The notes under the pieces: generated by a model
What the model was told of the DNA's origin: nothing
Database searches by the model: none
Seen by the model: only the letters and a program-made list of their open reading frames with translations
Translations under genes and position numbers: made by a program
Shown: in pieces, positions 1 to 36,623 of the stretch
Layout: every line of letters begins with the position of its first letter
Numbering within the stretch: position 1 is the stretch's first letter
NCBI GenBank assembly: GCA_020349245.1
Contig: CP070764.1
Coordinates: 1,757,202-1,793,824, forward strand
From: Chloroflexota bacterium
Lineage (GTDB): Bacteria > Chloroflexota > Anaerolineae > Anaerolineales > UBA4823
DNA: 36,623 nucleotides
Reading direction: 5' to 3'

Positions 1-174
1 TATTTGGGGGAGTTCTTTGCCATCTCCAAATATGCCAAACTTTGCCTTCCCGCTCATAACTTCTCGTCTGCCGACGAGGCTTACCTGTCTGCTGTGGTAC
101 GCCAACCGATAATCAGTGATGATCTCCCCGGAATCGAAGGTAATTTCCTTATTTGCCATTTTTATAGCTTTCAT
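1..174 (-). CDS. Thiamine-diphosphate-dependent dehydrogenase E1/transketolase-like enzyme, N-terminal fragment
   Basis: Only the first 58 codons are present; the gene runs off the left edge. The translation contains GRREVMSGKAKFGIFGDGKE, which I recognise from the N-termini of fused alpha/beta 2-oxoacid dehydrogenase E1 (thiamine-diphosphate) proteins of the transketolase superfamily. Such enzymes decarboxylate a 2-oxoacid and pass the acyl group to a lipoyl E2 partner. The ATG at 174 is chosen because AGGAG lies five bases upstream; a second in-frame ATG at 159 has no such site. The gene follows a strong minus-strand terminator, so it probably has its own promoter, though none is clear. Family assignment rests on a short stretch, and the catalytic region is outside the window. 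Confidence 0.65.
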   Translation of the reverse strand, partial: MKAIKMANKEITFDSGEIITDYRLAYHSRQVSLVGRREVMSGKAKFGIFGDGKELPQI

Positions 175-229
175 TAAAACTCCTACAATTTCACCGATAT
201 ATTCAATGAATTTGCCACTATCGGTCGAG

Positions 230-260
230 AAAAAATGGGAGCAGACCGCGCTACTCCCAT
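230..260 (-). terminator. Rho-independent terminator after the Fe-S oxidoreductase gene
   Basis: On the minus strand a ten-base-pair stem (arms 251-260 and 235-244, one G-T wobble) with a six-base loop CGCGGT is followed directly by a run of T. It lies about 130 bases past the stop codon at 389 and before the next minus-strand gene, so it separates the two transcripts. Confidence 0.88.
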
Positions 261-388
261 CGATAACGATTGAATTAGATTGCAGGTAAAGATATTCTTT
301 GCCGGTATCGGAATTTTTCCGTGTGATTTGGGAATGTACTGGAGAATTCGGGAAATGAGATGCTGGGGTATGAAGGACTTCGTTAATT

Positions 389-2398
389 TCATGGTTTCTT
401 AAGCGATTGAACGATTACTTCCGCGATATCGAGAACTTCCATTTCGCTGTTGGTATCCTTCTTGGCATCATCTAGCATGACCATGCAGAAAGGACAGCCA
501 ACTGCGAGAAGTTCTGCGCCTGAATCTTCTGCCTCGCGAAAGCGGGTGATGTTAATTCGTTCAGTTCCCTCTGCCTCTTCCTTCCACATTTGGGCGCCAC
601 CTGCACCACAGCAGAAGGATTTTCTCTGGTTGCGAGACATTTCCACCAATTCTATGCTCGTCCTTGCTAATAATTGGCGAGGTTCCGCGAGAATATCGTT
701 TTGCCGGCCGAGATAGCAAGGATCATGAAAGGTTGTTTTCTGGTTTTCATTGGAGATCAACTCAAGATGACCTTGCTCGATCAACTGGTTGATCAATTCC
801 GAGTGATGAACTACCTGGTAATTTCCTCCGAAAGCGGGATATTCATTTTTAATCGTATGAAGGCAGTGTGGGCACGTGGTGACGATCTTCTTTGGATTGA
901 TCTCATTGAGCAATTCAACATTTGCCATCGCTAATTCGTTGAATAAGAATTCGTTTCCTGCGCGACGAGCTGAATCACCGGTGCATTGTTCGTTCTCTCC
1001 GAGCACTGCAAAACTCACCCCCGCTGAATTTAAGACATCAGCAAATGCCCGGGAGGTCTTTTGAGCTCTCGCATCTGTTGCCGGTGCGCAGCCTACCCAC
1101 CACAATAGCTCAGCACCTGGGTTTTCTTCAATCGTTGGGACATGCAGACCCTCAGCCCATTTCATTCGTTCAGCTGGGGAGATATTCCATGGATTAGCGG
1201 TTCTTTCCATGCCTCGAAAAGCAGTTTGTAATTGCTCAGGGAAATGATTATCCATTAAAACCAACGAGCGACGAATATCGATTATGTCCCTCATCGGTTC
1301 ATTTCCAACTGGGCATATGTCATTACAAGCACCGCAGGCAGTGCATGCCCAGACAGCATCATATGGAATGGCAAATTCGGTCAAGGGTGTCTCGGAGCGC
1401 TCGCCATTTGCCAAACGCGCCCCTTCGCTATTGAGGAAATAACGTTTATTGATCTCCAGCGCAGCTGGTGACAGAATTTTTCCCGTATTGTAGGCTGGAC
1501 AGACTTCTTGGCAACGATAGCACATGATGCAGGCATATGAATCCAGGATCAAATTCCATTCGAGGTCTTCAATCACAGAAGCACCAAATTGCTCTATACT
1601 TTCATCATCAAAATCCAGCTTACTCAGCTCACCGGTTGAACGCCTTTTAGGTGAAACCAGAAAATTAATCGGTGCAACTATCAGGTGCAGGTGTTTGGAT
1701 AAAAGGAAATAAGGGATAAATAGGAGTATCGTTCCAAGCGCGAGCCAGAAGAATGTATGCTGCAGAATTGTCAATGCAGGTAAATTAATACCAGTCCAGA
1801 GGTCTGCAAGAGTATTCGCAAAGGGTTGCCAGGGATCCTTTCCGTGGATACCAATATTGATCGATTGACCTACGAATCTTGCGCCGACGTGTACCAGGAT
1901 GAATCCTGCCACAATAGCAGAATCTCGAGGTATCCCACGCCTGGCTTTTTCAGAGAGGAGGATATCAGATCGTGCGGACAATGTGGCTGGTTTTATTACA
2001 AAGCGGCGAATAACAAGAGCTACCATGCCAAGTAGGGCGGCAACGCTGAATACATCTGCTGTCAAGCGAAAAATATTTCCCAATGTTCCGCTGCCAAGAA
2101 ATTTGAAATCGGGTATTAGCCCTTCTAAAATATCAGCCAAGTTAACCAACAGGTAAAGAATGAAAGCCCAGCCAACAAATGCGTGGAACAGGCTTGGCAA
2201 TAATCTAAGGCGGAAGACCGGTTGAAAGGTCAACGTTTCAAAAAATACGCTGATGATTCGCTGGGGTATAACCTTCCAATCAAGATTTCCTTGACCCCGA
2301 GTGATGGTGCGAACGATCCTCCTTGCAATCAAAAAAGCAGCAACGACGGACAGGATGATTGCGACGATGAAGATGATTTTTTCAATGAATGTCAGCAA
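389..2398 (-). CDS. Membrane Fe-S oxidoreductase with two CCG domains (EtfD / heterodisulfide-reductase-related)
   Basis: About 669 residues. The N-terminal third has several hydrophobic segments resembling the NarI-type haem b membrane domain. Two [4Fe-4S] ferredoxin motifs follow, CIMCYRCQEVCP near residue 290 and CTACGACNDICP near 350, then two cysteine-rich CCG domains (TTCPHC near 505, FCCGAGG near 594). Known relatives such as mycobacterial EtfD pass electrons from electron-transfer flavoprotein to menaquinone during fatty-acid oxidation; that role is inferred here, since no etfAB genes are in view. I place the start at TTG 2398, where GAGGA lies four bases upstream (CTG at 2395 is an alternative). 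An in-frame ATG at 2521 would add about 41 residues with no membrane or Fe-S character. A terminator follows at 230-260. Confidence 0.85.
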   Translation of the reverse strand: MLTFIEKIIFIVAIILSVVAAFLIARRIVRTITRGQGNLDWKVIPQRIISVFFETLTFQPVFRLRLLPSLFHAFVGWAFILYLLVNLADILEGLIPDFKFLGSGTLGNIFRLTADVFSVAALLGMVALVIRRFVIKPATLSARSDILLSEKARRGIPRDSAIVAGFILVHVGARFVGQSINIGIHGKDPWQPFANTLADLWTGINLPALTILQHTFFWLALGTILLFIPYFLLSKHLHLIVAPINFLVSPKRRSTGELSKLDFDDESIEQFGASVIEDLEWNLILDSYACIMCYRCQEVCPAYNTGKILSPAALEINKRYFLNSEGARLANGERSETPLTEFAIPYDAVWACTACGACNDICPVGNEPMRDIIDIRRSLVLMDNHFPEQLQTAFRGMERTANPWNISPAERMKWAEGLHVPTIEENPGAELLWWVGCAPATDARAQKTSRAFADVLNSAGVSFAVLGENEQCTGDSARRAGNEFLFNELAMANVELLNEINPKKIVTTCPHCLHTIKNEYPAFGGNYQVVHHSELINQLIEQGHLELISNENQKTTFHDPCYLGRQNDILAEPRQLLARTSIELVEMSRNQRKSFCCGAGGAQMWKEEAEGTERINITRFREAEDSGAELLAVGCPFCMVMLDDAKKDTNSEMEVLDIAEVIVQSLKKP

Positions 2399-2717
2399 GA
2401 TGTCCTCTTCGTGATGATAAATATATCCTCTTGGAAAGCTAGTGAAAAGAAACTTGAATCTGCAGGAAAGTTTACCATAGCCATATTTTTGGTGCAAATT
2501 CACATATTCATCGAAACTCACTTATTAACTTCAATACTACAAGCGTAAGCAATGTTATGTTGGATAATTTCCACTTTTCATGGAAATACCGAGCCATCTT
2601 GTTTTCAATTCAAGGTGGTTTTAAGTCAAGAATAACAACGATAATTTATGCCAATCTTAATCTGTTTCGAGAGTTGAATTATCCACGAAAAACAAAGAAA
2701 AGTGGTTAAGAAATATC
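2399..2717. other. Gene-free stretch between Fe-S oxidoreductase and L,D-transpeptidase
   Basis: No convincing coding sequence on either strand. It must hold the 5' region of the oxidoreductase gene. I see AT-rich sequence, an inverted repeat (ATTTCCA, 2567-2573, and TGGAAAT, 2581-2587) and a TTGACT at about 2623-2628 on the minus strand without a good -10 partner. No promoter call is made. Confidence 0.5.
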
Positions 2718-3902
2718 TCAGGCTCCCCCGTCACCATACTGTTCGGGATCGGTGGGAGTTCTTCCAGAAGGGTCCCAGACATAAACCCAATCACCAATAT
2801 CTGCCCAGTCGTAGAGCCAACGTGCATCCCCAACAGACATATTTACGCATCCGTGAGAACGCGGCGCACCGAATCCATTGTGCCAGTAAGCCCCATGTAG
2901 TGCCCGTGCCTTGTCATAATACATGGTCCAGGGCACATCTTCTAGGTAATATGCATCTGAACGGTCAGCCTCGAAAGCGCCTCTCATGGGAGTTGAGTCG
3001 TATTTTTCGTAAATTTGGAAAAGACCAGGCCTGGTCCAAAATGGTTCAATACCGCTGGCGATCAATGAAGCAAAAACCAATTGGCCCTGGTCATATACAG
3101 CCACAGTTTGGTCTTTCAAGTTAACTTCGATCCACCTGCCGTTATTTACCCCATCTGGAGGATTCGGGTTGGGAAGTACACGGCCGATCAATCTTTGCCA
3201 TTCACGGTTCTCGGGAATCCATTCGTCAGGGCCGATCATATACCATTCGATACCGTCGATCGTCTCAGTAGCATAAATTTGAACTTCTTGGTAGCGGTAA
3301 ACCTCCCTGCCTGTATAATCCTCGATATCAAATCCAGGTGTCTGCTTGGTTTCTGTTGGGAAGATAATCCATCCAAAAGGTCTCTCTGGGGTGTAGCTGA
3401 ATAGTTTTCCCTGGAAGAGGGAGGGAGTTCCAATTCTGGAAATATCATTGGCTGTCATCCAGCCACCATAATCAACCATATAGTAGCGTTTACCGTCAAT
3501 AACGGCTTCATCTGTGTATGAGATAAAACTGTATGGAGAATCGATTTTTCGTACCACGGAACCCTTTTTCACGGCATCTTCGAGGCTTGCATAGACTGGT
3601 GCATTTTGGCGAACGACTTCCCCATAACGAATATCCACATAGGTAAGCGCAGGATCAGGGTTTTTTCCATTCAAAGGCTGCAGCGGGAAAGATATCCCGA
3701 GATGTTGCATGCGGGAAAGATAGGCCGAAGGACCAAGCATGGCACAGCCATTTCCCGACTGGTAAACGTCCCCTGGCAGGCACAATATTTCCCCCGCGGA
3801 GTTGCTGGATTCATAGTCTGCTTCCTGAGCAGAAGCCGAAATTGGCAGAGTAAAGAGGGTTAATAATAAAAATATGTTTAACAATAATATTCTGTTGACC
3901 AT
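2718..3902 (-). CDS. Secreted L,D-transpeptidase (YkuD domain) with SH3-like region
   Basis: 394 residues. An N-terminal signal peptide is visible (hydrophobic IFLLLTLFTLPISASA). The C-terminal third carries the YkuD catalytic signature, with HGAYWH followed by SHGCVNM near residue 347, where the Cys is the nucleophile. L,D-transpeptidases cross-link or modify cell-wall peptides outside the membrane. The middle region (about residues 75-210) looks like two SH3-like wall-binding units, each with a conserved YMV/YMI-x-x-x-GW/EW pattern. The gene lies 58 bases after the UbiA-like gene on the same strand, so read-through is possible. GGAG lies 11 bases before the ATG, which is rather far. In a lineage often described as having atypical envelopes, this protein is evidence for some peptidoglycan or a related polymer (inference). 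Confidence 0.9.
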   Translation of the reverse strand: MVNRILLLNIFLLLTLFTLPISASAQEADYESSNSAGEILCLPGDVYQSGNGCAMLGPSAYLSRMQHLGISFPLQPLNGKNPDPALTYVDIRYGEVVRQNAPVYASLEDAVKKGSVVRKIDSPYSFISYTDEAVIDGKRYYMVDYGGWMTANDISRIGTPSLFQGKLFSYTPERPFGWIIFPTETKQTPGFDIEDYTGREVYRYQEVQIYATETIDGIEWYMIGPDEWIPENREWQRLIGRVLPNPNPPDGVNNGRWIEVNLKDQTVAVYDQGQLVFASLIASGIEPFWTRPGLFQIYEKYDSTPMRGAFEADRSDAYYLEDVPWTMYYDKARALHGAYWHNGFGAPRSHGCVNMSVGDARWLYDWADIGDWVYVWDPSGRTPTDPEQYGDGGA

Positions 3903-3960
3903 ATAACACGGTTCTCCATAAATTGACTAACAGCAAGAGAGTAAAATTTTAATGTTTTTT

Positions 3961-4824
3961 CTATGGTATGTAAAGTGATCCAAGAATTGCTAGAAAGAGG
4001 GTAATGCTGATATAACCATTGATGTTGAAGAAAGCTAGATCTAATTTTGATAGATCATCTGGTTTTACGAGGAGATGCTCCCAGGTTAGCAGCCCAGCGG
4101 TAATGACCAAACCAATCCAATATGGCCAGTTCAATTGCGAAGTGAACCCGAGACTGATGAGCAATCCAATTGTTATGATATGACAAATTGATGAGAAGCG
4201 CAAAGCAGCGGAGATACCAAATCGAGCTGGCATGGATTGTAAACCTTCCTGGCGATCAAAATCAATATCTTGACAAGCGTAAATCATATCGAATCCAGCG
4301 ATCCAAAAAGTTACCACGCCAAGCAGTATCCACGCGGGTAGATCCTGTGAGGAAAATAGGGAGTTTCGGATTGCAGCCCAGGCGCCTATTGGCGCCAATC
4401 CGTCTGTAAATCCCAGGACGAAATGAGATAACCAGGTGAACCTTTTTGAAAACGAGTACCCGATCAAAAATAGATATGCCCCCGGCAGCAGTATGAAAGT
4501 CAGGGTACTGAGCTGCCAGGCTGCCAGAGCAAGTACGCAACCAGCAATGATTGTACCTACCCAGGCTGTGTGGGGAGAGATGGCACCCGTGATGAGTGGT
4601 CTCTGGGCGGTGCGTGGATTTCTTGCATCAAGCCAGCGATCCGCGATGCGATTTGAGCCCATGGCCAATGTGCGGGCAGCAGCCATAGCGATAGTGATCC
4701 AAAAAAACTGACCCCAAGTTGGCCATCCCTGTGCAGCTAATAACATCCCGAGGTAGGCAAAGGGTAAGGCAAAGATTGTATGTTCGAATTTTATCAGCTC
4801 GAGGTAATCACGAATTGCTTTCAC
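3961..4824 (-). CDS. UbiA-family prenyltransferase, probably menaquinone (MqnP-like)
   Basis: 287 residues with about eight hydrophobic segments. Both UbiA Asp-rich motifs are present: NRIADRWLDARN near residue 58 and YACQDIDFD near residue 183, which bind Mg-prenyl-diphosphate. The family transfers a polyprenyl chain to an aromatic ring in the membrane. Because this lineage normally uses menaquinone and a UbiD-like gene heads the same run, I favour the futalosine-pathway prenyltransferase MqnP over 4-hydroxybenzoate prenyltransferase. The start is GTG at 4824. There is no Shine-Dalgarno; instead TGA-TACAAT ends exactly six bases before the GTG, suggesting a leaderless transcript in addition to operon read-through. 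The permease gene ends 39 bases upstream. Confidence 0.85.
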   Translation of the reverse strand: MKAIRDYLELIKFEHTIFALPFAYLGMLLAAQGWPTWGQFFWITIAMAAARTLAMGSNRIADRWLDARNPRTAQRPLITGAISPHTAWVGTIIAGCVLALAAWQLSTLTFILLPGAYLFLIGYSFSKRFTWLSHFVLGFTDGLAPIGAWAAIRNSLFSSQDLPAWILLGVVTFWIAGFDMIYACQDIDFDRQEGLQSMPARFGISAALRFSSICHIITIGLLISLGFTSQLNWPYWIGLVITAGLLTWEHLLVKPDDLSKLDLAFFNINGYISITLFLAILGSLYIP

Positions 4825-4830
4825 TGTTAG

Positions 4831-4839
4831 ATTGTATCA
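4831..4839 (-). promoter_or_regulatory. Extended -10 promoter giving a leaderless ubiA-like mRNA
   Basis: On the minus strand TGATACAAT (-10 at 4831-4836) is followed by six bases and then the GTG start at 4824, so transcription would begin at or next to the start codon. No good -35 is seen. The call rests on position and the TGn extension. Confidence 0.5.
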
Positions 4840-4863
4840 AAAGGAAATCTATTGGCCCGGCAA

Positions 4864-5613
4864 TTAGGAGGATATGAACTGCCAGCGGCAAAAGCGCTTT
4901 TCCAACCAGTCAACACTGAAATACAAACCCAAACCTAAAATACTCATGGCAATGACCCCTGCGTACATGGCTGGATAATTAAATAGGGTACTGCCATTTA
5001 GATAAATGTAGTAGCCAAGCCCTTGCTGGGTTGCGAAAAGTTCTGCTATATACAATACTGCCACAGCGGTACCGATCGATTGGCGTAATGCGGTTAAGAC
5101 AGCCGGCAGGCTAGCAGGAAGGTAAACAAAACGGAAAAGTGCCCTTCTCCCAGCCCCAATACTGCGCACACTCTGGATTAATTCGGGTCGTAAACCTGCA
5201 GCCTGATCCCGGACGAGCACCAAGATCTGAAAAAAGAGAATCAAGAATATGATCACGATCTTGGGTAGATCGCTAACTCCCAGGATCAGCAGGATAATGG
5301 GAACAAAAACAACCTTTGGGATAGGATATACAAGGTAGATGACCGGAGAGAATATCCGATTGAGTGTTTTTGATTGACCAAGGATTAAACCTAGCGGGGC
5401 AGCGATTAGGATTGCTAATATTGTGCTGGCCAGCACTCGCCATAAGCTGGCTAGAAAATGATTAACCAGACCCGTTTGAAGTTCTTCGATCAGGACCTGA
5501 CTGACTTGAATCGGGGAGGGCAGGATTGGACGATTGACCAACCAGGCGAGGATCTGCCAACCTACCAAAAGCCCTAGGATAGCAAACAGCAGATGTCTTT
5601 TTTGGATCTTCAT
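4864..5613 (-). CDS. ABC transporter permease, SsuC/TauC type
   Basis: 249 residues, about six membrane segments, with the EAA-like cytoplasmic loop SVRSIGAGRRALFRFVYLP around residues 150-168 that contacts the ATPase. It belongs to the binding-protein-dependent permease family used by nitrate, sulfonate, taurine and HMP-type importers. Its start overlaps the ATPase stop by four bases (ATGA), so the two are translationally coupled. It is followed after 39 bases by the UbiA-like gene. The substrate cannot be read from the sequence; the context points to a quinone-pathway compound (inference). Confidence 0.9.
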   Translation of the reverse strand: MKIQKRHLLFAILGLLVGWQILAWLVNRPILPSPIQVSQVLIEELQTGLVNHFLASLWRVLASTILAILIAAPLGLILGQSKTLNRIFSPVIYLVYPIPKVVFVPIILLILGVSDLPKIVIIFLILFFQILVLVRDQAAGLRPELIQSVRSIGAGRRALFRFVYLPASLPAVLTALRQSIGTAVAVLYIAELFATQQGLGYYIYLNGSTLFNYPAMYAGVIAMSILGLGLYFSVDWLEKRFCRWQFISS

Positions 5614-6371
5614 ACCTTATCCAGGCGCTCACGTAAATACTGGCATAGCTGCTGATATTCACTACTTTGCCGGTATTCACCTGTCCCAGAGGCAGAATTT
5701 TCTATAACAACCGGTTCTTTATTGGGAGGTTTATGGAGTAACAAGATTTTTTTCCCCATGAACGCGGCTTCTTCGATCGAATGAGTCACAATGATTAATG
5801 TAATTTTTTCTTCCGAAACGAGTTCCAGGGTCAGTAGCTGTAACCCTTCGCGGGTTGGGGCATCCAGCGAAGAAAATGGTTCGTCCATCAATAATAAATC
5901 AGGTTTTAATACGAGCGTTCTGGCGATCGCAGTTCTCTGGCGTTGGCCACCAGATAATTGGCTCGGATATTTATCTGCCTGAGCTGTAATTTGCAGCCTG
6001 TTTAACCATTGGTCCACGTCGTGAGGGGCGTGATTTGCCAGGGGTGCATGTTTACCATCTGGACCGTAGAAAGACCGCACTCGCAAGCCAAGATCAGCGT
6101 TTTGCTTGACAGTTGCCCAGGGTAGTAAACCATAATCTTGCAATATGAGTCCAGATCCCGGTCGGGGTCGGGAGAGCGGTGCTCCATCAATACTTATGTT
6201 ACCAGCTTGTGGTGCAAGCAATCCAGCGATCAGATACAACAATGTCGTCTTGCCGCAACCAGATGGTCCCAAAATCACCCAGGCCGTTCCCCGGTCAACT
6301 GACCAGCTGAATCTTTCAAAAACAGGGGCGCCAGGTTGGTGGGCGTAGGTTATGGAGTCGATCTCAATCAT
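5610..6371 (-). CDS. ABC transporter ATP-binding protein, SsuB/TauB type
   Basis: 253 residues, full length for the family. Walker A is GPSGCGKTT near residue 35, the Q-loop is LQDYGLLPW near 78, the signature is LSGGQRQR near 139, Walker B is LLLMDEP near 159, and the H-loop is VTHS near 195. It powers import through the adjacent permease. It overlaps the permease by four bases and starts 22 bases after the binding-protein gene, consistent with one operon. No clear Shine-Dalgarno precedes the ATG, so it may depend on coupling with the upstream gene. Confidence 0.93.
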   Translation of the reverse strand: MIEIDSITYAHQPGAPVFERFSWSVDRGTAWVILGPSGCGKTTLLYLIAGLLAPQAGNISIDGAPLSRPRPGSGLILQDYGLLPWATVKQNADLGLRVRSFYGPDGKHAPLANHAPHDVDQWLNRLQITAQADKYPSQLSGGQRQRTAIARTLVLKPDLLLMDEPFSSLDAPTREGLQLLTLELVSEEKITLIIVTHSIEEAAFMGKKILLLHKPPNKEPVVIENSASGTGEYRQSSEYQQLCQYLRERLDKV

Positions 6372-6393
6372 GCGGGTATTTCAAGAACAGATA

Positions 6394-7359
6394 TCAGGGC
6401 AGGTATTCGGTTGTTACAGAATCATCATAGGAAATATCTGTGGAAATTAACCCTTTTTCCAGACCCCAATCGACAACATCTTCCCATTGAGACCTACTAG
6501 GTACCGCGCCTGAGGGAAAGGTTGGAATATCATAACTGCCGATAAGCGGAGCTGGAACCAGATTTTTTTCGGTGAGTAATTGATCCCATTTGCTAGGATT
6601 TGTATTGATGTCTTCAACCGCCTGATCTATTGCCTGTAGAAAACCTCGGATAGCGTCTTGGTTGGCATCAATAACTGATTTGCGGAAAGAAATCAGGCTG
6701 TTGCCGTATTCCGGATAGGTGGTATCGTCAATAATTGGCACAGCTCCCCCTTGAATAGCGAGTGAAGAGAGAGGGTCAGGTAAATTTGCAGCTTTTAATT
6801 CCCCGGAATCCAATAATGACATTCGGATGGCGATACTCGGAACTGCGATCGTTGCAATATCCATTGGAGAGAATCCTTCCGCTTGGAGGAATCGATCGGT
6901 TGTATATTCGATCACAGAACCCTCAGAAATACCAATTTCGACGCCTTTTAAATCTTCAACGTTAGTGATCCCGCTATCCTTCGCAGCCAATATGCGATAT
7001 TGAGGAAAATCAGGAGTAGCGACACGGGCAAAAGACACGATCTGAATTTGGATGGTGTCCTGGTTATACAATAAAGTGGAGATCAAATCATTGATCATGC
7101 CATCTGCTTGACCGGCAGCCATAATTTGGTCGCGTTCCGCAGCGGAACTGACCGGGATAAATTCCACTTGGACACCCTGATCTGCAAAATAGCCATTTTC
7201 CTCGGCGACATACATTGGAAGTGCATCCAGAATTGGCAGTACTGCAATCTTTAATTTGACTGGTTCTTGAGGTTTACCGCCTGTGCTGCAGGAGGTAGCG
7301 ACAAAGAGGAGCAAGAGGGAAAGGATTCTTATCAATCCAAGAAATTTGCGTTTTACCAT
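6394..7359 (-). CDS. ABC transporter substrate-binding lipoprotein (NMT1/SsuA-like)
   Basis: 321 residues. A lipoprotein signal is visible: MVKRKF, a hydrophobic stretch, then VATSC as lipobox (Ala at -3 is less usual than Leu), followed by a Gly/Ser linker. The mature part begins KLKIAVLPILDALPMYVAEENGYF, with first-strand and 'YVAEENGYFADQGV' features of the NMT1/SsuA periplasmic-binding fold. The start at 7359 is chosen because AAGGAG lies nine bases upstream; the open frame continues upstream but that part overlaps the UbiD-like gene. The same structural superfamily includes MqnA and MqnD, which are enzymes, but the lipobox and the adjacent permease/ATPase mark this one as a transporter component. 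The ligand is unknown. Confidence 0.9.
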   Translation of the reverse strand: MVKRKFLGLIRILSLLLLFVATSCSTGGKPQEPVKLKIAVLPILDALPMYVAEENGYFADQGVQVEFIPVSSAAERDQIMAAGQADGMINDLISTLLYNQDTIQIQIVSFARVATPDFPQYRILAAKDSGITNVEDLKGVEIGISEGSVIEYTTDRFLQAEGFSPMDIATIAVPSIAIRMSLLDSGELKAANLPDPLSSLAIQGGAVPIIDDTTYPEYGNSLISFRKSVIDANQDAIRGFLQAIDQAVEDINTNPSKWDQLLTEKNLVPAPLIGSYDIPTFPSGAVPSRSQWEDVVDWGLEKGLISTDISYDDSVTTEYLP

Positions 7360-7417
7360 TATTTCAATCTCCTTTATTTGCTTGTAGAAATACCTCAAAT
7401 AATCCATTAGCGACAGA

Positions 7418-8875
7418 TCAAATTCCGAGATCATCCCAGATCTCATCAATCCTTGCCTTGATAGCAGAATCCATTTGGATAACTTTCGGCCATGTTCTGG
7501 AATACCCCTCCTCGGCAAGCTTTGCAGTGGCATCCACTCCGATCTTCCCACCATATGAATGCTGGTAGGAAGCATGATCGAGATGATCGACCGGACCATT
7601 CATCAAAATGATATCCCGGGACCAGTCCGCATTGCCGAGTGCTTGCCAAGCAGATTGAGAGAGATTTTGCACATCCACCCAATCATCGAAGACGACGATC
7701 GCTTTGGCGAGAGACAACAAACCAAGACCCCAGAGACCTGAGATCACCTTTTTGGCATGACCTGGGAAGCGTTTCTTGATGGAAACCAAAACTAGATTAT
7801 GGAAAACTCCTTCAGCTGGCATGTTGATATCAACAACCTCTGGGAGGAAAAGGCGGATCAGCGGTAAGAAGATCCGCTCGGTTGCTTTTCCCATCCATAC
7901 GTCTTCCATGGGGGGGATTCCAACGACTGTGGCAGGGTAGATTGGTTCAGATCGATGGGTGATGGCGGTGACATGGAATACTGGAAAATTCTCAACGGGT
8001 GTGTAATACCCTGTGTGATCACCAAAAGGACCTTCGGGATGGTGTTCGTTAGGATTAAAAGTCCCTTCAATCACAATCTCAGCATTGGCTGGGACTTCGA
8101 GTGGCTGGCTCACACAAGGGAGAAATTCTACCGGGGAACCACGCAGAAAACCTGCTAGAAGATATTCATCAAGATTTGGTGGGAGTGGCGCAGAGGCACA
8201 CCACATGCTGGCTGGGTCGCCTCCGAGAACAATCGCTGCAGGGATTTCTTCTTTATGCAAATCTCTGGCAATACGAGCATGATCAGCGCCGCCTTTATGG
8301 CGCTGCCAATGCATCAGCAGGGTTTTATCATCGACGACCTGCAGGCGGTACATGCCGACATTGCGAATCTGAGTTTGGGGATCGCGAGTGATGACCTGGG
8401 GCAGAGTAATGAAAGGTGCAGCATCCTCCGGCCAACTATGCAGGATGGGTAGAGAATCCAATGATGGGTTCTCATCGATGACAACCTCTTGGACAGGGCC
8501 TTTCTTGACGATTTTTGGTCCTATTCCAATGGAGCGTAATACATCTAAAAGATCTTGACCCCGGTTGATCATCTGCCGCAATCCATTGGGTAATCTTGGA
8601 TCAATTATCCTTGATAAACGTTGATTCAGCTCCTCTAAATCTTCAACTCCCAAAGCCCAGGATATTCTTTTCCGACTACCGAATGCATTGATCAATACCG
8701 GAATTGAAGAATCGGCTACATTACTAAATAAAAGCGCTTTGTTTTTCTCAGGTGAGGATTTACTGACCCGGTCCGTTATCTCGGTGATTTCTAGTTTAGC
8801 GGATACCTGATGATCTATACGAACGAGTTGTTCTCGCGCTTCAAGCAGGGTAATAAACTCACGCAAATCTTTCAC
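7418..8875 (-). CDS. UbiD-family decarboxylase, probably menaquinone pathway (MqnL-like)
   Basis: 485 residues, normal for UbiD. It carries EGPFGDHTGYY around residue 272 and the following PVENFPVFHVT, the prenylated-FMN/active-site region with its conserved Glu. Near the C-terminus are VDHLDHASYQHSYGGKIG and DATAK. The family decarboxylates aromatic or unsaturated acids with prenylated FMN made by a UbiX partner, which is not in this window. In organisms using the futalosine route, MqnL removes the carboxylate from prenylated dihydroxynaphthoate. The GTG start at 8875 has AAAGGAG ten bases upstream, and an extended -10 lies just before that. It is the first gene of the run that continues through the ABC importer to the UbiA-like gene. 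UbiD versus MqnL cannot be settled by eye. Confidence 0.85.
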   Translation of the reverse strand: MKDLREFITLLEAREQLVRIDHQVSAKLEITEITDRVSKSSPEKNKALLFSNVADSSIPVLINAFGSRKRISWALGVEDLEELNQRLSRIIDPRLPNGLRQMINRGQDLLDVLRSIGIGPKIVKKGPVQEVVIDENPSLDSLPILHSWPEDAAPFITLPQVITRDPQTQIRNVGMYRLQVVDDKTLLMHWQRHKGGADHARIARDLHKEEIPAAIVLGGDPASMWCASAPLPPNLDEYLLAGFLRGSPVEFLPCVSQPLEVPANAEIVIEGTFNPNEHHPEGPFGDHTGYYTPVENFPVFHVTAITHRSEPIYPATVVGIPPMEDVWMGKATERIFLPLIRLFLPEVVDINMPAEGVFHNLVLVSIKKRFPGHAKKVISGLWGLGLLSLAKAIVVFDDWVDVQNLSQSAWQALGNADWSRDIILMNGPVDHLDHASYQHSYGGKIGVDATAKLAEEGYSRTWPKVIQMDSAIKARIDEIWDDLGI

Positions 8876-8906
8876 AAATATCGAACTCCTTTTGGGAACA
8901 AGGCTG

Positions 8907-8915
8907 ATTATAGCA
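8907..8915 (-). promoter_or_regulatory. Extended -10 promoter for the ubiD-like operon
   Basis: On the minus strand TGCTATAAT (-10 at 8907-8912) lies 31 bases before the GTG start and upstream of the AAAGGAG site. No strong -35 is visible at 17 bases; the TGn extension may compensate. Confidence 0.65.
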
Positions 8916-8964
8916 TGCCAGTTGACGTTGTGGGCTGAAATGATTTGAGGACTTATATATACGC

Positions 8965-8990
8965 ATAACCTAATTTTTTAGTTAGGTTAT
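8965..8990. repeat. Perfect 9-bp inverted repeat between divergent promoters
   Basis: ATAACCTAA (8965-8973) and TTAGGTTAT (8982-8990) are exact reverse complements around an eight-base loop TTTTTTAG. The element sits between the ubiD-like promoter (minus) and the Roadblock-gene promoter (plus). It is not followed by a T run on either strand, so an operator is more likely than a terminator. Confidence 0.6.
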
Positions 8991-9011
8991 CAATATTAAC
9001 AAGTCACTCAA

Positions 9012-9040
9012 TTGACAGTGAAATATGGCTATGCTACATT
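9012..9040 (+). promoter_or_regulatory. Sigma-70-type promoter for the Roadblock/V4R genes
   Basis: TTGACA at 9012-9017, a 17-base spacer and TACATT at 9035-9040, with a TG extension at 9032-9033. Transcription would start near 9047, so the upstream in-frame codons between 9012 and 9095 are not translated from this promoter. This supports the ATG at 9096. Confidence 0.8.
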
Positions 9041-9095
9041 ACCCACGGACCCAGAGAAGGAATTGACTCTTAATTTCCGCCAGGAGTGTTCATAT

Positions 9096-9464
9096 ATGAA
9101 ATCACGATCTCAATTAATGGTTGATCGCTTACGGGATATGCAGGCTTCTTCTCCTGATATTGAAGCCTCCGCAGTGGTCAGCGTCGATGGTCTCAGCATC
9201 GCCTCTGCACTCCCCGCTGGAGTTGAGGAGGACCGTGTGTCAGCCATGTCAGCAGCAATGCTTTCCTTGGGAGAACGGATCGCTACTGAATTAGGCCGGG
9301 GAACCCTGGATCAGGTGTATATAAAGGGTGAAAATGGCTATGTGATCCTGATGTCTGTGGGGGAAGAAGCGGTGCTGACAGCTCTCGCAAGGGAACAGGC
9401 AAAACTGGGGCTAATATTTCTAGATATGCGCCGGGCGACTGAAGCTTTGGTCGAATTAATTTAG
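9096..9464 (+). CDS. Roadblock/LC7 domain protein (MglB-like)
   Basis: 122 residues, typical of a single Roadblock/LC7 domain. The pattern 'IEASAVVSVDGLSIASALPAG' near residues 20-42 and the alternating helix/strand layout through 'GYVILMSVGEEAVLTALA' fit the family. Bacterial members regulate small GTPases (MglA type) or act as scaffolds in signalling. No GTPase gene is in the window. ATG 9096 is chosen because AGGAG lies nine bases upstream and the promoter's start site is near 9047. The V4R protein gene begins 15 bases after its stop, suggesting that they work together. Confidence 0.85.
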   Translation: MKSRSQLMVDRLRDMQASSPDIEASAVVSVDGLSIASALPAGVEEDRVSAMSAAMLSLGERIATELGRGTLDQVYIKGENGYVILMSVGEEAVLTALAREQAKLGLIFLDMRRATEALVELI

Positions 9465-9479
9465 GGTTGAGCTCCCAAC

Positions 9480-10115
9480 ATGGAATCTGTTGAACCAAGC
9501 GGATATTATTACGCCAATAAATTCGCATTGATCATGCTGGATGCTTTGGCAGATGTTTTAGGGGAAAATGGGCTCAAAGCGGTCCTCAATCTAGCTCATC
9601 TACCAAACTTGATCGATAATTTTCCTCCTGACAACCTTGAGAAAGCATTTGATTTTGCACATGTCTCTGCGATTAACCAGGCATTGGAGGAGATTTACGG
9701 GCCGAGGGGTGGACGTGGATTGGCATTACGAGCAGGCCGGGCAACATTTGCTGACTCATTAAGAAATTTTGGAGCTTTAGCTGGTGCTGGTGACCTGGCT
9801 TTCAAAGTACTACCCCTCAGTACCAAGATGCGCATCGGTGTTCCTGCGATGGCGCGAATTTTCACTCAGGTTAGTGATCAACGCAGCACTTCGCAGGAAT
9901 TTGATGAATGTTTTGTCTATACAATTCACCTCTGTCCAGTTTGTTGGAATAGGCATGACCTCGATAACCCGGTATGCTTCATCGCCGTTGGCCTGCTGCA
10001 AGAAGGATTACGATGGCTTTCAGGGGGAAAAGAATTTCGGGTTAATGAGTCAAAATGTATTGCCATGGGTGATGATGTCTGTGAATTTGTGATTCAAAAA
10101 ACTCCGGTGAGATAA
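9480..10115 (+). CDS. V4R (4-vinyl reductase-like) small-molecule-binding domain protein
   Basis: 211 residues. The C-terminal half has the V4R pattern: CPVCWNRH, then a spaced VCFIAVGLLQEGLRWLSGGKEF, and KCIAMGDDVCEF near the end. These cysteines in related proteins can bind metal or line a ligand pocket. V4R domains occur as sensors fused to regulators and in bacteriochlorophyll-related reductases; nothing here points to pigment synthesis, so a sensory or ligand-binding role is inferred. It is 15 bases downstream of the Roadblock gene in the same transcript. The N-terminal 60 residues match nothing I can name. Confidence 0.8.
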   Translation: MESVEPSGYYYANKFALIMLDALADVLGENGLKAVLNLAHLPNLIDNFPPDNLEKAFDFAHVSAINQALEEIYGPRGGRGLALRAGRATFADSLRNFGALAGAGDLAFKVLPLSTKMRIGVPAMARIFTQVSDQRSTSQEFDECFVYTIHLCPVCWNRHDLDNPVCFIAVGLLQEGLRWLSGGKEFRVNESKCIAMGDDVCEFVIQKTPVR

Positions 10116-10131
10116 TATTTCCCATTGTGGT

Positions 10132-10137
10132 TATAAT
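10132..10137 (+). promoter_or_regulatory. -10 element six bases before the glycosyltransferase ATG (leaderless mRNA)
   Basis: TATAAT at 10132-10137 is followed by CTAGGT and then the ATG at 10144, the expected distance from a -10 to the transcription start. There is no Shine-Dalgarno before this ATG. The -35 region is not recognisable. Confidence 0.55.
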
Positions 10138-10143
10138 CTAGGT

Positions 10144-10911
10144 ATGGGAATTTTTAAGAATATCTGCGTTGTGATTCCTACATTTAATGAAGCGGAAAAT
10201 ATCTCCACATTGATTGCGGAGATATTTGCGCTACCGTTGGAGGGCTTAAATGTACTGGTTGTCGACGATAACAGCCCAGACGGTACTGGGGATATTGTTA
10301 ATAGTCTGCGAAAAGAAGACCCAGATCGGATTTCAATCATTCGCCGAGGGAAAAAGAATGGTTTGGGTACAGCGTATATAACTGGTTTTCAACAAGCGCT
10401 TGTTAAAGGGCATGACGCAATCATCCAAATGGATGCCGATTTTTCCCATCCACCTGAAAAAATCCTGGAGTTAATGGAAAAACTCAACCTGTCGGATGTT
10501 GCCATTGGCTCACGGTATATTCCCGGAGGCAGCTTGGATGTGCAATGGCCTTTATGGAGGAAGAGCCTTTCGGTATTTGGCAACCTTTATGCAAAAATTA
10601 TCCTGCGCTTGCCGGTAAACGACGCAACGGGTGGATTCCGCGCCTGGCGTCGGGAGACACTTCTCGGGATGCCGTTGGAAAGAGTCCGTTCGAATGGCTA
10701 TGCATTTCAAGTGGAAATGATATATTTAGCCAATAAGCTTGGGTACTCAATTCTTGAAGTACCATTTTACTTTGCAGATCGTCAATGGGGGAATTCAAAG
10801 ATGTCGCTAAAGATTCAATATGAAGCTGCCTATCGGGTATGGCAGATGATTTATGAATACCGCGACCTGAAATCCCTCCATCGATCCGAATCTGATCCAC
10901 TAGTCATGTGA
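10144..10911 (+). CDS. Polyprenol monophosphomannose synthase-like GT2 glycosyltransferase
   Basis: 255 residues, one GT-A domain without membrane helices, as in DPM1/Ppm1. It begins with VVIPTFNEAENI, then VVDDNSPDGTGD near residue 40 and MDADFSHPP near residue 97 (DXD, metal and nucleotide-sugar binding). The acceptor region has GGSLDVQWPLWRK and NDATGGFRAWR. The family moves mannose (or a related sugar) from GDP-mannose to a polyprenyl phosphate, making a donor for outside-facing glycosylation of proteins or lipids. It follows the V4R gene by 28 bases but appears to have its own leaderless promoter. It converges on rsmA. Confidence 0.88.
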   Translation: MGIFKNICVVIPTFNEAENISTLIAEIFALPLEGLNVLVVDDNSPDGTGDIVNSLRKEDPDRISIIRRGKKNGLGTAYITGFQQALVKGHDAIIQMDADFSHPPEKILELMEKLNLSDVAIGSRYIPGGSLDVQWPLWRKSLSVFGNLYAKIILRLPVNDATGGFRAWRRETLLGMPLERVRSNGYAFQVEMIYLANKLGYSILEVPFYFADRQWGNSKMSLKIQYEAAYRVWQMIYEYRDLKSLHRSESDPLVM

Positions 10912-10929
10912 AATCCTGGTTAGCAAGAG

Positions 10930-11787
10930 TCAAAACTCGGGAGGCTGCTTTTCGTATATTTCCGTGAGAGCTGCCCATTCATTCAAATTGAGTGTCTCGG
11001 CTCTTCTCATTGGATTTATCCCCGCATCCGCTAACAATTTTTCCACTGAAGATTTGTCTTGGTGAAGACCAGCAGCCAAGGAATTTCGCAGGGTCTTTCT
11101 TTTTTGGCTGAAACCAGCTCTTGCCAAGCGGAAAAAACTTGGAAGGGTCCCTGCAGGTATGATGGGATCAGGGTATGGTTCGATACGGATGATAGCAGAA
11201 TCTACCTTGGGTGCTGGGTAAAAAGCACCCGCAGGTATTTTCGAAAGAATTTGTGGATGTCCATATACCTGGACACTCAGCCCCAGCAGGCTCAACCTTC
11301 CAGGTTCAGCACATATTCTCTCGGCAACTTCCTTTTGGATTGTGAGCACGATGCGCGCTGGTTGTCTTTCTGTTGATAACAGCTTTTGGATTAAGTTGGA
11401 GGTGATATAGTAGGGGATATTGGCCACAACCAGATAGTTGGAAATTTGGATGACATTTTCCAGATCGATTTTCAGGATATCTCCCTGGATTATGTGGATG
11501 TTTTGAAAAGACCTGGTGGTTTCTTCGAGAATGGGGATGAAATCTTGATCTAATTCTACAGCAAAGACTTCCTTTGCCTGCATGCCCAATAAACAGGTTA
11601 GGTTTCCTAACCCTGCGCCGATTTCCAGGATAGTGTCGTTCTTACCAATCATCCCTGCTTCGACAACGCGTTCTAAATATCTTGGTTCAATCAAGAAGTT
11701 TTGACCGAGTTTTTTTTCTGGCTGTAAGCCATGGCGTTTGAGTAAATCTATGACGTCAAAGTGTGTTGGGTTTAGGGAATTATCCAC
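10930..11787 (-). CDS. rsmA: 16S rRNA dimethyladenosine transferase RsmA (KsgA)
   Basis: 285 residues, the usual RsmA size. It shows KKLGQNFL near residue 20, the SAM-binding EIGAGLGNLT near 51, VELDQDF near 74, the catalytic NIPYYITS near 121, and FYPAPKVDSA near 185. RsmA dimethylates two adjacent adenines in the 3' hairpin of 16S rRNA during small-subunit maturation. I choose GTG 11787, with GGAG six bases upstream, rather than extending about 15 codons further into the preceding gene. It overlaps the yabE-like stop by 16 bases, so the two are probably translationally coupled. A YabE-RsmA association is also known in Firmicutes. Confidence 0.93.
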   Translation of the reverse strand: MDNSLNPTHFDVIDLLKRHGLQPEKKLGQNFLIEPRYLERVVEAGMIGKNDTILEIGAGLGNLTCLLGMQAKEVFAVELDQDFIPILEETTRSFQNIHIIQGDILKIDLENVIQISNYLVVANIPYYITSNLIQKLLSTERQPARIVLTIQKEVAERICAEPGRLSLLGLSVQVYGHPQILSKIPAGAFYPAPKVDSAIIRIEPYPDPIIPAGTLPSFFRLARAGFSQKRKTLRNSLAAGLHQDKSSVEKLLADAGINPMRRAETLNLNEWAALTEIYEKQPPEF

Positions 11788-13130
11788 ACAATATTCTCCG
11801 GTGGTGGCCAAAGGAAATAAACGGTCACCCACTGATGCCAGGAGACATAATTCTCATCCAGATAACCCAGGTCGATCATCCTGCCATTTATCCCACCGCC
11901 AGTATCTGCAGCGAGTGCTTCACCATAGCCTGGGATGTACATCCTTGTGCCGTATGGAATATAACTGGGATCGATCGCTGCGACACCTTTAGCCAGTGGG
12001 ATCCCAGTTGCAGTACCATAGCCGCCATTGCTGGTGACATTATAAGAAACTGCATACATGTTCAAGGCGCGCCAATAGGTTAACCTGCCTCCTGGAGTAT
12101 CCAGTGTGCGGGGGACGATTTTTGTGCCATATCCAATAATCTCGTTTTGAGGTTCCTGGGAAATATATTCAGACTCAACTTGTCGGGAGATCTCAATACC
12201 ATCCTCGTACCGCACCCGGACGCGCTTCGTATTCAAACCATAGACACCAGGTTGAACGATTGTGCGGCTATCGATTTCAAGGTCTGCCACAGGTTGTGTA
12301 TCAGATCCATAAGGAACGGGATCATTTTCCAGGATTACCTCTTCCTTTACCCGGATTACCTGGATAATACCATCTTCAGGGATCGGCAAATTCGCGCCTG
12401 GGATACTGAAGTCCAACCCCTGGAGAGGTATACCGGCTTCAGACAGTGCCTCGCTAACAGAGCCCGCCGTCGTGCTGGATGTAACCTCACCCCCAGCGTG
12501 CAGGATAGTAATTTCCCGAGCTTTCTCAATTTCAACACTCGATGTATGTATTAATAAAGTATCCATGGGTTTGGAAATCTTATCGCCAGCAGAGAGTTCT
12601 ATCCCCGCTGCCCACAAAGCTTCTCCGAGTGTACCCCTGTCTGAGGAAATTGTTTTTTCCTGACCCTGTATAGATAGTTCAAATTCTTCAGCCCGCTGAA
12701 TCTGAAGGCGGTGATCACCCCCAGGTGATAATGGGGTTTCAATGCCACCCAGGCGGCCATCGACGATTAATCGATCACCTGTGGAAAGCTGGATTCCGGC
12801 GGAAGCCAGAATTTTTTGGAGGGCCAATTGGTTAGTGAAAATAGATTGAGTATTTCCATCAGCTTGAATTATGACCCAATGTGCTTTATCGATGGTTATC
12901 TCATCTCCATCCCTCAGCCAGCTGGAAGGTGGAATGTTAATTGCATCTTCTTCGTTCAACACTATGCCTTGTTCGCCCAGCAATCCTGCAAGTGTCCAGA
13001 CTGAAGTCGTGACCTCGACTGGTTGTGTGTCGATGGTCAACGTGACAGTTTTTTCGATTCCAACCACAACGATGCCGAGCCCAATGAGTGCTATGACTAG
13101 CATAATGCTCATTTTTTGAGTTCTACGCAT
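11772..13130 (-). CDS. YabE-like secreted protein: DUF348 repeats, G5 domain, 3D domain
   Basis: 452 residues. An N-terminal hydrophobic segment (about residues 8-25) is a membrane anchor or signal. Three DUF348-type repeats follow (first 'VTTSVWTLAGLLGEQGIVL'; similar units near 95-135 and 160-250), then a G5-like domain around 255-335. The C-terminal 3D domain is near 365-440 with its three Asp: AIDPSYIP, AADTGGG and MIDLG. The 3D fold is shared with lytic transglycosylase-type enzymes (MltA/EXPB1 barrel), so a wall-lytic or resuscitation-type role is inferred. The ATG at 13130 lies eight bases after an extended -10, so the mRNA may be nearly leaderless. Confidence 0.88.
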   Translation of the reverse strand: MRRTQKMSIMLVIALIGLGIVVVGIEKTVTLTIDTQPVEVTTSVWTLAGLLGEQGIVLNEEDAINIPPSSWLRDGDEITIDKAHWVIIQADGNTQSIFTNQLALQKILASAGIQLSTGDRLIVDGRLGGIETPLSPGGDHRLQIQRAEEFELSIQGQEKTISSDRGTLGEALWAAGIELSAGDKISKPMDTLLIHTSSVEIEKAREITILHAGGEVTSSTTAGSVSEALSEAGIPLQGLDFSIPGANLPIPEDGIIQVIRVKEEVILENDPVPYGSDTQPVADLEIDSRTIVQPGVYGLNTKRVRVRYEDGIEISRQVESEYISQEPQNEIIGYGTKIVPRTLDTPGGRLTYWRALNMYAVSYNVTSNGGYGTATGIPLAKGVAAIDPSYIPYGTRMYIPGYGEALAADTGGGINGRMIDLGYLDENYVSWHQWVTVYFLWPPPENIVWIIP

Positions 13131-13138
13131 GGGGTCTG

Positions 13139-13165
13139 ATTCTAACAGATTTGTAGACCAAATCT
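13139..13165 (-). promoter_or_regulatory. Extended -10 promoter and adjacent inverted repeat for the yabE-like gene
   Basis: On the minus strand TGT-TAGAAT has its -10 at 13139-13144. Directly upstream is a perfect seven-base inverted repeat, AGATTTG (13147-13153) and CAAATCT (13159-13165) around TAGAC. It lies in the spacer, where a bound regulator would block polymerase. Confidence 0.5.
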
Positions 13166-13331
13166 CTGTTCCAACAGGGTATCATGATGAGAAATATCTC
13201 ATTAGAGCCGCATGTCTGTGGATAGTAGATTGGGATCAGAATCCAGCATGTGTCTTATTATCATTGATTGGTGCCGTATTGTATAAATATGTAACAAAAC
13301 TTGAAATCCAACGTTCATAAGGGTGGAGGAT

Positions 13332-13883
13332 ATGCCTGATTGGCAGCACTCCGAAGATAGTGAGTTAATAAAAATTGCTCAGGAAGGTGAATCAGAAGCC
13401 TTTGGCGAGCTTTATCAGCGTTATGCTCAGATAGTATTCAGATTTATCTATGCGAACCTGAATAACCGCCTGGATGCTGAGGATCTGACGGAAGAGGTTT
13501 TCTTAAGAGCTTGGCGATCACTATCAAATTACCGGCAAAAAGGAGTTCCGTTCCTCGCCTATCTATTTAAAATCGCTCGCAATGTGTTAATCGATTTCTA
13601 TCGGCGAGCCGGGCGGTCCGGGGGGCACATGTCCATAGAAGAAAAACAGATTACAGATTTTAATCCTGATCCTAGTGAAACTGCGATTCTAAATATTGAA
13701 CACCAGGAAGTACGGCAAACGCTTACCCAACTGCGTGAAGATTACCGGACTGTTTTAGTGCTCCGATTCTTGAGTGGATTATCTCCCGAAGAGACGGGGC
13801 AGGTCATGGGAAGGACTCCTGGTGCGGTCAGGATTTTGCAGCATCGTGCATTATCCGCATTACGTGGTTTATTGGAAATCTAG
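13332..13883 (+). CDS. ECF-type RNA polymerase sigma factor
   Basis: 183 residues. Region 2 spans about residues 8-95, with 'EAFGELYQRYAQIVFRFI' and 'AEDLTEEVFLRAWRSL' (the DAED-like core-binding helix). Region 4 spans about 120-180, with 'LREDYRTVLVLRFLSGLSPEETGQVMGRTPGAVRILQHRAL', a helix-turn-helix for the -35 element. There is no region 1.1 or region 3. Start choice is uncertain: ATG 13332 has GGAGG only two bases away, while a GTG at 13323 would add three residues. The next gene starts 32 bases later and looks like its membrane-anchored partner, the usual sigma/anti-sigma layout. Targets are unknown; the surface-protein genes downstream are candidates. Confidence 0.9.
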   Translation: MPDWQHSEDSELIKIAQEGESEAFGELYQRYAQIVFRFIYANLNNRLDAEDLTEEVFLRAWRSLSNYRQKGVPFLAYLFKIARNVLIDFYRRAGRSGGHMSIEEKQITDFNPDPSETAILNIEHQEVRQTLTQLREDYRTVLVLRFLSGLSPEETGQVMGRTPGAVRILQHRALSALRGLLEI

Positions 13884-13915
13884 CTGACGGTTTAGCATTT
13901 TTCGGCTGGTGATAA

Positions 13916-15103
13916 ATGATAGGAAAATCAACTCGAAACCAAGATGAATTAAGCAGGATATTAGATGCCTGCCTCGGGTTGATCGCTGATGGTTCTGGAA
14001 CTGTCGATACGGTCATCGAACAATACCCAGAGTACAGTGAGGAACTGAGACCTGCGTTGGAGGCGGCTGAGTGGCTGCAAGCCCGCAGCGAAGTATTTAA
14101 TCCCCGGCCTGGGTTTATTCAGCTCTCCCAGCGTCGGCTGGTAAATCGATTTCGCTCAAATATGAGCAAGCCGGCAGCAGACCACACAGAAACCATGAGC
14201 AGGATCCCTGCATTCTTCCAAGATAGAAGGATGGTAGTCCAATATTCGGCGCTGCTGACTCTCACCGCAGTTTTGCTCTTCATCGGATACCGCAGTACAA
14301 TATTTCTCATCCAGCGGAGTATTCCAGGTGATCCACTATATGCAACCAAATTAGCACAAGAGGAGATGACGGTTTCGTTGACCTCTACTGAGTCAAAGAA
14401 GGCTCGGTTGAGAATTGAATTTGCTCAGAGAAGAGTGATCGAAATGCAGGAATTGATTCTGGTCGGTCGTGATTCATTTGTCAATCAGACTTTTGAAAAC
14501 TTCAAATTTCAAATGGCCGAGGCTGCATCAGGCATTATGAGTGTTGCTAAAGTTGATCAAAGCGACGCGGCAATCCTGTCCTCATTATTTGAGGAAACTT
14601 TACGGGTCCCTGTGAAAAATCTGGCTGGGTTGCTTGATACAACCAAAGTATTAGCCTCCGTGGAGTTCGTAGAAACCGTAGAAACCTTGACCGCCGGGAT
14701 ATTCGAATTGCCACCTTTTGAAACGATTCTGGTTTTGGCGACCTCATCACCTACAAATGCATTGCTCACTGATTTCATTCCTACCAGCACCACCACCCCA
14801 ACTTTTACTGCGACTGTATACCTGCAGATTGAGACAGCTGAACCGGAGCAAGAAAGCACCACTATCCCCAGCACGAATACCCCCACTGCAACCAAATCGC
14901 CGACCGCGAAGGCGGCTCCAGCAAACACTCCAATACCATCTCAAACCCCGGTGCCAACCGCGACGAAGTCAAATACGCCAACGAGTGCGCCGACGATAAC
15001 GGTTTCACCTGAACCGACGAGTACACCTGAACCAACGCAAGATAAAACAAAGAAACCAAAACCTACCAATCACCCAACCTACTGGCCGACCTCCACCCCT
15101 TGA
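13916..15103 (+). CDS. Putative membrane-bound anti-sigma protein (DUF5667-like) with Thr/Pro-rich tail
   Basis: 395 residues. The cytoplasmic N-terminus (about 1-95) has 'RILDACLGLIADGSGTVDTVIEQYPEYSEELRPALEAAEWL', a helical pattern I associate with anti-sigma-like proteins of this phylum. One membrane helix lies near residues 105-125. Outside it 'SIPGDPLYATKLAQEE' begins a helical domain I recognise as DUF5667-like. From about residue 285 the sequence is a low-complexity Thr/Pro/Ser tail (TPTATKSPTA and similar), probably a wall-spanning and perhaps glycosylated stalk. It directly follows the ECF sigma gene and precedes a terminator, so sigma and partner form one unit. The anti-sigma role is inferred from position and topology. 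Confidence 0.78.
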   Translation: MIGKSTRNQDELSRILDACLGLIADGSGTVDTVIEQYPEYSEELRPALEAAEWLQARSEVFNPRPGFIQLSQRRLVNRFRSNMSKPAADHTETMSRIPAFFQDRRMVVQYSALLTLTAVLLFIGYRSTIFLIQRSIPGDPLYATKLAQEEMTVSLTSTESKKARLRIEFAQRRVIEMQELILVGRDSFVNQTFENFKFQMAEAASGIMSVAKVDQSDAAILSSLFEETLRVPVKNLAGLLDTTKVLASVEFVETVETLTAGIFELPPFETILVLATSSPTNALLTDFIPTSTTTPTFTATVYLQIETAEPEQESTTIPSTNTPTATKSPTAKAAPANTPIPSQTPVPTATKSNTPTSAPTITVSPEPTSTPEPTQDKTKKPKPTNHPTYWPTSTP

Positions 15104-15143
15104 GAATGTGTAGATTGTAAACTGATAAAACCAGCAGCCATCC

Positions 15144-15175
15144 AGAGGAGACATATGGTCTTCTCTGTTTTTTTT
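15144..15175 (+). terminator. Rho-independent terminator after the sigma/anti-sigma pair
   Basis: Nine-base-pair stem (15144-15152 with 15158-15166, one G-T wobble), five-base loop ATATG, then G and eight T. It separates the sigma pair from the Tad/Calx-beta genes. Confidence 0.88.
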
Positions 15176-15412
15176 CATAATATTTCCTGATTTCATCCGT
15201 AATAAGCAAATTTCCCCCCTCGGATTCTATTTTTGAAGCGGGTGAGAATTTCAACCCGAAGGTTACCCCACTTATGAAAAATATTTTGCAAAAAATTGTT
15301 CGTTTGCAATGTTGTAAGGTAACAATTTGGTTATGAAATCGTTGATTATTAGTAGATACAATACGACTGATGATATCCCATTAGTTCTCTATAAATCTAG
15401 CGGAAGGAGACT
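15176..15412. other. Upstream region of the Tad/Calx-beta operon
   Basis: With the preceding 72 bases (tail of the anti-sigma transcript and its terminator), this makes a gap of just over 300 bases without a gene. It is AT-rich. TACAAT at about 15357-15362 could be a -10, but no matching -35 is clear, so an alternative sigma factor could be used. Confidence 0.4.
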
Positions 15413-17968
15413 ATGGAGCTACCTATATTTAATAAATTTACCCAAAAACCAAAGGCACAGGGAATCGTGGAGTTTGCCCTGACCTTGCCCTTGTTGCTTA
15501 TTTTAGTGTTCGGGATCATAGAAGCTGGCCGCTTATTATTCATCTACAGCGCGGTACTTTCATCCAGCAGGGAAGCCGCGAGGTATGGGTCAGCTGCCGG
15601 AGAAATCACTGGCTATGTGCCATACTACAGCGACTGCAACGGCATCCGGGCAGCAGCAATGCGTATCGGAAGGTTTGCTGGTGTATCTTCGACAGATGTC
15701 TCAATTTCATATGATCACGGTCCAGGAAGCAGTACAAATTTTGCGATATGTCCTTTGGGAAGTAATGACCATATCAATTTGGGTGACAGGATCACTGTCC
15801 AAGTTGTATCCACCTTTAAGCCCTTGCTGCCTCTTGTCAAATTCCGACCTGTTCCAATCTCCGCGGTAACAAGGAGGACGATTATCAAGGATGTGGCAAT
15901 CCAAGGGACACCGCCCTCACCGGTGACACCGACAATATCCTTCGTGACTGCTAATCAAACAGCTGATGAAGGAGCTGGCAAAATCAAGGTGATGGTGCAA
16001 CTTACTGCAGCAATTGATAAAACAGTAACCGTACCTTATAGCTTGACTGGTACAGCCCAGAATTTGGTGGATTACTCTGTTTCGCCTAACCCAGTCGTTC
16101 TGCTGCCAGGGGACACGGTTGGTGAAATTCAGATTACGATAAACGATGATGATATCGATGAAGATGATGAAACTGCAGTGCTGGTGATGGGCACACCGAC
16201 AAATGCGATCAAGGGTACCCCCTTTGCTCACGTGGCGACCATCAAAGACAATGATAATCCCCCTGTGGTTTCATTTATTTTAGCTGATCAATCACATCCC
16301 GAGAGCATGGATGGTTTAGCAATGCTGGTTCTCAGCAATCCATCCAGCAGGGATATCACTGTGAATTACAGCGTCGGTGGTGATGCGCAAGCTGGCTATG
16401 ATTACTCACTCACTGCCAGCCCGATCACAATTCCAGCCCTGGATGTGACCTTTCCAATTGTTTTAGATATCTACGATGACTTAATCGATGAAGTGGATGA
16501 AACCGTCATATTGACACTTGGAGATATCACCAACGGGACCAGAGGGTCCCCGGATGTACACATCTATACCATCGAAGACGATGATGAACCGCCAGAGGTC
16601 TTTTTCACCTGGGAAAAACAAAGCGGTGATGAAACTGTCGGTACGATGACGGTTGAATTTCAACTCAGCATTGAATCGAGTTTGGATATTACCGTGCCTT
16701 TTAACCTCGGTGGAACTGCTGCAAGAGATGCAGATTATAAGATTGACACAACACCCGTTTTCATTCCTGCAGGAGAATTGACCGGATCTGTTGTAATCAC
16801 TGTTATCCCAGATGGGGATAATACTGAAGGGGATGAAACAATCACTGTGATGATACAGAACCCGGTGAACGCCCGCCGTGGAAATCCTTTCAAGCATACA
16901 GCGACAATCACCTCGGAAGCCATGGAGCCGAATGTCCATTTCGCATCAGCTAACCAACGCAGCGATGATAGCTCAGATGGACGAGTTGAGGTAAAAGTCC
17001 TGCTGAGCGCAGCATGGAGTGCAGATGTTACTGTTCCCTTAACTTTTGCGGGTACAGCAACCAAAGACCAGGATTACACGGTGAGCGCTGAGAGTGTTGT
17101 GATTCCAGCAGGGGGGGCTAGTGCAAGTATATTTGTGAAATTCTATGATGATGCGATTGATGAATTCGATGAAACGATAGAGATTATCATGGGACAACCC
17201 ATAAATGCCACCAAGGGGAGTCCCAGTGTTCATATCATAACCATCCCAGACAACGACCCTGAATCAATCCTTTCGTTTGTGACGAATGGTCAGATAGTCG
17301 AGGAAGATGCCGGCATCGTCACAATCACGGCCCAATTGAATGTAATCTCGGGAAAGGATATCACTGCTCCATTTATCGTTCTCGGTGCAGCAGAAGCCGG
17401 GGTGGATAAAGACTATACAATTTCAGCCAGTCCGTTATTCATTCCAGCCGGCTCCAGCTCGGCGGATATCCAGCTGCAGGTGAACGATGATAAGTTAATC
17501 GAACTGACTGAAGATGTCGTGATTATCCTGGATGTTCCGGTTAATGCCACCTTGGGATCACCCGCGACCCATACTCTAAAGATTGAAGATAATGAACCAA
17601 ATTGTCCAACACCAACTGGTTTACCAGTATTTGGTGCAAATGCAACCGGAAATCTGCTGACCTGGAACCTTAAGACTCCAAATCCGATCGTACCGGTCAA
17701 ATTGGTTCAAGTAACCGTGCATTGGCCCGTTGGATCAACTGCGAATATTTCGGGGATTACATTTGGCAGCACAATCTATGCTGGGAATTCTACCCCACCA
17801 TACCTGGCGGTGAACACCCCATATCCCTTATGGAGCGGCGCTTTTGATGCCCGGCAAATGGTTTTTGCGTTCGACCGCACGCCGAAAAGTGTAGCAGGTG
17901 ATTTTTACCAGGTGATCGCGAAATTCGAGAATTGTGAACCAGTCAGTGGGATTATTCCCAGCGAGTAA
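15413..17968 (+). CDS. TadE-like minor pilin fused to five Calx-beta repeats
   Basis: 851 residues. The N-terminus is TadE-like: QGIVEFALTLPLLLILVFGIIEAGRLLF (residues about 17-44), with the Glu and hydrophobic helix seen in TadE/TadF pseudopilins, then SSSREAARYGS. From about residue 173 five Calx-beta repeats of roughly 110 residues follow, starting near 174, 283, 392, 505 and 619. Each ends in an acidic, Ca-binding style motif such as DDIDEDDET or DDAIDEFDET, then 'NAxxGxPxxH' and 'DND'. A final domain of about 120 residues ('VTVHWPVGS') is unassigned. The start has GGAAGGAG close upstream. TadE proteins are normally only 150-250 residues, so this is a large Ca-dependent surface extension. 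Two further Tad-like genes follow in the same operon. Confidence 0.88.
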   Translation: MELPIFNKFTQKPKAQGIVEFALTLPLLLILVFGIIEAGRLLFIYSAVLSSSREAARYGSAAGEITGYVPYYSDCNGIRAAAMRIGRFAGVSSTDVSISYDHGPGSSTNFAICPLGSNDHINLGDRITVQVVSTFKPLLPLVKFRPVPISAVTRRTIIKDVAIQGTPPSPVTPTISFVTANQTADEGAGKIKVMVQLTAAIDKTVTVPYSLTGTAQNLVDYSVSPNPVVLLPGDTVGEIQITINDDDIDEDDETAVLVMGTPTNAIKGTPFAHVATIKDNDNPPVVSFILADQSHPESMDGLAMLVLSNPSSRDITVNYSVGGDAQAGYDYSLTASPITIPALDVTFPIVLDIYDDLIDEVDETVILTLGDITNGTRGSPDVHIYTIEDDDEPPEVFFTWEKQSGDETVGTMTVEFQLSIESSLDITVPFNLGGTAARDADYKIDTTPVFIPAGELTGSVVITVIPDGDNTEGDETITVMIQNPVNARRGNPFKHTATITSEAMEPNVHFASANQRSDDSSDGRVEVKVLLSAAWSADVTVPLTFAGTATKDQDYTVSAESVVIPAGGASASIFVKFYDDAIDEFDETIEIIMGQPINATKGSPSVHIITIPDNDPESILSFVTNGQIVEEDAGIVTITAQLNVISGKDITAPFIVLGAAEAGVDKDYTISASPLFIPAGSSSADIQLQVNDDKLIELTEDVVIILDVPVNATLGSPATHTLKIEDNEPNCPTPTGLPVFGANATGNLLTWNLKTPNPIVPVKLVQVTVHWPVGSTANISGITFGSTIYAGNSTPPYLAVNTPYPLWSGAFDARQMVFAFDRTPKSVAGDFYQVIAKFENCEPVSGIIPSE

Positions 17969-17972
17969 GTTT

Positions 17973-18431
17973 ATGTGTGAATTTATGGACACTTCTATGC
18001 ATGGAAAGACCGACAAATCTGGGAGGAGACCTGAACGCGGGCAGAGTCTGGTAGAAATGGCCATGGCACTCTTTATCCTTTTGCTTCTGGTAGGTGGCAT
18101 CGTGGATATCGGTAGAGCTTTCTTCACCTATATGGCCCTGCGCGATTCTGTCCAGGAAGGTGCGCTTTACGGCTCGATCAACCCGACCCAGACTCAAGCG
18201 ATCCGCAACCATGTGTTGGGTAGCTCAGATATGATCCCGGATTTGATCGGCAGTGATGATATCACGGTCGAAGTCATTGGTGCTCCGTGCACTGGAAACA
18301 GCATCCGGGTCAGCGCCCAATATAGTGATTTCCCCATCACAATGCCATTCATCGGTACAGTGATAGGCAGCCAGACTGTAAGCATCACGGCCAGTGTAAC
18401 GGACACCATATTGAGTCCGGGGTGTAACTAA
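17973..18431 (+). CDS. TadE-like pseudopilin
   Basis: About 152 residues. After a short polar leader it has RGQSLVEMAMALFILLLLVGGIVDIGRAFFTY, the TadE/TadF N-terminal helix with the conserved Glu, followed by 'LRDSVQEGALYGS'. The rest is a small soluble domain. It begins five bases after the stop of the Calx-beta fusion. Other in-frame ATGs (17985, 17997) are possible, since none has a convincing Shine-Dalgarno, and the protein may be expressed by coupling. TadE-type proteins are minor pilins of Tad/Flp systems; no TadA ATPase, secretin or prepilin peptidase is in this window. Confidence 0.85.
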   Translation: MCEFMDTSMHGKTDKSGRRPERGQSLVEMAMALFILLLLVGGIVDIGRAFFTYMALRDSVQEGALYGSINPTQTQAIRNHVLGSSDMIPDLIGSDDITVEVIGAPCTGNSIRVSAQYSDFPITMPFIGTVIGSQTVSITASVTDTILSPGCN

Positions 18432-18459
18432 AAATTTTGCAATTGCGTGGAGACAATGA

Positions 18460-19806
18460 ATGATCAGGAAATTCATTAACACGGAAAAAGGACAGACCTC
18501 AGTTCTGCTCGCTTTGGCTTTTATTGGGCTGCTGGGATTTACTGCTTTGGCAGTGGATGGCGGCATGGTGTATGCCAATCGGCGTCACATGCAAAATGCT
18601 GCCGATGCAGCCTCACTGGCAGGTGGAAGTGCCGCAGCGCTTTACCTGGAGAATCACTATGTTATCTACCGGGATTGGAGTTGCTCCGACCTGAGAGTGA
18701 TCAGGGCGATGTCGAACAGCACAAACGGGGCCGAGATAATCGCAGTAAATAGTGCCTTAACAAATGATTACTCATTGGATTATGACATCTCCGATAAGCA
18801 CGGTGTTGATGCAAAATGTGTTCAGGGCGCTAGCAATGGCAGCTGGATAGAACGATACATTGATGTCAAGACATATATTACTGCAGATACGCCGACAGCC
18901 TTTGCCCATTTTGTCTATTCTGGCCCTTTACGCAACACGGTCGAGGCAGTTGCGCGAGTATTTCCCAGGGTTCCCCTGGCATACGGCAATGCGATTGTGG
19001 CTTTAGCCAAAGATTGTGACTTGGGTGGTATAGAATTCGATGGTTCTAATGTGGTTTCAGTTACAGGTGGGGGAATATTCTCCAATTCCTGTATTGATAC
19101 CCGTGGTGGTGTCAGTGTGAATGTCTATGGAACCAGTGATGACAACATCTCTTGTGTGCTTCCAGATTGCTATGATGACCACGGCAGCACCGGTGTAGTT
19201 TCACCAGCCCCAATTGAAAATACAGGTGTCCCCCTGCCTCCCGAAACATATCATGTGCCACCGCCTGATTGCACCGTTCTACCATACCGTGGTAACTATA
19301 ATGGCGATGGAAAGATTGAATACGGGCGCTACGACACCATCCGTATTCAAAATGGGGATCATAAATTTGATCCTGGCTTATTTTGCGTGACAGGAGACGT
19401 GGAAATAAATGGCGGCATCGTCGCCGGATCCGATGTGACCTTCTACGTTGTGAATGGAGATTTTCATACCAGCGGGAATGCAACATCGAGTATCATCGCC
19501 CCTCCCGCCAATAATTGTGGTCCACCGTGTGATACTTTTTTTGCCATGCCAGGTGTCCTGGTATACCTATCTCCAGGCAATACAAATGAAGTCACCCTGC
19601 TGGGGACTGAAGATTCCGTTTTTCGCGGCTTGGTATATGCACCGAGTGGAACCATCCAGGCCGGTGGTACCAGTTCATTGATGAGAGAAATTTATACCCA
19701 ATTAATAGGAAACGATGTGAAAGTTCACGGGAATACCAATGTTGTCGTTACATTCAATGACAAGCTGGTTTATCAAATACCAGCGAGGCTTGAATTGAAT
19801 AAGTAA
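18460..19806 (+). CDS. TadG-like (Tad domain) surface protein
   Basis: 448 residues. The N-terminus KGQTSVLLALAFIGLLGFTALAVDGGMVYANRRHMQNAADAASLAGG is the classic TadG/Tad-domain start: a hydrophobic helix, then the VDGG and QNAADAASLAGG motifs. The remaining 390 residues are extracellular, rich in Gly, Asn and beta-forming stretches, with several Cys pairs (for example CVLPDC, CGPPC). GGAG precedes the ATG by five bases. It is the last gene of the operon, before the terminator at 19842. TadG proteins are anchored pilus-associated or adhesion proteins in Tad systems; the exact role here is unknown. Confidence 0.88.
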   Translation: MIRKFINTEKGQTSVLLALAFIGLLGFTALAVDGGMVYANRRHMQNAADAASLAGGSAAALYLENHYVIYRDWSCSDLRVIRAMSNSTNGAEIIAVNSALTNDYSLDYDISDKHGVDAKCVQGASNGSWIERYIDVKTYITADTPTAFAHFVYSGPLRNTVEAVARVFPRVPLAYGNAIVALAKDCDLGGIEFDGSNVVSVTGGGIFSNSCIDTRGGVSVNVYGTSDDNISCVLPDCYDDHGSTGVVSPAPIENTGVPLPPETYHVPPPDCTVLPYRGNYNGDGKIEYGRYDTIRIQNGDHKFDPGLFCVTGDVEINGGIVAGSDVTFYVVNGDFHTSGNATSSIIAPPANNCGPPCDTFFAMPGVLVYLSPGNTNEVTLLGTEDSVFRGLVYAPSGTIQAGGTSSLMREIYTQLIGNDVKVHGNTNVVVTFNDKLVYQIPARLELNK

Positions 19807-19841
19807 CCTTCCAAATTTTCCGGGCGTAGGGGGTATGATAG

Positions 19842-19874
19842 GGGCTGCCATACACACGGCAGCCCTTTCATTTT
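19842..19874 (+). terminator. Rho-independent terminator of the Tad/Calx-beta operon
   Basis: Perfect eight-base-pair stem (GGGCTGCC 19842-19849, GGCAGCCC 19858-19865), eight-base loop, then TTTCATTTT. It is followed by a small TTGATC/GATCAA hairpin (19873-19888), which on the minus strand lies just past the SRP RNA 3' end. Confidence 0.85.
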
Positions 19875-19892
19875 GATCTTTTGATCAAGGAG

Positions 19893-20003
19893 TGACCGGG
19901 CAGGCAACCCGGCGGCGCCCGGAGGGACCTACTTACCGCTGCTTCCTCTCGGACCTGACGGGGTTCACAGGTTTCCGCCGCGCCGGACCCACCCGGCTAC
20001 TCG
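19893..20003 (-). ncRNA. ffs: Signal recognition particle RNA (4.5S-like, small bacterial type)
   Basis: The minus strand contains the conserved SRP domain IV core, GTCAGGTCCGAGAGGAAGCA within 19936-19962, including the GGAAGCAGC segment that binds Ffh. Flanking GC-rich arms pair over most of the length (about 19895-19920 with 19975-19998), forming the long hairpin of small bacterial SRP RNAs. Ends are approximate: the 5' end is set from the promoter at 20010-20038, and the 3' end from loss of pairing. SRP RNA with Ffh delivers nascent membrane and secreted proteins to the translocon. This small form lacks the Alu domain of Bacillus SRP RNA. Confidence 0.93.
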
Positions 20004-20009
20004 TTCGAG

Positions 20010-20038
20010 AGGATACCTCATCTTTTCAGCAGTGTCAA
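20010..20038 (-). promoter_or_regulatory. Near-consensus promoter of the SRP RNA gene
   Basis: On the minus strand TTGACA (20033-20038), a 17-base spacer, then TATCCT (20010-20015). The -35 overlaps the TGA stop (20035-20037) of the dihaem cytochrome gene. Transcription would begin near 20003. Confidence 0.85.
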
Positions 20039-20871
20039 TCTTCGGAGGTTCTCTGCCGGCTGTAGTAAACAATCGCCACGATCATGAGGACAAAAGCACC
20101 GATAACTATCACCCAGACCGGCCAACCGGTGAGAGGTCCAACGGCTGGTTCCCCTGTCTCTATCGAGATTGCATCCCCACTCCATGTCAGGATGAAAGCG
20201 ACAAGGTCATCAATGTCTTGATTGGTTAAAGGCCCTCCATTTACCTTGCCCCAAGCAGGCATCACCGAGCCTTCAACCCCGGATTCTATTACAGATCTAA
20301 TCCGTAGTTCAGGTCTTATGGATGGCCAATCTTTCGCCAACAAAGCTCCTACACGACCTTCTCCTTCAACACCATGACACACTGCACAGTTGCTTCCATA
20401 TAACAATGCTCCCCTGTTTGGATCACCGGTTATCCCGGGCGGAGGGGTCAATTTAAACTGGGAAGTGGGTGTCTGACTTTGGAATATGTAGGTTGGTCCA
20501 CCCGATTGCCAGGTGAGTATGTAGTAGACTAACGCATCAATTTCTTCATCTGATAATGGTCCACCGTTTACCTGTGCCCAAGCTGGCATTAGGGTCCCAG
20601 GAATTCCTCTCATGATGGTGTCTTTCACCTGTAAATCTGGGCGGATTGAAGGCCAATCCTTGGCTAGTCTGGCACCAATTCTTCCTTGACCGTCTTCACC
20701 GTGACACACCGCACAGTTCTCTGCAAATAACTGTGCGCCAAGCTCGATTTGTTCTAGATTTTCTTCTTCCTGGGCAAAGGACCGAATAGAAGTAACCAGG
20801 GTGAGGAAACCGACAATTAACCCGAGTGCAAAGTAATATCCGATTGAGTGTTTAATTACGAATCTCAACAT
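20035..20871 (-). CDS. Membrane-anchored dihaem cytochrome c with duplicated domains
   Basis: 278 residues. An N-terminal hydrophobic segment (residues about 12-32) serves as signal or anchor and a second membrane helix is near 250-270. Two cytochrome c domains of about 80 residues carry CAVCHGEDGQG (near 54) and CAVCHGVEGEG (near 164), with Met ligands in LMPAW and VMPAW. By hand alignment the domains are about 60 percent identical and share AKDWPSIRP, which points to an internal duplication. It is the last gene of the Rieske/cytochrome b operon, 18 bases after the previous cytochrome. It should carry electrons from the Rieske protein toward a terminal oxidase or other acceptor (inference). 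The Shine-Dalgarno is weak. Confidence 0.9.
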   Translation of the reverse strand: MLRFVIKHSIGYYFALGLIVGFLTLVTSIRSFAQEEENLEQIELGAQLFAENCAVCHGEDGQGRIGARLAKDWPSIRPDLQVKDTIMRGIPGTLMPAWAQVNGGPLSDEEIDALVYYILTWQSGGPTYIFQSQTPTSQFKLTPPPGITGDPNRGALLYGSNCAVCHGVEGEGRVGALLAKDWPSIRPELRIRSVIESGVEGSVMPAWGKVNGGPLTNQDIDDLVAFILTWSGDAISIETGEPAVGPLTGWPVWVIVIGAFVLMIVAIVYYSRQRTSED

Positions 20872-20889
20872 TGTTGATGTTGTTCCATA

Positions 20890-21699
20890 CTATTTTAATG
20901 AAAGCAGGAAAGTGACCAAATCCGCGACCTGGTCATTAGAAAGTAGTTCACTGTAATTCCTTGGCATGACATTATCGGGATAACCCTCAACCACGTATGC
21001 ACCTGGATTGATAATCGATTCGAGGATGTAATCTTCAGCTGACATACCCGGCACTCTCGTTTCAGCGACTGAGCCGACCTTTGCTTGATTGGGACCCACT
21101 ACTCCTGCGCTCAAACCTTCAATCGTATGGCAGCCACCACAACCCGTATCCAGATAGACTCTCCGTCCCCGTGAAACAGGATCATCTGCTTCTTCCGGGC
21201 TAGGTGTTGGTGTCGCTAACTCTTCCAGCACAACTTCTTCTAAGGCAGTTGCTTCCCAGTTGAGAATGAATGTGGCGATATTTTCAATCTGGTCAGGACG
21301 CAAAGGTCCACCATATTGATCTGACCAGGCTGGCATGGCTGGGTTGCCCTGCCCAGCATATTGATCCGGTCGTGTAGATACAGCACGACCACTGGAAACA
21401 GTTGAGATAATATAATCTTCAAGGCTTCCAGACCAACCAACCTCTTTCATGCGGTTGGTAAAGAATCCGGCATCATTAAGTGGAGGGCATAACCCCAGAA
21501 TCCCTTCCCCCTTAATACCATGGCAGCCACTGCAGTTATTCTCAAACAATCCAGCACCGACTTCTATTGCTCGAGCCTGTTGAGATTCACTGGCCTGCGC
21601 CATTCTGGTTTGTTCATTCAAACCATAATAGACAAGAATAGCGGTTGTTAGTGAAACAAGGATGATACCGAGAAGGATCTCTAAATTAAATCGCGACAT
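20890..21699 (-). CDS. Dihaem cytochrome c of the Rieske/cytochrome b operon
   Basis: 269 residues. One N-terminal membrane helix (about 8-26), then two haem c motifs, CSGCHGIKGEG (near 57) and CGGCHTIEG (near 186). Likely Met ligands are in PAMPAWSDQ and NVMPRNY. A Pro/Thr/Glu linker (ATPTPSPEEADDP) separates the domains. Unlike the neighbouring dihaem protein, its two domains are clearly different from each other. ATG 21699 is preferred; an in-frame TTG at 21720 would add seven residues, and GGAGG lies between the two. The gene follows cytochrome b by about 33 bases, matching a cytochrome c subunit position in a bc-type complex. Confidence 0.9.
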   Translation of the reverse strand: MSRFNLEILLGIILVSLTTAILVYYGLNEQTRMAQASESQQARAIEVGAGLFENNCSGCHGIKGEGILGLCPPLNDAGFFTNRMKEVGWSGSLEDYIISTVSSGRAVSTRPDQYAGQGNPAMPAWSDQYGGPLRPDQIENIATFILNWEATALEEVVLEELATPTPSPEEADDPVSRGRRVYLDTGCGGCHTIEGLSAGVVGPNQAKVGSVAETRVPGMSAEDYILESIINPGAYVVEGYPDNVMPRNYSELLSNDQVADLVTFLLSLK

Positions 21700-21732
21700 A
21701 GTGATCTTAATACCCTCCAAAAGAAGGAGACA

Positions 21733-23316
21733 TTACTCCCCTTGAATATTTCTATGAATATAAATGTGCCGTTCATAGGTTTTTGTGTCAGCTGACTCTG
21801 AATCATCCCAGGTCATACGCAATGTGACTTTCTTCAGGTCTTGTTGCCAATTTTCAACCACCATGATCCCCTCACCGTTTTCCAGGTCCCCCGAATCAAT
21901 GGCGGAATTCACTCGATTTGAGTAAAGAGTGAAAAAGTCTTCGAATTCTGGGCAGCCATAATCCAAGTCGGAGCACATGTTCTCAGTAGGTGTCTCATTG
22001 ACGATGTAATAACCCTGCTGCATTTGTTCGTAGGGGACATGTTGGAGTGGTCCCTCGCCTTCTTCAGGTGACATATCCTGTATGATGCGTGTTGCTGCAG
22101 GTGTCTCAATGCCATATTGGGGAAGACCCATATAGCTTAATAGAATGAGGATCAATATACCCAAGACACCAAGGCTGACTGCAACCGGTCGTTTAACAAA
22201 TGAACGGTTTGGATTGCGATCAATGTAAGGAACAGCAAATAACAGGATGACTAGAAGCGTGGGAAGGATGATTCCCATCAAGGATTTATCTCCCAGCTTG
22301 AGTAAACCCTGCAGCCACCAGAAATACCAGGGTGCTTTCGTATCCAGTGGTGTTTGCTGTGGATTGGCGATTGTCTCCAAGGGAGCCCCGCCGTAGAAGA
22401 AAATGGTTACTAGGAGCAAAAGGAAAAGGCCAAACATAGTGAGGTAGATCTCATGAGAAAAAAGATCTGGCAGGAAATCAATCCTGCGCTTGGATTCTTT
22501 CTTTTTCTCATCAGGTATATCTCCTTCTTCGTACCTTGCTGGAAGTGAAATTCCGTGTTCTCGAGATACCTTGTAGTAGTGAATGCTGAGCACCAGGATA
22601 GCCAAGAGCGGGAGCAAGATGACATGCAGAAGATAAGCTCTGAGTAAACCGCCAGCTCCAATATCCGGTGCGCCACGAAGTAGCAGGTTTACTTCATTCC
22701 CAAACATAGGTGCTGCCTCAGCCATGCTGGTCCCGATTGTCACAGCCCAGTAAGCAAGCTGATCCCACGGAAGCAAATATCCGAAGAAGCTCAGAAATAA
22801 GGTCAGTCCGAGCAAAATCACGCCGGTAAACCAGGTAAAGGAACGCTCTTTCTTATATGATCCCGTGAAATACGTGCGCATCATGTGCAAGAAAGTGAAG
22901 ATTACTGTTGCTTCGGCACCCAGGCGGTGAAGGTCTCGTAACAAGTTCCCAAATGGCACCTCGCTCATAATCTTGAGCACCGAAGAATACGCTTCGGTAG
23001 GAGTAGGAACGTAATAAATCATCAAGATAATCCCGGTTACCAGTTCAATCGTATAAAATAAAACAGTCATGAAGCCTAATCGAAAGGTGTGGGTTAGGAT
23101 TGTGCTGCCCTTCTGGTAGTAGCGGGGTCTGATGTGAAACAAGAAACTGGTGGTGTGAACTTTGAAGCGCGGGTTAGGTTTTTCAGTCGGTGGATCACCC
23201 CGTAAAACCGCTCGCAATTCATCAATGCCCAAACCTGCGGTGATGATCCGTACACGGTTGTCAATCGCAGATCCAATTTTTTGACGTAGGTCTTGAAAAT
23301 TTATGGTCCTTAGCAT
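21733..23316 (-). CDS. Cytochrome b of a Rieske/cytochrome b quinol-oxidising complex, with long C-terminal tail
   Basis: 527 residues, longer than a b6/subunit-IV fusion needs. It has about eight membrane helices. Haem-binding His pairs are H-x13-H (LHRLG...FLHMMR) near residues 129-143 and H-x14-H (LLHVIL...IHYYK) near 228-243. The latter spacing is the b6-type. The quinol-site region reads TKAPWYFWWLQGLL rather than PEWY. After the last helix (about residue 397) a polar tail of about 125 residues follows, with CSDLDYGC and 'KVTLRMTWDD', which I cannot assign. It lies 39 bases after the Rieske gene. It should oxidise menaquinol in the membrane. A start at ATG 23316 has GGGGAAG upstream. Confidence 0.93.
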   Translation of the reverse strand: MLRTINFQDLRQKIGSAIDNRVRIITAGLGIDELRAVLRGDPPTEKPNPRFKVHTTSFLFHIRPRYYQKGSTILTHTFRLGFMTVLFYTIELVTGIILMIYYVPTPTEAYSSVLKIMSEVPFGNLLRDLHRLGAEATVIFTFLHMMRTYFTGSYKKERSFTWFTGVILLGLTLFLSFFGYLLPWDQLAYWAVTIGTSMAEAAPMFGNEVNLLLRGAPDIGAGGLLRAYLLHVILLPLLAILVLSIHYYKVSREHGISLPARYEEGDIPDEKKKESKRRIDFLPDLFSHEIYLTMFGLFLLLLVTIFFYGGAPLETIANPQQTPLDTKAPWYFWWLQGLLKLGDKSLMGIILPTLLVILLFAVPYIDRNPNRSFVKRPVAVSLGVLGILILILLSYMGLPQYGIETPAATRIIQDMSPEEGEGPLQHVPYEQMQQGYYIVNETPTENMCSDLDYGCPEFEDFFTLYSNRVNSAIDSGDLENGEGIMVVENWQQDLKKVTLRMTWDDSESADTKTYERHIYIHRNIQGE

Positions 23317-23355
23317 ATATCTTCCCCAAACATGAGATGGTTGGTTATGAGCGAA

Positions 23356-23925
23356 TTAAGCGTGCTGTTTGCCAATGATGCGTGTGCCGGTATCGACTTT
23401 AATTATTGCATCTGGATTATCTGGTACAGGGATAGGGGCACCAGTCGCCGGATCGGTCTCGACAATCAGTTCTCCTTCAGGTGATTCGATCCGGACCACA
23501 AATTGATCCAAAGAGCGCGGGGCGGGTCCTTGAATGTATTTCCCATCCTTTTCGAATTGAGAACCATGGCAGGGACAAATGTATTTTATTTCCTGTCCGT
23601 TCCAGTTATATAAGCAACCGAGATGTGTACACACTTTGTAAAGGGCAACCAAACCTTCAGGCGTGTGGCTCAACCAGAATTTTGTTTTGGCGTAGTTATC
23701 CGGAGGATCACTGATATTTGGCAAATTTTCGACGGTTCCAACGGTTATCACACCCCCAAACTCGCCTTCCTTGAAGCGCGGTAAGGCAAAAAGGTAAGTA
23801 ATACCAGCGACAGAAATAGTAAAAAATCCTAGAGAGACCAGCCAGGCATAGTTCAAAAATTCTCGGCGATTAATGGGTAATCTTTCTTTCGCTTCTTCGT
23901 TTGGACTAACTTCCTCAGCGGCCAT
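23356..23925 (-). CDS. Rieske [2Fe-2S] protein
   Basis: 189 residues. An N-terminal 'NRREFLNYAWLVSLGFFTISVAGITYLF' is a twin-Arg-like membrane anchor (RRE, without a full consensus). The cluster-binding motifs are CTHLGC near residue 101 and CPCHGSQFEKDG near 121, giving the two Cys and two His ligands plus a disulfide pair. It takes electrons from menaquinol at cytochrome b and passes them to cytochrome c. ATG 23925 is chosen because AGAGGAG lies nine bases upstream; an upstream extension has no support. It is the first gene of the four-gene operon and has a clear promoter and operator-like repeat. Confidence 0.93.
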   Translation of the reverse strand: MAAEEVSPNEEAKERLPINRREFLNYAWLVSLGFFTISVAGITYLFALPRFKEGEFGGVITVGTVENLPNISDPPDNYAKTKFWLSHTPEGLVALYKVCTHLGCLYNWNGQEIKYICPCHGSQFEKDGKYIQGPAPRSLDQFVVRIESPEGELIVETDPATGAPIPVPDNPDAIIKVDTGTRIIGKQHA

Positions 23926-23965
23926 AGATGAGCGCTCCTCTCTTAATCTATCATTAACAAAAGGT

Positions 23966-23994
23966 ATTTTAGCATAATGATTGTGAGGGAACAA
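23966..23994 (-). promoter_or_regulatory. Promoter of the Rieske/cytochrome b operon
   Basis: On the minus strand TTGTTC (23989-23994), a 17-base spacer, and TGC-TAAAAT (-10 at 23966-23971). The transcript would start near 23959, about 35 bases before the Rieske ATG. Confidence 0.7.
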
Positions 23995-24021
23995 GACAAT
24001 TCAGGTAAAAAACGTTCCCTC
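23985..24021. repeat. Inverted repeat overlapping the -35 of the Rieske operon
   Basis: GAGGGAAC (23985-23992) and GTTCCCTC (24014-24021) are perfect inverted arms, 21 bases apart (centre to centre about 29 bases). One arm covers the -35 hexamer. Position suggests a regulator site; no regulator is identified. Confidence 0.5.
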
Positions 24022-24124
24022 AAGATGGGAATAGTTTACCAATAATCTTTGACAAATGGAACAACAATCGCTTGATGAAGTGGTGTGATTTATTTATCCC
24101 AAAAGGATGATTCAGCCATCACCC

Positions 24125-24133
24125 TGGTAAAAT
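24125..24133 (+). promoter_or_regulatory. Extended -10 promoter for the small membrane protein gene
   Basis: TGG-TAAAAT (-10 at 24128-24133) precedes the ATG at 24177 with a Shine-Dalgarno in between. No -35 is recognised. Confidence 0.45.
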
Positions 24134-24176
24134 TTATCAATCTGTGAACAAGCTTCATTTTTGAGTGGAGGAGAAT

Positions 24177-24554
24177 ATGTCAATAGCAGAGATTCATGCC
24201 CGTTTAGCCAATACAGCGATGATTTACTGTATTATCATGGCAGTCTGGGGATTGTGGCGATTTTTTCGCAAACAGGGTATCAGTGGTGGGTATTTTGGTG
24301 CAGTTGTTGTTGCAGAGATTTTATTAGCTGCGCAGGGATTATTTGGGTTGATATTGTGGTTTGGTGCAGCTGCATATCGCCCAGGATGGGTCCATTGGTT
24401 GTACGGGATCGTTCTCCTGATGGGTGCACCAGTTGTCTATGCATATACAAAAGGCAGACAGGATCGCCCGGAGATGCTTTTGTATTCAGTGGCATTCATC
24501 ATCATGGTGGCCTTGGTATTAAGGGCTATGGTAACAGCTGCTCCACCAGTATAA
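24177..24554 (+). CDS. Small four-helix membrane protein of unknown function
   Basis: 125 residues, about four membrane helices (roughly 12-28, 40-62, 72-88, 100-118). I do not recognise the family. GGAGGAG four bases before the ATG fixes the start. Two His lie near the membrane borders of helices one and three (AEIHARLAN and WVHWLYG), with Arg/Lys-rich loops between helices. This is compatible with haem b binding in a four-helix bundle but is not proof. It is transcribed away from the Rieske operon, sharing a 250-base upstream region with it, so a link with respiration is possible. Confidence 0.75.
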   Translation: MSIAEIHARLANTAMIYCIIMAVWGLWRFFRKQGISGGYFGAVVVAEILLAAQGLFGLILWFGAAAYRPGWVHWLYGIVLLMGAPVVYAYTKGRQDRPEMLLYSVAFIIMVALVLRAMVTAAPPV

Positions 24555-24596
24555 GCTTCCTGATCATCTAGAAATTAATAGAATTGAATTGCCATC

Positions 24597-25418
24597 TCAA
24601 TCATAATTTTGATTCAAGTACGAGAGAACTAACCTGCGCCGTGTAAAATGCCCCAGAGTGATCAATTCAATGAGCATAGGGCCTCCGAAGAGAGAACGGG
24701 CGATTTGCTGAACATTTGCTCCTTCCTGGTGCATATCGAGGACCTCTTGCCCAGTGAGAACTAGATAATCGGCTTTTTCCCGGAGGTGTTTTGCCGGATT
24801 TTCCCGGACTCTCGCGCTGCTTGGGAACATTCTCACTGCAGGTAAATCAGCAACTTTTTCCAGGGATTCAATCACCTGCCAAATATCACAACCGGCCCGT
24901 AAAGCACGATCTTTTCCACCGACGTACAGGTCCCCGGTAAATAACCATTTTTCATCGGGTTCGTAAAGGCACACATGGTCCGAGGTATGTCCAGGCGTGT
25001 AGATTACCCGGAACCTGTAATTCTCTGTCGCAATCAAAGATCCTGCTTCGAAAGGTTTGGCGAAAGAAGATCCAACCTGTCCCCAAAAAATATGTCGGTA
25101 AGGGTGAAGAGGCTGATATTCTTCTGGTGATTCCAAGATTTTTATGCTTGCGGGATGGGCATAAATTTGCAAATCTGGATTTCTCTGTTGCAGGTGGAAA
25201 TTTGCACCGATATGATCTTCATGACTGTGAGTATTGATGATTCCATCGATCTTCTGGTCAGCTAATAATCGAAGGAGTTCTCGGGCTGTATGAGCACAGC
25301 CGGTATCGATCATCCAGTTATCCACCAGGTATGCTGTAGTCCAGTATCTTCGAATACCGTAGATATCACGACTCAGATCAAAACGGGTGACCTTTCCATA
25401 TTGGGTTGTTCTTATCAT
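24597..25418 (-). CDS. Metallo-beta-lactamase-fold hydrolase
   Basis: 273 residues. The metal-binding motif is THSHEDHIG near residue 63 (HxHxDH), with further ligands in PGHTSDH near 144 and TGDLYVGG near 160. The layout matches the glyoxalase II/MBL-fold hydrolase group. An N-terminal region 'TTAYLVDNWMIDTGCAH' is the usual strand pair before the metal loop. The substrate is unknown; thioester or lactone hydrolysis is possible. The C-terminal 70 residues contain a helical 'LVLTGQEVLDMHQEGANVQQIARSLFGG', possibly for oligomerisation or substrate choice. No good Shine-Dalgarno precedes ATG 25418. It follows the DNA glycosylase gene by 84 bases. Confidence 0.85.
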   Translation of the reverse strand: MIRTTQYGKVTRFDLSRDIYGIRRYWTTAYLVDNWMIDTGCAHTARELLRLLADQKIDGIINTHSHEDHIGANFHLQQRNPDLQIYAHPASIKILESPEEYQPLHPYRHIFWGQVGSSFAKPFEAGSLIATENYRFRVIYTPGHTSDHVCLYEPDEKWLFTGDLYVGGKDRALRAGCDIWQVIESLEKVADLPAVRMFPSSARVRENPAKHLREKADYLVLTGQEVLDMHQEGANVQQIARSLFGGPMLIELITLGHFTRRRLVLSYLNQNYD

Positions 25419-25502
25419 GTCACAGGTGGAGGCAATCGATTATTTGTTAGGCTGTTTATGTTCCTGCTTGTAAATCGCTCAAGCCTGGAATATTTTAACT
25501 GG

Positions 25503-26390
25503 TCACTGCTCTGCGGGGTAGGACCAATCCCAGAGCCAGTATGCCAGCCCTTTCCACTTCCCCCATTTCTCAAATACTTGTTCTACTTCATCTCTGCTGA
25601 TTGGCTTTCCGCCAAAGAATTCATGCGAGACCATTTTGAATGCCCATGAGTCGATCGTCAGATAATTGTAATGTCCTACCAGCATGAGAAGGTTTGCAGC
25701 TGCATAATTACCAATGCCTTTGATTGCTAGTAGCTTTTTGCGAACGTCCTCGGTAGGTAAATCGATATCTTTCATGGATTCGAGATCTAACTCTCCAGAT
25801 ACGATATCTCGAGCCAATTGAAGTATATAAGGGGCGCGGTACCCAAGACGAGTGTCATTCCGCAGTGTTTCTTCATCGGTTTTAGCAATCTCATTCGGCG
25901 TTGGAAAGGCATGTCTGGAAGTATCCTCTGGAAGTGTATCTCCAAATTGATTGACGAATGCCTCTGTCATGCGGATGGTACCACCCCAGGCAGTGTTTGT
26001 GGTTAAGATGGTCTTAACGGTGTCTTCAAAAAGGGTCGGGGAGCGAAGCAAGCGACCCTGAGCTTTATCTTCAACGTGTTGCAGTTTTGGTTCACGCCTG
26101 GCGAGCTCGTAAAACTCAGAGAACTCTTCATTCAGAGCCAGCATCCAGGTTACGCTATCGGTTATCTCTTCTTCTTCAGGCGTACCAAGATTTGATTTCG
26201 ACTTAATAACTACTCCATCTGCAGTTTCTTCTATCTGGAGGTGAACAGTACGCCCATTTTTCAAATGGATTGTATATTCCAGGCTGTTTTTCTCGTCATC
26301 ATAATCGAATGGTGACAATCTTGCCCATCCATGGGAATGAATGACAGAACTTAACGAGAAAGGCTTTTTAGCACGAAGTTTAATTTGCAT
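25503..26390 (-). CDS. HhH-GPD family DNA glycosylase (AlkA/OGG-like)
   Basis: 295 residues. The C-terminal half has the helix-hairpin-helix 'LLAIKGIGNYAAANLLML' near residue 224 and the catalytic Asp in LTIDSWAF near 247. The N-terminal part (1-85) looks like the beta-rich domain of AlkA/OGG1 proteins. 'SPTLFEDTVKTILTTNTAWGGTIRM' near 118 is the first helix pair of the glycosylase domain. The hairpin has no obvious catalytic Lys, so a monofunctional, alkyl-base type activity is more likely than a lyase. It acts in base excision repair. GGTGAG lies just before ATG 26390. Confidence 0.85.
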   Translation of the reverse strand: MQIKLRAKKPFSLSSVIHSHGWARLSPFDYDDEKNSLEYTIHLKNGRTVHLQIEETADGVVIKSKSNLGTPEEEEITDSVTWMLALNEEFSEFYELARREPKLQHVEDKAQGRLLRSPTLFEDTVKTILTTNTAWGGTIRMTEAFVNQFGDTLPEDTSRHAFPTPNEIAKTDEETLRNDTRLGYRAPYILQLARDIVSGELDLESMKDIDLPTEDVRKKLLAIKGIGNYAAANLLMLVGHYNYLTIDSWAFKMVSHEFFGGKPISRDEVEQVFEKWGKWKGLAYWLWDWSYPAEQ

Positions 26391-26820
26391 TGCTCACCCG
26401 AATCTCCGAGTTTCGATAAATTTCTTTCCATGATAACTTTACTTAGATTCTGGAACCTTGGTTTGTTATCCCACAGACCATGGGCTTTCTATTCTGTGCA
26501 AAATGAATTTAGAATTGTTACCGGTATTAGTTTTCTCTGTGTGGCTAGGGAGCTGGATTTCCTGCTCTCTTCTCCTATCAATATAGGTCTTCCAATTATA
26601 TGGTTAAATAAAATCGGCAGTGGAACGGCTTTGGTCATAATCTCTATAGGATTGAGAAAAAAGCGGTTGGGGGAGGAGAATATCTTATCTAGGCTATGCT
26701 AAATTCAAAAAAAACAGCCCTAGAAGGGGTTTCTCTACCCGGTCTATGTCCAGGGTCATCCAGGTCAAATTTATTCAATTTTGGCTTATTTCCTTCAATT
26801 TGCTCGATTAAAAAAAACAG
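26391..26820. other. Gene-free stretch upstream of the DNA glycosylase and tRNA-Ser
   Basis: About 430 bases, AT-rich, without a convincing gene on either strand. Two copies of the eleven-base string AAAAAAAACAG occur (26707-26717 and 26810-26820); on the minus strand both read CTG followed by eight T. The second is the tRNA 3' trailer. Confidence 0.5.
26810..26820 (-). terminator. T tract after tRNA-Ser
   Basis: On the minus strand CTG plus eight T follows the tRNA 3' end directly. There is no separate hairpin; the tRNA acceptor and T stems may serve in that role. Weak call. Confidence 0.4.
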
Positions 26821-26907
26821 CGGAGAGGGCGGGATTCGAACCCGCGTTACCTTTCGGTAAACGCGCTCTCCAGGCGCGCGCACTAGGCCAGACTATGCGA
26901 CCTCTCC
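26821..26907 (-). tRNA. tRNA-Ser (anticodon GGA)
   Basis: 87 nucleotides with a long variable arm, as expected for tRNA-Ser. The acceptor stem GGAGAGG (26901-26907) pairs with CCTCTCC (26822-26828). The anticodon loop CTGGAGA has GGA at 26869-26871, flanked by a CGCGC/GCGCG stem, and reads UCC and UCU. The T loop is GGTTCGAATCC. CCA is not encoded. The promoter is immediately upstream. Confidence 0.95.
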
Positions 26908-26944
26908 ATTAAATCCTGCCACCTTATCCCTTGTGGCGGCGGAA

Positions 26945-26973
26945 ATTATACCATGGCAATATTCCGATGACAG
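26945..26973 (-). promoter_or_regulatory. Promoter of tRNA-Ser
   Basis: On the minus strand CTGTCA (26968-26973), a 17-base spacer, and TGG-TATAAT (-10 at 26945-26950). It ends about 38 bases before the mature tRNA 5' end, leaving a short leader for processing. Confidence 0.75.
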
Positions 26974-26995
26974 CTAGAGTTAAACATAGGAAGGT

Positions 26996-27913
26996 CTAAC
27001 CCTGGGCTTGACGCTTTTCAAAAATCAGTAGGGATCCTTCCCAATCCCTTTTAAATCCAGTTGAAACCAGAACTTCTTCCATGCCTGGAAGCATCGGTGC
27101 CATCCAGTTCACACCGGCGTAACCAGATTGATTGGTAAATTTGCGGACCGCGTGTAATAATTCAGCTAATTTCTCTCTATCACAGGCTAACATCCGAATA
27201 CGCGCCCAAGTTTCTTCACCATCTTTCTTATCGACCATGAGGAGAATGCCTTGTTGCCCTTCCCACCACCAGGCTTGGTTGCCCTGCAGGTAAGCGACAA
27301 AATATTCTTCTTTCGGTTCAGCAAATTGCCAACCCAGATCCATGATGCCGAACGGTAATCGGTCTTTCTGCGGATCTTTTAACCATGTGATCGCGTCAGG
27401 AATATCCTCCAGGGTGAATCTTTGGAATGGCGAATGCTGGGCATCAATAAAGTTATCGACTGTCTTTTCAGCTTTATAAATTGAATACTCTCCAATTGTT
27501 TCAAATCCCCATTTCCTGGAGAGGTGTTTGACTGGCTCGCGTGCGGATGAGGTTGCCAATCTGAGAACACCCGATCCATATCGCTGCCAAAATTCCAGGA
27601 GATAACCATGCAATCGAGACGCAATCCTGTTACCTTCAAATTTGGGATGCACCCGCAAACCTTCCATCCACCAATCGCCTGCGGAGAGTTTGGTCAGCTT
27701 CGCAAATCCAGCTACTTTTCCTTTCCACTCGGCGACTGCTAATATCCCCTGAGGGTCTGAGAGCCACGCTTCCCACACATCTGGAATATAATCATCCCCT
27801 TCCCAGATCCAGCGGGTCAATTCAAACATACCCGGGGTGTCTTTTGGCAACGCAGGCCGACAAACAATGGGTTGGTAATCAACCAGGGATGGAGGGTACA
27901 TTTTCAGAATCAC
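26996..27913 (-). CDS. GNAT-family N-acetyltransferase
   Basis: 305 residues. The N-terminal half (about 15-150) is a GNAT domain: 'GILAVAEWKGKVAGFAKL' forms the central strands, and 'EGLRVHPKFEGNRIASRLHGYLLEF' is motif A, which binds acetyl-CoA. 'SAREPVKHLSRKWGFETIGEY' is the typical C-terminal motif B end. The second half is less clear and may be a degenerate second acetyltransferase fold, with 'LEELAELLHAVRKF'-like helices late. The start is a GTG at 27913, overlapping the glycosidase stop as GTGA, so the two are coupled; an ATG at 27901 is the alternative. The substrate is unknown. Confidence 0.8.
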   Translation of the reverse strand: MILKMYPPSLVDYQPIVCRPALPKDTPGMFELTRWIWEGDDYIPDVWEAWLSDPQGILAVAEWKGKVAGFAKLTKLSAGDWWMEGLRVHPKFEGNRIASRLHGYLLEFWQRYGSGVLRLATSSAREPVKHLSRKWGFETIGEYSIYKAEKTVDNFIDAQHSPFQRFTLEDIPDAITWLKDPQKDRLPFGIMDLGWQFAEPKEEYFVAYLQGNQAWWWEGQQGILLMVDKKDGEETWARIRMLACDREKLAELLHAVRKFTNQSGYAGVNWMAPMLPGMEEVLVSTGFKRDWEGSLLIFEKRQAQG

Positions 27914-29241
27914 AAACCGGGAAACATCTGATCGTAAATCTGCGGGGCATACTTCTCAACCATCTCAGATGAGATCTTATTGTTGGAACAAATTTCTGCA
28001 AATAAATCGGCGCTTGGACGTTTTTTGCGGATCTGGGTTTCAATATCTATCTCCCAGAGACCAAATCGCTGAGTCCATCCTCGCTCCCATTCAAAATTAT
28101 CCACCAGGGTCCAGTGGAAATATCCTTTTATTGGCCAATTGAAGTTGATCCCTCTCCACACCTGATGCAAGTGCTGTAGGAGATACCTCGGGCGTATCCT
28201 ATCATCCTGATCTTCAATACCATTTTCAGTGATAATGATCGGGATGTTGAACTGCGTTCCCCATTTTAATGCTTCAAACATCCCTGCTGGTTCGTTGGCG
28301 ATAAAACCGGTGGTGCTCAACTCTGCACCTGGACGCAAGAACAGGTGGATGAAGTGTTCCTCCGGATGAAGTAAGCTGAATACAACCTGGTCACGCGTGT
28401 AGTAATTCAGACCCAAAAAATCCTGTGTACCTCTCGCTTCCGGAATTCTCTTGCGAGTAAGGATCAGACGCAAAACACCATCATTTATCGCTCCAGGAAA
28501 AGCATTATTAAAAACACTGGATGCCAGACTCGCTGACATCCGATCTAGTGGATTCCATGCATGTGATGGTATGAAACTGCGATAATTGACTGCATATCCA
28601 ACTCGAGCTGTCGGCTGAACGTTATGGATGGTGTGGTAAGCAGAACTATGTGCTCGCACCAGATTGGCATAGACTCTTCCTATGCTACTGAGGCTTTTTT
28701 TTCCAGGCGGGAATGTGCCAAGTAAATATGCAAATATCACCAAGACATTGGGTTCATTAATCGTAATCCACAAATTTGCATATTCAGATAGGGCTTGAAC
28801 AGTCTTTTTGACATACGCCTCAAACAGATTGATGATGGCTTCATTTTCCCATCCGCCTAGTTCACTCACCCAAAGGGGGTCGCAGAAATGATGCAGCGTC
28901 ACCAGGGGGGTGATTTTAAGTTCATACAGGCGTCTTAACATCTCGCGGTAATGGTCTAAGGCGTCCTCATCCCAACGATCGGGTGTAGGTTGTACCCGAC
29001 TCCACTCGATGGAGAAGCGGTGGGCGTTCTGACCACCTTCCACAATTCGCTCAAAATCTTCTCGCCAGCGACCACCCCACCAATCACAAGCCAGACCAGA
29101 TTTTTGCCCACCAACAATCCGCCCTGGCTGTTGCTCCCAAGCCCAAAAATTATTGTTTCGATTATTTCCTTCCACCTGGTGGGATGAAGTGGCAGTCCCC
29201 CATAGAAAACCCCGTGGGAAATGGAATGTGGCTTGCGGCAT
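27910..29241 (-). CDS. Glycoside hydrolase family 1 beta-glycosidase
   Basis: 443 residues, full length for GH1. It starts with FPRGFLWGTATSSHQVEG, the standard GH1 N-terminal signature. The acid/base Glu is in TINEPN near residue 162 and the nucleophile Glu is in ITENGIE near residue 339, with NYYTRD and FHWTLVDNFEWERGW in between and after. GH1 enzymes are retaining beta-glucosidases, beta-galactosidases and relatives; specificity cannot be read here. There is no signal peptide, so it acts in the cytoplasm on imported sugars. GGAG lies six bases before the ATG. It overlaps the acetyltransferase by four bases. Confidence 0.93.
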   Translation of the reverse strand: MPQATFHFPRGFLWGTATSSHQVEGNNRNNNFWAWEQQPGRIVGGQKSGLACDWWGGRWREDFERIVEGGQNAHRFSIEWSRVQPTPDRWDEDALDHYREMLRRLYELKITPLVTLHHFCDPLWVSELGGWENEAIINLFEAYVKKTVQALSEYANLWITINEPNVLVIFAYLLGTFPPGKKSLSSIGRVYANLVRAHSSAYHTIHNVQPTARVGYAVNYRSFIPSHAWNPLDRMSASLASSVFNNAFPGAINDGVLRLILTRKRIPEARGTQDFLGLNYYTRDQVVFSLLHPEEHFIHLFLRPGAELSTTGFIANEPAGMFEALKWGTQFNIPIIITENGIEDQDDRIRPRYLLQHLHQVWRGINFNWPIKGYFHWTLVDNFEWERGWTQRFGLWEIDIETQIRKKRPSADLFAEICSNNKISSEMVEKYAPQIYDQMFPGL

Positions 29242-29351
29242 TTACTACTCCATGGAAACAGGATTCAAGGAGATCAGGTCAATTGTAGTCAGTGTTACAT
29301 TTTTTGACAACCGGGTTTTCAAATATGGATCGCTAAAAATCCGAAACTTAA

Positions 29352-29360
29352 TGGTACATT
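29352..29360 (+). promoter_or_regulatory. Extended -10 giving a leaderless thiolase mRNA
   Basis: TGG-TACATT (-10 at 29355-29360) is followed by TAAGCC and the ATG at 29367. This is the same six-base gap as at 4824 and 10144. No Shine-Dalgarno lies before the ATG. Confidence 0.55.
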
Positions 29361-29366
29361 TAAGCC

Positions 29367-30503
29367 ATGTCAGAAGCCTATATTCTCTCGGCAGTTAGGA
29401 CTCCAATTGGGATCGGAAAAGCCAATGGCTCCCTGGCGAAATTCAATCCAGTTGATCTGGGGGCAATCGTCATGTTAGCTGCAGTTGATCGGGCAGGGAT
29501 CCTCCCAGAGATTATCGATGATGTAATTTGGGGATGTGTAACCCAAATAGACGATCAAGGGGCAAACTTAGCCCGCCTTTCAGTACTTAAAGCTGGTTTT
29601 CCGGTCAGCGTACCGGCAGTGTCTCTGAACCGAATGTGTGGATCGAGTCAGCAGGCAGTTCATTTTGCTGCACAGGCAATCCTTTCCGGGGATGCGGATT
29701 TGGTGATTGCAGGTGGAACCGAAATGATGTCCCACCAGCCCATAGGCTCTGACTGGCCAAAACACTGGCCGCAAGATTTTCCCTACAAACTTGTCCACCA
29801 GGGGATAAGTGCTGAATTAATGGCAGAAAAATGGGGTATACCTCGCGATCAATTGGATGATTACGCTTACCAAAGTCATTTCCGGGCGATGAAAGCTATG
29901 GAAAGGAACTACTTCGATGATCAAATCATAACTGTCATTCCACCTGGTGAAGAAGAGCCTGTCGAAGTAGATCAGGGGGTTCGTATTCCTCCTGACCGGG
30001 AAAAAATGCGCGCCCTGCAGCCGGTTTTCAAACCGGATGGGGTGATAACTGCGGGAAATTCCAGCCAGGTCAGCGATGCAGCTGCTGCTCTGGTCATTGC
30101 TTCTCCGAAAGTCGTTGGAAGGTTCAACTTGCTCCCCCGGGCACGGATAGTTGAACGCGTGGTGGTCGGATCGGATCCTGTCCTGATGTTGGATGGCCCG
30201 ATCTCGGCCACGGAAAAAATTTTGGAGAGGACTGGCTTGAAGCTTTCTGATATTGATGTCGTTGAAATCAATGAAGCATTTGCTTCGGTCGTGTTAGCCT
30301 GGGCTGAAGAGCTTGGAGCAGATATGGAGCGTGTCAATCCGAATGGCGGTGCAATTGCACTCGGTCATCCGCTAGGTGCAACGGGTGCGGTCTTGATGAC
30401 CAAATTGCTCAACGAACTTGAGCGCGGTGGTGGGAGAATCGGACTGCAGACGATGTGCATTGGCCATGGTATGGCTACCGCGACGATGATCGAGAAACTT
30501 TAA
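29367..30503 (+). CDS. Thiolase (acetyl-CoA acetyltransferase family)
   Basis: 378 residues. The active-site Cys is in NRMCGSSQQA near residue 90. The C-terminal signature has NPNGGAIALGHPLGATGA with the catalytic His, and the second Cys is in MCIGHGMATA. The enzyme makes or cleaves beta-ketoacyl-CoA, by condensing two acetyl-CoA or finishing a round of fatty-acid oxidation. It belongs with the ETF-linked oxidoreductase at the start of the window in a possible fatty-acid oxidation theme, though the genes are far apart. folK starts immediately after its stop, so folK is expressed from the thiolase transcript. Confidence 0.93.
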   Translation: MSEAYILSAVRTPIGIGKANGSLAKFNPVDLGAIVMLAAVDRAGILPEIIDDVIWGCVTQIDDQGANLARLSVLKAGFPVSVPAVSLNRMCGSSQQAVHFAAQAILSGDADLVIAGGTEMMSHQPIGSDWPKHWPQDFPYKLVHQGISAELMAEKWGIPRDQLDDYAYQSHFRAMKAMERNYFDDQIITVIPPGEEEPVEVDQGVRIPPDREKMRALQPVFKPDGVITAGNSSQVSDAAAALVIASPKVVGRFNLLPRARIVERVVVGSDPVLMLDGPISATEKILERTGLKLSDIDVVEINEAFASVVLAWAEELGADMERVNPNGGAIALGHPLGATGAVLMTKLLNELERGGGRIGLQTMCIGHGMATATMIEKL

Positions 30504-31010
30504 ATGAAGAGCATCGTTTATATTGCCTTGGGTTCAAATCTCGGTGATCGAGCCGGGAATCTGAGAGCTGCGATTAAAGCTTTAGAACCAGCTGTGTGTC
30601 CTTTAAAATGCTCTCCGGTTTATGAAACGCCTCCTTGGGGTTATCTTGACCAACCCAAATTTCTCAACCAAGTTGTAGAAGCTGAAACGGATCTTTCCCC
30701 CATGGAATTACTGGGTTTACTCAAGGAAATCGAAGGTCATATTGGAAGAAAGAAATCAGTTCGCTACGGACCACGGCTGATCGATTTGGATATAATCCTA
30801 TACAATAATGAAGTGATAAATACTCCTCCGCTGATCATTCCTCATCCACATTTTGCAGAGCGCAGCTTTGTATTGCTGCCTTTAGCAGATTTGAATCCAG
30901 ATTTGCTCCATCCAACCAATGGTAAAAGCATTTCAGAATTGCTTGCTAAAGTGGAGACAAATGGAATTATCCAGGTCTCGCCCGAAGGCTGCGATCATTT
31001 GGGGCAGTAA
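30504..31010 (+). CDS. folK: 2-amino-4-hydroxy-6-hydroxymethyldihydropteridine pyrophosphokinase
   Basis: 168 residues, normal size. It begins IALGSNLGDRAGNL, then 'VYETPPWGYLDQPKFLNQVVEAET' and 'GPRLIDLDIILYNN', followed by PHPHFAERSFVLLPLADL. All the HPPK signatures are present: the substrate-binding loop and the RxxDxDI motif. It transfers pyrophosphate from ATP to the pterin, the step before dihydropteroate synthase in folate synthesis. Its ATG abuts the thiolase stop with no gap. folP lies about 520 bases downstream, with one small gene between. Confidence 0.95.
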   Translation: MKSIVYIALGSNLGDRAGNLRAAIKALEPAVCPLKCSPVYETPPWGYLDQPKFLNQVVEAETDLSPMELLGLLKEIEGHIGRKKSVRYGPRLIDLDIILYNNEVINTPPLIIPHPHFAERSFVLLPLADLNPDLLHPTNGKSISELLAKVETNGIIQVSPEGCDHLGQ

Positions 31011-31013
31011 GTT

Positions 31014-31022
31014 TGGTAAAAT
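31014..31022 (+). promoter_or_regulatory. Extended -10 promoter before the STAS-like gene
   Basis: TGG-TAAAAT (-10 at 31017-31022) lies 27 bases before the ATG at 31049, just after the folK stop. With the AGGAGGTG ribosome site downstream, this gives the small gene and possibly folP a promoter of their own. Confidence 0.5.
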
Positions 31023-31048
31023 CATCCCTATATACAGGAGGTGTTCTC

Positions 31049-31474
31049 ATGACTCAGGAAAGCGTAAAACCACTTAATTGGGAACCTATTCCCGGCATCG
31101 GATATAGTGTTGTCCGAAGGCCGGATGGTGGCATGCATTACACTTTCACAGATTTGTCTCATGAAACACTGGTCCATTGGCACAATTTTGCAGTGGAACA
31201 TCTACTGGATTCAGACCGGTTGACCACAAACCTTTATGATCTGCGGGAGGTGAAGGATATCACCCAAGAAGCCATCGATTACGCGATCGAGGTGAATTCA
31301 GATCCTGCCGCTCGGAATATTCGCCTCGCGGTTGTGGTCAAGAACGATGAAGTTCGCCTGGCAATTGAAAAAATACCTTCCTTAACTACCACTGGTGGTG
31401 TTGAATTCAAGGTCTTTACAGACATCGAAGAATCCGAAGCCTGGCTAGACCGACCGCTTACCTATATGGTCTGA
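31049..31474 (+). CDS. STAS/SpoIIAA-like small protein of unknown function
   Basis: 141 residues, no signal or membrane segment. The later part, 'NLYDLREVKDITQEAIDYAIEV...NIRLAVVVKNDEVRLAIEKI...VEFKVFTDIEESEAWL', resembles the SpoIIAA-like/STAS fold, which ends in a short helix with AWL. The typical phosphorylatable Ser of anti-anti-sigma factors is not obvious. ATG 31049 is set by AGGAGGTG upstream; the frame is open further upstream but lacks a site. It lies between folK and folP, which does not explain its role. Family call moderate, function unknown. Confidence 0.65.
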   Translation: MTQESVKPLNWEPIPGIGYSVVRRPDGGMHYTFTDLSHETLVHWHNFAVEHLLDSDRLTTNLYDLREVKDITQEAIDYAIEVNSDPAARNIRLAVVVKNDEVRLAIEKIPSLTTTGGVEFKVFTDIEESEAWLDRPLTYMV

Positions 31475-31528
31475 TCCAAATCCATGAATGATAAATATTT
31501 CTAATATGGGTTGTGGTGAGGACCATTC

Positions 31529-32452
31529 ATGCTGCATAGTAACAAATTGATTATCGGTAACCGGGTTTTTTATTGGGGTGAACGAACCTATTTGATGGGT
31601 ATTTTAAATCTTACCCCGGATAGTTTCTCGGGAGATGGTTTGCTCTCAGATCCCAATGAGGGAAAAAATGACGCGGATTTCGAGAGTTTCATTGAAAAAT
31701 CCTTGGAACAAGCACAAAGGTTTATCAACGCAGGTGCAGATCTATTAGATATCGGTGGGGAAAGCACCCGACCCGGGGCAACCAAGGTGGATCTAGACGG
31801 AGAACTTTCCCGGGTAATCCCTATAGTAAAGGCACTGACCGAGGCTTTTGATATTCCGATATCTATCGATACTTATAAACATCAAGTAGCCCATGCAGCT
31901 TTAGCAGCAGGTGCGAATTTGGTCAATGATGTCTGGGCGCTGAATGCCGATCCCAAAATGGCTGGAACCATTGCGGAATTTGGTGTCCCTGTGATCTTAA
32001 TGCACAACCGGAGCTCATGGGCACATGCAGATATCAAAGAAAAATTAGGTGGACGCTATGTTGGGGTTCCGTATGATGATCTCATTGAAGATATCAAGCG
32101 CGAACTGATTGAAAGTGTAACGATTGCCCATTCTGCGGGTATCCCAGATGAAAACATCATATTGGATCCCGGGATAGGATTTGGTAAGACAATAGAGCAG
32201 AACCTTCAATTGATCGATTCACTCCCTGAAATCCGCAGCTTGGGTTACCCGATTTTATATGGCCCCTCGCGTAAATCATTTATCGGGTATACATTAGACC
32301 TGCCTCCGGATCAACGCCTTGCAGGTACCGCGGCAGCAGTGGCGATTGGTATTGAAAGAGGTGCCGATATCGTGCGCGTTCACGATGTGGAGTTCATGCA
32401 TCAGGTTGCGAAGATGACAGATGCGATCGTGCGAAAGCCTTTTCCTCGATGA
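31529..32452 (+). CDS. folP: Dihydropteroate synthase
   Basis: 307 residues. MGILNLTPDSFSGDG near residue 24 and GADLLDIGGESTRPGA near residue 69 are the two DHPS signatures. Further support comes from ISIDTYKHQVA near 112, NDVWAL near 133, ILDPGIGFGKT near 211, and YGPSRKSFIG near 245. It joins p-aminobenzoate to the pterin pyrophosphate made by FolK. GTGAGG lies eight to ten bases before the ATG. About 55 bases separate it from the STAS-like gene, so it is likely co-transcribed. An insert around residues 155-185 ('SSWAHADIKEKLGGRYVG') is a normal variable loop. Confidence 0.95.
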   Translation: MLHSNKLIIGNRVFYWGERTYLMGILNLTPDSFSGDGLLSDPNEGKNDADFESFIEKSLEQAQRFINAGADLLDIGGESTRPGATKVDLDGELSRVIPIVKALTEAFDIPISIDTYKHQVAHAALAAGANLVNDVWALNADPKMAGTIAEFGVPVILMHNRSSWAHADIKEKLGGRYVGVPYDDLIEDIKRELIESVTIAHSAGIPDENIILDPGIGFGKTIEQNLQLIDSLPEIRSLGYPILYGPSRKSFIGYTLDLPPDQRLAGTAAAVAIGIERGADIVRVHDVEFMHQVAKMTDAIVRKPFPR

Positions 32453-32522
32453 TCATGTTATTCAATAGATATTTTTGATATTTGTAATATTTTGAAAATT
32501 TCAATGCCTAGAAAGGAGATCA

Positions 32523-35231
32523 ATGGCTAAAGATTATTTTTCAGTCAAGCAAGTCCTGCAGACTACTCAAGGAGACTTTACAATCTACAGTTTACAGCAG
32601 CTGGAAAAACAGGGTCTGGTTGATCTGAGTCGTCTTCCTTTTTCAATTCGCATATTGCTTGAATCCGTTCTCAGGAATTGCAATGAAAAACAAATCAAAA
32701 AACAGGATGTAATCAACCTGGCTTCATGGGAAGCCAATCCGGATCAGCGCCCCAGCTACCCATTCCTACCAGCACGAGTGATCATGCAGGATTTTACCGG
32801 TGTACCCGCAGTTGTCGATCTTGCAGCTATGCGTTCGGCAATGTTCCGTTTGGGCGGTGATCCCCACAAAATCAACCCTGTTATTCCAGTTGACCTAGTG
32901 ATCGATCATTCTGTGCAGGTCGATTTCTTTGCCAGTCCGGATGCACTGCAGCGAAACGCCGAGATTGAATTTCAAAGGAACCGTGAACGATATGAATTTC
33001 TGCATTGGGGCCAGCAGGCGTTCGATAAGTTTCGTGTGGTGCCCCCATCCACAGGAATTGTCCACCAGGTTAACTTAGAATATCTCGCCCATGTGGTTCT
33101 GTCGGAAAGAACAAATAGCGAATGGCTGGCTTTCCCAGACACACTCGTGGGAACAGATTCGCACACGACGATGATTAATGGCCTGGGGGTTGTTGGATGG
33201 GGTGTTGGAGGCATCGAAGCTGAAGCAGCCATGTTAGGTCAACCCCTGGATATGCTCATCCCAGACGTGATTGGTTTCAAATTATCTGGGGAACTCAGAG
33301 AAGGAGTTACCGCGACAGACCTAACATTGACTGTTGTGCAGATGCTGCGTGAAAAAGGCGTAGTCGGAAAATTTGTTGAATTTTTTGGTCCGGGTCTGGA
33401 ATTCCTTTCTTTACCCGACCGGGCCACGATAGCCAACATGGCGCCAGAATATGGTGCGACGATAGGCTTTTTCCCCATCGATGAAGAGACAATGCGCTAT
33501 CTGGCACTCACCGCTCGCCCGGCAGATTTGCTGGAGCTGATAGAAACGTATTCCAAAGAACAGGGTTTGTTCCGCTCAAAAACAACCCCGGATCCGGAAT
33601 TTACTGATTTACTCGAACTTGATTTGGCGGAGGTTACATCCAGTTTGGCCGGGCCAAAAAGGCCTCAAGATAGGGTAAACCTGGTTGATATGCAGGCGAA
33701 ATTTAAAGCTGACCTGACACAGCCAAAAAGTGAGCGTGGTTTTGCACTTGCTCCTGAACACCTGGACAAGAAAATATCGATCGGGGCTAACGGGACCACG
33801 GAAGAATTGACCCATGGGTCAGTGGTTATTGCAGCCATCACCTCCTGTACAAACACCTCCAATCCTTATGTCATGATAGCCGCGGGACTGCTGGCAAAAA
33901 ATGCAGTCGAGAGAGGCTTGAAATCGAAAAATTACGTAAAAACCAGCCTGGCGCCAGGATCACGGGTTGTCAGTGACTATTTAGAAAGTGCGGGGCTGCT
34001 TGCACCCCTGGCTCAACTCGGATTTAATCTGGTGGGATACGGCTGTACCACCTGCATTGGAAATTCTGGACCGCTCTCTGGTGAAGTGGTAAAAGGGATT
34101 ACCAAGGGTGAATTAGTGGTCGCGGCCGTTTTATCCGGGAATCGTAATTTCGAAGGCAGGGTCCATCCTTACGTCAGGGCAAACTACCTAGCCTCCCCAC
34201 CCTTGGTAGTTGCATATGCACTCGCCGGAACAATTGATATCAACTTGAGTGAAGACCCGCTGGGTAAAGATCGCGATGGCATCCCGGTTTATTTGAACGA
34301 AATCTGGCCTTCAACTCAGGATATCCAGCAAACTGTTGCGGCAACGATCCACCCCGAGATGTTTGAAGAAAAATATGGAGATGTATTCACTGGTAACCCG
34401 GTATGGAATGCGATTGAAGGGACCGCAGGTGCGATATTTGAGTGGCAACCAGATTCGACTTACATCCAGGAACCTCCATTTTTCACTGAACTAACCCCGG
34501 AGGTGCCGCAAATCAGCGAAATTCGCGGGGCCCGGGTCCTGGCTGTTCTGGGGGATTCGATCACAACGGACCATATCTCGCCAGCAGGGGCTATCCCTGC
34601 AGACAGTCCGTCCGGAAAATACTTGGTTGAACAAGGTGTCTCTCTTAGAGATTTTAATTCCTATGGATCGCGGCGGGGAAATGATCGCGTGATGACTCGG
34701 GGTACTTTTGCGAATATTCGCTTGAAAAACCAATTGGTTCCAGGGGTTGAAGGTGGCTTTTCCCTGCACCTGCCTGACGAAGTTCCAATAAGTATTTTTG
34801 AAGCCTCATTGCAGTACCAGGAGGAAGGGGTGCCATTATTAGTTATCGCAGGAAAGGAATATGGCACCGGATCAAGCAGGGATTGGGCTGCAAAAGGTAC
34901 CTATTTGCTCAATGTAAAAGCTGTTCTCGCCCAATCTTTCGAGCGAATTCACAGATCTAATCTGGTTGGTATGGGGGTCTTACCTCTCCAATTTGAAGCG
35001 GGAGATAGTTTCGAAAGTTTACACCTCACTGGCAAAGAAGTCTACTCTATCCTGGGATTGGATGACCAGATTAAACCGGAGCGTAATTTAACTGTTCGGG
35101 TGGATAATAGGGATGGGGATGTTCGCGAGTTTAAGGTAATTGCTCGACTCGATACAGACTTGGAGGTTGAATACTATCGCAACGGTGGCATTCTGCACAA
35201 GGTATTGCGGGATATGCTCTTGGAAAATTAA
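32523..35231 (+). CDS. acnA: Aconitate hydratase (AcnA type)
   Basis: 902 residues, full length. The [4Fe-4S] Cys ligands are in SCTNTSNP near residue 440 and CTTCIGNSG near residues 506-509. Other matches are [19 protein letters not shown] near 217, [24 protein letters not shown] near 547 and the C-terminal '[16 protein letters not shown]' near 778. It interconverts citrate and isocitrate in the TCA cycle. GAAAGGAG lies six bases before the ATG. Seventy bases after folP, it has AT-rich sequence upstream with TAATAT-like elements but no clean promoter. A strong hairpin terminator follows. Confidence 0.96.
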
Positions 35232-35258
35232 CCATGTAAATATTTCTTTCAGAAATGA

Positions 35259-35295
35259 AAAAATCAGGTCTGATATATATCCAGACCTGATTTTT
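35259..35295. terminator. Bidirectional rho-independent terminator
   Basis: Fourteen-base-pair perfect stem (35259-35272 with 35282-35295) around a nine-base loop, with A runs on the left and T runs on the right. It ends aconitase on the plus strand and the two-TM gene on the minus strand. Confidence 0.9.
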
Positions 35296-35321
35296 GATTG
35301 TTGAATTTGATCGCCCATAAT

Positions 35322-36242
35322 TCATTCATCACCCGATGAAGCTGGGTTATCTGTTCCTAGAACCTCTTCTCCCTCCTTGGGGATCGTCTCATTGGTTGGA
35401 AAATCTTCTTCTTGGCTATCTTCCTCATCCTGTCCTTGGTCTTGGGATGGTAATTGGATCCTTTCCAGACCCTGAGTTAATAAGCCAAGCTGGGCGATTC
35501 CTAACCAGACAAAAATCACAGTGAAAACCCACGCAGAAACATTGATAATGGTGTCAAGATTGGTTTGAATTGCATTTACTCTTTTTTGGATTCTGGAAAT
35601 TACTTTCTTATACTGGCCAAGCACTAATTGCATTTCATATAAGTCAGCTTTAAGATCAGAAACCCCGCGTGATATTATCTTGAGCTGGGCAGCAAGCATG
35701 GTGAGATTCCCTGTGGTCGTTTTCAGTGGATCTTTCATGTCAGACAGGGAGTTCGGGATTGCATCCAAGCTTTGAGAGACTCCATCAATGGCTTCAGTTA
35801 ATGGGGTGTCTGGATCATAGGGCTCGATCGGCAGGAAGGGTATTGAAGTTACCAGTTGGAGGGTTGTTTCCAGTGCACCAGCAGCTTCCTGGAGTGTAGC
35901 CAAACCAGTTTGGGTCGCGTCTATAGCTAGGGGAATATCCGAGGTAAGCAAACCTGTCATTGTATCCACCATCGGTACAGTATCATCAACACCTTTGCTG
36001 GCAGTTTGCAAGGTTTGTTCTAGGGAAGTCAATTGTGATATTGTTCCAGTGAGGGTGTTATCCAAAGTGTCCAAGCCGGAGCTGGTTGCATCCAATGTTG
36101 TGCTGATTAAATCTAATGCTCCCACCATTTTATTTGAAAGAGAACCCTTTACACTCCAAACGAGAGCAATGCCTGCAATGCTGAATATTAAGCCGATAAT
36201 CGCTGCAACGACGAAAGAGTAACCAATGATTCTGCGGGCCAT
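35322..36242 (-). CDS. Two-helix membrane protein with long helical ectodomain and acidic tail
   Basis: 306 residues. Membrane helices lie near residues 8-30 and 232-252. Between them is a mostly helical, Ser/Thr/Leu/Asp-rich region of about 200 residues with heptad-like repeats ('ALDLISTTLDATSSGLDTLDNTLTG'), resembling a sensory or coiled-coil domain. The C-terminus is a short acidic tail (QDEEDSQEEDF). I do not recognise the family. There is no HAMP, kinase or methyl-accepting signature after the second helix, so it is not a standard chemoreceptor. ATG 36242 is set by GAGGAGGG upstream; the open frame extends about 18 codons further without support. It is divergent from surE. Confidence 0.75.
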   Translation of the reverse strand: MARRIIGYSFVVAAIIGLIFSIAGIALVWSVKGSLSNKMVGALDLISTTLDATSSGLDTLDNTLTGTISQLTSLEQTLQTASKGVDDTVPMVDTMTGLLTSDIPLAIDATQTGLATLQEAAGALETTLQLVTSIPFLPIEPYDPDTPLTEAIDGVSQSLDAIPNSLSDMKDPLKTTTGNLTMLAAQLKIISRGVSDLKADLYEMQLVLGQYKKVISRIQKRVNAIQTNLDTIINVSAWVFTVIFVWLGIAQLGLLTQGLERIQLPSQDQGQDEEDSQEEDFPTNETIPKEGEEVLGTDNPASSGDE

Positions 36243-36353
36243 AGTTCCCTCCTCAAATTCTGAATATATTTTTATTGATTCCCTATGACAATCCAAGCAA
36301 TTATATGATTATAATGTTTGTCTGAAAAAATTGGAGAGGATCTTGCTTAACCT

Positions 36354-36623
36354 ATGCATCTTTTAGTGACGAACGATGACGGCGTGACCGCACCTGGTTT
36401 GCACGCATTAGCAGTTGAACTGCAGAAATATTTTAAGGTGACAATCTTAGCACCCGATCGGAATTGGTCAGCTTCAGGGCACTCAAAAACTTTGCACCGC
36501 CCATTACGAGTAAGTGAGGTTTTATTGGAAGATCAAACCATCGCTTTCACTACGGATGGTGCACCTTCAGATTGTGTTGCCTTGGCCATGCTTGGTTTGA
36601 TACCCGAGAAAATCGATTTAGTT
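36354..36623 (+). CDS. surE: 5'-nucleotidase SurE, N-terminal part
   Basis: 90 codons, cut by the right edge. The start MHLLVTNDDGVTAPG has the metal-binding NDDG motif; further on are VTILAPDRNWSASGHSKTLH and TDGAPSDCVALAM, all SurE signatures. SurE removes phosphate from nucleoside monophosphates and is linked to stress survival. A GGAGAGGA lies 13 bases upstream, rather far. TATAAT at 36310-36315 with ATGACA at 36285-36290 (19-base spacer) is a possible promoter. The rest of the protein lies outside the window. Confidence 0.93.
   Translation, partial: MHLLVTNDDGVTAPGLHALAVELQKYFKVTILAPDRNWSASGHSKTLHRPLRVSEVLLEDQTIAFTTDGAPSDCVALAMLGLIPEKIDLV

Follow-up and report, generated by a model that had tools for sequence, protein, structure and literature searches.

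A conserved TadE-type pilin with an exchangeable Calx-beta stalk, a candidate Tad pilus tip protein of Anaerolineales

Results

Genes at the locus

The window analyzed here is a 36,623-nucleotide stretch (C1:1757202-1793824) of a Chloroflexota genome assembled as a single contig of 4.5 Mb, 92.7% complete and 5.4% contaminated; its congeners are Chloroflexota/Anaerolineales MAGs. An operon of three TadE/F/G-type minor pilins occupies positions 15413-19806 and is preceded by genes for an ECF sigma factor and a DUF5667 membrane protein (Table 1). The first pilin gene encodes an 851-aa protein and has a good ribosome-binding site upstream (GGAAGGAG). Full-length orthologues with the same layout occur within the genus at 68-69% identity, along with a contig-truncated orthologue at 82%. 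The second gene, for a small TadE/TadF-like pilin with the cleavage motif RGQSLVEM, starts four nucleotides past the stop of the first, and the third, for a TadG-like pilin, has a downstream counterpart in 45 of 50 testable relatives. A genome-wide search for TadE-domain proteins returned only two, both in this operon, with no second copies. The next feature past the TadG-like gene is a small bacterial SRP RNA gene (19895-19994), which is encoded on the minus strand.

Table 1. Features of the pilin locus (window coordinates unless a relative's locus is named)
Feature	Position	Strand	Basis or remark
BldN-type ECF promoter motif GTAAC-N16-CGTT	13291..13315	+	32 nt before ECF sigma ORF
ECF sigma factor, BldN-like subfamily	13323..13883	+	Pfam Sigma70_r2/r4_2; TIGR02952
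DUF5667 membrane protein, putative anti-sigma partner	13916..15103	+	PF18915, E 1.2e-13
BldN-type promoter motif GTAAC-N16-CGTT	15319..15343	+	94 nt before pilin gene
Modular TadE minor pilin, whole gene	15413..17968	+	851 aa, single open frame
Leader, residues 1-15	15413..15457	+	Sequence; predicted prepilin cleavage A15/Q16, E20 = +5
TadE N-terminal pilin helix, residues 16-60	15458..15592	+	Pfam TadE, AlphaFold2 helix
Pilin head, residues 61-165, conserved C75/C113	15593..15907	+	Alignment, AlphaFold2
Calx-beta repeat 1, residues 173-284	15929..16264	+	Ca-ligand positions acidic 8/8
Calx-beta repeat 2, residues 284-394	16262..16594	+	Ca-ligand positions acidic 8/8
Calx-beta repeat 3, residues 394-506	16592..16930	+	Ca-ligand positions acidic 5/8
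Calx-beta repeat 4, residues 506-617	16928..17263	+	Ca-ligand positions acidic 8/8
Calx-beta repeat 5, residues 618-730	17264..17602	+	Ca-ligand positions acidic 8/8
C-terminal domain, residues 731-851	17603..17965	+	Ig-like beta sandwich, invariant Cys pair C731/C841
Small TadE/TadF-like minor pilin	17973..18431	+	About 152 aa from ATG 17973; Pfam TadE E 8.3e-11, N_methyl 2.2e-4
TadG-like minor pilin (Tad domain + DUF7305)	18460..19806	+	Pfam Tad E 8.1e-12; DUF7305 1.5e-5, just under its cut-off
NIDO-protein loci in relatives	L042:12768-15179, L047:7749-10166, L049:11619-13982		

A complete TadE pilin carrying an extension

The 851-aa protein consists of a TadE helix, a pilin-type head, five Calx-beta domains, and a C-terminal domain. 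An AlphaFold2 model built from 29 sequences had a mean pLDDT of 89.3, with a helix at residues 16-60, a head to about residue 156, the repeats at 173-730, and a C-terminal beta domain; its global pTM was only 0.43, which makes the relative placement of the domains unreliable. The Calx-beta part has a net charge of -67, against +5 for the head and 0 for the C-terminal domain. A preliminary description, made from the letters alone, had recognized a TadE-type N-terminal helix, five acidic Calx-beta repeats, and an unassigned C-terminal domain, and all of these held up under domain searches and structure prediction. It had also placed the repeats where a small head would be, and in this it was mistaken, since a complete pilin-type head occupies residues 61-165 and relatives made of little else exist.

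Pfam TadE (PF07811) matches residues 16-57 above its cut-off (E 1.3e-12). The prepilin-type motif A15/Q16...E20 is present. Glutamate at +5 is invariant in the family, and at position -1, 47 of the 77 relatives have G and 29 have A (G or A in 76/77), a pattern consistent with prepilin cleavage at A15/Q16. The modeled head has a helix at 75-89 and strands at 96-101, 126-135, and 147-156. It is among the best-conserved parts of the family, with R57, C75, Y100, D101, C113, R126, and R155 invariant or nearly so. About 17 relatives stop at the end of the head or shortly after it, as proteins of roughly 160-200 aa, and the head is therefore a stand-alone unit. Given the conservation of the head and these head-only relatives, the 851-aa protein has a whole TadE pilin at its base and an extension beyond it; it is not a helix joined to repeats.

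The Calx-beta stalk

Pfam Calx-beta (PF03160) matches five stretches (E 5.9e-35, 120 bits against a cut-off of 27), and AlphaFold2 predicts five beta-sandwiches. In VIA-align, a modeled repeat matched NCX1 CBD1 (2dpk) with Z 16.9 and an rmsd of 1.9 A over 116 residues, and other matches were 3gin (Z 17.4) and 2qvm (Z 16.9). Single repeats aligned with the Ca-binding domains of NCX1/CALX at Z 16-17, mostly with an rmsd below 2 A, and sequence searches concurred. As modeled, the match of the repeats to NCX1 CBD1 is unambiguous.

Eight acidic Ca-ligand positions were numbered after NCX1 CBD1. Across 57 repeats of the family, each position is acidic in 38 to 55, with the failures falling mainly in third repeats and in the orthologue L075:5962-8622, a five-repeat Calx-beta protein from which most of the Ca-ligand acids are gone. 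Successive repeats follow one another almost without linker, with the D-x-D pair located at the junction, an arrangement shared with NCX CBD12. On these positions, the array probably binds Ca, and stiffening of the array by Ca is plausible. Because the L075 array has lost most of its ligands, the family can do without Ca stiffening. The protein's own repeats are 34-44% identical to one another and, compared position by position with the repeats of a congener, 61-76% identical, which points to an array that is old and stable, with no recent expansion.

The C-terminal domain

The last part of the protein, about 120 residues long, is shared by relatives with other stalks. At least two cysteines are found in 43 of 43 family members that carry the domain, and the only four cysteines of the 851-aa protein are its head pair and its C-terminal pair; both pairs are predicted to form disulfides. 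A Pfam search of the domain gave no match, and the predicted fold is Ig-like (pLDDT 90.5). Its best structural neighbors were the archaellum proteins FlaG/FlaF and an archaeal type IV pilin. Foldseek ranked the pilin first (E 6e-4, TM 0.42), and VIA-align ranked FlaG first (Z 8.5), with many unrelated Ig-like sandwiches just below. Scores of this size are shared by those sandwiches, so that no function can be read from the FlaG/FlaF or pilin matches; a specific known fold was rejected, and the domain is called Ig-like only.

A profile built from nine seeds found further members at E values to about 1e-17 before iteration and more than 40 members after it. In six-frame searches (31 relatives; 151 genomes across the phylum), the domain hardly occurred outside the order to which this genome belongs: the 151-genome search found it in 12 genomes of that order and in one more of the class. 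It occurs mostly in TadE proteins, with exceptions, and its copies are divergent (median identity, 20%). Some members with Calx-beta stalks (L046, L071, and L077) lack a recognizable C-terminal domain. A diverged copy also occurs in a 1,100-aa TadE protein (L043:14608-17907) at the same locus as an extended TadE.

Constant ends and an exchangeable middle

The head profile recovered 77 full-head members among the fetched loci. One family member, L096, belongs to Ornatilinea apprima, a culturable relative within Anaerolineae. The family, with more than 70 members, is centered on Anaerolineae and combines a constant base (helix and head) with a usually constant C-terminal domain. Between them lies nothing, a Pro/Thr linker (58-132 aa, about 60% P+T), two to six Calx-beta domains, or PKD, Big_7, InlB-type (Flg_new_2), DUF7507, CARDB, or thrombospondin-3 repeats; the Calx-beta stalk is present in 13 of 64 members. 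On a maximum-likelihood tree of the head, six stalk classes require at least 27 changes, compared with a mean of 39.8 after shuffling. The strongest switches across well-supported branches involve the Pro/Thr, "other," and head-only forms. For the Calx-beta stalk 7 changes are needed, of which well-supported branches force one, and exchange of this particular stalk is thus only weakly forced by such branches.

Sequence identities of the head co-vary with those of the C-terminal domain (Mantel r 0.58; 0 of 2,000 permutations), which indicates that the two ends travel together. The simplest reading of these alignments is that base and end domain would be the functional constants and the middle a spacer. 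We read the Calx-beta array as an interchangeable spacer, one among several, between constant ends, and not as the defining feature of the protein.

An ECF sigma factor and its promoter motif

The sigma factor encoded upstream matches the BldN family TIGR02952 at E 7.5e-44 and 149.6 bits, below the curated score of 206. The DUF5667 protein may be its anti-sigma partner. Among 58 testable family members, a sigma gene lies upstream in 20 and a DUF5667 gene in 18.

Two occurrences of GTAAC-N16-CGTT were found in the window. The extended form GTAACA-N15-CGTTG is present at a single site in the genome, ahead of the gene for the 851-aa pilin. For BldN, the motif CGTAAC-N16-CGTTGA has been published (PMC2375139), and our pattern was picked with it in mind rather than discovered blind. 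Within the upstream regions of 74 members, a spacer of 16 was present in 21, several of them near copies of one another, and spacers of 12-15 or 17-21 were never present; shuffles expect 0.08. Many relatives carry the motif before the sigma gene (30-45 nt upstream) as well as before the pilin gene. On sequence grounds, there is good support for an autoregulated ECF sigma as the driver of the tip operon; the sigma factor would bind to, and control, the pilin operon. The promoter pair, with its strict spacing of 16 nt, suggests that Tad pilins belong to an ECF regulon that is autoregulated.

A genome-wide scan for GTAACAA-N14-CGTT gave 10 sites, compared with 1 in the control, and three of these cluster near 2.2 Mb. 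One of the three precedes the sigma gene of a paralogous ECF sigma/DUF5667 pair (L184:5467-7201 in this genome, G000); the search around the cluster turned up no further Tad locus. The GTAAC-N16-CGTT motif is absent before the tad assembly operon.

Tad machinery elsewhere in the genome

Genes for Flp, CpaB/RcpC, TadZ, TadA, and TadB lie at C1:3.916-3.921 Mb, two Mb from the pilin operon. Flp is a 48-aa pilin with the motif KGQGLVEYAL. TadZ has an N-terminal receiver domain, and the genes of a two-component system, a DegS-like sensor kinase and a LuxR-type regulator, stand directly upstream of flp-cpaB-tadZ-tadA-tadB in the same operon (L038:9641-13021 in G000). We did not count as machinery a partial T2SSE fragment at C1:708 kb, which lies in a masked stretch. 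The preliminary description had suggested looking for tadA, tadZ, and a prepilin peptidase elsewhere in the genome; the first two are present, and the peptidase was not found. Neither an A24 prepilin peptidase nor TadC was detected in this 92.7% complete assembly, which is N-masked beside tadB. A prepilin peptidase is encoded in the congeners G001 and G004, as it is in 32 of the 33 good genomes of relatives. The gene that flanks it in G004 has only a partial match of 45% in this assembly, so the stretch with the peptidase is probably missing and its absence is more likely an assembly gap. In two relatives (G060 and G047), the peptidase gene is directly upstream of the extended TadE, and in a third (G056), a Calx-beta member adjoins tadC-B-A-Z-cpaB.

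In 11 of 50 testable relatives (examples in Table 1), the pilin operon also includes a gene for a secreted NIDO (nidogen-like) protein of about 800 aa, placed after the extended TadE and before the small one; this gene is absent from the present genus.

Discussion

We consider it fairly probable that the 851-aa protein is a modular Tad (type IVc) minor pilin whose Ca-stiffened rod presents a tip domain and whose expression is governed by an autoregulated ECF sigma factor. According to this model, the prepilin would be cleaved and the helix at residues 16-60 would pack into the Flp pilus. The head would join its TadF-like and TadG-like operon partners, most likely as a tip complex that enters the pilus first. 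Five near-linkerless Calx-beta domains with Ca sites at their junctions would form a Ca-stiffened rod of about 20-25 nm, the end of which would hold the conserved, disulfide-closed C-terminal domain forward, where it would touch a polymer, a surface, or another cell. The C-terminal domain may be an adhesive module. The BldN-like ECF sigma factor next door would switch the operon on and activate its own gene. The Ca-stiffened, pilin-anchored fiber envisaged in the preliminary description survives in part: the ligand positions and tad genes favor a pilin-anchored, probably Ca-binding rod, and the repeats are no longer its defining feature.

Counting against a pilus are the lack of an A24 prepilin peptidase and of TadC in the assembly and the alanine, instead of glycine, at position -1, a residue that is nevertheless common to 29 of 77 relatives. 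The peptidase result and this alanine, together with the distance between the pilin operon and the tadA operon in this genome, would also fit a membrane-anchored surface adhesin, in which the TadE helix stays uncleaved or unpolymerized and the rod extends straight from the cell with no pilus. We regard such an anchor as unlikely. An invariant glutamate at +5 and a -1 position restricted to G or A are expected under selection for cleavage, the congeners and nearly all good relative genomes encode the peptidase, and the gene sits in an operon with TadF/TadG-like pilins and, in G056, also beside assembly genes.

The pilus model assigns contact to the C-terminal domain. The Calx-beta domains could instead do the binding themselves, in a Ca-dependent manner and to glycans or matrix, leaving the C-terminal domain as a mere cap. 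Conservation of the Ca-ligand positions is in keeping with this, as is the listing of Calx-beta among the suggested adhesive domains of LapA (PMC7616799). Such a role is harder to reconcile with the replacement of the repeats by unrelated modules or Pro/Thr linkers while both ends persist, or with the ligand loss in L075, and we rate it as somewhat less likely still than a membrane anchor. The position of the NIDO gene in some operons raises the further idea of a pseudopilus in a secretion system for display or export of the nidogen-domain protein; this is very improbable, as the gene is missing in this genus and at most loci and the machinery is tad-type with an Flp major pilin. A misassembly or frame error joining two genes is ruled out for practical purposes by the single open frame and because full-length orthologues with the same layout are intact in independent genomes of the genus.

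The fusion is real and conserved and is a variation on the known modular-pilin theme. Herrou et al. 2025 (PMC12075869) proposed that Tad pili bear customized, variable tips and that TadG-type pilins carry them. Like the operon described here, Kil/TadEFG tip complexes comprise three TadE/F/G-type minor pilins per operon, one of them with an extra C-terminal module, and variable domains are proposed at the pilus tip there as well (PMC12075869). In Kil, however, the module is on the large TadG/KilN, whereas here it is on the first TadE and is carried by an exchangeable multidomain stalk. The present system, known from its sequence and a single-protein model, differs from Kil/TadEFG in its conserved end domain as well.

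More broadly, type IV pilins with grafted modules represent a widespread evolutionary strategy with many architectures (PMC8179133). In PilB/PilC of Streptococcus sanguinis, a functional module is likewise grafted onto a small pilin module; those proteins are N_methyl (IPR012902) type IV pilins with lectin or vWA modules (PMC8179133), in contrast to a Tad/TadE pilin with a long stalk of repeats and an unassigned end domain. A Pfam search of the 851-aa protein gave no N_methyl match at E<=1. The protein works like a modular pilin yet lies outside the published set, which was collected by IPR012902/N_methyl.

Its repeats share the Calx-beta fold with large bacterial adhesins such as LapA and with the NCX1/CALX CBDs (Z about 17 to NCX1 CBD1/CBD2). 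They also share the Ca-ligand positions of the NCX1 CBD, as predicted sites, and differ from the NCX1/CALX domains in forming an extracellular five-domain rod on a pilin. The sigma factor resembles BldN (PMC2375139) in its promoter spacing, its near-identical hexamers, and its sequence relationship. It differs in its Chloroflexota host, Tad pilin operon target, DUF5667 partner, and score below the BldN equivalog cut-off.

Our literature search found no publication joining TadE with Calx-beta and none joining TadE-like, Chloroflexota, and pilus. Pili consistent with Tad pili have been observed in another member of the phylum, Litorilinea aerophila, and the adhesion module of the Tad pilus was listed as undefined in a recent review (PMC7616799). 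We propose, at about even confidence, that Anaerolineales possess a Tad pilus tip system in which a constant base and a nearly order-restricted end domain flank a stalk that has been exchanged repeatedly to tune reach and stiffness, with its own autoregulated BldN-like ECF sigma factor.

The idea of TadE/F/G pilins as adaptable tips is recent, and the same base and cap with swapped rods shows how simple pili can be re-tooled. To this the family adds a new, conserved end domain. It also offers, for a phylum (Chloroflexota) with little-known surface structures, a clean promoter code that connects Tad pilins with an ECF sigma factor. As a natural series that varies only in its spacer, the family makes the reach, stiffness, and Ca dependence of a displayed domain testable, with L075 as a natural Ca-poor version of the stalk.
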